This document shows, one piece after another, positions 1 to 64,000 of a DNA stretch of 64,000 nt (position 1 is the stretch's first letter; each line of letters begins with the position of its first letter). Source of the stretch: an uncultured beta proteobacterium (GTDB taxonomy: Bacteria > Pseudomonadota > Gammaproteobacteria > Burkholderiales > Burkholderiaceae_C); the NCBI GenBank assembly GCA_903905735.1, contig CAIVHU010000016.1:1-64000 (forward strand), read 5' to 3'. The notes under the pieces are model-generated. The model was not told the DNA's origin and ran no database searches. It saw only the letters and a program-made list of their open reading frames with translations. A program made the translations under genes and the position numbers.

Positions 1-57
1 CAACAGCAATAACTCATCGTCGCCTTCTACCCCCGAGACCTCTGTCATCACATTCAT
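1..57 (-). CDS. Start of an unidentified gene, cut by the window edge
   Basis: Only the first 19 codons are present. The minus strand reads ATG-AAT-GTG-ATG preceded by AAGGAG about eight bases upstream, a strong ribosome binding site, so this is a real start. The visible peptide begins MNVMTEVSGVEGDDELLLL. That acidic-then-leucine start resembles the N-terminus of some response-regulator or HD-GYP proteins, but this is too short to assign. It is divergent from the HDOD gene, about 200 bases away. Confidence 0.6.
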   Translation of the reverse strand, partial: MNVMTEVSGVEGDDELLLL

Positions 58-255
58 CGCCTATCTCCTTGCATGTTGCACTGAAGACAGACAATATCGA
101 ACTCATGCCGCTAATTCATGCAGATTTGCCGGAGGGACACGAGCAAAGTCTGTTGCACAGGCAGCAGCTGACCGACGCGCGCATTCGCGTCGTTTGATGG
201 CGCTGCCAGTTTTTGCCGCTTTTCGTGGCAATAATAGGGGCATGGAGCGTGCCTC

Positions 256-1125
256 ATGCCTGTCAGAGATTTGAACCGTGAACTGGATGCCGCGCGTGAC
301 GCGGGTCCGGTCAAAGACATCGTTATCCCCCCGTGCCCACAATTGCTGGTGCAACTGCAAAATGAGTTGGCCCAGGCCGATCCCAACCCGAGTCGGGTGG
401 CTGACATTGCCGGTGGCGACGTGGCCATGGCGGCAGCGCTGATCAAAATCGCCAACAGTTCACTGTATGCGCGCCGTGAGCCGGTGAACTCGGTGGCGCA
501 GGCCATCGCCATGTTGGGTGTCAAACCCACTGCGACGATCCTGACCGGATTTTTGCTGCGCAGTGCCATCCGCATCGACCCGACGCTGATCGAACACTTT
601 TGGGAATCTTCTACCCGGCGCAGCCTGGCCATGGCGCATATTGCCCGCCAGATGTATGGACTGGACGTGGAGGTGGCCAAAACCTGCGGACTGTTTTTTC
701 ACGTGGGCATCCCGGTGATGCTGCAAGGCGTGCGCGGCTACAGCGGCACGCTGGTCGAAGCCCTGGCGCGCCAGGATCGCACCTTTATCCAGACCGAAAA
801 CGCCGCCCACCGCACCGACCATGCGGTGGTGGGAGCCATCGTGGCCAAAACCTGGCGGCTGCCGCAGGTGGTGGCCCACGCGGTGCGCCTGCACCACGAT
901 TTTGCGGTACTCGCTGATGCCAGCGTGCCGCTTGACGTGCGACAGCTGGTGGCCATTGCCGCCATCGCAGATCACCTAGTAGCCAGTCATGAAGGCGTGA
1001 AAGACCAGCGCGAGTGGGAGAAATTCGGCACCACCTGTCTGGCATTTTTGCAGGTAGGAGCCGGAGAGGTTGACACCTGGGTCGATGAAATCTACTCTGT
1101 TTTTGAAGGCGTTATCGTCGCCTAG
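256..1125 (+). CDS. HDOD domain protein
   Basis: A 289-residue protein with one HDOD domain covering roughly residues 20-230. The match rests on the overall pattern: a helical core with IANSSLY near residue 70 and NSVAQAIAMLG just after, both typical of HDOD proteins. HDOD domains are degenerate relatives of HD phosphohydrolases and usually act in signalling (chemotaxis, biofilm, cyclic-di-GMP circuits) without known catalysis. No receiver, GGDEF or EAL domain is fused. I chose ATG 256 as the first in-frame Met. The gene ends in a TAG that belongs to a palindromic repeat and converges on mltB 45 bases away. Confidence 0.8.
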   Translation: MPVRDLNRELDAARDAGPVKDIVIPPCPQLLVQLQNELAQADPNPSRVADIAGGDVAMAAALIKIANSSLYARREPVNSVAQAIAMLGVKPTATILTGFLLRSAIRIDPTLIEHFWESSTRRSLAMAHIARQMYGLDVEVAKTCGLFFHVGIPVMLQGVRGYSGTLVEALARQDRTFIQTENAAHRTDHAVVGAIVAKTWRLPQVVAHAVRLHHDFAVLADASVPLDVRQLVAIAAIADHLVASHEGVKDQREWEKFGTTCLAFLQVGAGEVDTWVDEIYSVFEGVIVA

Positions 1126-1158
1126 CCTTTATGCAATAAGCGGTGACAGCTATCAATA
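1120..1158. repeat. Palindromic element copy 1 (supplies HDOD stop codon)
   Basis: The sequence cctagcctttatgcaataag followed by cggtgacagctatcaa matches the scattered element of this window (ctagccctt, short loop, then agctatcaa). The TAG within ctag is the stop codon of the HDOD gene. The copy fills the junction between two convergent genes. Confidence 0.7.
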
Positions 1159-1169
1159 GGATTGCAGCG

Positions 1170-2312
1170 TTATTGACTGGCCGGGGGGCTTGATGCTTGC
1201 CCGCTGCCTGGCATGGCATGGACTTGTGCCGCTTGCATCACCGCCTGGCCCAGCTCAATCACCGCCATGGCGTAATAGCTGCTCCAGTTGTAGCGGGTGA
1301 TCACATAAAAGTTCTCGGTGCCAGCCACATAGCTCGGCGGCGCATCACCGTTTTGCAGCTCGATCAACGCCAGTTTGCCGGCGTGCAGCAGGGCTTCCCC
1401 GCTGGGTAACGCGCCTTTGGCCTGGAAACTGGCCACAGTGAACGTCGGCAGGATGTCCGGTGCCATCAGAGCGGGCAGATCCAGCCGGGTCGCATCGAAA
1501 CTCACCGGGTAATGCGTGGGCAGGCCGGGTTGCCAGCCAAAGGTTTTGAAATAGTTGGCCACCGAGCCGATCGCATCTGCCGGGCTAGTGAACAGGTCGA
1601 TCTTGCCGTCACCATCAAAGTCGACGGCGTACTGGTGCCAGCTGCTGGGCATGAATTGCGGCAAACCCATGGCCCCGGCGTAGCTGCCGCGCCAGGTAGT
1701 GGGGTCGGTGCCGGACAGGCTCATCTGGCTAAGGAATTGGGCCAGCTCGTTCTTGAAATAGATGCTGCGCTCGGCAGCGCGCGGGTGGCTGGCCGGAAAG
1801 TCAAACGCCAGCGTGGCCAGCGCGTCGAGCACGCGGAAATTGCCCATCTGCTGGCCGTAAATGGTTTCCACACCGATGACGCCCAGGATGATCTCCACCG
1901 GCACGCCGGTCTCAGCCTGCGCGCGCAGCAGTGTGTCGCGATTGGCTTGCCAGAAGGCCACGCCGGCCTTGATGCGCTGCGGCTCAACAAAGCGGGCGCG
2001 GTAGGCCTGCCAGTTTTTGGCCATGCCGACCGCCGGTGGTGTGACGGCTTTGGCAATGGCCGGGATGTAGCGCGCCTGCGCGAGCGCCTGGCGCACCCAG
2101 GCAGCGTCCAGATCGAACTGCTGGGCGACCTCGTCCGCTGCCTGCATGGCGTCTGAGCGCTGGGCGTAGCTGGGGCCGGGAATGGACGCACTGACGGCTG
2201 TTTTGCTGGCCCTCTTTTTATGATGATGATTTCGGGCCTCAGCGCTTATCCATAAAGCGCTGATAGCTATGAAAAGAAGTGCAAATAATGGTCGAGTGGC
2301 AAGCAAAGGCAT
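1170..2312 (-). CDS. mltB: Lytic murein transglycosylase B
   Basis: A 380-residue periplasmic peptidoglycan lytic transglycosylase that cleaves the MurNAc-GlcNAc bond to form 1,6-anhydroMurNAc ends. The catalytic glutamate lies in GVETIYGQQ, and the family motif YAGAMGLPQFMPSSW is present. Length fits MltB. I chose ATG 2312 rather than the upstream TTG 2324 because it gives a clean signal peptide: MPLLATRPLFALL then a hydrophobic run ending SAEA. There is no lipobox cysteine, so it is probably soluble or loosely attached. Much of the signal peptide is encoded by a palindromic element. A His/Lys-rich stretch follows the predicted cleavage site. Confidence 0.9.
   Translation of the reverse strand: MPLLATRPLFALLFIAISALWISAEARNHHHKKRASKTAVSASIPGPSYAQRSDAMQAADEVAQQFDLDAAWVRQALAQARYIPAIAKAVTPPAVGMAKNWQAYRARFVEPQRIKAGVAFWQANRDTLLRAQAETGVPVEIILGVIGVETIYGQQMGNFRVLDALATLAFDFPASHPRAAERSIYFKNELAQFLSQMSLSGTDPTTWRGSYAGAMGLPQFMPSSWHQYAVDFDGDGKIDLFTSPADAIGSVANYFKTFGWQPGLPTHYPVSFDATRLDLPALMAPDILPTFTVASFQAKGALPSGEALLHAGKLALIELQNGDAPPSYVAGTENFYVITRYNWSSYYAMAVIELGQAVMQAAQVHAMPGSGQASSPPASQ
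2231..2283. repeat. Palindromic element copy 2, inside mltB signal peptide
   Basis: The plus strand shows AGCGCTTATCcataAAGCGCTgatagctatgaaaag: an AGCGCTT/AAGCGCT stem followed by the gatagctat tail. Read on the minus strand in frame it encodes F-I-A-I-S-A-L-W-I-S-A-E-A, the hydrophobic core and likely cleavage region of the MltB signal peptide. Confidence 0.8.
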
Positions 2313-2329
2313 GAGTAGTATCAAGGCGT

Positions 2330-4357
2330 CTATGTGCCCCAGCGCAGCTGCTGGAGTTCACGTTGCAGTGTAGTGAGCTGGTGTTTGAAGGTTGGCCCCG
2401 TGCTGGTCGGGGCGTAGCGCAGGGCTTCCAGACGCAGCAGCCAATTCGCAAAGTTTTGCGCCTCGGCTTGCTGATCAGTCTGGTTTTGGAGTTGTTGGGT
2501 CATCTGGCGAGGGGTGGCATTGGGTGGTGCCGGGAGTCCGGCGCGTTGCAGGCGGGCTTGGGCGCGTGCCAGCAGGCGCAGCCAGGGGTCCTGACGGTGG
2601 CGATCCCAGGCGCCCCAGGCGGCGCCGATCAGGCTGACGGTGATGACGATGGCGCACAGCAGGTAGATCAGGTCTTCCCAGCTGGGCGACTCAAAACCGA
2701 TGTTTTTGAGCAGATCCAACTGGCGGGCCTGGCTGTAGTTCAGCACCCACTGGTTCCAGCGGTTGTTGATCGCCTCCCAGGTGGCGCGCAGGTTCAGGGC
2801 CAAGGCCGGGCTCACGGTGCCCAGAAGCGCACGGGCGACAACGCCGCGCGGGGGTTCCAGTCGGGCAAAACTGCCGGTGCGCGACGGGGCCACCACCGAT
2901 GTCGGGTCCACCCGCACCCAGCCCTGACCGGGCAACCAGACCTCGGCCCAGGCATGGGCATCGCTCTGGCGCACGGTCCAGAACCCATCGACGCTGTTGC
3001 GTTCGCCGCCCTGGTAGCCGGTGACCACGCGCGCGGGCACGCCAGCGCCACGCATCAGGATGACAAAGCCCGCCGCGAAGTGTTCACAAAACCCGGCTTT
3101 GCGGTCAAACCAGAACTCGTCAGCGCTGTCGCGGCCATACACACCCGGCTCCAGGGTATAGACATAGCCGCCGGTGCGCAGCTTCTCCAGCGCCTGTTTC
3201 ACCACGAACTCTCCCGCGGCCTGGCCCGCAGGTGCCGCTGCTTTGAGCGTTTGTGCCAACGCCAGCGTGCGCGGGTTGAAGCGTCTGGGCAACGCCAGGT
3301 ACGGTGCCAGCTGCCGGGCGTTCTGGTTCTGGCCGTAGCTGAACTGCGGGTAGCTGGTGGCCTGGTAGCGCAGCAGTTCGGTGGCGTTGCGGTCCTGCAG
3401 CCATTGCAGCTCAGCGGTCATGCGGGCGTGGCCCTCGGGCACTTGGGGCGGGTTGGGCGTGGCATCGAGCGTCAGCAGCCAGGGGCGCTGGTTCGGCTCC
3501 AGCGTGACCTGGTAGCGCACTGCCGGGCCTTGCACCTGGAGTTGGGCATCCTGGTCACGCAGCACGCTGAAGCGCTCGTTAGGTCGCCAGCGCACGCCGT
3601 CAAAGTTGGACAGCACCGGGCCGCGAAAGTACATCTCGCTCTGTGCCGGCGGAGCGCCTTCAAAGGCAATGCGCATGGCCACGCTGTCGTCAAGCGCCAG
3701 GCTGGCGATGTTGCCCACCGTCATCTCGGCCGACAAACCGCTGCGCCCGGTCATGGCATCGCTGGGCAGGCCCCACAGCGGCGCCATGCGCGGAAACAGC
3801 AGGAACAGCACCACCATGATCGGTGCGCCCAGCAGCGTCATGCCACCGGCAATGCGTGCTGCGTGCCACAGGGGTGGGCGGCCCACCGGCATGTGGGCGT
3901 TGACCAGCGCCGTCAGCAGGCCCAGCAGCGCCACCAGCATGGCCGCAGCGGTGAGCAGCGACTGCGAGTAAAAGAAGTTGGTCAACATCAGGAAGAAGCT
4001 GAGGAAAAACACCACAAACGCGTCGCGTTGGGCGCGCAGTTCCAGGGTTTTCAGGGCCAGCAGCACCACCACCAGCGTGACCCCGGCATCGCGCCCAAGC
4101 AGGGTTTTGAAGGAGAGCAAGGTGCCAGCCACGGCCAGTGCCAGCAAACCCAGTCGCCACCATTTGCTCGGCAGCGGTTGCCCGCGCCAGGCGAGTACGC
4201 CTCGCCAAAATATCACCGCGCCGGTGAGCAGGCCGCACCAAATCGGCAACTCGCCGAGCATGGGTGCCACCACCCAGCCGATCACCAGCAGCATGAAAAG
4301 CGTATCACGCGCTTCACGCGGCAGGTGGGTGAGGGCGCTGAGTGGCACTATCTGCAT
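2330..4357 (-). CDS. tgpA: TgpA-like membrane transglutaminase (DUF3488)
   Basis: A 675-residue inner-membrane protein. The first ~200 residues contain several hydrophobic segments (DUF3488). A periplasmic-facing transglutaminase core follows, with catalytic Cys in GFCEHFAAGF, His in DAHAWAEVW and Asp in VDPTSV. One more membrane segment and a DUF4129-like C-terminus come after. The Pseudomonas homologue TgpA is essential for viability; the substrate is unclear. It lies downstream of DUF58 and MoxR genes, the usual arrangement. I chose ATG 4357 (MQIVPLSAL) because the upstream ORF extension runs into the DUF58 gene; the Shine-Dalgarno is weak. Confidence 0.88.
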   Translation of the reverse strand: MQIVPLSALTHLPREARDTLFMLLVIGWVVAPMLGELPIWCGLLTGAVIFWRGVLAWRGQPLPSKWWRLGLLALAVAGTLLSFKTLLGRDAGVTLVVVLLALKTLELRAQRDAFVVFFLSFFLMLTNFFYSQSLLTAAAMLVALLGLLTALVNAHMPVGRPPLWHAARIAGGMTLLGAPIMVVLFLLFPRMAPLWGLPSDAMTGRSGLSAEMTVGNIASLALDDSVAMRIAFEGAPPAQSEMYFRGPVLSNFDGVRWRPNERFSVLRDQDAQLQVQGPAVRYQVTLEPNQRPWLLTLDATPNPPQVPEGHARMTAELQWLQDRNATELLRYQATSYPQFSYGQNQNARQLAPYLALPRRFNPRTLALAQTLKAAAPAGQAAGEFVVKQALEKLRTGGYVYTLEPGVYGRDSADEFWFDRKAGFCEHFAAGFVILMRGAGVPARVVTGYQGGERNSVDGFWTVRQSDAHAWAEVWLPGQGWVRVDPTSVVAPSRTGSFARLEPPRGVVARALLGTVSPALALNLRATWEAINNRWNQWVLNYSQARQLDLLKNIGFESPSWEDLIYLLCAIVITVSLIGAAWGAWDRHRQDPWLRLLARAQARLQRAGLPAPPNATPRQMTQQLQNQTDQQAEAQNFANWLLRLEALRYAPTSTGPTFKHQLTTLQRELQQLRWGT

Positions 4358-4406
4358 GCGCACGGTCCAGGCAGGTCGGCAGGGTTTAGCATGGCTTGGC
4401 CGGGGT

Positions 4407-5378
4407 TCATGCCAGTGCCAGCGCCCGCAGACAGCGTTGCAGATGGGCCGGGCCGTCATCCGGCTTGATCTCCTGGTTGCCCAGGCGCAGCCCGTAGCGC
4501 AGGCCCAGCTGGTCAGCCCGCAGCACCCAGGCGCACAGGCGGCTGAGTTGCTGCTCGGGGTGGTTCAGGTCGGTGAGCGCTCGGTCCAGCCACAGGTCGT
4601 GCTGCTGCGCGGCCACACTGTCGCGGCTGACCAGTTCGCCGGTTTTGGCGGCTTTTTTCCAAAGGATGTTTTTCAGCGGGTCGCCGCGCCGGTACGGGCG
4701 CAGGCTGTCGGGCTCGCCGTGGTGACGTGGTGCGGTGCGGGTGGTGCCGTGGTCGGCATCGGAGGTGCCATCAGGCAGTGGCGGTGGCTTGGCTTCGGGT
4801 TGGGGATAGACCAGCACTTGTGCGGCGGGCCGCCAAAGCGTCCAGACCCGAAAGGTACCCAGCGGAAACAGCGTCTGCGCGCTCAGCGTGGGCAGACGGT
4901 GCAAACCACGCGCTGTCGGTTGCCAGGCCAAGTGCACGCTGGCGCTGGCTTTGGGTGGTACGTCGGTGTGCACCCACTGGCCGGTGTCGGTGACGGCCAT
5001 CGCCAGGGCGTAGCGCATGCGCTGGCGGGTGTTCAATACTTTGATGCCGAATAGGGCTTTATCCCCCGCAAAGACTGGGTTATGCGCTCCTAAAGTCATA
5101 GTGATTCCGCGCAGGTTACCGTGGCTCACATGCATCGCCACCAGGGCGCAGCCAGCCAGCAAAAACGTCAGCAGGTAGCCCAGGTTGAGCTGGTAGTTGA
5201 TCGATGCCACCAGCAGCACCAGCAGCGTGATCCCCAGCAGCAGCCCGGCGCGGGTGGGCAGGATATAGACATTGCGCTGGGTCAGGGTGACGCTGTCAGC
5301 CATCGGCATGCGCGCCTGCCACCACCGGGCAAAGCGCGCTCGTGCCAGCGCAACCGGGCTCCAAGCCAGGGTACTCAT
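4407..5378 (-). CDS. DUF58 domain protein
   Basis: A 323-residue membrane-anchored protein with two close hydrophobic segments (LLLGITLLVLLVASINYQLN and the following YLLTFLLAGCALVAM) and a cytoplasmic DUF58 region with LRPYRRGDPLKNILWKK, the hallmark (Y-x-x-G-D-x-x-x-x-I-x-W). DUF58 proteins are von Willebrand A-like partners of MoxR ATPases. Start ATG 5378 gives MSTLAW; the ORF track extends further upstream without support. About 75 bases separate it from moxR. A patch near 5040-5110 uses AT-richer codons than the rest and looks somewhat like the palindromic element. Confidence 0.85.
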   Translation of the reverse strand: MSTLAWSPVALARARFARWWQARMPMADSVTLTQRNVYILPTRAGLLLGITLLVLLVASINYQLNLGYLLTFLLAGCALVAMHVSHGNLRGITMTLGAHNPVFAGDKALFGIKVLNTRQRMRYALAMAVTDTGQWVHTDVPPKASASVHLAWQPTARGLHRLPTLSAQTLFPLGTFRVWTLWRPAAQVLVYPQPEAKPPPLPDGTSDADHGTTRTAPRHHGEPDSLRPYRRGDPLKNILWKKAAKTGELVSRDSVAAQQHDLWLDRALTDLNHPEQQLSRLCAWVLRADQLGLRYGLRLGNQEIKPDDGPAHLQRCLRALALA

Positions 5379-5452
5379 GGACCTAACTTGGCCTGGCCAC
5401 CGGGTGCGCCCCGCAGATGAAGACGCGCCAAAAGCGCTTCGGGCGGGAGCCA

Positions 5453-6373
5453 TTACGGCAGCGGCACTGCGTCCAACATGGCCCGCACTTGCTCCACCGC
5501 GCCCCGGTTGGCATCACCCGTGGGAATGAGCCGGTGGGCAATGGTTTGCGGCAGGCTGGCGCGCACGTCGTCCGGTGCCACATAGTTGCGCCCGCTCAAC
5601 AAGGCTCGTGCCTTGGCCGCGCGCAGCACCGCAATACCGGCACGCGGGCTCAGGCCCTGCACAAACCACTGGCCCGAGCGGGTGGCCGAAAGCAAGTCCT
5701 GCACATAGTCCAGCAGCGGGTCAGCGGCGTGCACCGCCTGCACCTGGCGCTGCAACTCCAGCAGTTCGCTGGCGGTGAGCAGGCTGGGCAGCGTATCGAC
5801 CAGTTCGCGCCGGTCCACACCGCACAGCAACTGGCGTTCGGCTTCGCGGCTCGGGTAACCCAGCGAGATGCACATCAGGAAACGGTCGAGTTGCGACTCG
5901 GGCAGCGCATAGGTGCCTGCCTGGTCCATCGGGTTTTGCGTGGCAATGACAAAGAATGGCTGGGGCAGGGGGCGTGTTTCACCTTCCACCGTGACCTGCT
6001 TTTCTTCCATGGCTTCGAGCAGCGCGCTTTGTGTTTTGGGGCTGGCGCGGTTTATCTCGTCGGCCAGCAGCACCTGGGCAAACATCGGGCCGGGGTGAAA
6101 CACAAAGGCATCCTTGCCGCGCTCAAACACCGAGACACCCAGCAAGTCGCTGGGCATCAGGTCGGAGGTGAATTGCACCCGCGAGAAGTCCAGCCCGAAG
6201 GTGCGGGCCAGGGCGTGAGCCAGCGTGGTCTTGCCGACACCCGGCACGTCTTCGATCAGCAGGTGGCCACCCGCCAGCAGGCAGGCCACACAATCTTGAG
6301 TTTGCTCAAATTTCCCCACTATCACCGTGTTAAGCTGATTGACCAGGGCTGTAAGTTTTGCTTGTATATCCAT
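5453..6373 (-). CDS. MoxR family AAA ATPase
   Basis: A 306-residue AAA+ ATPase with Walker A in EDVPGVGKTTLAHALA, Walker B and adjacent residues in LLADEINRASPKTQSALLEAM, and the sensor region ATQNPMDQAGTYALPESQLDRF. MoxR proteins are chaperone-like ATPases that usually act with DUF58/VWA partners; here DUF58 and TgpA-like genes follow on the same strand, so it is the first gene of a three-gene unit. The start is ATG 6373. It is divergent from the histone-deacetylase-like gene, with 42 bases between the two starts holding both ribosome binding sites. Confidence 0.92.
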   Translation of the reverse strand: MDIQAKLTALVNQLNTVIVGKFEQTQDCVACLLAGGHLLIEDVPGVGKTTLAHALARTFGLDFSRVQFTSDLMPSDLLGVSVFERGKDAFVFHPGPMFAQVLLADEINRASPKTQSALLEAMEEKQVTVEGETRPLPQPFFVIATQNPMDQAGTYALPESQLDRFLMCISLGYPSREAERQLLCGVDRRELVDTLPSLLTASELLELQRQVQAVHAADPLLDYVQDLLSATRSGQWFVQGLSPRAGIAVLRAAKARALLSGRNYVAPDDVRASLPQTIAHRLIPTGDANRGAVEQVRAMLDAVPLP

Positions 6374-6415
6374 CAGGTAACCTTACCAAAAAATAATCCC
6401 AGGAGAACAACCATC

Positions 6416-7369
6416 ATGACAATGACCGGATACTTTACCCACCCGAGCTTTCGCAAACATGAAATGGGCCCGGGCCACCCCGAGTGCCCCGAGCGGCTCG
6501 ATGCCATTGACGACCGCCTGCTGATTTCGGGCCTGGACGTGGCGCTGGACCGCCGCGAAGCCACCCCCGCTTCCACCTCAGACATCGAATTGGCCCATGG
6601 TCGCATGTATGTGGCCGCCATTCGAGGCCTCAACGCCGAGCTCAAGGAAGAAATCGCCGCCGGTGGTGCCGACCACCTGCAGATCGACCCTGACACCAGC
6701 ATCAACGTCCATACCTGGACCGCCGCGTTACACGCCGCCGGTGCCGCTACCGATGCGGTCGATGCGGTGCTGGCAGGCGAGATGAGTACCGCGTTTTGCG
6801 CCGTGCGCCCGCCGGGCCACCACGCCTGCCGCGACAAGGCGGGCGGTTTTTGTTTTTTCAACAACGTGGCGATTGCCGCCAAGTACGCGCTGGAGCGGCA
6901 CAACCTGCAGCGTGTGGCGATCGTCGATTTTGACGTGCACCACGGCAACGGAACCGAAGACATCGTCAAGGGCGATGACCGTATTTTGATGGTGAGCTTT
7001 TACCAGCACCCGTTTTACCCGTTGGACTGGGTGCATTCCGACGCGCCGAACCTGTGTAACCTGCCCGTGCCGGCCTACACCCGTGGTATGGAAATCCGAG
7101 AGATGATCGAAGCCGCCTGGATGCCGCGGCTGGAAGAGTTCAAGCCAGAGCTGATCCTGATCAGCGCTGGCTTTGATGCACACCGTGAGGACGACATGGG
7201 GCAACTCGGTCTGGTGGAAAACGACTACGCCTGGATCACCAGTCGCATCATGGATGTGGCACGCCGCCACGCCCAGGGCCGCGTCATCAGTTGCCTGGAA
7301 GGTGGCTATGTGATGAGTCCGCTGGCGCGCAGCGTGGAGGCGCATATCCGGGTCTTGGCGGATGTCTGA
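6416..7369 (+). CDS. Histone deacetylase-like amidohydrolase
   Basis: A 317-residue zinc-dependent amidohydrolase of the arginase/deacetylase fold (class II HDAC/acetoin utilisation group). Active-site signatures are visible: RPPGHHACRDKAGGFCFFNN with the catalytic His pair, IVDFDVHHGNGTED with metal ligands, and SAGFDAHREDDMG. In bacteria these enzymes deacetylate small acetylated amines such as polyamines, or proteins; the substrate cannot be told here. The long ORF in the track starts far upstream; ATG 6416 is preceded by AGGAG and gives the typical N-terminus GYFTHPSFRKHEMGPGHPE. It overlaps the MscS gene by eight bases. Confidence 0.92.
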   Translation: MTMTGYFTHPSFRKHEMGPGHPECPERLDAIDDRLLISGLDVALDRREATPASTSDIELAHGRMYVAAIRGLNAELKEEIAAGGADHLQIDPDTSINVHTWTAALHAAGAATDAVDAVLAGEMSTAFCAVRPPGHHACRDKAGGFCFFNNVAIAAKYALERHNLQRVAIVDFDVHHGNGTEDIVKGDDRILMVSFYQHPFYPLDWVHSDAPNLCNLPVPAYTRGMEIREMIEAAWMPRLEEFKPELILISAGFDAHREDDMGQLGLVENDYAWITSRIMDVARRHAQGRVISCLEGGYVMSPLARSVEAHIRVLADV

Positions 7370-8630
7370 TGCGCAACCTGACGACCTGCAGACCTGGTTG
7401 GCAGCGCTGGCGCAGACCGGCACGCTGATTGAACTCGCCGTGCTGGCGGCGTGTGCGCTGCTGGCCTGGCTACTGGCCAACCTGGTCGCCAGGGCATTTG
7501 AGGGCCGTGATGCCAACAGCATCACCTTTGGCAAACGTATCATTGATGGTGTGCTGTTCCCGGCCCTGTGGCTGAGCTTGGCGTATCTGGTGCGCAAACC
7601 GCTGTCCCTGACGGTGCATCTGGCGGCTTTCAAGATCGCCATTCCGGTGCTGCTGTCGCTGCTGGTGATTCGTCTGGGTGTCAAAGTATTGCAGGCGGCC
7701 TTTACCGAAACGCCACTGATCAGGTTACTCGAGCGCAGTATTTCCTGGCTGGCCTGGCTGGCTTTTGTGTTGTGGGTCACCGGCTTGTTGCCGGTCGTGC
7801 TGGCAGAACTTGATGACATCAGCTGGAAGGTCGGCTCCAGCGAATTGTCAGCGCGCAAGATCATCGAGGGCTCGCTGACCGCCGCGCTGGTGCTGATCAT
7901 CACACTGTGGATATCGTCCGCCATTGAGGCCAAGCTGCTGCGCCACGCCACTGGCAGCGAACTGAGCCTGCGCAAGGCCTTCAGCAATGCGGCCAAGGCC
8001 TTGCTGATGTTTGTCGGGCTGTTGCTGGCTTTGTCTGCGGTGGGCATTGACCTGTCGGCTTTGTCGGTCTTGGGTGGTGCGGTGGGGGTGGGCATTGGCT
8101 TTGGTCTGCAGAAGCTCGCCGCCAATTACGTGAGCGGTTTTGTGATTCTGGCCGAGCGCAGTATGCGCATTGGCGACACCGTTCAGGTGGACAACTTCAG
8201 CGGGGTCGTCACCCAGATCAATGCACGCTACACGGTGATCCGCTCGCTCAGTGGCCGCGAATCCATCGTACCCAACGAGATGCTGATCACCAGCCGGGTC
8301 GAGAATCTGTCGCTGGCTGATCCCAAAGTGTGGCAGTTTGCCACCGTGTCGGTGGGTTATGGCAGCGATGTGGAACTGGTCACACGGCTGCTGCTGCAGG
8401 CAGCAAGCTCGCAGGCGAGGGTGCTGACAGACCCCGGCCCGACGGTGGCGCTGATGAATTTTGGCGCCGACGGGCTCGAGTTCCGGCTTGGTTACTGGAT
8501 CAGCGACCCCGAAAACGGCAGTGACAACCTGCGATCACTGGTCAATATGGAGATCCTGCGGCAGCTGCGCGAGCATCAGATTGATATTCCTTACCCGCAA
8601 CGGGTCATTCATCAGCGGGTTGCGGTGTGA
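7362..8630 (+). CDS. MscS family mechanosensitive channel
   Basis: A 422-residue membrane protein. About five hydrophobic segments are followed by the MscS pore helix and beta domain: LSVLGGAVGVGIGFGLQKLA, then VSGFVILAERSMRIGDTVQV and SIVPNEMLITSRVENLS. It resembles the larger MscS-like channels (YnaI/YbdG type) that gate under membrane tension and protect against osmotic downshift. The start overlaps the end of the deacetylase-like gene, indicating co-translation. Confidence 0.9.
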   Translation: MSDAQPDDLQTWLAALAQTGTLIELAVLAACALLAWLLANLVARAFEGRDANSITFGKRIIDGVLFPALWLSLAYLVRKPLSLTVHLAAFKIAIPVLLSLLVIRLGVKVLQAAFTETPLIRLLERSISWLAWLAFVLWVTGLLPVVLAELDDISWKVGSSELSARKIIEGSLTAALVLIITLWISSAIEAKLLRHATGSELSLRKAFSNAAKALLMFVGLLLALSAVGIDLSALSVLGGAVGVGIGFGLQKLAANYVSGFVILAERSMRIGDTVQVDNFSGVVTQINARYTVIRSLSGRESIVPNEMLITSRVENLSLADPKVWQFATVSVGYGSDVELVTRLLLQAASSQARVLTDPGPTVALMNFGADGLEFRLGYWISDPENGSDNLRSLVNMEILRQLREHQIDIPYPQRVIHQRVAV

Positions 8631-8654
8631 GTTGGCAAAGTCCTGTCTATAATA

Positions 8655-8680
8655 AAAAAGCACGATCGTTCGTTTATTGG
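8655..8680. promoter_or_regulatory. Possible TetR-type operator upstream of etfBA
   Basis: An imperfect dyad, cacgatcgttcg, sits in an AT-rich stretch directly after a TATAAT-like box at 8648-8653. ACGATCGTTCGT-like dyads are common for TetR-family repressors. Assignment is inference only. Confidence 0.3.
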
Positions 8681-8743
8681 TTTTTCCCCGGATTGTCGTT
8701 CTGACGACCAAGCTGACATGCCTAGCCGCATAGAATGCTCGAG

Positions 8744-8759
8744 TTGACGTGCACGTCAA
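8744..8759. promoter_or_regulatory. Perfect 16-bp palindrome upstream of etfB
   Basis: ttgacgtgcacgtcaa is a perfect 16-base palindrome 63 bases before the etfB start. It resembles operators of regulators of fatty acid and branched-chain amino acid breakdown (TetR or MerR types) in proteobacteria, which fits the ETF genes that follow. The cognate regulator is not in this window. Confidence 0.5.
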
Positions 8760-8821
8760 TCAGTCTGGCGTGCTTGCGCTGTTTTATAAGCCTTTAATCA
8801 CTACTTTGGAGAGACGAATTT

Positions 8822-9571
8822 ATGAAAGTCCTGGTCGCAGTCAAACGCGTGGTGGACTACAACGTGAAGGTCCGTGTCAAGTCGGACCAGACCGGTGTAG
8901 ATATCGCCAACGTCAAAATGAGCATGAACCCGTTTGACGAAATCGCCATCGAAGAAGCCGTGCGCCTGAAAGAAAAAGGCATCGCCACCGAGATCATCGC
9001 TGTCTCCTGCGGTGTCACCCAATGCCAGGAAACCCTGCGCACAGCCATGGCCATCGGCGCTGACCGTGCCATCCTGGTTGAGTCCACCGCCGACCTGCAA
9101 CCCCTGGCCGTGGCCAAACTGCTCAAAGCGCTCATCGACAAAGAACAGCCCGGCTTGATTATTCTGGGCAAACAAGCCATCGACGACGACTGCAACCAGA
9201 CCGGCCAGATGCTCGCTGCGCTGGCGGATCTACCGCAAGTCACCTGCGCCAGCAAAATTGAAGTGGCCGACGGTAAAGCCAGCATCACCCGCGAAATCGA
9301 CGGTGGCCTGGAAACCCTGAGCGTGACCCTACCAGCCGTCATGACTGCGGATTTGCGCCTCAACGAACCCAGGTACGTCACCCTGCCCAACATCATGAAG
9401 GCCAAGAAGAAGCCGATGGACGTGATCAAGGCCGAAAACTTGGGTGTCGACGTCACGCCGGGCATCAAAATCCTCAAAGTCACCGAGCCACCCAAACGCA
9501 GCGCTGGCATCAAGGTGCCTGATGTCGCCGCCCTGGTGGACAAGCTCAAGAACGAAGCCAAGGTCATCTGA
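8822..9571 (+). CDS. etfB: Electron transfer flavoprotein beta subunit
   Basis: A 249-residue ETF beta subunit. It begins [20 protein letters not shown] as in other EtfB proteins and carries the signature region [31 protein letters not shown]. With EtfA it forms the FAD- and AMP-binding heterodimer that takes electrons from acyl-CoA dehydrogenases and passes them to ETF-ubiquinone oxidoreductase. GGAGAG precedes the ATG. It is followed 35 bases later by etfA. Confidence 0.97.
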
Positions 9572-9606
9572 CCCGGCCATTGAACAAGACATTTGAAGGA
9601 AGATAC

Positions 9607-10542
9607 ATGACCGTCCTCGTTATTGCCGAACACGACAACACCCACCTCAAACCCGCCACCCTGAACACCATCACCGCTGCCAGCCAACTCGGTGGTGACG
9701 TGTTTGTGCTGGTGGCTGGCTTCAACGCCGCCGCTGTGGCTGCTGCCGCTGCACAGGTCGCTGGTGTGAGCAAAGTTTTCCACATCGATGCCGACACCCT
9801 GGCCCACGGCGTGGCCGAAAACGTCAGCGCCCAGGTGCTGGCCCTGGCGGGTGGCTACAGCCACATCCTGTTTGCCTCCACCGCCTCAGGCAAGAACATT
9901 GCCCCGCGCGTGGCGGCCAAGCTCAATGTTGGCCAGATCTCTGACCTGACCAAAGTCATTAGCCCCGACACCTTTGAGCGACCGATTTACGCTGGCAACG
10001 CGATTGCCACCGTGCAAAGCACGGATGCGATCAAGGTCATCACCGTGCGTACAACGGCTTTTGATGCTGCAGCCCAGACTGCACAAGGGCCAGCAGCTAT
10101 TGAGACCATAGCAGCAGCAGCCGTGCCGGGCAGCACCATCTACGTCGGTAGCGAGATCGCCACCAACGATCGCCCTGAACTGACCGCCGCCAAGATCATC
10201 GTCAGCGGTGGCCGGGCGCTGGGCTCACAAGAGAAGTTCAACCAGGTGATGATCCCGCTGGCCGACAAACTTGGTGCCGCCGTGGGTGCCAGCCGCGCGG
10301 CGGTGGATGCCGGTTACGCCCCGAACGACTGGCAGGTCGGCCAGACCGGCAAGATCGTGGCACCGCAGCTCTACATTGCCGCAGGCATCAGCGGTGCCAT
10401 CCAGCATCTGGCGGGCATGAAGGACAGCAAGGTCATCGTGGCCATCAACAAAGACCCCGAGGCACCGATCTTCAGCGTGGCCGATTACGGGCTCGAAGCT
10501 GACTTGTTTGTGGCGGTGCCGGAATTGGTTGCCGCCCTTTAA
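9607..10542 (+). CDS. etfA: Electron transfer flavoprotein alpha subunit
   Basis: A 311-residue ETF alpha subunit. The C-terminal FAD-binding domain is clear: [58 protein letters not shown] and [23 protein letters not shown] chose ATG 9607 ([11 protein letters not shown]) with GAAGGA in front rather than the ORF-track start at 9580. A stem-loop terminator follows 17 bases after the stop, so etfBA can be expressed without the downstream dehydrogenase gene. Confidence 0.97.
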
Positions 10543-10558
10543 GGCTAACACCCATGCA

Positions 10559-10584
10559 GGGCATCCGCGCGATGCCCTTTTTTT
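10559..10584 (+). terminator. Rho-independent terminator after etfA
   Basis: GGGCATC-cgcgc-GATGCCC followed by TTTTTTT is a perfect 7-bp stem with a 5-base loop and a T run just downstream of the etfA stop codon. Confidence 0.88.
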
Positions 10585-10638
10585 CGCCCCGACAGCCGTG
10601 CCGGTGCAGCAGACATCAAACACATCAGGAGACACACC

Positions 10639-12429
10639 ATGAGCTACGTTGCCCCCCTCAAAGATATGCTGTTCAACATCAAATACCTCGCAGGTATTGA
10701 CCAGATCCAGCAATTGCCCGGCATGGAAGATGCCGGGTTCGATACCGCCCAGGCGGTGCTGGAAGAGGGCGCCAAGTTTTGCGAAGGTGTGCTCAGCCCG
10801 CTGAACTGGGAAGGTGACAAGAATCCGACCTCCTGGAAAGATGGCGTGGTCACCGCCACACCCGGTTTCAAGGAAGCCTTCCAGCAATACACCGAGGCCG
10901 GTTGGCAAGGCCTGCAACACCCGGTGGCTTTTGGTGGCCAGGGCCTGCCCAAAACCATTGGCTCGGTGATGGGGGAAATGCAGAACTCCGCCAACATGAG
11001 TTTTGCGCTGTTGCCCCTGCTCACCGATGGTGCGATTGAGGCGCTGCTGACCGCTGGTTCGCCCGAGCTCAACGCCATTTACCTGGAGAAACTGGTCAAC
11101 GGCCAATGGACCGGCACCATGAACCTGACCGAGCCACAAGCCGGCAGCGATCTGGCGGCCGTGCGCACCCGCGCCGAACCACAGCCCGATGGCAACTTTA
11201 AGATTTTTGGCACCAAGATTTTCATCACCTGGGGCGAGCACGATCTGGCTGAAAACATTGTGCATCTGGTACTGGCGCGCGTGGTGGGTGCGCCCGCCGG
11301 GGTCAAGGGCATCAGCCTGTTTGTGGTGCCCAAGTTCATGGTGGGTGCCGATGGCTCCGTTGGTACACGCAACGATGTGCAGTGCGTCAGTATCGAGCAC
11401 AAGTTGGGCATCAAGGCCAGCCCGACCTGCGTGCTGCAGTTTGGTGACCACGGCGGTGCGGTGGGTTACCTGGTCGGCGAGGAAAACCGGGGTCTGGAAT
11501 ACATGTTCATCATGATGAACGCTGCGCGTTATGGCGTAGGCGTGCAGGGTGTGGCGATTGCGCAAATGGCTTATCAGAAGGCGGTGGCGTTTGCAAAAGA
11601 ACGTGTTCAAAGCCGCCCGGTCGATGGCTCACTGCCCGCAGCCGGCCCGATCATTCACCACCCGGATGTCAAGCGCATGCTGATGACCATGCGCGCCTAT
11701 GTAGAGGGTTGCCGGGCGTTGGCCAGCGTGGCCGCTGCGGCTTATGACGCAGCGCACCACTGCCTGGATGCCGAAGTGGCGCAGCAAAACGAGACTTTTT
11801 ACGAATTCATGGTGCCACTGATCAAGGGCTACAGCACTGAAATGAGCCAGCTGGTCACCTCGCTGGGAGTGCAGGTGCACGGTGGTATGGGTTTCATCGA
11901 GGAAACCGGCTGCGCCCAGTATTACCGCGACTCGAAAATTTTGACCATTTACGAAGGCACCACCGCCATTCAGGCCAATGACCTGGTGGGTCGGAAAACC
12001 GCCCGCGATGGCGGCCAGACTGCCAAAGCGCTGGCTTTGCAGATCGAAACCACCGAGGTTGCGCTGGCTGCCACCGCCACGCCCGACGCGCTGGCCGTAG
12101 CCAAGCGCCTGGCCACAGCGCGCCAGGCTTTTCTTGACGTGGTGGATTTTGTGGCGGGTAACACCAAGGCGCACCCCAACGACGTGTTTGCTGGTAGCGT
12201 GCCGTACCTGATGCTTGCGGGCAATCTGATGGCGGGCTGGCAAATGGGCCGTGCCCTGCTGGTGGCGCAAGAAGCCATCACGCGTGGCGAAGACGTGGCC
12301 TTCATGCAAGCCAAGATCACCACCGCGCGTTTTTACGCCGACCACATCCTGACCCAGACCCCGGGCCTGCGCGACAGCATTGTGGAAGGTGCAACCTGCG
12401 TGACGGCGCTCTCACTCGATCAGTTCTGA
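10639..12429 (+). CDS. Acyl-CoA dehydrogenase, 596-residue type
   Basis: A 596-residue FAD-dependent acyl-CoA dehydrogenase of the long subgroup with an extra C-terminal domain (the group that includes 3-methylmercaptopropionyl-CoA dehydrogenase DmdC). Motifs include MNLTEPQAGSDLAAVRTRAE, IKASPTCVLQFGD, LGVQVHGGMGFIEETGCAQY and YRDSKILTIYEGTTAIQANDL. It oxidises an acyl-CoA to the enoyl-CoA and would pass electrons to the ETF encoded upstream. The exact substrate cannot be told; in this subgroup it is often a short- or medium-chain acyl-CoA. ATG 10639 has CAGGAG in front. Confidence 0.9.
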   Translation: MSYVAPLKDMLFNIKYLAGIDQIQQLPGMEDAGFDTAQAVLEEGAKFCEGVLSPLNWEGDKNPTSWKDGVVTATPGFKEAFQQYTEAGWQGLQHPVAFGGQGLPKTIGSVMGEMQNSANMSFALLPLLTDGAIEALLTAGSPELNAIYLEKLVNGQWTGTMNLTEPQAGSDLAAVRTRAEPQPDGNFKIFGTKIFITWGEHDLAENIVHLVLARVVGAPAGVKGISLFVVPKFMVGADGSVGTRNDVQCVSIEHKLGIKASPTCVLQFGDHGGAVGYLVGEENRGLEYMFIMMNAARYGVGVQGVAIAQMAYQKAVAFAKERVQSRPVDGSLPAAGPIIHHPDVKRMLMTMRAYVEGCRALASVAAAAYDAAHHCLDAEVAQQNETFYEFMVPLIKGYSTEMSQLVTSLGVQVHGGMGFIEETGCAQYYRDSKILTIYEGTTAIQANDLVGRKTARDGGQTAKALALQIETTEVALAATATPDALAVAKRLATARQAFLDVVDFVAGNTKAHPNDVFAGSVPYLMLAGNLMAGWQMGRALLVAQEAITRGEDVAFMQAKITTARFYADHILTQTPGLRDSIVEGATCVTALSLDQF

Positions 12430-12445
12430 CCGAACCGGCGGTCAC

Positions 12446-13225
12446 ATGCTGAAATGGGTCGCCGAGGTCATGTTGGCTGGCCTGATGGCCTTGGGACTGC
12501 CATCTGCGGCCCTGGCGCAAAACACGCTGGTGCAGTTGACCACGCGTGCGGGGGTCACCACCAGCTACTGGTGGATGCCTCGCGACGGCGCAGTGGCCAC
12601 CGTACTGCTGTTTTCGGGCAGTGGCGGCGGTATCGGGCTCAAGGACGGCGTGCCGCAGTCAGGCAACTTTCTGATCCGCTCGCGTGACGAGTTTGCCAAA
12701 GCCGCGTTGAATGTCGCGCTGGTGGGCAACCCGAGTGATGCCAGAAAACTGACCCCGGTGTTTCGCCAGTCACAAGAGCATCTGGCGGATATTCGCGCCA
12801 CCGTGGAAGACATCCAAAAACGCAGCAAGGTGCCGGTGTGGCTGGTGGGGACGAGTCAGGGCACGCTCAGTGCGGCTGTCAACAGTGTGGCACTGGGTAC
12901 GTCGATTGCCGGGCTGGTGTTGACTTCAACGGTAACCGGCAGGCAGTTTGGCGGATCGGTTACCGACATCGCGCTGGAACAAATCCTTGTGCCCGTGCTG
13001 ATCTTCCAGCACAAGCGCGATGCCTGTCGACTCACCCCTGCCTATGCGGCCGAACGCCTCATGGGCCGACTGGAGCGCGCGCCCATCAAACAATACATGG
13101 AGATCGATGGCGGGGCAGACCCGACAGGCGACCCTTGTGAGGCGTTTCACTATCACGGCTTCATCGGCATGGAGGCGCAAGCGGTTGCGCAGATCGTTCA
13201 GTGGATCAAGAAGCCCGGCAATTGA
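12446..13225 (+). CDS. Secreted alpha/beta-hydrolase-like protein
   Basis: A 259-residue protein with a signal peptide (LAGLMALGLPSAALA, cleavage before QNTLV). A nucleophile-elbow candidate GTSQG occurs in WLVGTSQGTLSAAVN, preceded by a strand and LLFSGSGGGIGL that could form the oxyanion region. A late His in FHYHGF could complete the triad. The specific function is unknown. It starts 17 bases after the dehydrogenase stop, so it is probably co-transcribed, yet its periplasmic location argues against a direct role in acyl-CoA oxidation. Confidence 0.75.
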   Translation: MLKWVAEVMLAGLMALGLPSAALAQNTLVQLTTRAGVTTSYWWMPRDGAVATVLLFSGSGGGIGLKDGVPQSGNFLIRSRDEFAKAALNVALVGNPSDARKLTPVFRQSQEHLADIRATVEDIQKRSKVPVWLVGTSQGTLSAAVNSVALGTSIAGLVLTSTVTGRQFGGSVTDIALEQILVPVLIFQHKRDACRLTPAYAAERLMGRLERAPIKQYMEIDGGADPTGDPCEAFHYHGFIGMEAQAVAQIVQWIKKPGN

Positions 13226-13287
13226 CGTCAAATGACTCGACAGCCAGGCAGTGCGAGCGCCCGGTCAGCATAACAGAATTTATAAGA

Positions 13288-13330
13288 AATCAGGCTCTAG
13301 CTCCCGTTATATAAGCGTTAGCAGCTATGA
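13288..13330. repeat. Palindromic element copy 3, between convergent genes
   Basis: caggctctagctcccgttat then ataagcgttagcagctatga matches the element: ctagc...ttat, loop, ataagcg and the agcagctat tail. It lies in the 127-base space between the secreted hydrolase and the convergent metallo-beta-lactamase gene and probably acts as a bidirectional terminator. Confidence 0.7.
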
Positions 13331-13352
13331 ATGTCATAGTATTCAACGCCAC

Positions 13353-14717
13353 TCAGGTCGGCCAGGTAGAACCCGCTTCAGGCACCAGGGCGCGCCAGCC
13401 CAGCTCGTGTTTGATTCGACCACGCAAGGTGTCGGCCGGGCCGGCCTCGCCGTGCACCACGTACACCTGATCAGGTGCCCGCGGCATGGTGCGCAGCCAA
13501 GCCAGCAATTGGTTGGCATCGGCGTGGGCTGAAGCCGATTGCAGTTGCACCACCTCGGCGTTCACCTCCACATTGCGGCCATGGATGCGCACCGTCTTGG
13601 CCCCACTGGCAAAGCTGGCTCCGCGCGTGCCCGGGGCCTGAAAGCCGGTCAGGATGATCATGTTGCGATGGTCGCCTGCGTAGTGGGCCAGGTGGTGCAG
13701 CACGCGTCCGCCGGTAGCCATGCCGCTGGCCGAGAGGATGACCATCGGGCCATGTCGGCTGGCCAGCGCTTTTGACTCGTCGGTGCTGTTGACCATGGTG
13801 GCGCCCTGGGTCAGGGCGCGGCTGTCATGCTGGCTCAGACGGTGTTCGCCGGGATGGCTTTCGAACAAATGCGTGGTGTGCACCGCCATCGGGCTGTCCA
13901 GAAAAACCGGCAGCGAGGTCGGCAAGTCCCCTTTGAGTTTGAGCAAATGAATAGCGTGCAACAGAGCCTGGGCGCGGCCTACAGCGAAAACAGGCACCAC
14001 CGCCACGCCACCGCGCTTGGCCACCCGTTGCAAGGCCGGGGCCAGTTCGGCCAGGATGTCTTCCACTGGGTGAATGCGGTCGCCATAGGTGGATTCGATC
14101 AGCACCGTGTCGGCCTGCGGCGCGACCTCAGGCGGGCTCATGATCAGGTCGTCCGGGCGGCCCAGGTCGCCAGAGAACAAAATGCGCCGCCCGGCGACTT
14201 CCAGCAGGATGCTGGCTGCGCCCAGGATGTGGCCAGCCGGCGAAAAGGTGGCTTTCCAGCCCGGCAGAGGGCTGAAGGTTTTGCCAAAGTCCACGGTTTT
14301 GATGAAGGGCAGCGCATCAAGTGCGTCCTGGCGCGTGTACAAAGGCAGGGCGTTCTCGTGTTTGGAGAGCTTGTGCCGGTTGGCAAACTCGGCATCTTCT
14401 TCCTGGATGTGACCGCTGTCAGGCAACAAAATCTTGCACAGGTCACGCGTGCCGGGGGTGGCATGGACATGGCCGGTGAACCCTTCTTTTACCAACAACG
14501 GCAGGTAACCACTGTGGTCCAAGTGAGCGTGGGTGAGCAGCACGGTGTTGATTTGGTCGGGTGCCACTGGCAGCGGGGCCCAGTTGCGCAAGCGCAGTTG
14601 TTTGTAGCCCTGAAACAGACCACAGTCCACCAGCAGGCTCTTGCCATCATGGTGCACCAGGTATTTGGAACCGGTGACGGTGCCTGCGCCGCCCAGAAAA
14701 GTGATGTTGACGCTCAT
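13353..14717 (-). CDS. MBL-fold / beta-CASP nuclease-like protein
   Basis: A 454-residue metallo-beta-lactamase fold protein with the zinc motif LLTHAHLDHSGYLP, a beta-CASP insertion and the RMMBL-type C-terminus (ASAHADANQLLAWL, VVHGEAGPADTLRGRI). The family includes RNA processing exonucleases (CPSF73/YSH1-like), so an RNA or nucleic-acid hydrolase role is likely but not proven. ATG 14717 (MSVNITFLGGAGTVTGSKYL) matches the family start. It converges on the secreted hydrolase gene across a palindromic element. Confidence 0.88.
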   Translation of the reverse strand: MSVNITFLGGAGTVTGSKYLVHHDGKSLLVDCGLFQGYKQLRLRNWAPLPVAPDQINTVLLTHAHLDHSGYLPLLVKEGFTGHVHATPGTRDLCKILLPDSGHIQEEDAEFANRHKLSKHENALPLYTRQDALDALPFIKTVDFGKTFSPLPGWKATFSPAGHILGAASILLEVAGRRILFSGDLGRPDDLIMSPPEVAPQADTVLIESTYGDRIHPVEDILAELAPALQRVAKRGGVAVVPVFAVGRAQALLHAIHLLKLKGDLPTSLPVFLDSPMAVHTTHLFESHPGEHRLSQHDSRALTQGATMVNSTDESKALASRHGPMVILSASGMATGGRVLHHLAHYAGDHRNMIILTGFQAPGTRGASFASGAKTVRIHGRNVEVNAEVVQLQSASAHADANQLLAWLRTMPRAPDQVYVVHGEAGPADTLRGRIKHELGWRALVPEAGSTWPT

Positions 14718-14821
14718 ATTGAAGCTCCCAAAAAGAAATGCCACCAAGTCTTTATAGACCTGATGGCATCATTTGGATAGCCTCTCAATCAAACGATGTG
14801 GCAACCGTGGGGCATTGTTTT

Positions 14822-14900
14822 GCAGCCGGGCCGCCCCAAGGCAAAACGCGGCCCCCTTGGGGGGCAGGGCGCCACACGCAGTGGGCAACCGTGGGGACAA
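14822..14900. repeat. GC-rich repeat, family 2, copy A
   Basis: A block with gggccgccccaaggc, then cggcccccttggggggca and a later acgcagtgggcaac. The core cggcccccTYggggggca plus downstream acgcagt recurs inside cysN at 54906. I recognise similar GC-rich intergenic repeats from Comamonadaceae genomes. It fills most of the space between dnaJ and the MBL-fold gene. Confidence 0.65.
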
Positions 14901-14906
14901 TACCGG

Positions 14907-16043
14907 TTAGCTAAAAAAACTCTTTAGCCGGTCGGTCCAACTGTCACCCGTGGGGGAGTGTTTGCTGCCGCCTTTTTTCAGTGACTCGTCGAGCTCACGC
15001 AGCAGCTTGCGCTGGTGCTCTGTCAGCTTGACCGGGGTTTCGATCACGATATGGCAGTACAAATCACCGGGGTAGCTGGAGCGCACGCCCTTGATGCCCT
15101 TGCCGCGCAGCCGGAACTGCTTGCCGGTTTGCGTGCCTTCGGGGATATCGATGGCAGCCTTGCCCGCCAACGTGGGCACATCAATTTCGCCGCCCAGCGT
15201 GGCGGTGACGATGCTGATGGGCACCGAGCAATGCAGGTCGTCGCCATCGCGCTCGAAAATATCGTGCTTTTTCAGACGGATTTCGATGTACAGGTCGCCC
15301 GGTGGGCCGCCGTTGGTGCCGGGCTCACCGTTGCCTGCACTGCGAATGCGCATACCACCGTCGATACCGGCGGGGATTTTGACCTCCAGCGTCTTCTGCT
15401 TCTTGGTCTTGCCCTGGCCATGGCAGGCCGGGCAAGGTTCCGGAATCACCTTGCCAGTGCCGCGGCAGGTCGGGCAGGTTTGCTGCACGCTGAAAAAGCC
15501 CTGACGCATTTGCACCGAACCGGTGCCACTGCAGGTGCCGCAGGTTTTGACCTGGGTGCCCGGCTTGGCGCCGGTGCCGTGGCAGGTGTCGCAGTTGTCC
15601 CAGCTTGGGATGCGGATCTGCGCGTCTTTTCCTTTGGCCGCTTCTTCCAGCGTGACTTCCATGGCATAGCTGAGGTCGCTGCCGCGATACACCTGGCGGC
15701 CCCCGCCTGGGCGACCACGCTGCTGGCCGAACATGTCGCCAAAAATATCACCAAACGCCTCGGCAAAACCGCCGTAAGCTTCGGCACCACCTGGGCCACC
15801 GCGCATGTTCGGATCCACCCCGGCAAAGCCGTGCTGGTCGTAGGCAGCACGCTTTTGCGGGTCCGACAGCATCTCGTAGGCTTCCTTGGATTCCTTGAAC
15901 TTTTCCTCAGCCACTTTGGCTGAGTCACCCTGGTTGCGGTCAGGGTGGTGTTTCATCGCATGTTTGCGATAAGCCTTTTTGATTTCTTCGTCCGAGGCGT
16001 TTTTGGGAACGCCCAGAACTTCGTAGTAATCTCTTTTTGCCAT
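14907..16043 (-). CDS. dnaJ: Chaperone protein DnaJ
   Basis: A 378-residue full-length Hsp40. The J domain carries the HPD motif ([10 protein letters not shown]), followed by a Gly/Phe linker and four zinc-binding CxxCxGxG repeats ([32 protein letters not shown]), then the substrate-binding C-terminal domain. It stimulates DnaK ATPase activity and delivers unfolded clients. It lies 103 bases after dnaK on the same strand, with a strong hairpin between them. Confidence 0.98.
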
Positions 16044-16072
16044 GGTCTATTCGTGCCTGGTTTCAATACAAA

Positions 16073-16107
16073 CGCCGCGTTGAACCACCTCAGTGGTCAA
16101 CGCGGCG
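16073..16107 (-). promoter_or_regulatory. Hairpin between dnaK and dnaJ
   Basis: CGCCGCGTTGA and TCAACGCGGCG form an 11-bp stem that extends to about 15 pairs around one bulge. There is no long T run on the minus strand, so it looks like an attenuating or RNA-stabilising hairpin that lets dnaJ be expressed at a lower level than dnaK. Confidence 0.6.
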
Positions 16108-16146
16108 CGTGTTGCTTGTGTGAACAACCGTGTGAAAGGGTCCGCC

Positions 16147-18096
16147 TTAGGGTTTCTTGACTTCTTTCACTTCCGCATCGACCACATTGTCGTCTTGTGC
16201 AGCCGCACCGCCTTGCGGACCGGCGGATTGACCAGCAGCGGCTTCAGGTTGCGCAGCAGCGGCTTCCTTGGCCTGCATGTCGGCGTACATCTTTTCCCCG
16301 AGTTTCTGGCTGACGGTCATCAAAGCCGTGCTTTTCTCGTCAATGGTAGCCTTGTTGTCGCCTTTGAGGGCTTCTTCAAGCTCTTTCATGGCTGCCTCGA
16401 TTTTTTCCTTCTCGCCAGAGTCGATCTTGTCGCCGTACTCGGTGAGGCTCTTTTTCACGCTGTGCATGCTGGCTTCAGCGGTATTGCGGGCTTGCACCAG
16501 TTCGAGTTTCTTTTTGTCGTCTGCGGCGTTGAGCTCGGCATCTTTCACCATTTGCTGGATCTCGGCTTCAGACAAACCTGAGTTGGCCTTGATGGTGATC
16601 TTGTTTTCCTTGCCGGTGCCCTTGTCTTTGGCGCCCACGTGCAGAATGCCGTTGGCATCAATGTCAAAAGACACTTCAATTTGCGGCAAACCACGTGGAG
16701 ATGGCGGGATACCTTCCAGGTTGAATTCGCCCAGCAGCTTGTTGCCGGTCGCAATTTCACGCTCTCCCTGATAGACCTTGATGGTCACAGCGGGCTGGTT
16801 ATCGTCGGCTGTCGAAAATGTTTGCGCGAACTTGGTCGGGATGGTCGTGTTTTTGGTGATCATCTTGGTCATCACGCCGCCCAGGGTTTCGATACCCAGC
16901 GACAGCGGTGTCACGTCGAGCAATAACACGTCGGTACGGTCACCAGACAACACCTGACCCTGAATGGCAGCACCCACGGCCACGGCTTCGTCGGGGTTCA
17001 CGTCCTTGCGCGGCTCTTTGCCAAACAGTTCCTTGACCTTTTCCTGTACCTTGGGCATGCGGGTCATACCGCCGACCAGGATCACGTCATGAATGTCGCT
17101 TGCGCTCACGCCAGCGTCCTTCATGGCGGTGCGGCAGGGCGCTATGGTGCGCTCAATCAGTTCTTCCACCAGGGACTCCAATTTGGAGCGGGTCAGCTTG
17201 ATGTTCAGGTGCTTCGGACCAGACGCATCAGCGGTCACGTAGGGCAGGTTGATGTCGGTCTGGGCGCTGCTGGAGAGCTCGATCTTGGCCTTTTCAGCGG
17301 CTTCTTTCAGGCGCTGCAGAGCCAGGACGTCCTTGCCCAGATCCACGCCTTGTTCTTTCTTGAACTCGGCAATAATGTAGTCAATGATGCGTTGGTCAAA
17401 GTCTTCACCACCCAGGAAGGTGTCGCCATTGGTGGACAGCACTTCAAACTGCTTCTCACCGTCCACGTCGGCAATTTCGATGATGGAGATGTCGAACGTG
17501 CCCCCACCCAGGTCATAGACGGCGATTTTGCGGTCACCCTTTTCATTTTTGTCCAAGCCAAAAGCCAAGGCAGCAGCGGTGGGTTCATTGATGATGCGCT
17601 TGACTTCCAGACCAGCGATGCGGCCAGCGTCCTTGGTGGCCTGGCGTTGTGCGTCATTGAAGTAAGCGGGCACGGTGATCACGGCCTCGGTCACGGCTTC
17701 GCCCAGATAGTCTTCAGCGGTTTTCTTCATCTTGCGCAGCACGTCAGCGCTGATCTGCTGGGGCGCCATGCGGTTGCCACGCACTTCCACCCAAGCATCA
17801 CCGTTGTCAGCAGCGGCAATCTTGTAGGGCATCAGGTCGATGTCTTTTTGAACTTCCTTTTCAGTGAACTTGCGACCGATCAGGCGCTTGACCGCGTACA
17901 GCGTGTTTTTCGGGTTGGTCACTGCCTGGCGCTTGGCCGATGCTCCGACAAGCACTTCGCCGTCTTCCTGGTAGGCAATGATGGAGGGCGTGGTGCGCGC
18001 ACCTTCGGCGGTCTCATTCACCTTGGGCGTGTTGCCTTCCATGATGGCGACGCAGCTGTTGGTGGTGCCCAGATCGATACCGATGATTCTTCCCAT
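16147..18096 (-). CDS. dnaK: Chaperone protein DnaK (Hsp70)
   Basis: A 649-residue Hsp70. It begins [19 protein letters not shown] with the phosphate-binding loop; [14 protein letters not shown] and [14 protein letters not shown] follow in the ATPase domain. The substrate-binding domain and the acidic C-terminus ending EVKEVKKP are intact. It binds exposed hydrophobic peptides in an ATP cycle driven by DnaJ and GrpE. An AGGAG precedes the ATG. It lies between grpE and dnaJ, the standard heat-shock order. Confidence 0.99.
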
Positions 18097-18167
18097 GATG
18101 AACTCCTAAATAGTCAGATGTGTGTAACTTGTGGACAGCCTGAAATTTTTCAAGCTGGAGATGAGGT

Positions 18168-18740
18168 TTATTTCGCTGCAGCGACGGTGACCAATGCCGG
18201 GCGCAGCACCCGGTCGGAAATCAGATAACCCTTTTGCAGCACGGTGACCACCGTGTTGGCTTCCTGCTCTGACGGCACCACGCTGATGGCCTGGTGCTGG
18301 TGCGGGTCAAATTTGGCACCGGCAGCCGGGTTGATGGCGATGATCTTGTTGCGCTCCAGTGCCGCCTGCAACTGACGCAAAGTGGCTTGCGCACCTTCAC
18401 GAATCTGCTCCACCTTGGCATCCTTGATGGCTAGCCCGGCTTCCAGACTGTCAATCACCGGCAGCAAGCTGTCGGCAAAGCCTTCGAGCGCAAATTTGCG
18501 TGATTTGGCGACTTCGTCCTCGGCGCGGCGACGGGCGTTTTCCACGTCAGCCTTGGCGCGCAGGTACTGGTCAGCGAGTTCAGCACTCTTGGCCTGCAAT
18601 TCAGCCAGATCGGCCTGGCACTTGGTCAGCATGTCCGACTCGTAAGTCGCCATGGTTTCCCGGATGTTTTGGGTATCAGCTGCAGGAGCTGGGGAGGCGG
18701 ACTTGTCCGCAGGGGGCGTTTGGGGTGTTGAGTCAGACAT
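18168..18740 (-). CDS. grpE: Nucleotide exchange factor GrpE
   Basis: A 190-residue GrpE with a long N-terminal helix ([29 protein letters not shown]) and the C-terminal beta domain motif [44 protein letters not shown]. It exchanges ADP for ATP on DnaK. It is the first gene of the grpE-dnaK-dnaJ cluster and has a sigma32-like promoter immediately upstream. Confidence 0.97.
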
Positions 18741-18772
18741 GCGGTGAGGCGATTTTTGAAATAACGATGCTT

Positions 18773-18802
18773 CGATGTGGCGATGGGCCTGATGTTTTCA
18801 AG
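18773..18802 (-). promoter_or_regulatory. Sigma32-like heat-shock promoter of grpE
   Basis: On the minus strand CTTGAAA is followed after 15 bases by CCACATCG, close to the heat-shock consensus CTTGAAA-N13-15-CCCCATNT. It lies about 35-60 bases upstream of the grpE start. Confidence 0.6.
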
Positions 18803-18860
18803 ACCCCGCAAAAACTTTTTTATCGGGAATGATCGCCACCTTCAATGGGGTCATCCCCAT

Positions 18861-18887
18861 AAAAAAGGGCACCTGCTACAGGTGCCC
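18861..18887 (-). terminator. Terminator after the FKBP gene
   Basis: On the minus strand GGGCACCTG-tag-CAGGTGCCC is followed by TTTTTTA: a perfect 9-bp stem and a T run, 22 bases past the FKBP stop codon. It separates the FKBP gene from the grpE promoter. Confidence 0.88.
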
Positions 18888-18909
18888 GCTTGCTGCAGAT
18901 CAGAGGCGA

Positions 18910-19260
18910 TCAGGAGATTTTCAGAAGTTCAACCTCAAATTTCAGCGTGGCCTGTGGCGGAATCACGCCGCCTGCGCCACGCGCGCCGTAGCCGAGGCCA
19001 GGCGGGATGATCAGCGTGCGGGCACCGCCCACTTGCATGCCAGCCACACCTTCGTCCCAGCCGCGAATGACCGCGCCTGCGCCAAGGTTGAAGACAAAGG
19101 GTGTGCCACGGTCTTTGCTGGAGTCAAATTTGGTGCCTTGCATACCATCCTGAAAAAGCCAGCCGGTGTAGTGAACGGTGACACGCTGGCCTTCGGTGGC
19201 GACATCGCCAGCGCCTGCTAGGTTGTCTTCGTATTGGAGTCCTGAGGGAGTCGTGATCAT
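18910..19260 (-). CDS. FKBP-type peptidyl-prolyl isomerase
   Basis: A 116-residue single-domain FKBP. Motifs include VTVHYTGWLFQDGMQGTKFDSS, VIRGWDEGVAGMQVGGARTLIIPPGLGYG and ATLKFEVELL, which form the proline-isomerase pocket. It has no signal peptide, so it is cytoplasmic. The start ATG 19260 (MITTPSGLQYED) is typical; the ORF track extends further. It lies just upstream of grpE but ends at its own terminator. Confidence 0.95.
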   Translation of the reverse strand: MITTPSGLQYEDNLAGAGDVATEGQRVTVHYTGWLFQDGMQGTKFDSSKDRGTPFVFNLGAGAVIRGWDEGVAGMQVGGARTLIIPPGLGYGARGAGGVIPPQATLKFEVELLKIS

Positions 19261-19307
19261 GGAGTTTGGTAATGGAACAGGGTTGGAGCGACTGATAGCA
19301 AAGGCGA

Positions 19308-19619
19308 TCAGGCTTTTTTCTTGGCTTGGGCAGCCACCCATTTGGTCGCGAAGGCGGACAAATCGCCCATGCGCTTGAGCAGGTCAGCGCCCAGCGGGGT
19401 TACAAGGTAGCCGCTGCTGCCGTGATCCAACAGACCGGCTTCGCGCATTTCCTTGATACGCGTGTTCAAGGTGTTGGGGGTGATGCCACCCACGCTGTCC
19501 TGAAGCAGCCGGAAGGTTTGCGGATGTCCGTCCTTGAGTGCCCAAAGCACACGGATGGCGTAACGCGATTCAAGCAGGCTCAATAGTTGGCCAATGGCAA
19601 CATTTTCTTTTGTACTCAT
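19308..19619 (-). CDS. Small HTH regulator, HxlR-like
   Basis: A 103-residue winged-helix protein: a helix (IGQLLSLLESRYAIRVLWAL), recognition region (TFRLLQDSVGGITPNTLNTRIKEM) and wing (LLDHGSSGYLVTPLGADLL). This layout fits HxlR/MarR-like regulators, yet the N-terminal cysteine typical of HxlR redox sensors is absent. AAGGAG sits eight bases before ATG 19619. It is 47 bases upstream of the FKBP gene on the same strand, so the two may be co-transcribed. Confidence 0.8.
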   Translation of the reverse strand: MSTKENVAIGQLLSLLESRYAIRVLWALKDGHPQTFRLLQDSVGGITPNTLNTRIKEMREAGLLDHGSSGYLVTPLGADLLKRMGDLSAFATKWVAAQAKKKA

Positions 19620-19865
19620 GGTGCTTCTCCTTAAGGTGTGAAATCTTGACCGAATCATGACCGTGGCTGAAAGCGCTGGCCGTGGCGCTTTCGGGAGTCT
19701 TCGGCGAGGGAAATGCACTATATCGCAATTTTCGGGATTGCTACATGTTTTGTAGCTTTGGAACATCAGTTACCGCAGCAAAATTCATGTACAGTGCAAA
19801 AAATCACCAGTCCAGCTGTTGCACCCTGGCAGTGATGAGTTCAACGGTCAAACCTCTCTCATGGC

Positions 19866-20144
19866 ATGCTTATGAACATCAACTTTGAACAAATTCACAA
19901 TTTTTACGAGCCGGTTGTGTTTGAGGCGGTGACCAATATGGCTGATTCTTACCCGGACTTCAGTCCCGATATGTTGGCTGACGTCGCCTGTGTGGCGCTC
20001 AACCGCCTACCCGCGCGTTATCTGCGCCACGATGTTGACATGATGTTTTACCTGACCGAGCCAGAGCGTCGTGCCATTGACGACGCCTTGCAGGAGGCTT
20101 TGAAGTTTGCTTTCGGTTTTGTGGGCGATCGCACGGCCAGGTAA
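19866..20144 (+). CDS. ComFB-like protein
   Basis: A protein of about 92 residues with the ComFB domain: HNFYEPVVFEAVTNM, then DVACVALNRLPARYLRHDVDMMFYLTEPE. The ALN+LP-x-RY signature is characteristic. In Bacillus ComFB lies in the competence operon with unclear role, and cyanobacterial relatives bind cyclic dinucleotides. Here it stands alone. Start is uncertain between ATG 19866 and ATG 19872; neither has a strong Shine-Dalgarno. It converges on metY. Confidence 0.75.
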   Translation: MLMNINFEQIHNFYEPVVFEAVTNMADSYPDFSPDMLADVACVALNRLPARYLRHDVDMMFYLTEPERRAIDDALQEALKFAFGFVGDRTAR

Positions 20145-20185
20145 ACAGGCGGCGCAGTAGGCTCACCTGTCGTTTTGATCGCCAT

Positions 20186-21463
20186 TCAGACTGCGGACAG
20201 TGCCTGCGCCAGGTCGTCGCGCAAATCGTCAATGTGTTCAATACCCAAAGACAGGCGCACCATGTCCGGCTTAACACCGGCTTTGGCCAACTCGGCCGTG
20301 TTGAGTTGCCGGTGCGTGGTGGACGCCGGATGACAAGCCAGTGATTTGGCATCACCAATATTGACCAGCCGGGTAAACAGCTTCAGGGCGTCCTGAAAGC
20401 GCGCACCAGCCTCCAAACTGTCAGCGGCTTTGACACCAAAACTGATGATGCCGGATGCCCGCCCGCCCATGTACTTCTGCACCAGCGCGTGGTCCGGGTG
20501 ATCCGGCAAGCCCGCGTAATTCACCCAACTCACCTTGTCGTGCGCCTGCAGGTAGCTGGCCACTTGCAGCGCGTTATCGCATATGCGGTCCATGCGCAGG
20601 GCCAAAGTTTCAATGCCTTGAAGAATCTGGAATGCAGACATGGCACTCAGCGCGGCACCCATGTTGCGCAGCGGCACCACACGCGCCCGACCAATGTAGG
20701 CGGCTGGCCCAAAAGCCTCGGTATAGACCACACCGTGGTAACTCACATCAGGCTCATTGAGGCGTTTGAAGCGCTTGGCGTGCTCGGCCCAGGGAAATTT
20801 GCCAGAATCGACAATCACGCCGCCCAGCGTGGTGCCGTGGCCACCGAGGTATTTGGTCAGCGAATGCACCACGATGTCGGCACCATGCTCAAACGGGCGG
20901 CACAGGTACGGGCTGGGCACGGTGTTGTCCACAATCAGCGGGATGCCGTGCGCGTGGGCAATGTCCGCCAGTGCGGCCAGATCGGTCACATTGCCCAGCG
21001 GGTTACCCACTGATTCGCAATAGATTGCCTTGGTCTTGTCGTCGATCAGGTTGGCGAACGAGGCCGGATCGCGGTAGTCGGCAAAACGCACCTGAATGCC
21101 GATTTGCGGAAATGTATGGGCAAACAGGTTGTAGGTGCCACCGTAAAGCGTGGAAGCGGAGACGATGTTGTCACCGGCTTCACAGATGGTCTGGATCGCA
21201 TAGCTGATGGCCGACATGCCCGAGGCTACTGCCAGTGCACCCACGCCGCCTTCCAATGCCGCCACGCGTGCTTCGAGCACACCGCAGGTGGGGTTCATGA
21301 TGCGGCTGTAGATGTTGCCCGCGACCTTCAGGTCAAACAGGTCGGCACCGTGCTGGGTGTCGTCAAAGGCGTAGGCCACTGTTTGATAAATCGGCACGGC
21401 CACAGCTTTGGTGGTGGGGTCGGGCGTGTAGCCCGCGTGAACAGCCAAGGTTTCAATCTTCAT
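20186..21463 (-). CDS. metY: O-acetylhomoserine sulfhydrylase
   Basis: A 425-residue PLP enzyme of the Cys/Met metabolism family. The Schiff-base lysine is K204 in HSLTKYLGGHG; SGMSAISYA and SRIMNPTCGVLEARVAALE are other conserved blocks. It joins sulfide to O-acetylhomoserine to make homocysteine, so it would use the sulfide produced by the cys genes at 54-61 kb. The family also contains O-succinylhomoserine and O-acetylserine users; length and sequence favour the acetylhomoserine type. Confidence 0.93.
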   Translation of the reverse strand: MKIETLAVHAGYTPDPTTKAVAVPIYQTVAYAFDDTQHGADLFDLKVAGNIYSRIMNPTCGVLEARVAALEGGVGALAVASGMSAISYAIQTICEAGDNIVSASTLYGGTYNLFAHTFPQIGIQVRFADYRDPASFANLIDDKTKAIYCESVGNPLGNVTDLAALADIAHAHGIPLIVDNTVPSPYLCRPFEHGADIVVHSLTKYLGGHGTTLGGVIVDSGKFPWAEHAKRFKRLNEPDVSYHGVVYTEAFGPAAYIGRARVVPLRNMGAALSAMSAFQILQGIETLALRMDRICDNALQVASYLQAHDKVSWVNYAGLPDHPDHALVQKYMGGRASGIISFGVKAADSLEAGARFQDALKLFTRLVNIGDAKSLACHPASTTHRQLNTAELAKAGVKPDMVRLSLGIEHIDDLRDDLAQALSAV

Positions 21464-21528
21464 CGGGTCGCCCTTTCAATGTCAAAGAGGCAGCATCTTA
21501 GACGTTTGAATGGGGATAATCACGCATC

Positions 21529-22284
21529 TTGAAAAAACGCACCCCCCAACTTCCTGACGTCAATTTTTCGGACGACTACAACATTCGGCACTTGCATCTT
21601 GGCAGCGAGTGGGTTCAGGGCTCCATGTATCTGGAAGATGCCATTGGTCTGGTCCATGAATATGTGCAGCGCATGATGGCCTGGCTGTTGTTTGTGGAAA
21701 CTGATTCGGTCAAAGACCGCCAGGCCATGCAGCTGGGCCTGGGCGCGGGGTCGCTGACCAAGTTCTGCGCCAAAGAACTGCACATCAAAACCACCGCCGT
21801 TGAGCTCAACCCTCAGGTTCTCGCAATATGCCGCAGCCATTTCAAACTGCCCGCCGACAACCCGATGATGCGTGTGGTGCTGGCCGATGCGGCGCAGGAA
21901 ATTCTCAACCCCAAATGGTGGGGCACGGTGGATGCCTTGCAGGTGGATCTGTATGACCGCGAAGCCGCCGCGCCGGTGCTCGACAGCCTGCCGTTCTACA
22001 ACCATTGCCGCCGCCTGCTCACCCCCGATGGCTGCATGACGGTCAACCTGTTTGGCCGTGCCTCCAGCTTCGAGCGCAGTGTCGAAAAGATGTCGGCAGC
22101 GTTTGGCAAGGAGGCCATCTGGGCCTTCAAGCCGACCCGTGAAGGCAATACTGTGGTGCTGGCTCAGTGCACCCCAAAGCGCACGAAGCGCGAGGTGCTG
22201 ATGGCGCGCGCCGCCGTGATTGAGGCCCGCTGGGGTCTGCCTGCCACGAAATGGGTGCGGGTTTTCAAACCGATGCTGTCATGA
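21529..22284 (+). CDS. Spermidine synthase-like methyltransferase-fold protein
   Basis: A 251-residue protein related to polyamine aminopropyltransferases. It shows the Rossmann nucleotide-binding motif QLGLGAGSLTKF, an acidic strand end (TTAVELNPQVL) and the VDLYDREAAAP region in place of the catalytic DxxDP of true spermidine synthases, so aminopropyl transfer is doubtful. The start is TTG 21529; no ATG occurs near the N-terminus. Its stop overlaps the start of the PulE-like gene (ATGA), so the two are translationally coupled. Confidence 0.72.
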   Translation: MKKRTPQLPDVNFSDDYNIRHLHLGSEWVQGSMYLEDAIGLVHEYVQRMMAWLLFVETDSVKDRQAMQLGLGAGSLTKFCAKELHIKTTAVELNPQVLAICRSHFKLPADNPMMRVVLADAAQEILNPKWWGTVDALQVDLYDREAAAPVLDSLPFYNHCRRLLTPDGCMTVNLFGRASSFERSVEKMSAAFGKEAIWAFKPTREGNTVVLAQCTPKRTKREVLMARAAVIEARWGLPATKWVRVFKPMLS

Positions 22285-24068
22285 CGCCTGCAACCTCCAC
22301 CAAACACCGCTCTGAACCCCACACTGGCCCGCTGGACTGGCGCAGCCTGGTGTCATGGCTCAAAGCCGACGGCACCATCACCGCGCAGGAGGCGCAGCGC
22401 ATCCACACCCGCTGCGCGCAGGCCGAAAGCGCGCAGCACCCCTTGTTGCGTCTGGCCAGCGTGGCGGTGCGCCGCGCGGTGGACGACAAACCAATGGACC
22501 TCGAGTCCCTCACCCAGTGGCTGGCCGGGCATGTGAAGCTGGCCTATTTGCGCATTGACCCGCTCAAGGTCGATGTGGGCAAAGTGGCCGACACCATGAG
22601 CCCAGCCTACGCCGAGCGGCACAAAATTTTGCCGGTGCAGGTCACCACCCATGAAGTGGTGGTGGCCACGGCGGAGCCGTTTTTGACCGACTGGGTGGGC
22701 GAGGTGGAGCGCCAGGCGCGGCGCAGCGTGCGCCGTGTGGTGGCCAACCCGCAGGAAATTCACCGCTACACCGTGGAGTTTTTTGCGCTCGCCAAGTCGG
22801 TGCGGGCTGCGGCCAAGGCTGGCAGCAACGTCGGGTCCAGCTTTGAGCAACTGGTCGAACTGGGCAAGAGCAACAAACAACTCGATGCCAACGACCAGAG
22901 CGTGGTGCAGGTGGTGGACTGGCTCTGGCAATACGCGTTTGACCAGCGCGCCAGCGACATCCATCTGGAGCCCCGGCGCGAACAGGGCGTGATCCGTTTT
23001 CGTATTGACGGTGTGTTGCACCCGGTGTACCAGATGCCGATGGGGGTGCTGACTGCCATGACGGCGCGCATCAAACTTCTCAGCCGCATGGACGTGGTGG
23101 AAAAGCGCCGACCACAGGACGGTCGTATCAAAACCCGCAACCCCGGAGGGGCCGAGGTGGAAATGCGCATTTCGACCCTGCCCACCGCCTTTGGCGAAAA
23201 GATGGTGATGCGGATTTTTGACCCCGAAACCACCGTCAAGGAACTCGACGCGCTGGGCTTCTCAAAACACGATGCCGAGCGCTGGGAAGCGCTGGTCAAA
23301 CGCCCCAACGGCATCATCCTGGTGACCGGCCCCACCGGCTCGGGCAAAACCACCACCTTATATTCGACCCTGAAACGGGTCGCCACCGAAGAGGTGAACG
23401 TGAGCACGGTGGAAGATCCGATCGAGATGATCGAGGCGTCTTTTAACCAGACCCAGGTGCAGACGCAGCTGGACTTTGGCTTTCCGGAAGGCCTGCGTGC
23501 CCTGATGCGCCAGGACCCCGACATCATCATGGTCGGTGAAATACGCGACCAGGCTACCGCCGAGATGGCGGTACAGGCCGCACTCACAGGCCATCTGGTT
23601 TTTTCCACCCTGCATACCAATGACGCGCCCAGCGCCATCACCCGGATGATGGAACTGGGCGTGCCGGCCTACCTGATCAACGCCACCTTGCTGGGCGTGC
23701 TGGCGCAGCGGCTGGTGCGCACCTTATGCCCGTTGTGCAAGGAGCCAGACACCTCTACCTCACGCGAGACGCTGGAGCAGGCCGTCAAACCCTGGCAACT
23801 CAGCGGCACTTACAAACCTTTCAAACCCGTGGGTTGTGTGGATTGCCGCATGACGGGTTTTCGCGGCCGCATGGGCTTGTATGAATTGCTAGTGGTGTCG
23901 GAGGCGTTCAAGGCGCAGATCACCCGCGAACCCAATTCCGATGCCCTCAAGCGCCAGGCGATCACCGACGGCATGCGTCCGCTGCGCCTCGCCGGTGCCC
24001 TGCGCGTAGCCGAGGGCCTGACGGTGCTCGAAGAAGTGCTCTCCAGTACCCCGGCATCCGACCATTGA
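22281..24068 (+). CDS. GspE/PulE family secretion ATPase
   Basis: A 595-residue traffic ATPase of the type II secretion/type IV pilus family. A GspE N-terminal domain (about residues 60-160) is followed by the ATPase: Walker A VTGPTGSGKTTTLYSTL near residue 350, Asp box EDPIEM, Walker B MRQDPDIIMVGEIRDQATAEM and His box TGHLVFSTLHTNDAP. The C-terminal zinc site CPLC...CVDC is present. It powers pilus or pseudopilus assembly, but no pil or gsp partner gene is nearby. ATG 22281 overlaps the upstream stop codon; the ORF track start at 22251 is less likely. Confidence 0.9.
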   Translation: MTPATSTKHRSEPHTGPLDWRSLVSWLKADGTITAQEAQRIHTRCAQAESAQHPLLRLASVAVRRAVDDKPMDLESLTQWLAGHVKLAYLRIDPLKVDVGKVADTMSPAYAERHKILPVQVTTHEVVVATAEPFLTDWVGEVERQARRSVRRVVANPQEIHRYTVEFFALAKSVRAAAKAGSNVGSSFEQLVELGKSNKQLDANDQSVVQVVDWLWQYAFDQRASDIHLEPRREQGVIRFRIDGVLHPVYQMPMGVLTAMTARIKLLSRMDVVEKRRPQDGRIKTRNPGGAEVEMRISTLPTAFGEKMVMRIFDPETTVKELDALGFSKHDAERWEALVKRPNGIILVTGPTGSGKTTTLYSTLKRVATEEVNVSTVEDPIEMIEASFNQTQVQTQLDFGFPEGLRALMRQDPDIIMVGEIRDQATAEMAVQAALTGHLVFSTLHTNDAPSAITRMMELGVPAYLINATLLGVLAQRLVRTLCPLCKEPDTSTSRETLEQAVKPWQLSGTYKPFKPVGCVDCRMTGFRGRMGLYELLVVSEAFKAQITREPNSDALKRQAITDGMRPLRLAGALRVAEGLTVLEEVLSSTPASDH

Positions 24069-24072
24069 TAGA

Positions 24073-24120
24073 TATACAAATGGCCTCTAGCCCTTATGCA
24101 TAAAGGACGACCAGCTACTG
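24073..24120. repeat. Palindromic element copy 4 (start of EamA gene)
   Basis: tacaaatggcctctagccctt followed by atgcataaaggacgaccagctactg matches the element. The ATG of the downstream EamA gene lies in the loop, so its first eight or so residues (MHKGRPAT) are element-encoded. The right half is very close to the copy in cysI (gggcgaccagctcctgaaac). Confidence 0.8.
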
Positions 24121-24995
24121 AAGGCATAGCGTTTGGTCTGGTGCTCGCGACGCTGGGCGCGATTGCCTTCAGCGGCAAGGCGATCATCGTCAAGCTGGCC
24201 TACCGCTATGGTGTGGATGCGGTCACGCTGATCATGTACCGCATGTTGTTCGCGCTGCCCATCTTCGCCGTGATGGCCTGGTGGTCCAGTCGTGGCAAGC
24301 CAGCGCTGACGCGGCGCGACTGGTGGGGTGTTCTGGGGCTCGGGTGTTCGGGCTACTACCTGGCCAGCTTTCTGGACTTTGCCGGCCTGGTGTACGTCAG
24401 TGCTTCGCTGGAGCGGCTCATTTTGTACCTCAACCCGACGCTGGTGCTGATTCTGGGACTGGTGCTCTACAAGCGCCACATCACGCGTTTTCAGGCGCTG
24501 GGCATGGGCATCAGCTACCTCGGCGTGCTGCTGGTGTTTGGCCACGAGATCAAGCTGGAAGGTGCCAACGCCGCGCTCGGGGCCGTGCTGGTGTTTTCCA
24601 GCGCGGTTTGCTATGCCATTTATCTGAGCTTCAGTGGTGAACTGGTCAAACGGCTGGGCTCTTTGCGGTTGGTGGGGTTGGCCACGCTGGTGGCCTGTGT
24701 GCTGTGCATTGCGCAATTTGTCGTGTTGCGTCCGCTCAGTGCAGCGCTGGTTGCACCCGAGGTGATCTGGTTGTCGATCCTGAACGCCACCGTTTGCACC
24801 GCCGCGCCGGTGCTGATGGTGATGATGGCTGTCGAGCGCATCGGGTCTTCCCTGACGGCGCAAACCGGTATGGTCGGCCCGATGTCCACCATCGCGATGG
24901 GCACCCTGATTCTGGGTGAGCCCTTCACAGGCTGGGTGGCGGCGGGATCGGTGCTGGTCATTCTGGGAATTTTTGTCTTCATGCGCAACCGCTGA
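24096..24995 (+). CDS. EamA/DMT family transporter
   Basis: A 299-residue inner-membrane protein with about ten hydrophobic segments in two EamA repeats (AIAFSGKAIIVKLAYRYGVD and later LLVFGHEIKLEGANAALGAV). DMT proteins export or import small metabolites; the substrate is unknown. The first in-frame ATG lies inside a palindromic element, so the element sets the start and the hydrophilic N-terminus MHKGRPATEG. It follows the PulE-like gene by 27 bases and converges on a second EamA gene. Confidence 0.88.
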   Translation: MHKGRPATEGIAFGLVLATLGAIAFSGKAIIVKLAYRYGVDAVTLIMYRMLFALPIFAVMAWWSSRGKPALTRRDWWGVLGLGCSGYYLASFLDFAGLVYVSASLERLILYLNPTLVLILGLVLYKRHITRFQALGMGISYLGVLLVFGHEIKLEGANAALGAVLVFSSAVCYAIYLSFSGELVKRLGSLRLVGLATLVACVLCIAQFVVLRPLSAALVAPEVIWLSILNATVCTAAPVLMVMMAVERIGSSLTAQTGMVGPMSTIAMGTLILGEPFTGWVAAGSVLVILGIFVFMRNR

Positions 24996-25031
24996 AGCGG
25001 CTTATGCCCGAGCCCTCTCCCGAGCGTGGGC

Positions 25032-25937
25032 TTAACGCCGTGACGACACCACAATACCGCCCGCGATCAGCACAAACGCCAGCGCGTGATACAGGTGCGG
25101 TATCTCACCGAGAAACAGACCTGACAGCACGGCTGTGAACAGTGGCGTGAGGTTGATAAAAAACCCCGCCACCGTCGGACCCGCGCGCGCCACACCTGCT
25201 CCCCAGGCGCGATAGGCCAGCAGGGCAGGGCCGACAGCTATAAAAAGAAGAGCTGCCGCCAAAGGCCAGCTCAGGGTCAGGCGGCCAAAACCCAATGCCC
25301 ACTCGCCCCCGGCAAACAGGCCTGCCCAGATCAGCCCCAGTGCAATCTGCGCCATCAGGAACTCCGCCCAGTTGCTGCGAATGCTGCTGGGCTCGGACGT
25401 GGGATGCGCCAGCATCCAGCTGTAGTAGGCCCAAGCCGCTGACGCCAGCAGCATGTAAAAGTCGCCGGGCACCAGCTTGACTTGCAACAACATGTCCAAC
25501 TGCCCACGGCTCAGCACCACCAGCACACCGGTGATCGACATGGCAGCTCCCAGCCATTGGCGTCGCGAGATGGGCATGGCAAAAAACAGCCGCCCGATCA
25601 GCAACATCCACACTGGCGTCATGGACCCCACCAGCGTCACATTGATCGGGGTGGAGGTGTTCAATGCCAAGTACAGCAGCGCGTTGTAGCCGCCAATGCT
25701 CAGCAGCCCCAGGCCCAGAAATCGCTGCCAGCTCGGCCACAGCGGGCTGCTTCGACGCAGCACAGAAGCCGCCAATGGCAGCAGCAGCACAAACGCAATG
25801 CACCAGCGCAGCAGGTTCAGCGTCATGGGTGAGGCCATGCTGGCAACCACCCGGCCCAGCACGGCGTTGCCCGCCCACATGACTGGCGGCACCGTCAGCA
25901 ACAGCGCTGCGGTGAGGGTAACGCGCGGGTGGCTCAT
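25032..25937 (-). CDS. EamA/DMT family transporter, second
   Basis: A 301-residue ten-segment DMT transporter. Conserved blocks include WAGNAVLGRVVASMASPMTLNLLRW, GGYNALLYLALNTSTPINVTLV and the C-terminal GFFINLTPLFTAVLSGLFLGE. It is not closely similar to the neighbouring convergent EamA gene, so the pair is unlikely to be a recent duplication. Substrate unknown. A segment near 25224-25250 (FIAV) has element-like DNA but no extra length. Confidence 0.88.
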   Translation of the reverse strand: MSHPRVTLTAALLLTVPPVMWAGNAVLGRVVASMASPMTLNLLRWCIAFVLLLPLAASVLRRSSPLWPSWQRFLGLGLLSIGGYNALLYLALNTSTPINVTLVGSMTPVWMLLIGRLFFAMPISRRQWLGAAMSITGVLVVLSRGQLDMLLQVKLVPGDFYMLLASAAWAYYSWMLAHPTSEPSSIRSNWAEFLMAQIALGLIWAGLFAGGEWALGFGRLTLSWPLAAALLFIAVGPALLAYRAWGAGVARAGPTVAGFFINLTPLFTAVLSGLFLGEIPHLYHALAFVLIAGGIVVSSRR

Positions 25938-26091
25938 GAACGCAACAAGGCTGCTAAATGCGTTGTGACAGGCAGGGGAAACAAGGAGAAGGTCATGCGG
26001 GTAGAAACAGGGCGTTTCTATTCTCGCAGTAAAACGCGGGGCTCGGTTTCATGGCAACATCCCGCCACATTTGACCATAAGGAGACTTTTG

Positions 26092-27087
26092 ATGACCTCA
26101 CACACATCCCGCGCGATACAGATCGACCAGCATGGTGGCCCCGAAGAGCTCAAGCTGGTGCAGGTCAGCGTGGGCGAACCCGGCCCAGGTGAAATCCGCA
26201 TTCGCCACCACTCCGTGGGGCTGAACTTCATTGACGTCTATCAGCGCAGTGGCCTGTATCCCGCGTCCATGCCCCTGAAACTCGGCATGGAAGCCGCTGG
26301 TGTGGTCGAGGCTGTGGGCGAGGGCGTGACTCACCTCAAGGTCGGCGACCGGGCCGCCTATGCCAGCCAGCCCCCCGGCAGCTACTGCGACCTGCGGGTG
26401 ATGCCCGCCAAATGCGTCTGCAAGCTGCCCGATGCGATCAGCTTCGAGACCGGCGCAGCGATGATGCTCAAGGGCCTCACCGCGCAATACCTGCTCAAGC
26501 GCACCCTTCCGCAGGGCGGCTTCCAGCCGGGCGATTTTGTGCTGTTTCACGCCGCCGCCGGGGGCGTGGGCCTGATCGCCTGCCAGTGGGCCAAAGCCAT
26601 GGGCCTGCGTCTGATTGGTACCGCAGGTTCAGATAAAAAATGTGCTCTAGCCCTTGCCAATGGTGCGGAGTTTGCTATCAATTACGCATCTGAAGACTTC
26701 CTGATCCGGGTCAAGGAGATCACTGGTGGCAAGGGGGTCCGGGCGGTGTATGACTCGGTGGGCAAAGACACTTGGGACAAGTCGCTGGACTGCCTGGCCC
26801 CTTTTGGCCTGATGGCCAGTTTTGGCAACGCCTCGGGTCCGGTGGCCCCGTTTTCACCGGGCATTCTCGGCCCGAAAGGCTCGCTGTACGTGACGCGCCA
26901 GACCCTGTTCACCCACATCGCCACGCGTGAGAGCACGCAGGCTATGGCAGACGACCTGTTCGCCGCCGTCACCAGTGGGCAGGTCAAGATTCACATCGAG
27001 CAGCGCTACAAGCTGGAATTCGTGCAGCAGGCACACCGCGATCTGGAAGCGCGCAAGACCACAGGTTGCACCGTGTTGACGTTGTAA
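26092..27087 (+). CDS. qor: NADPH quinone oxidoreductase, zinc-independent
   Basis: A 331-residue MDR-family quinone oxidoreductase. It shows the N-terminal groove block (HHSVGLNFIDVYQRSGLYP), the NADPH-binding motif AAAGGVGLIACQWAKAMG and AGSDKKCALALANGAEFAINY, and lacks the zinc ligands of alcohol dehydrogenases. It reduces quinones with NADPH. ATG 26092 has AAGGAG in front. Codons around 26632-26685 resemble the palindromic element, but family alignment shows no inserted residues. Confidence 0.93.
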   Translation: MTSHTSRAIQIDQHGGPEELKLVQVSVGEPGPGEIRIRHHSVGLNFIDVYQRSGLYPASMPLKLGMEAAGVVEAVGEGVTHLKVGDRAAYASQPPGSYCDLRVMPAKCVCKLPDAISFETGAAMMLKGLTAQYLLKRTLPQGGFQPGDFVLFHAAAGGVGLIACQWAKAMGLRLIGTAGSDKKCALALANGAEFAINYASEDFLIRVKEITGGKGVRAVYDSVGKDTWDKSLDCLAPFGLMASFGNASGPVAPFSPGILGPKGSLYVTRQTLFTHIATRESTQAMADDLFAAVTSGQVKIHIEQRYKLEFVQQAHRDLEARKTTGCTVLTL

Positions 27088-27156
27088 TCCCCAAACATCA
27101 AGAGCGAACCATAAGCACTCGCGCAGCCGCGCTGGCTTCGGTCAGCGACGCGTGTC

Positions 27157-27714
27157 TCATGGGTGATCGCTGGGCTTGCGGTTGCTGCCAAAGGCGCGGT
27201 CCCACCACAGCATGGTGACACCGTAGTTGATATGCGGGTCATGGTGATGAATGGCGTGCTGGCGTTTGCATTGCCGCATCCAGGCACTTTTGGCGCGCCA
27301 GTGATGCACGCCATGGTGAATCACCCCATAGACAAAATAGCCGATGGTCACGCCCAGGGCGACACCACTGCCGAGCCAGAACCCGGCCAGCAAAGTGGCG
27401 GGCAGCCAGACCAGCACCGCGATCAGGGTCACGCTGACAAGTGTGGGCGTGGCAATCAGGGCCAGCGGCCTGCGGTGATGCTCCGCATGCAGGCTCTGAA
27501 ACGGCTCCAGGCCATGGAAAACAAAGCGGTGCATGGCGTATTCAATCAGTGTCCACAGCCCCAATCCCGCCAATCCCGCCAGCGGTAACTCCCTGTGCAG
27601 CGCCATTGGCGTGTAATGCATCAGCACACCAGGCAGCAGCAGTGCTGCTAGCAGATAAACCCCAAAGTCGGCGTAGTAGGCCAACTCGGTATGCTCAATG
27701 GCCAGGGTCTTCAC
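27157..27714 (-). CDS. Fatty acid hydroxylase / sterol desaturase family protein
   Basis: A 185-residue membrane di-iron oxygenase. Histidine clusters are visible: HRFVFHG, HAEHHRRP, HHGVHHWR and HAIHHHDPHINYG, the metal-binding pattern of the family, between hydrophobic segments. Such enzymes hydroxylate lipids or carotenoids; the substrate is unknown. GTG 27714 has GGAG seven bases upstream and gives MKTLAIEHTELAYY; the TTG at 27726 is the alternative. It converges on qor. Confidence 0.82.
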   Translation of the reverse strand: MKTLAIEHTELAYYADFGVYLLAALLLPGVLMHYTPMALHRELPLAGLAGLGLWTLIEYAMHRFVFHGLEPFQSLHAEHHRRPLALIATPTLVSVTLIAVLVWLPATLLAGFWLGSGVALGVTIGYFVYGVIHHGVHHWRAKSAWMRQCKRQHAIHHHDPHINYGVTMLWWDRAFGSNRKPSDHP

Positions 27715-27726
27715 GGGGTACTCCAA

Positions 27727-28052
27727 ATGGCGAGCGTGTATGACCGCAAAGTATGGGCGTGCGAACTTAGCCGCAACCTAAAGGACTGCCTGCCAACGGG
27801 GCTTCGCACGGATCGGCGGATGCGTTGTTGCCAGATTAAGTTCTGACTAAGCTGGCTCGTTCAGACTGTTACCAGCTTCTTCCTCAACAGGGGCAAGGAA
27901 TGAGAAATGAATTCCAGGCCACTGACGACTGGAGCCATCTTTGTGTTCGCGCAGGTGAAGGACTCAAGCACAGTCTCTGCCCGGACATTAAGGCAGTGCC
28001 CGGGGCAGCGCACTGCATCGATTCGCTGCTCTGTTAAGACAAAGGAGTTGTT
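27727..28052. other. 326-base region with no clear gene
   Basis: I see no recognised gene or repeat. It must hold the promoters of both flanking genes, which diverge. A 50-codon ORF (27907-28056, start ATG after AAGGA) ends by overlapping the next gene as TTATGA, but its composition is not convincingly protein-like; a 45-residue ORF in another frame overlaps it. Confidence 0.5.
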
Positions 28053-28505
28053 ATGAAGATCCTCACATCCAAGCCTGGCCTGCTTTCAACGACATGCGCG
28101 TTGATGGTGTACGCATCCGTGGCCCATGCCGCCGCTGGCCTGCCACCCATTCAGCGCATGGGAAGCATCGACTATCTGACCGGCGGCATCGGCCAGACCG
28201 AGTCGACGGCCATCGAACATGCGAGCCACAGTTGGCCGCTGACGCTGGAATTTGCCGTCAAAGACAAAACGCGGGCCGACTTCGTTTCCGGCGTGACTGT
28301 CGAAGTACGCGATGCCGCGCGGCATGTCAACTTCAAAGTCAAATCAGACGGGCCGTTCGTGCTGGCCAAGCTCCAGCCCGGCAGGTATGTGGTTGATGCA
28401 TCTCTGGACGGTAAAACCTTGCATAAAAAGGTTGTCGTCGCGTCCGGCCAACCGGCCAAGGCGGTTTTTGTCTGGCCAACAGGCACAGGAGAAGTCCACT
28501 CGTGA
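28053..28505 (+). CDS. Secreted protein with carboxypeptidase-regulatory-like fold
   Basis: A 150-residue exported protein: signal peptide ending AHA near residue 26, then a short region (PIQRMGSIDYLTGGIGQTES) and a beta-rich domain with GVTVEVRD, KSDGPFVLAKLQPGRYVVDASLDGKTLHKKVVV, the pattern of carboxypeptidase regulatory-like/transthyretin-like folds. No catalytic residues are evident. AAAGGAG precedes the ATG. It may be co-transcribed with the rhomboid gene 72 bases downstream. Confidence 0.7.
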   Translation: MKILTSKPGLLSTTCALMVYASVAHAAAGLPPIQRMGSIDYLTGGIGQTESTAIEHASHSWPLTLEFAVKDKTRADFVSGVTVEVRDAARHVNFKVKSDGPFVLAKLQPGRYVVDASLDGKTLHKKVVVASGQPAKAVFVWPTGTGEVHS

Positions 28506-28576
28506 ATTGACGCCAGTCAAATAGTTCCTGCAAAGTTGCCACCTGCCTATGAAATCCAACAACCAGGAACCTCGCC

Positions 28577-29167
28577 ATGCCACCCCTGACCCAAGCCTTG
28601 ATCATCACCAATGTGGTGGTCTTCCTGCTCCAGCAACTGTTCGGTGGTGCTTTCACCGAGATGTTTGCGCTGTGGCCACTGGGTTCGGGGCTGTTCATGC
28701 CCTGGCAGGTCGTGAGCTACGCTTTTTTGCACGGCAACATCACGCACATCGCCTTCAACATGTTTGGCCTATGGATGTTTGGCCGTGAACTGGAGGACCT
28801 GTGGGGCACGCGTCGTTTTGCCTTGTTTTACGCAGTGAGCGTGCTCGCAGCGGCGGCGTTACAGCTCTTGGTGACGGCATCGCTTGGCATCATGGCACCG
28901 ACCATCGGTGCTTCGGGAGGATTGTTTGGCCTGCTGCTTGGCTTTGCCATGATGTTCCCACAGCGCACCATCGTGCCTCTCATTCCTCCCATACCGATGC
29001 CTGCCTGGCTGTTTGTCAGGCTCTACGGATTGATCGAGCTGACCTTGGGTGTGATCGGCTCCGCCAGTGGCGTTGCTCATTTTGCGCACCTGGGGGGTCT
29101 GTTCGGCGGATGGATGGTGATCCGTTATTGGCGCAACCAGCCGCCTTTTGGCACCAGCAGGCGCTAG
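28577..29167 (+). CDS. Rhomboid family intramembrane serine protease
   Basis: A 196-residue polytopic protease. The motif HGNITHIAFNMFGLWMFG is in segment 2, the catalytic serine is in TIGASGGLFGLLLGFAM, and the catalytic histidine is in FAHLGGLFGGWMVIRYW. It cleaves membrane-embedded substrates within the bilayer. The ORF track also shows a start out of frame at 28549; ATG 28577 is chosen with GGAACC before it. Substrates are unknown. Confidence 0.9.
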   Translation: MPPLTQALIITNVVVFLLQQLFGGAFTEMFALWPLGSGLFMPWQVVSYAFLHGNITHIAFNMFGLWMFGRELEDLWGTRRFALFYAVSVLAAAALQLLVTASLGIMAPTIGASGGLFGLLLGFAMMFPQRTIVPLIPPIPMPAWLFVRLYGLIELTLGVIGSASGVAHFAHLGGLFGGWMVIRYWRNQPPFGTSRR

Positions 29168-29338
29168 TCGATGCGCAGCGGTGGCATGTGTGCGGCCAAT
29201 GGCCCGGTGGCTTTTTACACATCCTTACCAGCTTTGGGTGCCTGCCAGCCATACATCTGTCTACAGTTGAAAGCGCGTCAACGCCGTGTTGAATCGGATT
29301 TGATGATTGGCATAAGTGAAAAAAACAGGAGTGTTTGA

Positions 29339-29896
29339 ATGACAGTGAGGCAAGTGGAAAAAGTCGGCGCAACGAGGTTGCCGTTGCTTGAAATACCGAT
29401 GGTGGAACTGGTTGAGGATGTTTACGCGTCAGCGTCACCTCCAGTGCGCGCCCACATCTTGTCCCTGATGGTTGGCAAGGTTTACCAGATTGCACCGCCA
29501 ACGGAGCGAGGCCTCTTGATCAAACATCTGATGCGGCCGGTGGGTTTGCTTGCCCTGGGCGCCATTGCCAACGGCGTCTTCACGTCGATTCGGTTTCAGG
29601 GTGGCTTCAACAATCTGCAGGCCAAGATGGAGGATCTCCATGCCATCCGGGAGCATGATGTTGTCTCCTTGGCCAATCACGTCCAGCAAGTCAGTGCTCA
29701 GGCGGTGAACGGTCTGGGTGAAATTCTGGTCTCTTCACCGGCGCTGGCTGGTTCCACCGTGGCGATAGTGCTGATCAAAATCCTCATGGATCGGACAAAA
29801 AACCGTCGCAACGATGACTCCCGCATCCGTTCGATGCCGCGCTCGGCGGAGCGGCCATCAAGTTCCCAGGCAAGCAAACCCAGGCAGATCGAGTGA
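29339..29896 (+). CDS. Unknown protein with two hydrophobic stretches
   Basis: A 185-residue protein that I do not recognise. The N-terminal 60 residues are amphipathic (VELVEDVYASASPPVRAHIL), followed by a hydrophobic segment (RPVGLLALGAIANGVFTSI), a middle helix and a second hydrophobic segment (LAGSTVAIVLIKILM), and a basic, Ser-rich tail. It may be a small membrane or membrane-associated protein. AGGAGT lies a few bases before the ATG. No linked gene suggests a role. Confidence 0.65.
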   Translation: MTVRQVEKVGATRLPLLEIPMVELVEDVYASASPPVRAHILSLMVGKVYQIAPPTERGLLIKHLMRPVGLLALGAIANGVFTSIRFQGGFNNLQAKMEDLHAIREHDVVSLANHVQQVSAQAVNGLGEILVSSPALAGSTVAIVLIKILMDRTKNRRNDDSRIRSMPRSAERPSSSQASKPRQIE

Positions 29897-30062
29897 AAGC
29901 ATCGCGCGGCAATCGCAAGGTGAAAGGGATGCCGGGCATGCGTGCCATTAAGGCTCGGTTAAGAACAGTCAGGCACCATTGGCTTCATGGTTGATAGCCG
30001 GATCAGGTGTTTGAGCACCGACCTATTGGCCCCTTTTTAAAGCACTAACAGGAGAAATCATT

Positions 30063-30587
30063 ATGCGTATCAGCACCAAAGGCCGTTTTGCCGTCACCGC
30101 GATGATTGACATTGCCCTGCGTGATAAGTTTGGACCCGTGCCGCTTTCAGAAATAGGTTCGCGCCACCAGATATCCTTGTCGTATCTTGAGCAGATATTC
30201 AGTTTGTTGCGCCATTGTGGACTGGTCAACAGCAGTCGCGGCCCCGGTGGTGGCTATGCGCTCAGTCGGTCGATGCAGGGCATCACGGTCGCTGACATCA
30301 TCCACGCTGTTGAGAATGAACCATCGACCACCAAGCAGCAAGACGTCGAAAAGGCTCATGATATGGCGCAAGACCTGTGGGAAGCCATGAACACCAACCT
30401 GGTTGACTTCATGCGCTCGGTGACCTTGATGAGTCTGGTGCTGGAGCAACTGGCCAAGGGCGTCAAGATTGAGCAAAGAACCTCAGCCAACAGCGGCGTG
30501 TTCAAAAAACCGGCGCAGCAGCCGGTTCGCTCCAACGTCCCCAACTCGGTGTTTGCTCTCGGCAAGTCGATACTGGCAGGAAGCTGA
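30063..30587 (+). CDS. Rrf2/IscR-like regulator without cluster cysteines
   Basis: A 174-residue Rrf2-family winged-helix protein. The DNA-binding half is very close to IscR (MRISTKGRFAVTAMIDIALR, LSYLEQIFSLLRHCGLVNSSRGPGGGYALS). IscR normally binds [2Fe-2S] through three cysteines near residues 92-104; here that stretch reads STTKQQDVEKAHDMAQ with none, and the whole protein has a single Cys. It therefore cannot bind a cluster in the IscR way. It is not near an isc operon. AGGAG precedes ATG. It converges on a Bcr/CflA gene. Confidence 0.88.
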   Translation: MRISTKGRFAVTAMIDIALRDKFGPVPLSEIGSRHQISLSYLEQIFSLLRHCGLVNSSRGPGGGYALSRSMQGITVADIIHAVENEPSTTKQQDVEKAHDMAQDLWEAMNTNLVDFMRSVTLMSLVLEQLAKGVKIEQRTSANSGVFKKPAQQPVRSNVPNSVFALGKSILAGS

Positions 30588-30629
30588 TTCCAGGTCTGGT
30601 GTCTGGCCACCGTGCAGCGGCCGTCAGCA

Positions 30630-31835
30630 TCAGCCGTGGTTTTGCACCAGCGTCCAGGCTGACAGCGCAATCAGCGCGCTCCAGAACCACACGCCCAGGG
30701 TCAGCGGCAGCACGGTGCCGTCCATGTGACCACCCAGCCAGGCGCCCACGGCGAAGGCACTGACCATCATCAGAAAACCGTTCACCGCTGATGCGGCTCC
30801 GGCTGCGTTAGGAAATGGTCCGACCGCGCCGCTTTGACCGCAGGGCTGATGGATGCCGTGGCCGACCATGAAGATCAGCTGCGGCAGCATGATGGTCCAG
30901 ACGCTGATCCAGCCAGAAAGCGTCAGTATCGCCATCAGCGTGCCACCGGTCAGGGACAGCCCACCGGCCATGCCCACTGCGCGGCGCACGCCAAAGCGTG
31001 GCAACCAGTGGCGGCAGATGAAGGTGCCGCCGATGTAGGCCAGCGAGTTCACAAACATCACCAGCCCATACTGCGTTTTGCTCAAACCCAGCACGCCGGT
31101 GAAAACAAAAGAGGATGACGCCAGAAAGGTGAACAGGCCGCTGTACGAAGCCACCGTCAGCGCGGAAAACGCCCGAAAAGTGGGGTTGCGCAAGATCATG
31201 CGCCAGGTGGCCGCCAGGGTGACGATCTGCAGTGCCTGCGGGTTTTTATGTTGTACGGTTTCTTCAAAGCGCAGCGCCACCACGGCCAGTGTGATGGCGG
31301 CAAACACCCCCAGCGCCAGCAGCGCAAAGCGCCAGTTCAGCGCTTCGGTCAGCAGCCCGCCGGTAGGCGCGCTCAGGCAGGCAATCACACCCAGCCCGCT
31401 CAGGCCTTTGCTCATCACGCGCGCACCTTGCGTGGGTGAGTACAGGTCACGCACGATGGCGCGCGCACACATCACGCCAGCGCCCATGGCCGCGCCCTGC
31501 ACGGTACGCCAGACGATCAGCCAGGCCATGCTGGGTGCCAGGCTGCTGGCAATGGAGGCCAGCACGTAGGCAGCCATCCCCGTCAGCAGAATCGGCCGGC
31601 GGCCATACTTGTCAGACAGCGGCCCCCACACCAGTTGTGAGCTGCCAAAGGCCAGCAGCAGGGCGGTCAGCGTCAGTTGCGCCTGCGCCATCGGTGCGGA
31701 CAATTGAGCGGTCAGTACCGGCAGCGCGGGCAGATACAGATCGGTGGTGACGGGCTGCAGGCCCAGCAGCAAAGACAGCAGCAGGACGATCACACCAGGC
31801 GGCATGGAGGACGAATGGGTGGCGTTGGCGGGCAT
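30630..31835 (-). CDS. Bcr/CflA family drug efflux MFS transporter
   Basis: A 401-residue MFS protein with twelve hydrophobic segments. The family block TTDLYLPALPVLTAQL in segment 1 and LVWGPLSDKYGRRPILLTG (loop 2-3 motif) identify the Bcr/CflA group, proton-driven exporters of drugs such as bicyclomycin or of natural metabolites. Substrate unknown. No linked repressor is obvious; the IscR-like gene is convergent with it. Confidence 0.9.
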   Translation of the reverse strand: MPANATHSSSMPPGVIVLLLSLLLGLQPVTTDLYLPALPVLTAQLSAPMAQAQLTLTALLLAFGSSQLVWGPLSDKYGRRPILLTGMAAYVLASIASSLAPSMAWLIVWRTVQGAAMGAGVMCARAIVRDLYSPTQGARVMSKGLSGLGVIACLSAPTGGLLTEALNWRFALLALGVFAAITLAVVALRFEETVQHKNPQALQIVTLAATWRMILRNPTFRAFSALTVASYSGLFTFLASSSFVFTGVLGLSKTQYGLVMFVNSLAYIGGTFICRHWLPRFGVRRAVGMAGGLSLTGGTLMAILTLSGWISVWTIMLPQLIFMVGHGIHQPCGQSGAVGPFPNAAGAASAVNGFLMMVSAFAVGAWLGGHMDGTVLPLTLGVWFWSALIALSAWTLVQNHG

Positions 31836-31939
31836 GGTTTTGAGCGTAGCAGATCAGGCCTTGGCCGCCGAGCGCTTTGAACGACGCATGTGCGAAGATG
31901 TCCGCTGGTTTGAACTGATTTTTTTGGAGAGGTCCTCAC

Positions 31940-32326
31940 ATGGCAATTGGTTGGCTCTCGGTGTTGAAAATGGTGCCCTGGGGCGATGTGATCGAAACCG
32001 CGCCCAAGGTGGCGGGGGGGGCGAAAAAGCTCTGGAGTTCAGTTGGCAAGAAGCCGGCCGCAGCGGCCGCTGCACCGGTCGGGGCTGCTGCTGTGTCTGA
32101 GGCAGAAGCCCCATTGACGGCGCTGCAGGCGCAGGTGCTGCAGCTTCAGGTGGAGGTGGCTGATTTGCACCAACAGATGCTCGAATCCAGTGCGCTGATT
32201 GGCTCGCTGGCCGAGCAAAACACCCAGCTCATTGCCCGTGTGGAGGTCAACCGCAAGCGCGTGCTGGCATTGGCCGCTGCCTTGGTGGTGCTGGCAGTGG
32301 TGGTGGCGATCAAACTATTTCGATAG
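31940..32326 (+). CDS. Small coiled-coil membrane-anchored protein, unknown
   Basis: A 128-residue protein I cannot name. An N-terminal amphipathic region (MAIGWLSVLKMVPWGDVIE) is followed by a Lys- and Ala-rich linker, a heptad-like coiled coil (LQAQVLQLQVEVADLHQQML to EVNRKRV) and a C-terminal membrane segment (LALAAALVVLAVVVAIKLF). This suggests a tail-anchored inner-membrane scaffold. The TAG stop codon belongs to a palindromic element. It is 105 bases from the divergent Bcr/CflA gene. Confidence 0.7.
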   Translation: MAIGWLSVLKMVPWGDVIETAPKVAGGAKKLWSSVGKKPAAAAAAPVGAAAVSEAEAPLTALQAQVLQLQVEVADLHQQMLESSALIGSLAEQNTQLIARVEVNRKRVLALAAALVVLAVVVAIKLFR

Positions 32327-32365
32327 CTGCCAGCCCTTGATGGACAAGGGCTGGATGGGAATTTG
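32315..32365. repeat. Palindromic element copy 5 (supplies a stop codon)
   Basis: actatttcgatagctgccagccctt, loop, then caagggctggatgggaattt. A perfect 10-bp stem (CCAGCCCTTG/CAAGGGCTGG, loop atgga) is visible. The TAG of gatagctg is the stop codon of the coiled-coil gene. The element sits between that gene and the convergent dsbA and is terminator-like. Confidence 0.88.
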
Positions 32366-32507
32366 TTGGTGACGCAGGCTTGGTGGGATGGTGGCAACCG
32401 TTACCCTTGAATCGCACGCGTTGGCATCGTTGCCTCAAGAATTCCGACCCAGTCCATAGGGGTCATCTCCGCGCAACCTCTGCCGACGGCAGCAGACCCA
32501 GATGCTC

Positions 32508-33140
32508 TCAGCGCTGCGTTCTGGCCTTTTGGATCAGGGCATCAACGACATTGAGCGCTTGAGTCTCACCTTTGGCCATTTCAGGGGAGGTGACATAGCT
32601 GCCATTGACTGCCAGCGACGGCACACCTTCAATCTGGTAGCCCTTGGTTTGCTGGTTCGCAGTCCGGACTTTTGAATCCACTGAAAAGGCCTTCAACTCC
32701 GCCGTGAGCTTGGTCTTGTCAACGCCAATCGCTGTTGCCAACGTCGCAATGTCGGCATCGCTGCCAAATCGCAAATGCTGTTCATGAAAGGCCTTGAAAA
32801 CCTTGGGCTGAATGTCATTGGAAACCCCCATCGCCTCCAAGGCATAAAAGAGCCTTTGAAAAGGCACGTGCCCATCCTGCCAGGCCACTGGAATTCGCCT
32901 GAAGGTCACATCCCTCGGCAAAGTCTTGACCCAGGCCTCCAATTTGGGCTCGAAGGCGTTGCAGTGCGGGCACCAATAGCCAAAGAACTCGATCACTTCG
33001 ATTTTGCCGGGAACAGCAACAGGCATGGGTGGCTTTAATAGCGCGTAATCCTGACCCTCAACCAATTGCGTCGCTGCGTGCACCAAGGTGGTAGCGAATG
33101 GGGTCAGTGCCATTGTGATGGCGAAGTTGCGACGATTCAT
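32508..33140 (-). CDS. dsbA: Thiol:disulfide interchange protein DsbA
   Basis: A 210-residue periplasmic oxidoreductase with a signal peptide (LTPFATTLVHAAT), the thioredoxin-fold active site FFGYWCPHCNAFEPKL and the cis-proline region IEGVPSLAVNGSYV. It inserts disulfide bonds in exported proteins and is reoxidised by DsbB, which is not in this window. ATG 33140 fits the family start MNRRNF. Confidence 0.93.
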   Translation of the reverse strand: MNRRNFAITMALTPFATTLVHAATQLVEGQDYALLKPPMPVAVPGKIEVIEFFGYWCPHCNAFEPKLEAWVKTLPRDVTFRRIPVAWQDGHVPFQRLFYALEAMGVSNDIQPKVFKAFHEQHLRFGSDADIATLATAIGVDKTKLTAELKAFSVDSKVRTANQQTKGYQIEGVPSLAVNGSYVTSPEMAKGETQALNVVDALIQKARTQR

Positions 33141-33252
33141 GGGGTGCCTTTTGCAAAAAAAGAAGATGAGATCTGGAAAAGTTCAAAGAGTTCCCTGGCG
33201 ATCCTGGTTTCACTAGCAGGAACTGCCAAACGCTGGTTAGCGTCTTGACTGA

Positions 33253-34083
33253 TCACCCAAAGGTAAATGCCGACAATGTGGTTTCCATCACGCGGTCCGA
33301 GAACACTTTGCGACCAGCGTCATTGCCTGCAGCACCGGCCACGGTCATCAGCGGTATCAGGTGTTCTTCAGCGCGGGGTGGATGGCACTGCCGGGCGCCG
33401 GGTGCCTGCTCCCAGTTCGCCAGCAAGCGATCACGCACTTGTGGGCTCGACTCGACGGCTTGGGTCAACCAGTCGTCGAAGGCATCGGACACCGGGCCAA
33501 ATTGCGGGTTGCCATAGGCACGCATGTTGTGAAAACTCATGCCGCTGCCGATGATCAGCACATCCTGATCACGCAATGCCTGCAGCGCGCGACCAGCCTC
33601 CAGATGCCGCACCGGGTCCAGCGAGTTATGCAGCGACAGTTGCACCACCGGCAATTTGGCATCAGGAAAGATCAGTTTGAGCGGAATGAACATGCCGTGA
33701 TCAAAACCACGTTCTGGGTTTGAGGCGCTGGCAATACCTGCAGCGGTGAGCGTCGTCACGATTTGGTTCGCCAAAGTCGGGTCGCCAGCAGCGGGGTACG
33801 TCAGTTCATAAGTGTGGGGCGGGAAGCCATAGTAGTCATAGATGAGTTCCGGCTGTGCGCCGCTGGTCACAGTGAATAGGGGCTCCAGCCAGTGCGCTGA
33901 CACCATCACAATGGCTTGGGGTGTGCGCGGTAGTGTTGATGCAACGTTTTTCAGGAAATCCGCCATACGATTCCACGCGTCCGGTGGGCTCCACTCCATG
34001 AAGAAACAGGGGCCACCGCCATGAGGGATGAACCAGGTCGGCATGCGTGCCCTGGCATTGGCGTTTGCTGGTGCATTTGACAT
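33253..34083 (-). CDS. DODA-type extradiol dioxygenase
   Basis: A 276-residue class III extradiol ring-cleavage dioxygenase of the DODA/YgiD type. Metal-binding and active residues are seen in FIPHGGGPCFFMEW, MVSAHWLEPLF, GFDHGMFIPLKLIFP and GSGMSFHNM. Relatives cleave catechols or DOPA. The start ATG 34083 (MSNAPANANAR) is chosen over the ORF-track extension. It is last in a same-strand group with DoxX and a reductase. Confidence 0.85.
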   Translation of the reverse strand: MSNAPANANARARMPTWFIPHGGGPCFFMEWSPPDAWNRMADFLKNVASTLPRTPQAIVMVSAHWLEPLFTVTSGAQPELIYDYYGFPPHTYELTYPAAGDPTLANQIVTTLTAAGIASASNPERGFDHGMFIPLKLIFPDAKLPVVQLSLHNSLDPVRHLEAGRALQALRDQDVLIIGSGMSFHNMRAYGNPQFGPVSDAFDDWLTQAVESSPQVRDRLLANWEQAPGARQCHPPRAEEHLIPLMTVAGAAGNDAGRKVFSDRVMETTLSAFTFG

Positions 34084-34244
34084 GGTTTTACTTCTTTCAA
34101 AAGAATGATTTGGCTTTGGGTCGGCGCGATTGTGCAGTTTTGCCCCATCCTGATGACTGCTGGCGACCCAAGACCTGCTTGACGATGGGCAGACCGCCGA
34201 TGTCAATTGGGGTCAGACCGCTCGGGTGGTGGTCAAACTGAGCA

Positions 34245-34694
34245 TCATCCTGCTGCGAAACCACCCATGTTGCGAACCGTCGATCGGTCCTCTTGACGCG
34301 CATCCAGGCTCCAGGCGCCTGCGCCGTTGGCGGCCAGTGCCAGCAAGCCACCCACCACCGCGATGTTCTTGAAGAACAGCAGTTGTGTGACGAAGGCCTG
34401 GTCGGCGGGCACAGCCCAATAAGCGTGGAAGAAGAACGACGCCACCAGCGTGAATACCGCCAGAACAAGCGCCGCAATGCGCGTTCCAAAGCCTGCGAGC
34501 AGCGCCAGACTCCCCAGCACTTCAACGCTCAGGGCCAGGATGGCACCCAGAGTGGGAAGCGGCAAACCAACCGATGAGATGTAGCCAACGGTGCCGGCGA
34601 AACCCGTGATCTTGCCAATGCCGGCTGGCAGAAAAAAGACAACAAACAGCAAACGGGAAACCAGGGCAAAGCTGTTTTGAAAAGACTTGGACAT
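34245..34694 (-). CDS. DoxX family membrane protein
   Basis: A 149-residue protein with four hydrophobic segments and the DoxX pattern (LVSRLLFVVFFLPAGIGKITGF, TLGAILALSVEVLGSLALLAGFGTRIAALVLA, FFFHAYW, FFKNIAVVGGLLALAANG). DoxX-like proteins take part in redox and thiol stress at the membrane; the exact reaction is unclear. ATG 34694 is chosen; TTG 34712 would add six residues. Confidence 0.88.
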   Translation of the reverse strand: MSKSFQNSFALVSRLLFVVFFLPAGIGKITGFAGTVGYISSVGLPLPTLGAILALSVEVLGSLALLAGFGTRIAALVLAVFTLVASFFFHAYWAVPADQAFVTQLLFFKNIAVVGGLLALAANGAGAWSLDARQEDRSTVRNMGGFAAG

Positions 34695-34773
34695 GATGAT
34701 GGCTTTCTTCAATGGGGGTTAACAGACATACTTGACTGGAGGGCTGAGGCAACTCCCTCCAAGGGTGTGAGAA

Positions 34774-35406
34774 TCAGGCGCGCTTGATCCATGTGGGGGC
34801 AATGGAAGTACCCAACCCAGCGCCATAGCCCAGGTAAATGTTCAGGCCAGCCAGAGGTTCCAGATAACGGGCGTTTTTCAAGCCGCCCGCATCCACGGTG
34901 GTAAAACCCATGCTCTGCGCCAATGCAGTGACTGTCTGCTTGGCGGGTTCACTGTCACTGGCGAGAAATACCGTGACGGCCTGGCCGCCACCGAAGTCCG
35001 CACCTTCAGCCAACACTTGCGCAAAGACCGTGTTGAACGCCTTGACCACGAGCGCTCCAGGATCAGCTTTGGCAATTTCTTCGCTTGCAGATGTGTTGTG
35101 TCCCAGGGTCAGGCTCATGTAGTCGGCACTCAACGGGTTGGTGATGTCCACCACCACTTTGCCCAGCAGGTTGCCCACCGATTGCAGCGCAGCCACGGCG
35201 TCGCCATAACCCGTGGCCAAAATCACCACGTCCTGACCTTGCGCAGCACCTGCGGCAGTAACGGCTTTCACGTTGGCATAAGGCGCGGCCACCGCGGCGG
35301 CCTTGGCAGCGTCGCGAGCCGTCACACTCACGCTGTGGCCAGCAGCACTGAGTTGTTTGACAAATCCGGAGCCCATGTTGCCGGCACCAATCACGAGAAC
35401 TTTCAT
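34774..35406 (-). CDS. NADP-binding reductase, F420-dependent reductase family
   Basis: A 210-residue Rossmann protein of the NADP oxidoreductase coenzyme F420-dependent family, with the dinucleotide motif VIGAGNMGSGFVKQL and VVKAFNTVFAQVL and AGGLKNARYLEPLAGLNI. Bacterial members without F420 probably use NADP and an unknown ketone, aldehyde or flavin-like partner. ATG 35406 follows AAGGAAAACGT. It is the first gene of the DoxX-DODA group and is divergent from a LysR regulator. Confidence 0.85.
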   Translation of the reverse strand: MKVLVIGAGNMGSGFVKQLSAAGHSVSVTARDAAKAAAVAAPYANVKAVTAAGAAQGQDVVILATGYGDAVAALQSVGNLLGKVVVDITNPLSADYMSLTLGHNTSASEEIAKADPGALVVKAFNTVFAQVLAEGADFGGGQAVTVFLASDSEPAKQTVTALAQSMGFTTVDAGGLKNARYLEPLAGLNIYLGYGAGLGTSIAPTWIKRA

Positions 35407-35543
35407 ACGTTTTCCTTTCAGGGGGTTGATGGGTCTTGTCAACAAACTGTTGCTTGTGATCAAGGCATGGATGAACTGTATTTGTTTCTTTTGATAAGAT
35501 AAATATGGTTTAATGTAATGAACAGTTCCTGAAAGAGGGATAA

Positions 35544-36446
35544 ATGGACAAATTCCTGGAAATGCAGACCTTCACTGCCGTCGTGGATGCTGGCAGTTTT
35601 GTCCGCGCGGCGGAGTCGTTGGAGATGTCCAAGGCCGCTGTGTCGCGATATGTGGCGGACCTGGAGGATCGTTTGGGCGTTCGCCTGCTGCACCGGACCA
35701 CCCGAAAGCTCTCGCTTACCGAGGAGGGGCGCGCTTTCCACCTGCGGTGCAAGGAACTGCTGGGCGAGCTGGAAGAGGCAGAAACCGAGATCACGGCCCA
35801 ATCGGCACAGGCCATCGGTCTGCTGAAGATCAACGTTCCGTACAGTTTTGGCATCTTGCACCTGGCACCCCTGTGGTCCGAGTTCATGGCCCAGAACCCC
35901 CAAGTCACGCTGGATGTCACCCTCTCGGACCGGGTGGTGGACCTGGTGGAAGAGGGTTACGACCTGGCGGTGCGAATTGGGAGTCTGGCCAACTCTTCGC
36001 TGATCAGCAGAAAACTGGCTTCACACCGCATGGTGCTGTGTGCCTCCCCGACATATCTCAAGCGCCGTGGCTACCCAAAACATCCCAGCGATCTGGTGGA
36101 TCACACGGTGCTGGCCTATAGCCTACTGTCTACGGGCGATAACTGGGAGCTGGATGGACCTGAGGGGAAAGTGCATGTGTTGGTCCGGCCTGTTTTGCAT
36201 ACCAACAGCGGTGACACGTGCCTGGCCGGCGCGCTCAAGCACCAGGGGGTCATCTTGCAGCCCTCATTTCTGGTCGACGATGATTTGCGCACTGGTGCCC
36301 TAGTGGAATTGATGCCGCAGTACCGCTCGCCAGATTTTGGCATCTACGCGGTTTACCCGAGTCGGCAATATGTATCGGCCAAGGTGCGCCTGCTGATCGA
36401 CTTCTTGGTGAAGGCGCTTGAAAACGCCAAATGGTCTGTGAGCTAG
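35544..36446 (+). CDS. LysR family transcriptional regulator
   Basis: A 300-residue LysR regulator. The winged helix is MQTFTAVVDAGSFVRAAESLEMSKAAVSRYVADLEDRLGVRLLHRTTRKLSLTEEG, and the effector domain covers about residues 90-295. It is divergent from the NADP-binding reductase gene across 137 bases of AT-rich sequence, the standard layout for control of the adjacent divergent operon. It probably responds to an electrophile or quinone, but the ligand is unknown. Confidence 0.95.
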   Translation: MDKFLEMQTFTAVVDAGSFVRAAESLEMSKAAVSRYVADLEDRLGVRLLHRTTRKLSLTEEGRAFHLRCKELLGELEEAETEITAQSAQAIGLLKINVPYSFGILHLAPLWSEFMAQNPQVTLDVTLSDRVVDLVEEGYDLAVRIGSLANSSLISRKLASHRMVLCASPTYLKRRGYPKHPSDLVDHTVLAYSLLSTGDNWELDGPEGKVHVLVRPVLHTNSGDTCLAGALKHQGVILQPSFLVDDDLRTGALVELMPQYRSPDFGIYAVYPSRQYVSAKVRLLIDFLVKALENAKWSVS

Positions 36447-36575
36447 GCGCTGGTCGAGCCGGGGAATATCAACCCCGCCGCCTGCCTGTGCGAGGCAAAC
36501 CAGCCGCTCAAATAACTACACTCCTTGCAGCTGCCAGCCCCAATTGCAAAAAAGTCTGAAACCCTGCCTTTGACG

Positions 36576-39500
36576 ATGTCTGAGTTCAATGCTGACCCAA
36601 GCACGCCACGCGGCTTCATGGTGCTGCACGGCAACCGGCTGGAAGACCTGCGCGACCTGCTGGTGAACTACGTGGCGGCGCACCCGCTCGCGCCACTGGA
36701 GCCCGAAGTCATCCTGCTGCAAAGCAACGGTATGAAGCACTGGCTGGAGCTGGCGCTGGCCGACGACGCGGCCCTGGGTATTTGCGCTGCCACCCGTATG
36801 GAGCTGCCGAGCAGCTACCTGTGGCAGATGTACCGCGCGGTGCTGGGGCCCGATGCGGTGCCCGAGCACATGCCGTTTGACAAGTCGGCGCTCTTGTGGC
36901 GGCTGTTGCGCCTGCTGCCCGCGCTTTGTGGGGCCCATGCTGTTTATGCGCCACTCAAACGTTACCTGTCGGGTGACAACCCGGCGGGCAAGTTGTACCA
37001 ATTGGCCGAGCAGCTGGCCGACGTGCTGGACGGCTACCAGAGCTACCGCGCCGACTGGCTGGCTGACTGGGCCGCGGGCTTGGACCAGTTGCGCGGGCCG
37101 CAAGGTGCACCGCAGCCGCTGCCGCCGGAGCACGCCTGGCAGGCGCAGCTGTGGCGCGACATTCGTGCCGACGTCGGCCCGGCGCTGATGGAGGCCTCAC
37201 GCGCCAGCGTGCATGAGCGCTTCATGGCGGCTCTGGCCGGTATCAGCTCTGAAAATAGTAGCAGCCAGCGACCGCCAGGCTTGCCGCGCAGGCTGATGGT
37301 GTTTGGTATCTCGTCGCTGTCCACACAAGTGGTGCAGGCGCTCGCCGCTTTGGGCCAGGTGTGCCAGGTGATGCTGCTGGTGCAAAACCCTTGTCAGTAT
37401 TTTTGGGGTGACATTGTTGAAGGCCATGCCGCTTTGCGCGCCCAGGTGCGTCGCAGGCAGCAGGGCAAGCCGCTGCTTTCCACCCGTGCCATCGTCGCGT
37501 CGCCAGCCCCAGCCCCAGCCACCCAGCCGCTGCTGGCCTCCTGGGGCAAGCAGGGGCGCGACTATTTGCACCTGCTCGACGGTTTTGACGAGCCTGAGCG
37601 CTACCGCGCGCACTGGAGCCGGGTCGATGTGTTTGTGGACCCGGCACGGCCGGGCGGTGTGCCAGCCTCGCAACTGGCGCAACTGCAGTCGGCCATCTTC
37701 AACCTGTCTGCGCCGCCAGAGCAGCCGGCGGAACAAGCAGACGACGGCTCTTTGATCTTTGTTACTGCCCACAGCGCCCAGCGCGAACTGGAGGTGCTGC
37801 ACGACCGCCTGCTGGCCTGGCTGGAGGCGGACGCCGCGCTGCAGCCGCGCGATGTGATGGTGATGGTGCCCGACATGGCGGCCTTTGGGCCGCATATCCA
37901 CGCGGTGTTTGGCCGGTTTGCGCCGGGGCAGCCGCGCTACATCCCGTATTCGGTGGCCGACATCACGCCGCGCCAAAGCCCGCTGGTGCAGGCGCTGGAG
38001 CAATTGCTGAACCTGCCGAATAGCCGCTTGTCGCTGGCCGACTGGCTGAGCCTGTTTGAAGTGGCTGCCGTGCGCCAGCGCTTCAAACTGGACGAAGCAG
38101 CGGTGCGCCAGGTGCAAGACTGGTTGGCCGCCGCCGGGGTGCGCTGGGGTCTGGATGCTGACCATCGGCTGGCCTGGGGCCTGCCCGCAGGGGTGCAAGG
38201 TCTGGATCAAAACACCTGGGCGTTTGGCCTGCGCCGTCTGCTGCTGGGGTATGCACTGGGCAGCAGCGCAGGTTTGGATGCGTCTGATGGCGCGATGTGG
38301 TGCGACACCCTCGCGCAACCGGCCCTGAGCGGTCTGGATTCACCACAGGCCGCCGGCCTGCTGGACTGGGTAGGCGCCATGGAGCAAACCCTGCCGACGC
38401 TGCAGCTTGAACAGGCCCCCATCCAGTGGGGCCAGACGCTGCAAGCGCTGGTAGAGCGCTTTTTTGCCCCCTCAGACGATGCCGACGAGCGCGCCATCGA
38501 GCGACTGTTGTCACCGCTGGAGGTGTGGCTGCAGGCCTGCGAGGACGCTGGGCTCGACACCCCGCTGCCGCTCGACGTGGTGCGCGAGCACTGGCTGGCC
38601 AACATTGCTGAGTCGGGCCTGCAGCAGCGCTTTTTTGGTGGCGGCGTGCAGTTTGGCACCTTGATGCCGATGCGCTCGATCCCGTTCAAGGTGATCTGCC
38701 TGCTGGGCATGAACGACGGTGCCTACCCGCGCGTGCAGGCCGCGCGCGATTTTGATCTGATGGCCAGCAGCTGGCGCGCCGGGGACCGCTCGCGCCGCGA
38801 GGACGACCGCTACCTGTTTCTTGAGGCCCTGCTGTCGGCGCGCCACACCCTCTACATCAGCTGGCAAGGCCGCAGCGCCGCCGACAACAGTCCGCGCCCG
38901 CCCTCGGTGCTGGTGGCGCAGTTGCTCGACGTGGTCAATGCCTGCTGGCTACCCGCGCGCGCGGCGCAGCCGCAGCCGCTTCAACCGTTCTCTGAAGCCT
39001 ATTTTGAGGCCGGTTCACCTTACCAGACCTATGACGCTGATTGGGAGCATATTCGGCCTCAAGCCCTTATTTATAAATGGAAGGCAGCTATGGAAAGCAT
39101 ATCAACTCGGGCGACAGATGTAGCTGTTGCGGTTGCTGCAGCGCCGCCGTCCAGCCTGACGCTGGGCGACCTGCAGCGACTGCTTCGCCAGCCGGTGGAT
39201 GTGTTTTTCCGCAACCGGCTTCAGGTGGAGTTTGACAGTCTGGACGAGCTGGAGCAGGAGGATGAACCCTTTGCCCTGAACCCTTTGCAGCAACACCTGG
39301 CCGGTGCCGCGCTGCTGCAGGCTGGGGGCAACGCGCAAGCCCTGCACAGTCTGCGCGCCGCAGGCACGCTGCCGTTGGCCGGTTTTGGCACCCGGCTGGC
39401 CGACGAGCTGATGAGCAAGACGCATACCGTGCTGCAGTCGCGCGCCACCTGGCTGCAGCATTACCCGGCGGCGCTGGCGGCGTTGCCGATTGAACTCACG

Positions 39501-40111
39501 CTGTCCGAAGCGCGTGACCAGCCGAGCCCATGCACACTGACCGGCACCCTCAGCGGTCTCTGGTCGCAAGACGGCAATGACCCCCAGGCCCCTTGCTTGC
39601 AACTGGCCGAGCGCACCGGTGCGGTGCTGCAAGGTAGAAACGCGGCGGTGGCGGCGCGGCTGCATGTGATGTCGGGATTGTGGGTGCGGCATTTGGCGGC
39701 GTGTGCCAGCGGCCTGGCCGTGACCAGCGTGCAATTGGGCGTGGATGGCCAGGTCGTCATCCAGCCCTTGCCCGCAGAAGATGCGCAGGAGATGGTGGCC
39801 CGCCTGGCGCAAATATTCTCGTCGGCCTGGGCGCAGCCGCTGCCGGTGGCCTGCAAAACGGCCTGGGCCTATTTGCTGGCCGAGCGGCAGAACCGCGCGC
39901 TCGTCCAAGCTGGCAAACCCGCCAAAGACCCTCATGAACCTGCCCGCGAAACGTTTGAGCGTGGCCAGCGTGGCGGTGAACTGGCTGAGTCGGCCTACCT
40001 GCAGCGCGCCTTTGCCGGGTATGACGATCTGGCAGACAGCTTGCCGTGCTGGGCACAGGCGCTGTATGGTGACCTGCTGGCGCATATTGACGTATCTGCC
40101 GGGGTGTCGCG

Positions 40112-40115
<4 letters not shown>
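36576..40115 (+). CDS. recC: Exodeoxyribonuclease V gamma subunit RecC
   Basis: A 1179-residue RecC, slightly longer than E. coli RecC (1122). The N-terminal inactive-helicase block FMVLHGNRLEDLRDLLVNYV, the GMKHWLELALAD region and LMPMRSIPFKVICLLGMNDGAYPR are typical. It recognises Chi and splits DNA strands within RecBCD. ATG 36576 (MSEFNADP) is chosen; a TTG at 36525 would add 17 residues. A palindromic element encodes residues near 825-842. Its stop overlaps recB by four bases. Confidence 0.95.
39049..39099. repeat. Palindromic element copy 6, in frame within recC
   Basis: atattcggcctcaagccctt then atttataaatggaaggcagctatggaaagc. In recC it reads R-P-Q-A-L-I-Y-K-W-K-A-A-M-E-S, in the same frame (gcc-ctt, gca-gct-at) as the recB copy at 43173. 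Confidence 0.8.
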
Positions 40116-43707
<3,592 letters not shown>

Positions 43708-43711
<4 letters not shown>

Positions 43712-45570
43712 GCACCGCGACCTGGCTGGAGACCGCCCAAGACCAGCCCTTGAGCGCTTTGGATCTGGCTTTTGCGCGCTATCTGGAGCAGGCCCAGCCC
43801 AGTTTAGATGTGCGCCACGGCTGGCTGGCCGCGCTGGTCAGCCACCAGTTTGGACGCGGTCATGCCTGCCTGGATCTGGACTTGCTGCGCCACAACGGTG
43901 TGCAGGCCCTGGGTTGGGAGGCGCGTCTGCAAGACCTGTTGCCCGCTGATCTGACGCAGGCCGCTCACAGCCTGGCGTGGATTCATGGCGCGGCCAGCCC
44001 GCTGGTGCTTGACGGCGAGCGCCTGTACCTGCGGCGCAACTGGCAGGCCGAGCAACTCATTCGCGCGTCCATCCTGGCGCGACTGGCGCAGCCCTGTGCG
44101 GTGCCCGACACGCTGGCGCAAGCGCTGGACAGTCTGTTTGAACCTGCGGCGGTGCCAGCCATTGACACCAAAGCTGCACCCGACTGGCAAAAAGTCGCCT
44201 GTGCCCTGGCGGCACGTGGTCGCATCACCCTCATCACCGGCGGGCCCGGCACCGGCAAGACCACCACCGTGGTGCGCCTGCTCGCGCTGCTGCAATCGCA
44301 GGCCGAGCGGCCGCTGCGCATCGCGCTGGCTGCCCCCACCGGCAAGGCGGCGGCGCGGCTGGGCGAGTCGATTGCCCAGGCGGTCAAAAAGCTGCCAGTC
44401 GCCATGCAGGCGCACATCCCGACCCAGGCACAAACCCTGCACAAGCTGCTGCAGGTGCGCGCGGTGGTACAGGCCACACCTGCACCAGAACTGGCGCTGG
44501 ATTTGGTGGTGGTCGATGAGGCCTCGATGATCGATCTGGAACTCATGGCACGCCTGATGGCCGCTGTGCCCATGTCCGCCAGCCTGATCCTGCTGGGCGA
44601 CAAGGATCAGCTGGCGTCGGTGGAGGCGGGCGCGGTCATGGGGCAATTGTGCGAAGGCGCTCAGGCCGGTGGCTACAGCGCAGACACCGCGCAGTGGATT
44701 CAGACCACCACCGGGCAGGATGTGAGCGCCTGGCAAGGCACAGGCTCGGCCTTGGCCCAGCAAACCGTGATGCTGCGCCACAGTCACCGTTTTGCCGCTG
44801 ACAGCCAGATCGGCCGGTGGGCCAGCGCGGTGAACGCGGGTGACAGGCAAACGGTGGCCGACCTGTGGGCCGCCACGCCGCTGCGGCAGGCTGACGAGCA
44901 CACCAGCGTCACCCGCCTGCAACCCGCGACTGGCCAGGACGGCGATCTGGCCACCCTGGCTCGTACTGGCTGGCAAGCGGCGCTAGACGGCTTGCAAACC
45001 CTGCTGTCGGACAACGCGGTCAGTAAAGATGACCAGGCGCTGGCGCTGTTGCAAGCCCTGAGCCGGTTTCAGGTCCTGTGTGCGCTGCGCGAAGGCCCGT
45101 GGGGCGTGCTGGCGTTGAACCGCAGCATCGCCCGGGCGCTGGGGTTCCCGAGTGATGGCTGGTATGTGGGCCGCCCGGTCATGGTGACGCGCAACGACTA
45201 CAACCTCGGTTTGATGAACGGTGACGTGGGCCTGTGCCTGCCTACCGCACGCGGCTTGCGGGTAGCTTTTGCCACGTCCGGCGAGGGCGGCGGCCAGGGC
45301 ATGCGCTGGGTGCTGCCCAGTCGCCTGGACGCGGTGGAAACCGTGTTTGCCATGACCGTGCACAAATCCCAGGGTTCCGAGTTTGACCATGTCACATTGG
45401 TTTTACCCGACCGGATGGCACCTGTTTTGACGCGTGAACTGCTTTACACCGGCATCACCCGGGCCAAAAAGCAGCTGACCCTGGTGGTGCCCCAGGCCGG
45501 TGTGTTGCGCCAGGCGGTAGCAACCCGGATTTTGCGTAGCGGTGGCTTGATGATGGAGAAACTGCCATGA
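43708..45570 (+). CDS. recD: Exodeoxyribonuclease V alpha subunit RecD
   Basis: A 620-residue RecD, the 5'-3' SF1B helicase of RecBCD. Walker A is LITGGPGTGKTTTVVRLLALL near residue 180, followed by APTGKAAARLGESI, Walker B LDLVVVDEASMIDLELMARL, LLGDKDQLASVEAGAV and the C-terminal TVHKSQGSEFDHV with LYTGITRAKKQLTL. It overlaps the recB end (ATGAGC). The operon ends here; no further gene is coupled. Confidence 0.97.
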
Positions 45571-45672
45571 ACCGGACTCCTGTGTGACGGTGGACCTTTG
45601 CTGTTCAAGCTGTCAAAATAGGGCATCTTGGAATCGGCAGGCCGTCGCCTGTCAGATCGTCGAAGCGTTGAA

Positions 45673-47067
45673 ATGAGCGCCATCATGCACACACCACGAG
45701 AACAGGCCGAGCAACTGTTTGCTGAAAGCAGCACGGAAATCAAGGCCGATCACTTTGAAGCAGCCGAGGCGCTGTTGGTGAAAGCCCTCGACAAGGACCC
45801 CCGCCTGGCCGAGGCGCATGCCAACCTGGCCTGGCTGCTGGACCGTCGGGGCAGCGTCGGTGACGCGGTGCGGCATTACGAAGTGGCCATTGAACTGCAG
45901 CCTGACAACGCGCGTATCCATCTCAATTTTGGTGCCCTGCTGGCTGAGTTGAAGTTTTTTCATGCTGCGGAGGCGGCTTACCGACGGGCCTTGCTGGTGG
46001 ATCCGTCGCTGCCCGGCACCTGGTGCAACCTGGGTGCGCTGCTGGCACAGAACGGCCGCGACGAAGAGGCCGAAAAATGCCTGTGCACCGCCCTGCAGCT
46101 CGACCCCAAGCATGCTGCGGCACACTTCAACCTGGCCTGCCTGATGCTGCGCCAGGGGCGCTACCCGCAGGGCTGGCTGCATCTGGAGTTCCGGGACTGG
46201 TACCAGCCCATCGAGCTGCGCCTGCGTTGCAGCCGCTGGAAAGGGCAAAAACTGGCCGGGTTGTCGATTCTGGTGGTGTATGAGGCCGGTTTTGGCGACA
46301 TGATCCAGTTTTGCCGGTATGTGACGGTGCTGCATCGCCAGGGTGCTGCGCAGGTGGACGTGTTGTGTCACCCAGCCCTCAAGACACTGCTGCAGTCACT
46401 CGATGGTGTGGGTGAGGTGTTCGGGTTTGACGAGGACATGTCCCGCAGCGACTGGGATTATTGGGTGCCAGCGCTGAGCCTGCCCCACCACTCGGACACC
46501 CGGCTGGAAACCATTCCCGCTGACCTGCCTTACCTGAGTGCCCCCATTGACGTGGCAACGCGCTGGCAGCTGGAGATTGACCGCCTGTGTCCGCAGGGCC
46601 CGCTGCGGGTGGGGCTGGTCTGGCAAGGCAACCCGGATTTTGAAAACGATGCCCAGCGCTCTTTGCCTGGCTTGCAGACGCTGGCTCCCCTGTGGGACGT
46701 GCCGGGGGTGCAGTTTTTCAGCTTGCAAAAAGGCCTTGGCAAGCATGACGTGCGGCGCTTGCAGGCCAGCCAACCGATGCTGGATCTGGCAGAGCAATTG
46801 AGCGATTTCGCCGAAACCGCTGCGGCCATCATGCAACTGGACCTGGTCATCAGCGTCGATACGGCGGTGGCGCATCTGGCTGGTGCGCTGGGCAAACCCT
46901 GTTGGGTGCTATTGCCGTCGTTCATGACAGACTGGCGCTGGCTGGAAGAGCGCACCGATTCACCGTGGTACCCCGGCGCGCTGCGGCTGTTTCGCCAGCA
47001 ACGTGGGCACGATTGGACACCCGTGATCCAGGCCGTCTGTCTGGCTTTGCAAGAAGCCAGACAATGA
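45673..47067 (+). CDS. TPR protein with glycosyltransferase-like C-terminus
   Basis: A 464-residue protein. About four tetratricopeptide repeats occupy residues 10-175 (ADHFEAAEALLVKALDKDPRLAEAHANLAWLL, ALLVDPSLPGTWCNLGALLAQNGR). The C-terminal half has GFGDMIQFCRYVTVL and LVISVDTAVAHLAGALGKPCWVLLP, a pattern shared with glycosyltransferase family 9/OGT-like domains where the His and Asp bind the nucleotide sugar. It may glycosylate a protein, but this is inference. ATG 45673 is chosen; ATG 45685 is possible. Confidence 0.78.
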   Translation: MSAIMHTPREQAEQLFAESSTEIKADHFEAAEALLVKALDKDPRLAEAHANLAWLLDRRGSVGDAVRHYEVAIELQPDNARIHLNFGALLAELKFFHAAEAAYRRALLVDPSLPGTWCNLGALLAQNGRDEEAEKCLCTALQLDPKHAAAHFNLACLMLRQGRYPQGWLHLEFRDWYQPIELRLRCSRWKGQKLAGLSILVVYEAGFGDMIQFCRYVTVLHRQGAAQVDVLCHPALKTLLQSLDGVGEVFGFDEDMSRSDWDYWVPALSLPHHSDTRLETIPADLPYLSAPIDVATRWQLEIDRLCPQGPLRVGLVWQGNPDFENDAQRSLPGLQTLAPLWDVPGVQFFSLQKGLGKHDVRRLQASQPMLDLAEQLSDFAETAAAIMQLDLVISVDTAVAHLAGALGKPCWVLLPSFMTDWRWLEERTDSPWYPGALRLFRQQRGHDWTPVIQAVCLALQEARQ

Positions 47068-47088
47068 AGGTTTTTGATCCTGTTTCCC

Positions 47089-47601
47089 ATGCTACGACCC
47101 TATTTGTTGATGGCGCTTGTGCTGTTCTGCAGCATGTCTGCGCAGGGGCAGCCCGCCATTGACGGCACACTGCTGGGTATTGACGAGCCCGCACTGAAGG
47201 GCCTTTTCCCTGACATCCAACGCGTGGCCAAACCGGCGATGGGGCCGCATCGGGCCAGAGGTATCTGGCGGCTGAAACAAACGCCACTGGCCGATCTGTC
47301 TCTGGACACCACGTTTTTCTTCAGCCGTCGCCACGTGGTGCGCATTGAGCAGCAAGCCATGCTGGATCAGCCCGATTGCCCTGCGCCCGCGCCGGACACA
47401 GCCTTGTTGTCTGAACTGCAGGCCAGATATGGCAGCAGCCTGGCCGTCAACACCAACGATGCCAATGGCCATGCACAGCGCTCCGTGGTGTGGGTGGCAC
47501 AAGGGGCCAACGTCACGCTGTACCTGACCCAGGAATCCACGCAATGCGATGTGCTGCTGGTTTACCAGCCGCATATTGAAGCAGACGGCTCCGAGTTATG
47601 A
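47089..47601 (+). CDS. Secreted protein of unknown function
   Basis: A 170-residue exported protein with signal peptide MLRPYLLMALVLFCSMSAQG. The mature part is mixed alpha/beta with two cysteines (QPDCPAPAPD and STQCDVLLVY) that could form a disulfide, and no motif I can name. ATG 47089 is chosen because the upstream TTG would extend the signal peptide by five residues. The end overlaps the next gene by four bases (ATGA), so it is coupled to the DHA2 transporter gene. Confidence 0.7.
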   Translation: MLRPYLLMALVLFCSMSAQGQPAIDGTLLGIDEPALKGLFPDIQRVAKPAMGPHRARGIWRLKQTPLADLSLDTTFFFSRRHVVRIEQQAMLDQPDCPAPAPDTALLSELQARYGSSLAVNTNDANGHAQRSVVWVAQGANVTLYLTQESTQCDVLLVYQPHIEADGSEL

Positions 47602-49025
47602 CATCCGGCACGCGGGTGCCCGGTCTGCCTGTGGATATCAGCACCACCAAGCGCTACCTGCCCTGGGTGGTGGCCACGGCGCTGTTCATGGAACAGCTCG
47701 ACTCCACCATCGTCAACACCGGCATTCCGGCCATGGCAGCCAGCCTGGGAGTGACACCGCTGAGCCTCAAGGCCGTGGTGACCAGCTACATCCTGAGCCT
47801 GGCGGTGTGCATTCCGGTGAGCGGCTGGCTGGCCGAGCGCTACGGCAGTCGTCGGGTGTTCATGTCGGCCTTGTTGCTGTTCATCACCTCGTCGGTGGCG
47901 TGCGGTCTGGCGGCGAATGCGCCGATGCTGGTGGCATCGCGCGTGCCGCAGGGCATTGCGGCTGCCATGATGATGCCGGTGGGGCGCATGGCCATTGTGC
48001 GCACCTTCTCCAAGGCGGAACTGCTCAAGGCGATGAACTTTGTGATTATTCCGGCGCTGCTCGGGCCGCTGCTGGGACCCACGGTGGGCGGGCTGATCGT
48101 GCACTGGCTGACCTGGCGCGACATCTTTTTTGTCAATGTTCCGGTGGGGCTGGCAGCGCTGTGGTTTGGCCACCGCTTCATGCCCGACTACCACGGCGAA
48201 GCACGCCGACCCCTAGACGTGCTTGGACTGCTGCTGTTTGGCAGTGGCGCGGCGCTGCTGTCGTGGTTGCTGGAGATTTTTGGGGAACACAGCCTGAGCG
48301 CCTGGCAGGCTTTCGGGGTGCTGGCAGTGTCACTGATGCTGCTTGCGGGTTACGGCTGGCACGCTTGGCGCTGGCCGTACCCGCTGCTGAACCTGGCGTT
48401 GTTTCGTGTGCGCACCTTTCGGGTGTCGGTGCTGGGCGGCTTTGTCACCCGGCTCGGTGTGGGCGGCATGCCGTTCCTGCTGCCGCTGTTGTATCAACTG
48501 GGTATGGGTCTGCCGGCGTGGCAGTCGGGCCTGCTGATGATGCCTGCCGCTGCGGCGGCGATGGGCATGAAGCTGATCTCGACCTGGATGCTGCGTCGTT
48601 ATGGTTACCGTCAGGTGCTGATCGTCAACACGCTGATGGTCGGCTGCACCATCGGCAGTTTTTCGCTGGTGGGACCGGCCACGCCAATACCCATGATAGT
48701 CGGCATGGGCTTGCTGATGGGGCTGTTCAATTCGCTGCAGTTTTCCAGTATGAACTCCATGGCCTATGCCGATGTGGACGGCAAAGACGCCGCCATGGCG
48801 AGCACCATGGCCAGCACGCTGCAACAGATGTCGCTGAGTTTTGGCCTGGCTTGTGGGTCGCTGGTCACGGGTTTTTACCTAGCGGGTTTGCCACAGACCG
48901 ATGCGGTGGCCGTCACCGGCGCGATCCACCACGCGTTTCTCACCCTGGGTGCCTTGACGCTGCTGTCGTCCGTCACCTTCTGGTCGCTGCACCCCAACGA
49001 TGGCGATAGCGTGAGTCGCGGTTAG
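47598..49025 (+). CDS. DHA2 family MFS efflux transporter
   Basis: A 475-residue MFS protein of the EmrB/QacA (14-segment) group: TALFMEQLDSTIVNTGIPAMA in segment 1, the WLAERYGSRRVFMSALLLF loop, and LGPLLGPTVGGLIVHWLTWRDIFFVNVPVGL, the motif-C region of drug/H+ antiporters. No partner membrane-fusion protein is encoded nearby. Substrate unknown. It overlaps the preceding secreted-protein gene and converges on the WS/DGAT gene. Confidence 0.9.
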   Translation: MTSGTRVPGLPVDISTTKRYLPWVVATALFMEQLDSTIVNTGIPAMAASLGVTPLSLKAVVTSYILSLAVCIPVSGWLAERYGSRRVFMSALLLFITSSVACGLAANAPMLVASRVPQGIAAAMMMPVGRMAIVRTFSKAELLKAMNFVIIPALLGPLLGPTVGGLIVHWLTWRDIFFVNVPVGLAALWFGHRFMPDYHGEARRPLDVLGLLLFGSGAALLSWLLEIFGEHSLSAWQAFGVLAVSLMLLAGYGWHAWRWPYPLLNLALFRVRTFRVSVLGGFVTRLGVGGMPFLLPLLYQLGMGLPAWQSGLLMMPAAAAAMGMKLISTWMLRRYGYRQVLIVNTLMVGCTIGSFSLVGPATPIPMIVGMGLLMGLFNSLQFSSMNSMAYADVDGKDAAMASTMASTLQQMSLSFGLACGSLVTGFYLAGLPQTDAVAVTGAIHHAFLTLGALTLLSSVTFWSLHPNDGDSVSRG

Positions 49026-49028
49026 CTT

Positions 49029-49079
49029 GTAAAAGTATAGCTACTGGCGCATGCTGGATAAGGGCTAGCGGGTATTTTG
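49029..49079. repeat. Palindromic element copy 9 (supplies WS/DGAT stop codon)
   Basis: gtaaaagtatagctactggc, then gcatgctggataagggctagcgggtatttt. The minus-strand TAG in gctagccc is the stop of the WS/DGAT-like gene. The copy lies between it and the convergent DHA2 gene. Confidence 0.8.
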
Positions 49080-50405
49080 GCTCATAGTCAGCAAGACCTC
49101 GTGAATGCCTTGCACCAAGGCCTGTGCGGTGGCTTCAGTGAGTCTTTCAGCGTCATAGCCGACATTCAGAAACAGCCGCCCGTTGTACGAACTGGCCGCT
49201 GTGAACAGCGTCTGGTAGGGCATGGGGCACAGGGCGAACGAGATGGCATGCACGGCCGGGTCGTCTGCCACGGGATCGACTCTGCCAATGTTGCTGATCA
49301 TGGTGTTGGGCAGCGAGGCCAAGGCCTTCTTGCGAAATGGTTCCATGGCCTGCGGCGGCACGGGTGAGCCGTCCAGCCCATACAGGTGGTAGAGCAGGTG
49401 GCCCTCACCGCGTGCAATCTGCAGGCGGGTCTGTGTGATGACCTCGCGCGCAAGTCCCCACGGGTCGGTTTCCGGGCCGGTCTGGAAGGTGCCTGAAATC
49501 AGTGAGGTGAAGAATCCGGTCGGGCTGGCCGGAGGCTCGCCTTCGAGGTACAGGCGCAGGTCCACCGGGCAGGAGAGGAAAAATGCGTTGGGCTGGTCTG
49601 TCTGTTGCAGCCGGTATTGCGCCAGCAACTGCGCGGCGCACAACGCGCCATGCACGGTGCTGCTGTTGGCACGCGCCTGATCAATCAGCGCCTGGCTGGT
49701 ATCGGCATCGAGTTGCAGCCGGACCAACCGGGGCTCCCGGCCGACAGCCTCAGTCGCCAGCCAGGGCATGACGGGCATCGCACCGTGGCGGCGGTAGTCG
49801 GTGATCAGCGTGGTGCGCAGCTGTTTGGCAGCTTCCGGCTGCTCCACCCAGCGGTAATGTGCGGGCATCAGCTCGGCCATGGAAGGCAGATGCGTGGGCT
49901 GGCCGCTGGCTGGCGGGGCTATGTCTTGCACCATCAGGTTCAACACGCGGCGCAAGATTTCGGTGCCGGAGCGGCCATCGGCGACGGAGTGGTGGAAAGT
50001 CAGCGCCAGCACACATGATTTGGCAGGGACGCTGGCAAGTTCGGCGGGCGCATTCGCGGGTTGGACTTCGAGATACAGGCAGCGCATCAGTGGCGCGCTG
50101 CCGGTCGGGAAAGGCTTGGACAGCTCCTGCTCGATGACGCTGTGCCAAGTGTCGGCAGATGCTTCATGGCACAGCAGCTCAATCGCCTCGCCGGGCGCGG
50201 GCTCGAACCGCAAGCCTTTGCCCTCGGTCCATTCGATGCGGGTTTGTAGCAGGGCGTTGTCCTGCTGGATCACGTCAAGAGCGCGGCGGATGCGCTCAGT
50301 CTCCAGCGTGCCGCTGCGCTCGGCCAGCACCACAAAGTTCATGCACGACACATGGTCGGACAAAAAGAAAAACGCTTCACCGGGGTCGAGAGGGCGTGAG
50401 ATCAA
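49065..50405 (-). CDS. WS/DGAT-like acyltransferase, condensation fold
   Basis: A 446-residue CoA-dependent acyltransferase-fold protein. It has HHSVADG near residue 140, matching the HHxxxDG catalytic motif of wax ester synthase/diacylglycerol acyltransferases and NRPS condensation domains, and a C-terminal block (YNGRLFLNVGYDAERLT). It probably transfers an acyl group to an alcohol or amine. The start appears to be TTG 50405, with AAGGTAGG upstream and a stop just before; no ATG lies before residue 20. The TAG stop is element-derived. Confidence 0.75.
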   Translation of the reverse strand: MISRPLDPGEAFFFLSDHVSCMNFVVLAERSGTLETERIRRALDVIQQDNALLQTRIEWTEGKGLRFEPAPGEAIELLCHEASADTWHSVIEQELSKPFPTGSAPLMRCLYLEVQPANAPAELASVPAKSCVLALTFHHSVADGRSGTEILRRVLNLMVQDIAPPASGQPTHLPSMAELMPAHYRWVEQPEAAKQLRTTLITDYRRHGAMPVMPWLATEAVGREPRLVRLQLDADTSQALIDQARANSSTVHGALCAAQLLAQYRLQQTDQPNAFFLSCPVDLRLYLEGEPPASPTGFFTSLISGTFQTGPETDPWGLAREVITQTRLQIARGEGHLLYHLYGLDGSPVPPQAMEPFRKKALASLPNTMISNIGRVDPVADDPAVHAISFALCPMPYQTLFTAASSYNGRLFLNVGYDAERLTEATAQALVQGIHEVLLTMSQNTR

Positions 50406-50423
50406 GATAGCCTACCTTATCAA

Positions 50424-50473
50424 TAAAAATAGCTTCCAGCCCTTATCAGTCAAGGGCTGGAAGCTATCATTTT
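50424..50473. repeat. Palindromic element copy 10, perfect hairpin
   Basis: ATAGCTTCCAGCCCTT-atcagtc-AAGGGCTGGAAGCTAT is a perfect 16-bp stem with a 7-base loop, flanked by aaaa and tttt. On the minus strand a T run (TTTTTATTG) follows, so it should terminate the transglutaminase-DUF2126 transcript. It is the best-preserved copy here. Confidence 0.95.
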
Positions 50474-50489
50474 AGTTAGTCGTCGTGGG

Positions 50490-53400
50490 TTAGCCGCGGC
50501 GCAAATCCAGCGTGAATGGAAACTCGCGGCTGCCGGGCACATTGATGGTAGCCGGTGGAATGTTCATGATCCCCGGCGTGTGGCCCATGGCGGTGAAGCG
50601 CGACAGGCGGCGGCTTTCTGCCTCGTTGGCATTGACCGGCAGCGCCTGGTAACTCAAGCCGCCCGGGTGCGCCACGTGGTACTGGCAGCCGCCCAAGGAG
50701 CGCTTCATCCAGGTATCGACCACATCAAACGTCAGCGGCGCGTGCACACCAATGCTCGGGTGCAGGCTGCTCGGCGGGTTCCAGGCCTTGTAACGCACCC
50801 CGGCAACATATTCATCTTGCACGCCGGTGGGCTGCAGGCTCATGGCGCGGCCGTTGCAGGTGACCACATAGCGGCTCTCGTTCATGCCGGTCACGCGCAC
50901 TTCAATGCGTTCCAAGGAGGAGTCCACATAACGTGCGGTGCCGCCCGGCGCGCCTTCTTCACCCATCACATGCCAGGGCTCCAGAGCGTTGCGCAGGGTC
51001 ATCTGGATACCGGCGGTGCAGATGGAGCCAATCAGCGGGAAGCGGAACTCCACGTGCGGGGCAAACCAGCTGTCGTCAAACGCAAAACCAGCCTCGCGCA
51101 TCTCGGCCATCACGTCGTGGAAATCCATCGCGATGAATTTCGGCAGCATGAAACGGTCGTGCAACTCGGTGCCCCAGCGGGTGGCGGGGGCGCGGTACGG
51201 TGTTTTCCAGAAGCGGGCAATCAGCGCACGCAGCAGCAACTGCTGCACGCTGCTCATGTGCGGGTGCGGCGGCATCTCGAACGCGCGCAGCTCCAGCAGG
51301 CCCAGGCGGCCGGTGGACGAGTCGGGCGAATACATCTTGTCGATGGAGATTTCGCTGCGGTGCGTGTTGCCGGTGGCGTCGATCAGGATGTTGCGTAGCG
51401 TGCGGTCAATCAGCCACGGCGGCATCGACTGGCCATAGATCTCCCGGTTCTTGTAGATCTGCTCGATGGCGATTTCCAGCTCGTACAACTGGTCGTTGCG
51501 CGCTTCATCCACCCGCGGTGCCTGGCTGGTCGGGCCGACAAACATGCCGCTGAACAAGTAGCTCAATGAAGGGTGGTTGTGCCAATACAGCAGCAGGCTG
51601 GCCAGCAGTTCCGGCTTGCGCAGGAACGGGCTGTCAGAGGGCGTGGCACCGCCCATCACAAAGTGGTTGCCACCGCCGGTGCCGGTGTGGCGGCCGTCGG
51701 TCATGAACTTCTCTGCGCTCAAGCGCGACTCGAACGCCGCGTTGTAGAGGAATTCGGTGTTGTAAACCAGCTCTTTCCAGTTGTTGGCCGGGTGGATGTT
51801 GACCTCGATCACGCCTGGGTCCGGCGTCACGCTCAAGAGTTTCAGGCGCGGGTCACGCGGCGGCGGGTAGCCTTCGATGACGATCTGCACGCCCAGTTCC
51901 TGCGCGGTGGCTTCCACGGCAGCCAGCAGGTCCAGGTAGTACTCCAGTCGCTCCAGCGGCGGCATGAAGACATAGATCGCGCTGGATTTTTCACCGACTG
52001 CTTCGGCCTTGGGGCCGCTGGCACGGCGCGGGTCGCGTACTTCCACACACAGGGCGGTGCGGGTGATCCAGTGGGCAGACTCCTGGCGCTCAGGGGCGCG
52101 GGCAAAGTCAGCGGGCTCGGCTTGCAGGGCGCTTTGGGCGTGGCTGGCGGTGCTGGTGTTGCTGTTAAAGGCCGTGGGGTTCTGCATCAGCCGGGTGGCT
52201 TCAGTTGGTGGCAAGGCCCCAGCGACAAACGGCATGGCTGTTGTCGCATTGGCGGCGCCTGATGCCGCCGCAGCAGCGGCAGCGCGGCGGGCCGCGCCCA
52301 GCGCCAGGCCAGCCTTGCCGGGAGCGTGACCGCCAGCGGCATAAGGGCCTGAGGCGTACCTGCCGCTGGCGTAGTCTGGTGCCATCTGGCTAGGCGCGTA
52401 ACGTGCGGCCAGGTCGGCATACACCGGCAAGTCGCCACGCAAGGTCGATGGGTCCTGCTCGATCATGTACGGAAAGTCGGCCTCGCTGACCCAGGGCAAG
52501 GAATCGAGCGGCAAGCGCAGGCCCATCGGTGAATCGCCGGGCATCAGGTACATGCGCTCGTCACGCAAAAACCAAGGGCCTGTCGTCCAGGCAGCGCCAT
52601 ACACCTCGTCATAACCCGCCACCTTGACCGGCAGCACGTAGCCCACGGGCGTGTCGAGCTTTTGCGTGAAGACGCGGCGAAGGCGCGCACGTTCCATCTC
52701 GTCGTCGAGCTTGGAGTTGAACGGATCCACATTGACCGGCAGGCGGCGCTCGCGCCACAGGTAATACCAACTGTCTTCAAATGCGGTCTGCACGTATTTG
52801 TCAGTCAGACCCAATTTGCCCGCCAGCAGACTGGTGAAACGCTGCGCGTCTTGACTGGTGTAGTGGCTGGTAACGCGTTCATCGGCAAACAGGGCCGGGT
52901 TGGACCAGACCGGCTGGCCATCGGCGCGCCAGTAAATGTTCAGCGCCCAGCGGGGCAACTGCTCGCCGGGGTACCACTTACCCTGGCCAAAGTGCAAAAA
53001 GCCGCCTTCGCCGTATTCCTTGCGCAGTTTGTGCACCAATTCGGTGGCAAAACCGCGTTTTGTCGGGCCGAGGGCATCGGTGTTCCACTCTGGTGCGTCA
53101 CGGTCGCTCACTGCCACAAAAGTGGGCTCGCCACCCATGGTCAGGCGCACGTCGCTGGCGGTCAGATCTGCGTCCACCGCGTCCCCGAGGGCCATGATGT
53201 CGGCCCATTGTTCTTCGGTGTAGGGTTTGGTGACGCGGGGTGATTCGTAAATGCGGGTGACCTGCATGTGGTGTGCAAATGTCACCTCGGATTTGTCGAC
53301 GCCGCCCTCAATCGGTGCGGCGCCTGAAGGTTGCGGCGTGCAGGCCAGCGGAATGTGGCCTTCACCGGCCAGCAGACCCGAGGTGGCATCCAGCCCCACC

Positions 53401-54122
53401 CAGCCAGCGCCAGGCAGATACACCTCGCACCAGGCGTGCAGGTCGGTGAAATCGACCTCGGTGCCGCTGGGGCCGTCCAGCGCCTTCACGTCCGGTTTCA
53501 ACTGGATCAGGTAGCCGGACACAAAACGCGCGGCCAGACCGCAATTGCGCAGCAGTTGCACCATCAGCCAGGCTGAGTCGCGGCAGGAGCCGGAAGCCAG
53601 TGTCAGCGTTTCTTCGGGCGTTTGCACGCCGGGCTCCATACGGATGGTGTAGTTGATGGCGTGATGCACCGACGTGTTCAGGTCCACCAGAAAGATTACG
53701 CTGCGGCGCTTGGTGCGGTCAATCTTGTCCAGATAGGCCTGCAACAGCGGGGTGACCGGGTCGGGCGTGAGGTAGGGGGCGAGCTCCTGCTTCAGATCGG
53801 GCGCGTAGCTGAACGGAAATTCTTCGGCCTCGGGCTCCAGAAAGAAGTCAAACGGGTTGTACACCGCCATGTCCAGAACCACGTCCACCGTGACCTTGAA
53901 CTCTTTGGTTTTGTTCGGGAACACCAGGCGGGCCTGGTAGTTGGCAAACGGATCCTGCTGCCAGTTGATGAAATGGTCTTCAGGCTCAACCTTGAGCGAA
54001 TACGAGATGATCTTGCTACGGCAATGCGGGGCAGGGCGCAGGCGGATGACCTGCGGGCCCAGGGCGACCAGTCGGTCATACGAATAGTGGGTGACGTGGT
54101 TCAGTGCGGCGTGAATGGACAT
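50490..54122 (-). CDS. Transglutaminase-DUF2126 protein
   Basis: A 1210-residue protein. The N-terminal Bact_transglu_N region (MSIHAALNHVTHYSYDRLV, HCRSKIISYSLKVEPEDH) is followed by a transglutaminase core with catalytic Cys in SGSCRDSAWLMVQLLRN, His in DLHAWCEVYLPG and Asp in WVGLDATSGL, then a large DUF2126 domain (GGEPTFVAVSDRDAPEWN, TGTGGGNHFVMGG). The family usually occurs with alpha-E and circularly permuted ATP-grasp genes, which are absent here. Residues about 575-665 form a low-complexity Ala/Gly/Tyr linker. Peptide-modifying activity is inferred. Confidence 0.9.
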   Translation of the reverse strand: MSIHAALNHVTHYSYDRLVALGPQVIRLRPAPHCRSKIISYSLKVEPEDHFINWQQDPFANYQARLVFPNKTKEFKVTVDVVLDMAVYNPFDFFLEPEAEEFPFSYAPDLKQELAPYLTPDPVTPLLQAYLDKIDRTKRRSVIFLVDLNTSVHHAINYTIRMEPGVQTPEETLTLASGSCRDSAWLMVQLLRNCGLAARFVSGYLIQLKPDVKALDGPSGTEVDFTDLHAWCEVYLPGAGWVGLDATSGLLAGEGHIPLACTPQPSGAAPIEGGVDKSEVTFAHHMQVTRIYESPRVTKPYTEEQWADIMALGDAVDADLTASDVRLTMGGEPTFVAVSDRDAPEWNTDALGPTKRGFATELVHKLRKEYGEGGFLHFGQGKWYPGEQLPRWALNIYWRADGQPVWSNPALFADERVTSHYTSQDAQRFTSLLAGKLGLTDKYVQTAFEDSWYYLWRERRLPVNVDPFNSKLDDEMERARLRRVFTQKLDTPVGYVLPVKVAGYDEVYGAAWTTGPWFLRDERMYLMPGDSPMGLRLPLDSLPWVSEADFPYMIEQDPSTLRGDLPVYADLAARYAPSQMAPDYASGRYASGPYAAGGHAPGKAGLALGAARRAAAAAAASGAANATTAMPFVAGALPPTEATRLMQNPTAFNSNTSTASHAQSALQAEPADFARAPERQESAHWITRTALCVEVRDPRRASGPKAEAVGEKSSAIYVFMPPLERLEYYLDLLAAVEATAQELGVQIVIEGYPPPRDPRLKLLSVTPDPGVIEVNIHPANNWKELVYNTEFLYNAAFESRLSAEKFMTDGRHTGTGGGNHFVMGGATPSDSPFLRKPELLASLLLYWHNHPSLSYLFSGMFVGPTSQAPRVDEARNDQLYELEIAIEQIYKNREIYGQSMPPWLIDRTLRNILIDATGNTHRSEISIDKMYSPDSSTGRLGLLELRAFEMPPHPHMSSVQQLLLRALIARFWKTPYRAPATRWGTELHDRFMLPKFIAMDFHDVMAEMREAGFAFDDSWFAPHVEFRFPLIGSICTAGIQMTLRNALEPWHVMGEEGAPGGTARYVDSSLERIEVRVTGMNESRYVVTCNGRAMSLQPTGVQDEYVAGVRYKAWNPPSSLHPSIGVHAPLTFDVVDTWMKRSLGGCQYHVAHPGGLSYQALPVNANEAESRRLSRFTAMGHTPGIMNIPPATINVPGSREFPFTLDLRRG

Positions 54123-54283
54123 GCGTGGGTCTCAAATGGGCGAAAACACGCTTGAATCAAGCGGGTAAAACGGTGACAGACGGCAGATAACTAGCAATGT
54201 TGGTGCCAGTCGGGGTGCCGTGGCAGAGCCCATTTTCCCACGAGAACCCCACGGCCAGCTTACCCGGCGCGAATACGCCGCAA

Positions 54284-55771
54284 TCAGTTCACCAGCACGG
54301 CTCCTGCGGTGCGGTGCGTGGCGGTATCCACGAGCACCAGCGAGCCCAGCACGCGCGACTGCGCAAACGGCAGCGCGGCAATCGGCTCCTGCAGCAGCAA
54401 TTCGATGTGGCCGATGCTGTTGGCACTCAGGCTGTCGGCGGCCTCCTCGGCCAGGGTGTTGATGGCCAACCGGTGCACCACGCGTTTGACCCGCGCCTTG
54501 ACCCAGCGGTGGCCGTGTAACGCCCAATACACTCGCCCGGCCACCAGCGGTTCGTCATCCATCCAGGCCACGGTGGCGCTGATCTCACGGCTGGGTGGCA
54601 GGCTGGTGGCCGTGGGCGTGTCGCCAAAGTCGTCATCAGAAACGATAGCTGTAGACGCAGGTTGAATAAGGGCCAGCAGCCAATCGCCGCGTGATACATC
54701 CAGTTCGCGGTCCAGCACCACACCGGCGCTGTGACCGGCTTGCACGCTGCCGGGTTGGCGGGTGGTGCCCAGCACTTGGGCGACGGTGGCGGTCTGGCCG
54801 CTGGGCAACACTTTCACCTGTTGGCCCACTTGTGCCACGCCGCCCGCCACGCGGCCCCAGAAAATCCGGCGGCCCTGGGAGGTGTCTGCGGATGACGAGA
54901 ACCTAGCGGCCCCCTCGGGGGGCAACGCAGTAGGTGCAAGGACAAGCGTCGGGGCGGGTTTCTCGACCCACTGCACCGGGAAGGCAAAGGGCAGATCGGT
55001 TTCGGCAGGCGTCACAGGGAGCAACTCCAGAATGTCGAGCAGGCTCGGACCGTTGTATCCGCACCATCCGGGCACTTCATCGACCACGTTGTGGCCTTTG
55101 AGGGCCGAAATCGGGACGATGGTGGTCACCTCGATGCCAGCTTCTAGCGCAAAGGCTTCCAGCGCGTCGCGAATATGGGCAAACGCCCGCGTGGCCTGAC
55201 CGGCAGTCTCTGGCCTGGCGGCATCTTCCAGAGCGTCGAGTTTGTTGACGGCAAATACGATGCTGGGCACGCGCAGCAGGTGGCACAACAGGCTGTGGCG
55301 GCGCGTCTGGGGCAACAGTCCATGGCCCAGGCCTGAAGGTGGCTGCACCGTACCTGGCGCCATGGCCCAAGGCAGTTTGGTGGCGTCGACGAGCACCACG
55401 GCGGCGTCGGCTTGAGAAGCGGCGGTGACCATGTTGCGGGTGTATTGCTCGTGGCCGGGGGCGTCACCGATGATGAATTTGCGCTCGGCAGTGTTGAAGT
55501 AGCGCCAGGCCACGTCGATGGTGATGCCCTGTTCACGCTCGGCGCTCAGGCCGTCGGTGAACTGGGCCAGGTCGGCCTCGCCGCTTCGGGAGACGTTGGC
55601 GAGTTGGTCTTGCAGCACGCTTTTGCTGTCAAGCAGCAGGCGGCCAATCAAGGTGCTCTTGCCGTCATCGACGCTGCCGCAGGTGATGAACTTGAGGGCG
55701 GATTGTTGGTCAAATTGGCCTGTAGCCCTTGTGTATTCTGGGCTGATAGCTACTGAGTTTGTAGTGTTCAT
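54284..55771 (-). CDS. cysN: Sulfate adenylyltransferase subunit 1 CysN
   Basis: A 495-residue EF-Tu-like GTPase that drives ATP sulfurylase with CysD. GTPase motifs are FITCGSVDDGKSTLIGRLL (P-loop), GDAPGHEQYTRNM (G3) and VFAVNKLDALED (G4). It is longer than usual CysN without a kinase domain because three repeat insertions lie in frame: an element in the N-terminal 20 residues, the GC-rich repeat near residue 285 and an element near residue 370. It is separated from cysD by 591 bases. Confidence 0.94.
   Translation of the reverse strand: MNTTNSVAISPEYTRATGQFDQQSALKFITCGSVDDGKSTLIGRLLLDSKSVLQDQLANVSRSGEADLAQFTDGLSAEREQGITIDVAWRYFNTAERKFIIGDAPGHEQYTRNMVTAASQADAAVVLVDATKLPWAMAPGTVQPPSGLGHGLLPQTRRHSLLCHLLRVPSIVFAVNKLDALEDAARPETAGQATRAFAHIRDALEAFALEAGIEVTTIVPISALKGHNVVDEVPGWCGYNGPSLLDILELLPVTPAETDLPFAFPVQWVEKPAPTLVLAPTALPPEGAARFSSSADTSQGRRIFWGRVAGGVAQVGQQVKVLPSGQTATVAQVLGTTRQPGSVQAGHSAGVVLDRELDVSRGDWLLALIQPASTAIVSDDDFGDTPTATSLPPSREISATVAWMDDEPLVAGRVYWALHGHRWVKARVKRVVHRLAINTLAEEAADSLSANSIGHIELLLQEPIAALPFAQSRVLGSLVLVDTATHRTAGAVLVN
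54638..54682. repeat. Palindromic element copy 11, in frame within cysN
   Basis: gaaacgatagctgtagacgc, then aggttgaataagggccagcagcc. On the minus strand it encodes L-A-L-I-Q-P-A-S-T-A-I-V-S, an extra stretch in the beta-barrel region of CysN. The frame matches the recC and recB 43173 copies. Confidence 0.75.
54903..54945. repeat. GC-rich repeat, family 2, copy B, inside cysN
   Basis: agcggccccctcggggggca, then acgcagtaggtgcaag, matching the intergenic copy at 14849-14890. In frame it encodes A-P-T-A-L-P-P-E-G-A-A-R in CysN. Confidence 0.65.
55711..55760. repeat. Palindromic element copy 12, at the cysN start
   Basis: caaattggcctgtagccctt, then gtgtattctgggctgatagctactgag. On the minus strand it encodes N-S-V-A-I-S-P-E-Y-T-R-A-T-G-Q-F, nearly the entire extension before the GTPase fold. 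Confidence 0.88.
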
Positions 55772-56362
55772 TGTAGTTTCCGTCGTTTCGTTTGCTGACA
55801 GTTTTGTTAACGTGAATTACCCGGCTTTGTGGCAGATGGTGTTTTAACCCGCAGCGCGCAATGGATATCTAACTCCGCGGATCTCCCCCGGCCCTTCGGG
55901 CCTCCTCCTTGATTCCGCTGCGTCAGACACCCAACCCACGCTGCTAGGCGGTGTTGTTATCGCAGTCACTGTCACAGCCGTTTTTGATGATGGCATTGGC
56001 GTTGTCCGGTTCATTGCATCGGTGGCGCTAGGCGGGGTGATTGGGGTATGTGACCGGGCTTTGGGGTGGAACGCGCGCGCCCACAGCCGATGGCGAGCTG
56101 AGGCTTCAATTTCGCGCGTGTTTTCACCGCAAAACCGCATGCACATGCCCCGGTCGCCGCGCCGGGTTCAACGTGATCCCGACATAAGCGAGGAAAATTC
56201 CCGGGCAAAGATTCGTATTTGGCGTGAACCTGCAGAGTCGTGACCATGAAATGGCGCTTTCTTGTGCAACCCGCTGAATTGGGGTCAGAGCCGTTCCGCT
56301 GCGCGGCCGGATCTGACCCCAATTCAGCTACCGCCAACGGGTCGCAAGGTTGGTCATTCACG
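55772..56362. other. 591-base gap between cysD and cysN with no gene
   Basis: CysD and cysN normally lie almost end to end, but here a gene-free stretch separates them. It contains a GC-rich segment with ggcccttcgggcc (near 55890) and a REP-like inverted repeat at 56273-56328. ORFs in the track (56011-56442, 55844-56146, 56022-56243) have no recognisable protein features and overlap the repeats. It looks like an accumulation of small repeats. Confidence 0.7.
56273..56328. repeat. REP-like inverted repeat
   Basis: gctgaattggggtcaga and tctgaccccaattcagc are perfect 17-base arms with a 22-base GC-rich loop. The ttggggtcaga motif resembles sequences found next to RAYT (IS200-like REP-associated) transposase genes in proteobacteria. 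No transposase is present here. Confidence 0.88.
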
Positions 56363-57334
56363 TTAAAAGTACCCATCTTTCTTGCGCTTCTCCATCGAAG
56401 CCTCAGAAGTCTTGTCATCCATCCGCGTAGCCCCGCGTTCACTCACGTCGGCGGCCAGGGTTTCGAGCACGATCTGCTCCGGCGTGGCGGCCAGGCTTTC
56501 TACCGGGCAGGTGCAGGTGATGTCACCCACGGTGCGAAAGCGCACGTCGCGCAGTTCGGCCACTTCGCCGGGTTTTAACGGCGTGAGTTCGGTCACCGGC
56601 ACCAGCAGACCCTTTCGTTTGACCACCTCACGCTGGTGCGTGTAATACAGCGAGGGCAGGGCGATCTGCTCGCGGGCGATGTATTGCCACACGTCCAACT
56701 CGGTCCAGTTGCTGATCGGGAACACGCGAAAGTGTTCGCCGGGTTGCAGCTTGGTGTTGAACAGTGTCCAGAGTTCCGGGCGCTGGTCTTTGGGCTGCCA
56801 CTGGCCGAAGCTGTCGCGGTGGCTGAAGATGCGTTCCTTGGCGCGGGCTTTTTCTTCATCGCGCCGCGCGCCACCGATCAGCGCGTCAAAGCGGAATTCT
56901 TCGATGGCTTCCAGCAGCGTCACGGACTGGTGCACGTTGCGTGACTCGCCGGGGTGGGCCAGGCGCACCGTGCCACGCGCCATAGAGTCTTCGACGCTGC
57001 GCACGATCAGGTCGGCACCCAACTCCTTGGCACGAAAGTCGCGGAAATCGGTCACCTCATGGAAGTTGTGACCGGTGTCGATCATCAGCAGCGGATAGGG
57101 AATCTTTCCGCCTGTATCGGGCGTGCCAAAAGCCTTTTCGGCGCACTTGAGCATCACCAGTGAGTCTTTGCCGCCTGAGAACAGCAGGGTCGGGCGCTCG
57201 AAGGCGGCGGCCACTTCGCGCAGGATGAAGATGGTTTCTTCTTCCAGCGCGTCCAGGTGGGCATTGCTCAGATGGTCTGCGCGGTGGTGGTGCGTCATGG
57301 GTTGCAAAAGTTGGGGTGCGGTGCGGGTGTTCAT
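56363..57334 (-). CDS. cysD: Sulfate adenylyltransferase subunit 2 CysD
   Basis: A 323-residue PP-loop ATP pyrophosphatase with the motif LLFSGGKDSLVMLKCAEKAF. It makes adenosine 5'-phosphosulfate from ATP and sulfate, assisted by CysN. RRDEEKARAKERIFS and FPISNWTELDVWQYI are family blocks. Start ATG 57334 overlaps the cysH stop as ATGA; the longer ORF reads into cysH. The C-terminus is typical (KKDGYF). Confidence 0.96.
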   Translation of the reverse strand: MNTRTAPQLLQPMTHHHRADHLSNAHLDALEEETIFILREVAAAFERPTLLFSGGKDSLVMLKCAEKAFGTPDTGGKIPYPLLMIDTGHNFHEVTDFRDFRAKELGADLIVRSVEDSMARGTVRLAHPGESRNVHQSVTLLEAIEEFRFDALIGGARRDEEKARAKERIFSHRDSFGQWQPKDQRPELWTLFNTKLQPGEHFRVFPISNWTELDVWQYIAREQIALPSLYYTHQREVVKRKGLLVPVTELTPLKPGEVAELRDVRFRTVGDITCTCPVESLAATPEQIVLETLAADVSERGATRMDDKTSEASMEKRKKDGYF

Positions 57335-58098
57335 GCGGTCGCCTTTGATGATTCGGGATCGGGTGTTTGAGAAACGTGCAGGCCGCATTCCTTGGCGGCC
57401 TTGTCTTCCCACCACCAGCGGCCAGCGCGGAAGTCTTCTCCCAAACTGATAGCGCGGGTGCACGGCGCGCAGCCGATGCTGGGGTAAAACTGGTCGTGCA
57501 ACGGGTTGTAATCGACGTGGTTGATGGCGATGAAGTGCCAGACATCGCCCCAGGTCCAGTCGGCCAGCGGGTTGAGTTTGACGCGCGCTTTGTCAGACGT
57601 GTCGATCAACGGCACCTCGGCGCGCGCGCCGGACTGTTCGCGCCGCAGGCCGGTGACCCAGGCATCTTTGCCTTGCAGGGCGCGGCTTAGCGGCTCCATC
57701 TTGCGGATATGGCAGCAGGCTTTGCGCAGGTCGATGCTCTTGTACATCGCATCTTGGCCCTCACGCGCCACAAACTGCACCACCGATTCATTCACCGGGG
57801 TAAAAACGGCCACAGGCGCTCGTAAATTGGACTTGAGGCGCTCCAATAAAGAGAGCGTTTCCGGATGCAACTGGCCGGTTTCCAGCACAAAAATGCCAAT
57901 GTCGAGCTGCAACTGATTGATCAGGTGCGCCAGCACCATGTCTTCCGCGCCCAGGCTGCAGGCCAGAGTGATGCGCGGCGCTGTGCCCGGTGCGCTGGGC
58001 GCGTAGTCTGCGGCGGCTTGTTGCAGCAGGGCGACGGTGGCGCTCAGCTTGGCATCAAAGCTGGCTGAGGCGCGGGCGTTCAGGGCGATGGCATTCAT
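57331..58098 (-). CDS. cysH: Assimilatory APS reductase
   Basis: A 255-residue reductase. Four cysteines for a [4Fe-4S] cluster are visible (KACCHIRK and GCAPCTR), which marks the APS-using type rather than the PAPS type. It reduces adenylyl sulfate to sulfite with thioredoxin. ECGLH near the C-terminus carries the catalytic cysteine. Start overlaps the DUF934 stop (TGATG) and its stop overlaps cysD (ATGA). Confidence 0.96.
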   Translation of the reverse strand: MNAIALNARASASFDAKLSATVALLQQAAADYAPSAPGTAPRITLACSLGAEDMVLAHLINQLQLDIGIFVLETGQLHPETLSLLERLKSNLRAPVAVFTPVNESVVQFVAREGQDAMYKSIDLRKACCHIRKMEPLSRALQGKDAWVTGLRREQSGARAEVPLIDTSDKARVKLNPLADWTWGDVWHFIAINHVDYNPLHDQFYPSIGCAPCTRAISLGEDFRAGRWWWEDKAAKECGLHVSQTPDPESSKATA

Positions 58099-58562
58099 CA
58101 GTCGGCTCCAAGGGTGGCTCGGGCGGGCAGATTGGCCCCAAGCGGTGCGCTGGCGAAAGTATCCGAGGTCAGGATGGAGGTCGCAAAAGGCGGCTGTGGC
58201 TGCAGCGCGTCGCCCTGATAAAAACCGTCAAACCGGTCCAGCTGGCGTTGCGCCGTCGTCAGGTCCTGGTCGGCGCGCAACACGGCACTGCTGAAGCCGC
58301 AGCGCTGCAATGGCTGCAACTGGTCCACCAGCACGTCGCCAGTGGCGCGCAAGTCGCCGGCAAAGCCCAGCCTGCGCCGCAGCAGAAATGCCTGGCTGTA
58401 GGCGCGCCCGTCGGTGAAAGTGGGGAAGTGCAGCTCGATGCAGTTCACGCCGTTGAGTGACACGGCGGCGGGGTGGATGTCGTTGGATAGTTGCAAGGTT
58501 TTTGTGCCCTCAGCCCTTGTATCGACTGGGCTGGCAGCTATCAATTTAAAGTTGTTTTTCAT
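58098..58562 (-). CDS. DUF934 family protein of the cys operon
   Basis: A protein of about 154 residues with the DUF934 block IELHFPTFTDGRAYSQAFLLRRRLGFAGDLRATGDVLVDQ. The family always clusters with cysH/cysI and is needed for sulfite reduction in some species, possibly as an electron-supply partner; the mechanism is unclear. ATG 58562 (MKNNFKLIAAS) is preferred, though a TTG at 58610 overlaps the cysI stop (TTGA) and could be the real start. A palindromic element encodes residues 6-19. Confidence 0.85.
   Translation of the reverse strand: MKNNFKLIAASPVDTRAEGTKTLQLSNDIHPAAVSLNGVNCIELHFPTFTDGRAYSQAFLLRRRLGFAGDLRATGDVLVDQLQPLQRCGFSSAVLRADQDLTTAQRQLDRFDGFYQGDALQPQPPFATSILTSDTFASAPLGANLPARATLGAD
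58505..58548. repeat. Palindromic element copy 13, in frame within the DUF934 gene
   Basis: tgccctcagcccttgtatcg, then actgggctggcagctatcaa. The minus strand encodes K-L-I-A-A-S-P-V-D-T-R-A-E-G at the N-terminus of the DUF934 protein, in the same frame as the cysN N-terminal copy. Confidence 0.88.
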
Positions 58563-58606
58563 GGTATCAAGCAAATCGGTTGGGTTCAGAGGTGTCGCGC
58601 ACAGGT

Positions 58607-60424
58607 TCAATCGGTCAGCGCGTCAGCCGTGTTCAGATGCACATGCAGCACCTGTCCGGCATCGCGCGTTTCGTGACGCGCGGCGTTGGCAGCGGCTTTG
58701 AAGGGCTCAAGCCCCAGGCGGCGCACACAGGTGATGAAGCGCTCGCCAATGCGCCGGTAGATGCGGTAGGTGTCCAGCAGCGCCTCGACCACGTCGGCCA
58801 CTTCGCTGGCCGCAAATGATGGGCCGATCACCTTGCCCGGCGTAGCCGGGCCCGACAGCGTGGAGCCGTCCGAGCCACCGAGTGACACCTGGTACCACTC
58901 GCGGCCGTCCTTGTCCACACCCAGCACGCCGATGTGGCCGCTGTGGTGGTGGCCGCAGGAGTTGATGCAGCCGCTGATGTGCATGTCGATCGCACCCAGG
59001 TCAAACAGCTCGTCCAGGTCGGCAAAACGGCGGGTGATGCTCTCAGCCACGGGAATAGAGCGGGCGTTGGCCAGCGCGCAAAAGTCGCCACCGGGGCAGG
59101 CGATCATGTCGGTGAGCAGGCCGATGTTGGCGCGCGCCAGGCCCAGCGCGTTGGCGGCTTGCCACAGCGCGGGCAAATCCTCCACGCGCACCCAGGGCAG
59201 CAGCAGGTTTTGCTGGTGGGTGACGCGCACTTCGCCGGCGCTGAAGCGTTCGGCCAGATCGGCGGTGGCATCCAACTGATCGGCGGTGGCATCACCGGGC
59301 GCAAAGCCCAGCCGCTTGAAGGAGAGGGTGACGGCGCGAAGAAGCTGGTTTTTGTGCGCCCGCACATTTTGCTGCAGCCAGCGCTGGTAGGCCGCCTGCT
59401 CTTTGGGGGTGAACTCAGCTACTACGGTTTCAGGAGCTGGTCGCCCTTGTTCTAAAAGGGCTACAGGCATAAATGATGCTGAAACCCGGTCCAGCTCGTA
59501 TTGAGGAATGGTGTGCTGGCCACCGTCGTGGTCCAGGACCGCCTGGTACTCGGCGTTGACCTCATCGACAAAACGCTCACCCTCGGCCTTGACCAGAATC
59601 TTGATGCGCGCCTTGTACAGGTTGTCGCGCCGACCCCAGCGGTTGTAGACGCGCACCACGGCTTCCAGATAGTTCAGGATCTGGTTCCAGGGCAGGAATT
59701 CGCGCAGCGTGCGCGCAATCATTGGCGTGCGACCCATGCCGCCACCCACCATCACCTTGAAGCCGACCTGACCGTCAGCGTCGCGCAGCAGTTGCAGGCC
59801 AACATCGTGCCAGGCGGTGGCAGCGCGGTCTTCACGCGCGCCGGTCACGGCCAGCTTGAACTTGCGCGGCAGGTAGGCAAATTCGGGGTGCAGCGTGCTC
59901 CATTGGCGCAGGATCTCGCAATACGGGCGCGGGTCAACCAGCTCGTCGGGTGCAATGCCGGCCAGCGCGTCGCTGGTGATGTTGCGGATGCAGTTGCCGC
60001 TGGTCTGGATGCCGTGCATGTCGACACTGGCCAGCAGGTCCATCACGTCAGCGCTCTTCTCCAAAGGAATCCAGTTGAACTGCACGTTTTGGCGTGTCGT
60101 GAAATGGCCGTAGCCCACCGGCAGGTGCGGTGTGCCCAGCTCGGCTTGTGTGGAGGAAGCGGTATGAAACACCTCGGCGCTGGGCTGGTCAAACTCGCGG
60201 GCTATGCGTGCCAGCACGCGCAACTGGCGGCTGGCCAGCTCGCCGTAGGGCACGGCCACGCGCAACATGGGCGCGTAGCGTTGCACATACCAGCCGTTTT
60301 GCAGGCGCAGCGGTCGAAAGTCGTTGTCGGTCAGTTCGCCTGACATGTTGCGCGCCAGTTGGTCGCGGTATTGCTCGGCGCGACGACGGATGAAGTGGCG
60401 GTCAAAGTCGGTGTATTGGTACAT
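58607..60424 (-). CDS. cysI: Sulfite reductase hemoprotein CysI-like
   Basis: A 605-residue siroheme/[4Fe-4S] sulfite reductase. Cluster cysteines are IACPGGDFCALA and SGCINSCGHHHSGHIGVLG; substrate arginine/lysine blocks are HFTTRQNVQFN and ASSTQAELGTPHLPVGYG. It reduces sulfite to sulfide with six electrons. No CysJ flavoprotein gene is linked. ATG 60424 (MYQYTDFD) follows AGGTGAT; ATG 60430 overlaps the small ORF stop and is an alternative. A palindromic element encodes residues near 320-338 (FMPVALLEQGRPAPETV). Confidence 0.95.
   Translation of the reverse strand: MYQYTDFDRHFIRRRAEQYRDQLARNMSGELTDNDFRPLRLQNGWYVQRYAPMLRVAVPYGELASRQLRVLARIAREFDQPSAEVFHTASSTQAELGTPHLPVGYGHFTTRQNVQFNWIPLEKSADVMDLLASVDMHGIQTSGNCIRNITSDALAGIAPDELVDPRPYCEILRQWSTLHPEFAYLPRKFKLAVTGAREDRAATAWHDVGLQLLRDADGQVGFKVMVGGGMGRTPMIARTLREFLPWNQILNYLEAVVRVYNRWGRRDNLYKARIKILVKAEGERFVDEVNAEYQAVLDHDGGQHTIPQYELDRVSASFMPVALLEQGRPAPETVVAEFTPKEQAAYQRWLQQNVRAHKNQLLRAVTLSFKRLGFAPGDATADQLDATADLAERFSAGEVRVTHQQNLLLPWVRVEDLPALWQAANALGLARANIGLLTDMIACPGGDFCALANARSIPVAESITRRFADLDELFDLGAIDMHISGCINSCGHHHSGHIGVLGVDKDGREWYQVSLGGSDGSTLSGPATPGKVIGPSFAASEVADVVEALLDTYRIYRRIGERFITCVRRLGLEPFKAAANAARHETRDAGQVLHVHLNTADALTD
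59419..59476. repeat. Palindromic element copy 14, in frame within cysI
   Basis: ggtttcaggagctggtcgcc, then cttgttctaaaagggctacaggc. On the minus strand it encodes A-S-F-M-P-V-A-L-L-E-Q-G-R-P-A-P-E. Its right half closely resembles the element at the EamA start (RPATE against RPAPE). Confidence 0.8.
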
Positions 60425-60429
60425 GGGCA

Positions 60430-60606
60430 TCACCTGGAAAATTTCGGATTCAGACGGTCATTCGAGGTTTGACCCGCGCAGCGGCAGTCTTTGGCAGCCT
60501 CCTCATACTGGGGTACCAGAAATCGTCGGCCGCCAAAGCCGGTCACTGCGCTGGACGCTGTCAGGCGCGCACTCGGAGTGGTAAAACTGATATTCGTGTG
60601 GGGCAT
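60430..60606 (-). CDS. Small 58-residue ORF between tauE and cysI
   Basis: A short ORF (MPHTNISFTTPSARLTAS...NPKFSR) not shown as such in the ORF track, where it is buried in a 253-residue out-of-frame ORF. Its ATG overlaps the tauE stop as TGATG and its TGA overlaps an ATG of cysI as TGATG, the same coupling used by every other gene of this operon. It contains GFGGRRFLVPQYEEAAKD and a CRC pair. No signal peptide or known motif. I do not recognise it; role could be a structural or regulatory partner of sulfite reductase. Confidence 0.75.
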   Translation of the reverse strand: MPHTNISFTTPSARLTASSAVTGFGGRRFLVPQYEEAAKDCRCAGQTSNDRLNPKFSR

Positions 60607-61397
60607 CAGATCGCGATCAACTTGGTACCGGCATAGGCCAGCAGCACCGACAACATCGATCGGATCACCCGCTCCGGCACACGTGCCATGTAGTGCGAGC
60701 CCAGCCAGATGCCCGGCAGGGAGCCAGCCAGCAGCAGGCCCAACATGGACCAATTCACCGAACCCAGCGACGCATGGCCCAGCCCGACCACCAGCGTCAG
60801 CGGCACGGCGTAAGCAATGTCGGCGGCCACAATGCGCGGCAGCGGCAGCATGGGGTACAAGACCATCAGCACGGTGACGCCAATGGCACCCGCGCCGACC
60901 GAAGTGAGCGACACCAGCGTGCCGATCAGTGCACCAAACAGCAGCGGCAGGCTCCAGTGGCGGGCGGTGGTGGCTTGTGCCTCTTGTCCGGCGGCAATGG
61001 TTTTGGGAGCGGCTTTGCCGCGCAGCGCCTTGTAAAGGGTGGCGGCCGCCGTGAGCAGCAGCGCCACACCCAGGGTGGAAGTCATCAGGTGCTGCACGGC
61101 AGGGTCGGCCGGGCCCAGGGTTTTCAATACCCACAGGGTGACCAGCGCGGCCGGGATGCTGCCAGCTGACAAATGCAGCACGACGCGCCACGGCACCTGA
61201 CCCGAACGGGCCATCTTGACCGTGCCGCCCAGTTTGGTGAAAGCGGCAAACAACAGGTCAGTGCCGACGGCCATGTAAGGCTTGACGCCAAAGGCAAAGA
61301 TCAGGATCGGTGTCATCAGCGAGCCGCCGCCAACCCCGGTCAAACCGACCACGGTACCTACCAAAAAACCAGCCAGAATGAACGCTAAATCATGCAT
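60606..61397 (-). CDS. TauE/SafE family anion exporter
   Basis: A 263-residue membrane protein with about eight hydrophobic segments and the family repeat GTVVGLTGVGGGSLMTPILI plus a second copy GTLVSLTSVGAGAIGVTVLM. TauE/SafE proteins transport sulfite, sulfoacetate or related organosulfonates. Here it leads the cys gene run, so a role in sulfite or sulfate handling is likely. ATG 61397 (MHDLAF) is chosen; a GTG at 61406 is possible. Its stop overlaps the small ORF start. Confidence 0.85.
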   Translation of the reverse strand: MHDLAFILAGFLVGTVVGLTGVGGGSLMTPILIFAFGVKPYMAVGTDLLFAAFTKLGGTVKMARSGQVPWRVVLHLSAGSIPAALVTLWVLKTLGPADPAVQHLMTSTLGVALLLTAAATLYKALRGKAAPKTIAAGQEAQATTARHWSLPLLFGALIGTLVSLTSVGAGAIGVTVLMVLYPMLPLPRIVAADIAYAVPLTLVVGLGHASLGSVNWSMLGLLLAGSLPGIWLGSHYMARVPERVIRSMLSVLLAYAGTKLIAI

Positions 61398-61447
61398 GGG
61401 CCGCACTTTACGGCCCGATCGTTATATTTCAAAATACTTTATGGTGA
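61398..61447 (-). promoter_or_regulatory. Leader of the cys operon: AT-rich block and hairpin
   Basis: On the minus strand an AT-rich block (AAGTATTTTGAAATATAACG) is followed by GGGCCG-taaagtg-CGGCCC directly before the tauE ATG. A CysB-type LysR operator with its promoter would fit in the AT-rich part, and the hairpin could mask the start region. Both are inference. Confidence 0.4.
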
Positions 61448-61849
61448 TTTGTTTATATCGAATTGTGCATGATTGGTGTCGGAACCCAGTGCCCAGCTGG
61501 CAATTGCATCGCGGATCAGGGCGTTGTCACCCAGTGGTGGGGCCATCTCCACACGTACCTCGGGCTGGCTCTGGGCAAAGGCGGTGACGATATCGACCAG
61601 ATCACGGTTGACATGTTTGCCCGCCGCCCAGAACAGCGGCATCACACGGATGTGCTGACAGCCCAGCGCGGCCAGATCGGCCAGTGTGTCCTCCAGCGAT
61701 GGCTGCATCAGCTCCAGAAAAGCCAATCGGCACGGCCCGGAGTGCTGGCTTTGCAAACGCGCCAGAATCGCCTCCAGCGGCAAGCGCCAACCCGGGTCAC
61801 GCGAGCCGTGGGCAAAGAGGACGATGGCGGTGTCTGGAACGGGTTTCAT
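61439..61849 (-). CDS. CbiX-like sirohydrochlorin chelatase
   Basis: A 136-residue single-domain chelatase of the CbiX/SirB family. The metal-binding start IVLFAHGSRDPGW, a strand with LAFLELMQPSLEDTLADL, and MPLFWAAGKHVNRDLVDIV with a second His are present. It inserts iron or cobalt into sirohydrochlorin, and here siroheme for CysI is the likely product. ATG 61849 (MKPVPDTAIV) is chosen; the ORF track extends. It lies 41 bases upstream of tauE and is divergent from the esterase. Confidence 0.85.
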   Translation of the reverse strand: MKPVPDTAIVLFAHGSRDPGWRLPLEAILARLQSQHSGPCRLAFLELMQPSLEDTLADLAALGCQHIRVMPLFWAAGKHVNRDLVDIVTAFAQSQPEVRVEMAPPLGDNALIRDAIASWALGSDTNHAQFDINKSP

Positions 61850-61963
61850 GGGTGCGGTCGGTTGGTGTGACGCAGCAGGGTGTTGCGCTGAATCGGATGC
61901 GTGACACTTTAACAAGACAATCGGCCCATTCGTTCCCTGCAACTGTTTCACCCGTAGCCACCC

Positions 61964-62932
61964 ATGCCTCACCATCGCAACCCGCGCAGCTTGCTCACCC
62001 CCGCCATGCACAACGTGTTGGAGCGCATGGCCCGCGCGGGCAAGTTGCCGTTACATGCGCTGAAGCCCGAACAAGCCCGGCTGGCGTATGAGGTGGGTGC
62101 CAACGTGCTGGAGATCGACCCGATCAAGGTGCACCGTATGGAGACCTTCACCGTGCCAGCGCGTGACGGTTTTGATCTGCCGGTACGGCTGTATGCGCCG
62201 CCGCAGCCAGACGGCGCACTGATGCCTGTGCTGGTGTTTTTTCATGGTGGCGGTTTTGTGGTTGGCAGTATCGCCACGCATGACAGCCTGTGTCGCCACC
62301 TGAGTCATCTGTCGCATTGCGCCGTGCTGTCGGTGGGCTACCGGCTGGCACCGGAGCATCGCTTTCCGGTGGCGTTTGACGATGCCTGGGATGCCATGCA
62401 ATGGGTGGCTGCCAGCGGCCATGACAAAGGTCTGGATGGCCATCGCATCGCGGTCGGTGGCGACAGCGCCGGCGGCACGCTGGCGGCGGCATGTGCGCTG
62501 CAGGCCCGTGATGTTGGTTTGAAACTACGGCTGCAACTGCTGTTTTACCCCGGCTGCGCCGCACAGGCAGATAGCGCGTCGCACCACACCTTTGGGCGCG
62601 GCTTTCTGCTGGAGGCTGAGCACATCGACTACTTTTTTGGGCATTTCATCCCCGATCACGCCGATCGTGAAGACTGGCGGTTTGCGCCCTTGAACGCGCC
62701 CGATGTGGACGGTGTGGCCCCAGCCTGGTTTTGCCTGGCCGAGTGTGATCCGCTGGTTGAAGAGGGTCTGGCCTATGCCGACCGCCTGCGCGCTGCTGGC
62801 GTGCCGGTGGACCTGGAGCTGTACCGGGGCGTGGTGCACGAGTTTGTCAAGATGGGTCGGGCCATCCCTGAGGCGCGTCAGGCGCATCTGGATGCTGCGC
62901 GAGCGCTGCGACAGGCGACCCAACCAAAATAG
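61964..62932 (+). CDS. Alpha/beta hydrolase, HSL-family esterase
   Basis: A 322-residue esterase of the hormone-sensitive-lipase group. The oxyanion motif HGGGFVVGS and nucleophile elbow GGDSAGGTLAAA, with later Asp (AECDPLVEEG) and His (GVVHEFVKMG), give the catalytic triad. It hydrolyses short acyl esters; substrate unknown. The N-terminal cap (MHNVLERMARAGKLPLHALKPEQARL) is normal. It is divergent from the chelatase gene. Confidence 0.92.
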   Translation: MPHHRNPRSLLTPAMHNVLERMARAGKLPLHALKPEQARLAYEVGANVLEIDPIKVHRMETFTVPARDGFDLPVRLYAPPQPDGALMPVLVFFHGGGFVVGSIATHDSLCRHLSHLSHCAVLSVGYRLAPEHRFPVAFDDAWDAMQWVAASGHDKGLDGHRIAVGGDSAGGTLAAACALQARDVGLKLRLQLLFYPGCAAQADSASHHTFGRGFLLEAEHIDYFFGHFIPDHADREDWRFAPLNAPDVDGVAPAWFCLAECDPLVEEGLAYADRLRAAGVPVDLELYRGVVHEFVKMGRAIPEARQAHLDAARALRQATQPK

Positions 62933-63116
62933 ACCCCCACGCGCACAAAGTCATCCGTGCAAAACGACGGTGTCATCCGCAAGACGATGCCAGCCATCAG
63001 ATTGGCAAAGATCGAAGTGGAAATCTTTTTCGATGGCCCTTGGCGGGGTGTTTGCCCAGCTGTCAGGCCAGGCGCAGTCGCTTGCACGAATCTGCGTCAC
63101 CTGGGTTGCGTGGACT

Positions 63117-63809
63117 TCAGCCCAGATGGCGGCCAAAAAAACGTAATGTTCGGTCCCACGCCTGCTGCGCCCACACCGCGTCATACTGGGTGGCCGGAAT
63201 GCGGCCCGGGCCAACAGCGGTCTCATTGGCGAACGCGTGGTAAGCCAGGTAGCGGTGAAATTCAAACCCCACGTTGGCGCCGTGCAGCTTGTCTTCCAGC
63301 GCGTCGATGGTCTCAATTTTGAAAAAATCGTCTTGGGTGCCCCAATGGCCCATCAGCGGTGCGTGGATTTTCCCGGCGTCGACGTATTCCAGCGGTGGGC
63401 AGCCGTACCAGACGACACCCGCGTCGGCTTCAGGCGTTTGCGTCAGGGCCAGCAGGGTTAGCGCACCACCCATGCAAAAGCCGGTCACGCCGACCTTGGG
63501 CGCGCGCGTCTTGAGGTATTGCACCGCGCCACGGATGTCCTGCGAGGCAGCGTCGCCAAAATTCAGCCCGTCCATCAGGTGGTGGGCCTCTTCGGCCTCC
63601 ACCGTCGACTGGCCGCGGTACAGGTCTGGCACCAGCGCCTGGTAGCCGGCGCTGGCCAGGCGATCGGCCACACCGCGAATCTGGTCATTCAGGCCCCACC
63701 ACTCCTGGATGACGACGACAGCCGGGGCATGCTCGGCCTGTGCGGGTAGGGCCAGATAACCCTGGACAGTTTGTCCGTCCGGACGCTTGAAACTCACCAT
63801 GGTTCCCAT
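63117..63809 (-). CDS. Dienelactone hydrolase family protein
   Basis: A 230-residue carboxymethylenebutenolidase-type hydrolase. The nucleophile is a cysteine in GVTGFCMGGALTLL, with Asp (WGTQDDFF) and His (YLAYHAFANE) completing the triad. The enzyme opens dienelactones in chlorocatechol degradation, yet many chromosomal copies act on other lactones or esters. ATG 63809 follows AGGAGAAAAAAC. The ORF track extends to 63953 without need. Confidence 0.9.
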   Translation of the reverse strand: MGTMVSFKRPDGQTVQGYLALPAQAEHAPAVVVIQEWWGLNDQIRGVADRLASAGYQALVPDLYRGQSTVEAEEAHHLMDGLNFGDAASQDIRGAVQYLKTRAPKVGVTGFCMGGALTLLALTQTPEADAGVVWYGCPPLEYVDAGKIHAPLMGHWGTQDDFFKIETIDALEDKLHGANVGFEFHRYLAYHAFANETAVGPGRIPATQYDAVWAQQAWDRTLRFFGRHLG

Positions 63810-63922
63810 TGTTTTTTCTCCTGATTGGTTGATTGGGTTGAGGCGCGCATAGTAAGCGCACCAACTGATCGGTGCAAAACAAGGCTTTTTCGGGGAGCGT
63901 GGGCCAACGATAATCAGGCCAT

Positions 63923-64000
63923 GTCTACACCCAAAGTTCTGTTCGGCTTTCATGCCGTGGGCGTGCGCCTGAAAACCTCGCCCAAATCCATTGTCGAAAT
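63923..64000 (+). CDS. rlmB: 23S rRNA 2'-O-methyltransferase RlmB, partial
   Basis: The first 26 codons are present: MSTPKVLFGFHAVGVRLKTSPKSIVEI. The VLFGFHAVGVRL start and SPKSI are typical of RlmB/SpoU-family guanosine-2251 ribose methyltransferases. The rest lies beyond the window. It is divergent from the dienelactone hydrolase gene, 113 bases away. Confidence 0.8.

Follow-up and report, generated by a model that had tools for sequence, protein, structure and literature searches.

Introduction

Genome-wide motifs that have a species-specific spelling and reach into coding sequences are best known from DNA uptake sequences, in two naturally transformable families. Uptake sequences are short, near-exact words with thousands of copies. 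Those of the Neisseriaceae occur in dialects (PMC3630211), and an intragenic orientation bias of uptake sequences has been described as well (PMC2346458). Short repeats that reside in frame within housekeeping proteins are known as the Rickettsia palindromic elements, of approximately 150 bp (PMC10969869), and MITE insertions in coding genes have been reported for the QMITE of Coxiella (PMC5896051). REP/BIME sequences, associated with RAYT transposases, are quasi-palindromic, occur in high copy number and are denser between genes. In the literature on repeats and uptake motifs of the family studied here, the only directly relevant report that we found is a motif scan from 2017 (PMC5217627). 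It lists, as possible new motifs, GCTTAT(N)5AAGCG, with 114 copies in Acidovorax ebreus, and ATAGCT(N)22CAAAAG, with 125 copies in Polaromonas naphthalenivorans. Both are mostly intergenic, near gene ends and with few copies in genes, and the scan gives no function for either.

Here, we describe repeat DNA in the cysN gene and its surroundings, in a 64,000-nucleotide stretch of DNA from an uncultured beta proteobacterium (the window). One of the two repeat families involved, which we call D1, is a two-box, quasi-palindromic motif of approximately 53 bp (consensus about AAATTGGCCTCTAGCCCTTATnnAATAAGCGCnAGCAGCTATCAAATTAATAG). Like the Rickettsia palindromic elements, D1 is found in frame within housekeeping proteins, but it is shorter, about two thirds of its copies lie outside genes and its consensus bases are maintained. 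With the uptake sequences of Neisseriaceae and Pasteurellaceae it shares species dialects and an intragenic bias, but it is longer, degenerate and less numerous.

Results

CysN Carries Repeat DNA in Three Segments

The cysN gene (Table 1) encodes subunit 1 of sulfate adenylyltransferase; the protein scores 368.6 bits against TIGR02034 (curated cut-off 336.1 bits), and cysD and cysH are located upstream. Its length is as stated in the original prediction, according to which CysN carries three repeat insertions of two families. We compared the gene in a codon alignment with cysN of 26 genus relatives and of outgroups; the protein of the relative G024 is 91% identical to that of the window. Two repeat families are indeed present, at a level above chance, and the GC-rich segment in the middle of the protein is a true insertion, but the N-terminal and barrel segments, which carry D1, are shared by relatives. 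It is therefore likely that the repeat DNA in the three flexible segments of CysN has come about by two different routes.

AlphaFold, run on a protein alignment that omitted five rows, among them L031 with its stop codon, gives a pLDDT below 50 for residues 1–22, 275–299 and 370–380/382–388, and all three repeat-bearing segments are predicted to be disordered, variable stretches of low confidence. Weak constraint, which had been offered to explain several hits in one gene, is borne out insofar as all three segments are variable and fall in these stretches. The codon alignment further revealed approximately 10 extra residues in the G-domain (Table 1), which are not obviously repeat DNA and are common to just four other genomes (G024, G028, G006, and G030), not all of them close kin. 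The cysD-cysN spacer (window positions 55772–56362) measures approximately 590 bp here and approximately 190 bp in G004. It contains an inverted repeat, GCTGAATTGGGGTCAGAGCCG (56273–56328), as well as a GC-rich hairpin close to 55885, with a possible effect on cysN expression.

Table 1. Features of cysN and D1 sites discussed in the text, in window coordinates. D1 scores are from a model of 33 copies from which the CysN copies were left out; E-values are over 289 kb.
Feature	Position	Strand	Details
cysN, sulfate adenylyltransferase subunit 1	54284..55771	-	495 aa; TIGR02034 match
G-domain stretch	55319..55366	-	approximately 10 extra residues within residues 136–151; codon alignment
57-bp in-frame insertion, truncated GC-rich palindromic element	54902..54958	+	residues 272–290, PAPTLVLAPTALPPEGAAR
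D1 site, CysN start	55712..55764	+	codons 3–20; antisense phase 1: TTNSVAISPEYTRATGQFD; 39.5 bits, E = 1.3e-10
Weaker D1 site, CysN barrel	54636..54684	-	residues 363–379; sense phase 2: DWLLALIQPASTAIVSDDD; 23.2 bits, E = 1.8e-5
D1 site, sulfite reductase-like gene of the cysN cluster	59422..59472	-	in frame; 33.5 bits
D1 site within recB	41347..41395	-	profile match and comparison with relatives
D1 site within recB, strongest of the window	43174..43224	+	45.1 bits
D1 site within recC	39051..39100	+	same-place D1 in G024, G004, and G009

A GC-Rich Element Inserted at the Domain Linker

The GC-rich repeat that had been noted in the middle of the protein, cggccccctcggggggca (54907–54924), lies within the 57-bp segment, and this segment corresponds to a gap of 19 codons in every other CysN of the genus that covers the site, as well as in the displayed homologs from outside the genus. 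In a BLAST comparison with the syntenic region of G024, the match ends at 54901 and restarts at 54959, with the subject bases adjacent. The gap in the relatives together with the adjacent bases in G024 indicates that 57 bp were gained without loss or duplication of the target. The empty site is thus clean, as for a recently inserted MITE; no direct repeat that could represent a target site duplication was found at the junction GAGAA/TTTCTC. With a length of 3 × 19 and no stop codon, the segment keeps the reading frame, and it falls between the end of the match to the GTPase domain (query position 272) and the start of the match to the barrel (query position 302) in an alignment against 1ZUN.

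The GC-rich element has at least 19 matches in each of the genomes G001, G006, G011, G016, and G017, and approximately three in the genome of the window. Other copies consist of a left block, gccgggccgccccaa, and a right block, ggccccctcggggggcagcgcagtac...gacaagcgtggggg, and the copy in CysN comprises the right block alone. In many copies the left block is bordered by complementary, copy-specific arms, forming a hairpin with a constant loop. The element is frequent only in D1-poor genomes (the five named above; loci L134–L146).

As judged from the sequence of one assembly, the GC-rich segment is a real, lineage-specific, single in-frame insertion, and a truncated copy of the palindromic element would have entered the linker between the GTPase domain and the barrel with the frame intact. 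It is probably neutral for CysN. The closest parallel is the Coxiella QMITE (PMC5896051), likewise a non-coding palindromic repeat inserted in frame in coding genes; the CysN copy differs in that it is truncated, with no target duplication seen. The segment provides a clear, small example of a palindromic repeat that lengthens a domain linker.

The N-Terminal and Barrel Segments Are Probably Old D1 Sites

The repeat DNA at the start of CysN and that in the barrel belong to one family, D1 (Table 1), and the N-terminal site is the second-best match in the window to a model that excludes it. Most members of the genus have the N-terminal extension itself, as do Curvibacter, Polaromonas, Paracidovorax, and others, and D1 DNA can be detected at this place in G024, G004, G009, G012, G013, G022, G023, G025, G032, G033, and L002, with a weak match in Polaromonas glacialis (L012). 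The barrel segment, too, is widespread, although some genera and some members of the genus lack it; orthologous D1 DNA is present in L085, L099 and, as a weak match, L083. Both segments are of similar length in most relatives, several of which are without recognizable repeat DNA, and for this reason they are not separate insertions into cysN, as had been supposed. In part of the genus, the residues of these two segments occur without repeat DNA, the outcome that the original prediction had named as its refutation; this is not the case for the GC-rich segment. Both the N-terminal and the barrel segment are probably orthologous copies of a D1 motif that is old and has been maintained.

Repeat DNA at all three places in CysN could also mean that cysN is a preferred target, hit by three separate insertions. 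We consider this extremely unlikely, as two of the three segments are common to relatives and D1 clustering does not exceed expectation: at the measured in-gene density, the 273 kb sampled from this genome should hold approximately 0.8 genes of the size of cysN with at least two D1 copies. A target preference is not supported on this basis. Other genes with more than one copy include recB (two) and a tandem uvrA (three).

At the other D1 sites of the window that could be aligned, relatives likewise hold either D1 or a remnant of similar length. A same-place D1 is found in G024, G004, and G009 for the CysN N-terminal site and the recB site at 43174; that of the sulfite reductase-like gene is in the same place in G024 and G009 and has been substituted away in G004 at near-equal length. 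Alignment succeeded at all but several of the window sites, and none of the aligned sites has a clean empty counterpart. The D1 loops of LeuRS, ThiL and the sulfite reductase-like protein differ little in length across most genus members, including genomes that are nearly devoid of D1.

D1 occurs in DNA-maintenance genes, with copies in the tandem uvrA (L124:6052–6104, 8396–8446, and 10215–10267), recB (window 41347 and 43174) and recC (39051). Insertions of approximately 2.2 and 2.9 kb in G024 begin beside D1 sites of the window (24069–24081 and 50404–50490). Matches to D1 on both strands at 50418–50478 form a 27-bp inverted repeat on the 3′ side of a long gene of the minus strand, resembling a terminator. 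Another family of repeats, whose copies encode RHCGPDPQS..WMPDQARHDT or MDRHGLRSRDD..VIASQARQS, has in-frame insertions in recB of G024 (L263), where it directly adjoins a D1 site, and in sulfite reductase-like genes of G021 and G003 (L170 and L173).

Copy Number, Reading Frames and Distribution of D1

Counting matches of at least 20 bits, we found approximately 37 copies of D1 in 273 kb of the genome of the window (G000), 45 in 460 kb of G009 and 74 in 480 kb of G024 (1.21 Mb in total). Extrapolated from the 273 kb and assuming an even spread, this corresponds to approximately 700 copies per genome. Density is higher between genes than within them. About a third of the copies lie in genes called with a home-made codon model (16 in G000, 10 in G009, and 24 in G024), residing in frame as Rickettsia palindromic elements do. 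The 16 include a match at 10066 (EtfA-like) that may be native sequence resembling D1; the same holds for matches at 26637 (oxidoreductase) and L113:16971 (PriA), which fall below the cut-off.

Two reading frames, sense phase 2 (25 copies) and antisense phase 1 (15 copies), account for 40 of the 50 in-gene copies. In the consensus, for which frame labels differ from those of the in-gene count, the antisense frame alone, among the six, is free of stops; the sense frame has one stop, located in the variable spacer, and one further frame has a single stop as well. The recurring peptides are roughly xPLALxxxAQAAIEx and xNSIAxSAxxxRAxGQF, and CysN carries one of each frame. As genes hold fewer than half of the copies and D1 occurs on both strands, the constraint appears to act on the DNA and not on the peptide.

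The motifs of the 2017 scan (PMC5217627) resemble D1 in words and spacing (the last word of the Polaromonas motif is, in our reading, one dialect off), belong to the same family and are of high copy number. Compared with D1 by eye, GCTTAT(N)5AAGCG contains CTT-T, five bases and AAGCG, and in G000 its first word is spelled in a dialect variant. We identify both motifs, by words and spacing, as D1; the paper contains neither the full-length motif nor the coding frames, dialects or function.

At least one strong match to D1 is present in 33 of 101 genomes of the family (one per genus), where the match counts are lower bounds in many genomes, and the genomes sampled from other families gave none. 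D1-rich and D1-poor genomes are interleaved in a LeuRS tree of the genus: G003 and G021 are poor among rich genomes, and G013 (rich) and G019 (fairly rich) are placed in the other clade. This interleaving suggests that D1 was lost repeatedly within the genus.

Since D1 is quasi-palindromic, of high copy number and denser between genes, it could be a REP-type element that is spread by a RAYT (Y1) transposase, but this is very improbable. Y1_Tnp is found irrespective of whether a genome is rich or poor in D1, and the D1-rich genome G160 lacks it, giving no association with RAYT, and RNAalifold found no consensus pair among 33 copies of D1, unlike the conserved stem-loop of REP/BIME. A search of the window against Rfam gave no match.

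D1 Is Probably Maintained at the DNA Level and Occurs in Dialects

Individual copies of D1 are 59–64% identical to each other. In G000, the identities equal those of independently shuffled columns, which indicates that there are no recent copy families; copies in G009 and G024 are slightly more spread or structured than such nulls. At orthologous sites, 190 of 205 strong-consensus bases are retained, versus 408 of 575 bases in intergenic flanks (p = 1.3e-11). For coding D1 compared with G024, 165 of 175 consensus bases are kept, versus 518 of 627 flanking bases and 44 of 69 weak positions of the same element.

The consensus is spelled differently from genome to genome: AGCCCTT...AAGcGCnagc in G000, AGCgCTTgT...AaGCGCAAGc in G009 and AGCCCTTAT...AAGGGCTaat in G024. 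Using profiles trained exclusively on non-orthologous copies, we found that the orthologs lean more to the profile of their own genome than the window copy does in five of five pairs for G009 and nine of ten for G024, so that species dialects, as known from uptake sequences, appear at shared sites in 14 of 15 pairs, a small sample. This lean extends to the coding copies, among them the CysN N-terminal site. The G000 profile is weak, its training set comprising 22 copies, and in a leave-one-out control it barely tells copies of G000 from those of G024; both the dialect and the retention figures come from few sites, among which alignability favors conserved ones. Taken with these limits, the data make it likely that D1 is held by selection or drive at the level of the DNA and predates the species compared.

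Discussion

Our analysis suggests that D1 is maintained by a DNA-recognizing factor, which may be a binding protein or the machinery for DNA uptake. Orthologous sites, including those in coding sequences, lean toward the consensus version of their own genome, and in proteins D1 occupies variable stretches, mostly in two of the six frames. The least specific candidate is maintenance by a DNA-binding factor that reads the two-box site. Tentatively, and at somewhat less than even confidence, D1 may be a DNA recognition system of the family, with dialects, read by a putative factor that serves chromosome organization or uptake. D1 holds 44–53 bits of information, more than the roughly 14 bits that, by our own arithmetic, would be needed to mark 700 sites.

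D1 could also be a protein-coding selfish repeat of great age, comparable to the Rickettsia palindromic elements, that inserted before the genus arose, partly in frame, and is now in slow decay. Its residence in frame within housekeeping proteins fits such an origin, as do the loops of D1-poor relatives that resemble decayed D1 and the absence of the barrel segment from some genera and genus members. D1 moreover comes as whole units of 45–53 bp, with its 9-mers almost confined to them, as a copying element would also give. Decay is, however, at odds with the retention of consensus positions in copies whose weak positions drift, with the lean of orthologs to the current dialect of their own genome and with the lack of copy subfamilies in G000, and we regard this explanation as unlikely. 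The evidence for maintenance is compatible with an insertional origin of D1 that was followed by maintenance.

A more specific form of recognition would be that D1 is a DNA uptake sequence, accumulated by biased transformation, with a dialect that drifts in step. The dialects, the intragenic orientation bias and the patchy loss of D1 agree with this, and ComEC is present in all 36 genomes searched; as it is equally present in D1-poor genomes, ComEC does not discriminate. Against the short words of uptake sequences stand the length and low pairwise identity of D1, and the rarity of its words outside whole units argues against a short core word. We judge it distinctly improbable that D1 is an uptake sequence.

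D1 thus looks like a genome-wide motif with species-specific spelling in a large environmental family, long and degenerate, and without a clean fit to any known class. A DNA motif can give rise to loop peptides, for example NSIAxSAxxxRATGQF or PLALxxxAQAAIE, and where repeat DNA is the only evidence for an "insertion", the place may be an ancestral site that is occupied. If maintenance by a recognizing factor is correct, the drift of the D1 dialect would drag along the sequence of disordered loops in CysN, sulfite reductase, RecB, RecC, UvrA, LeuRS, and ThiL.
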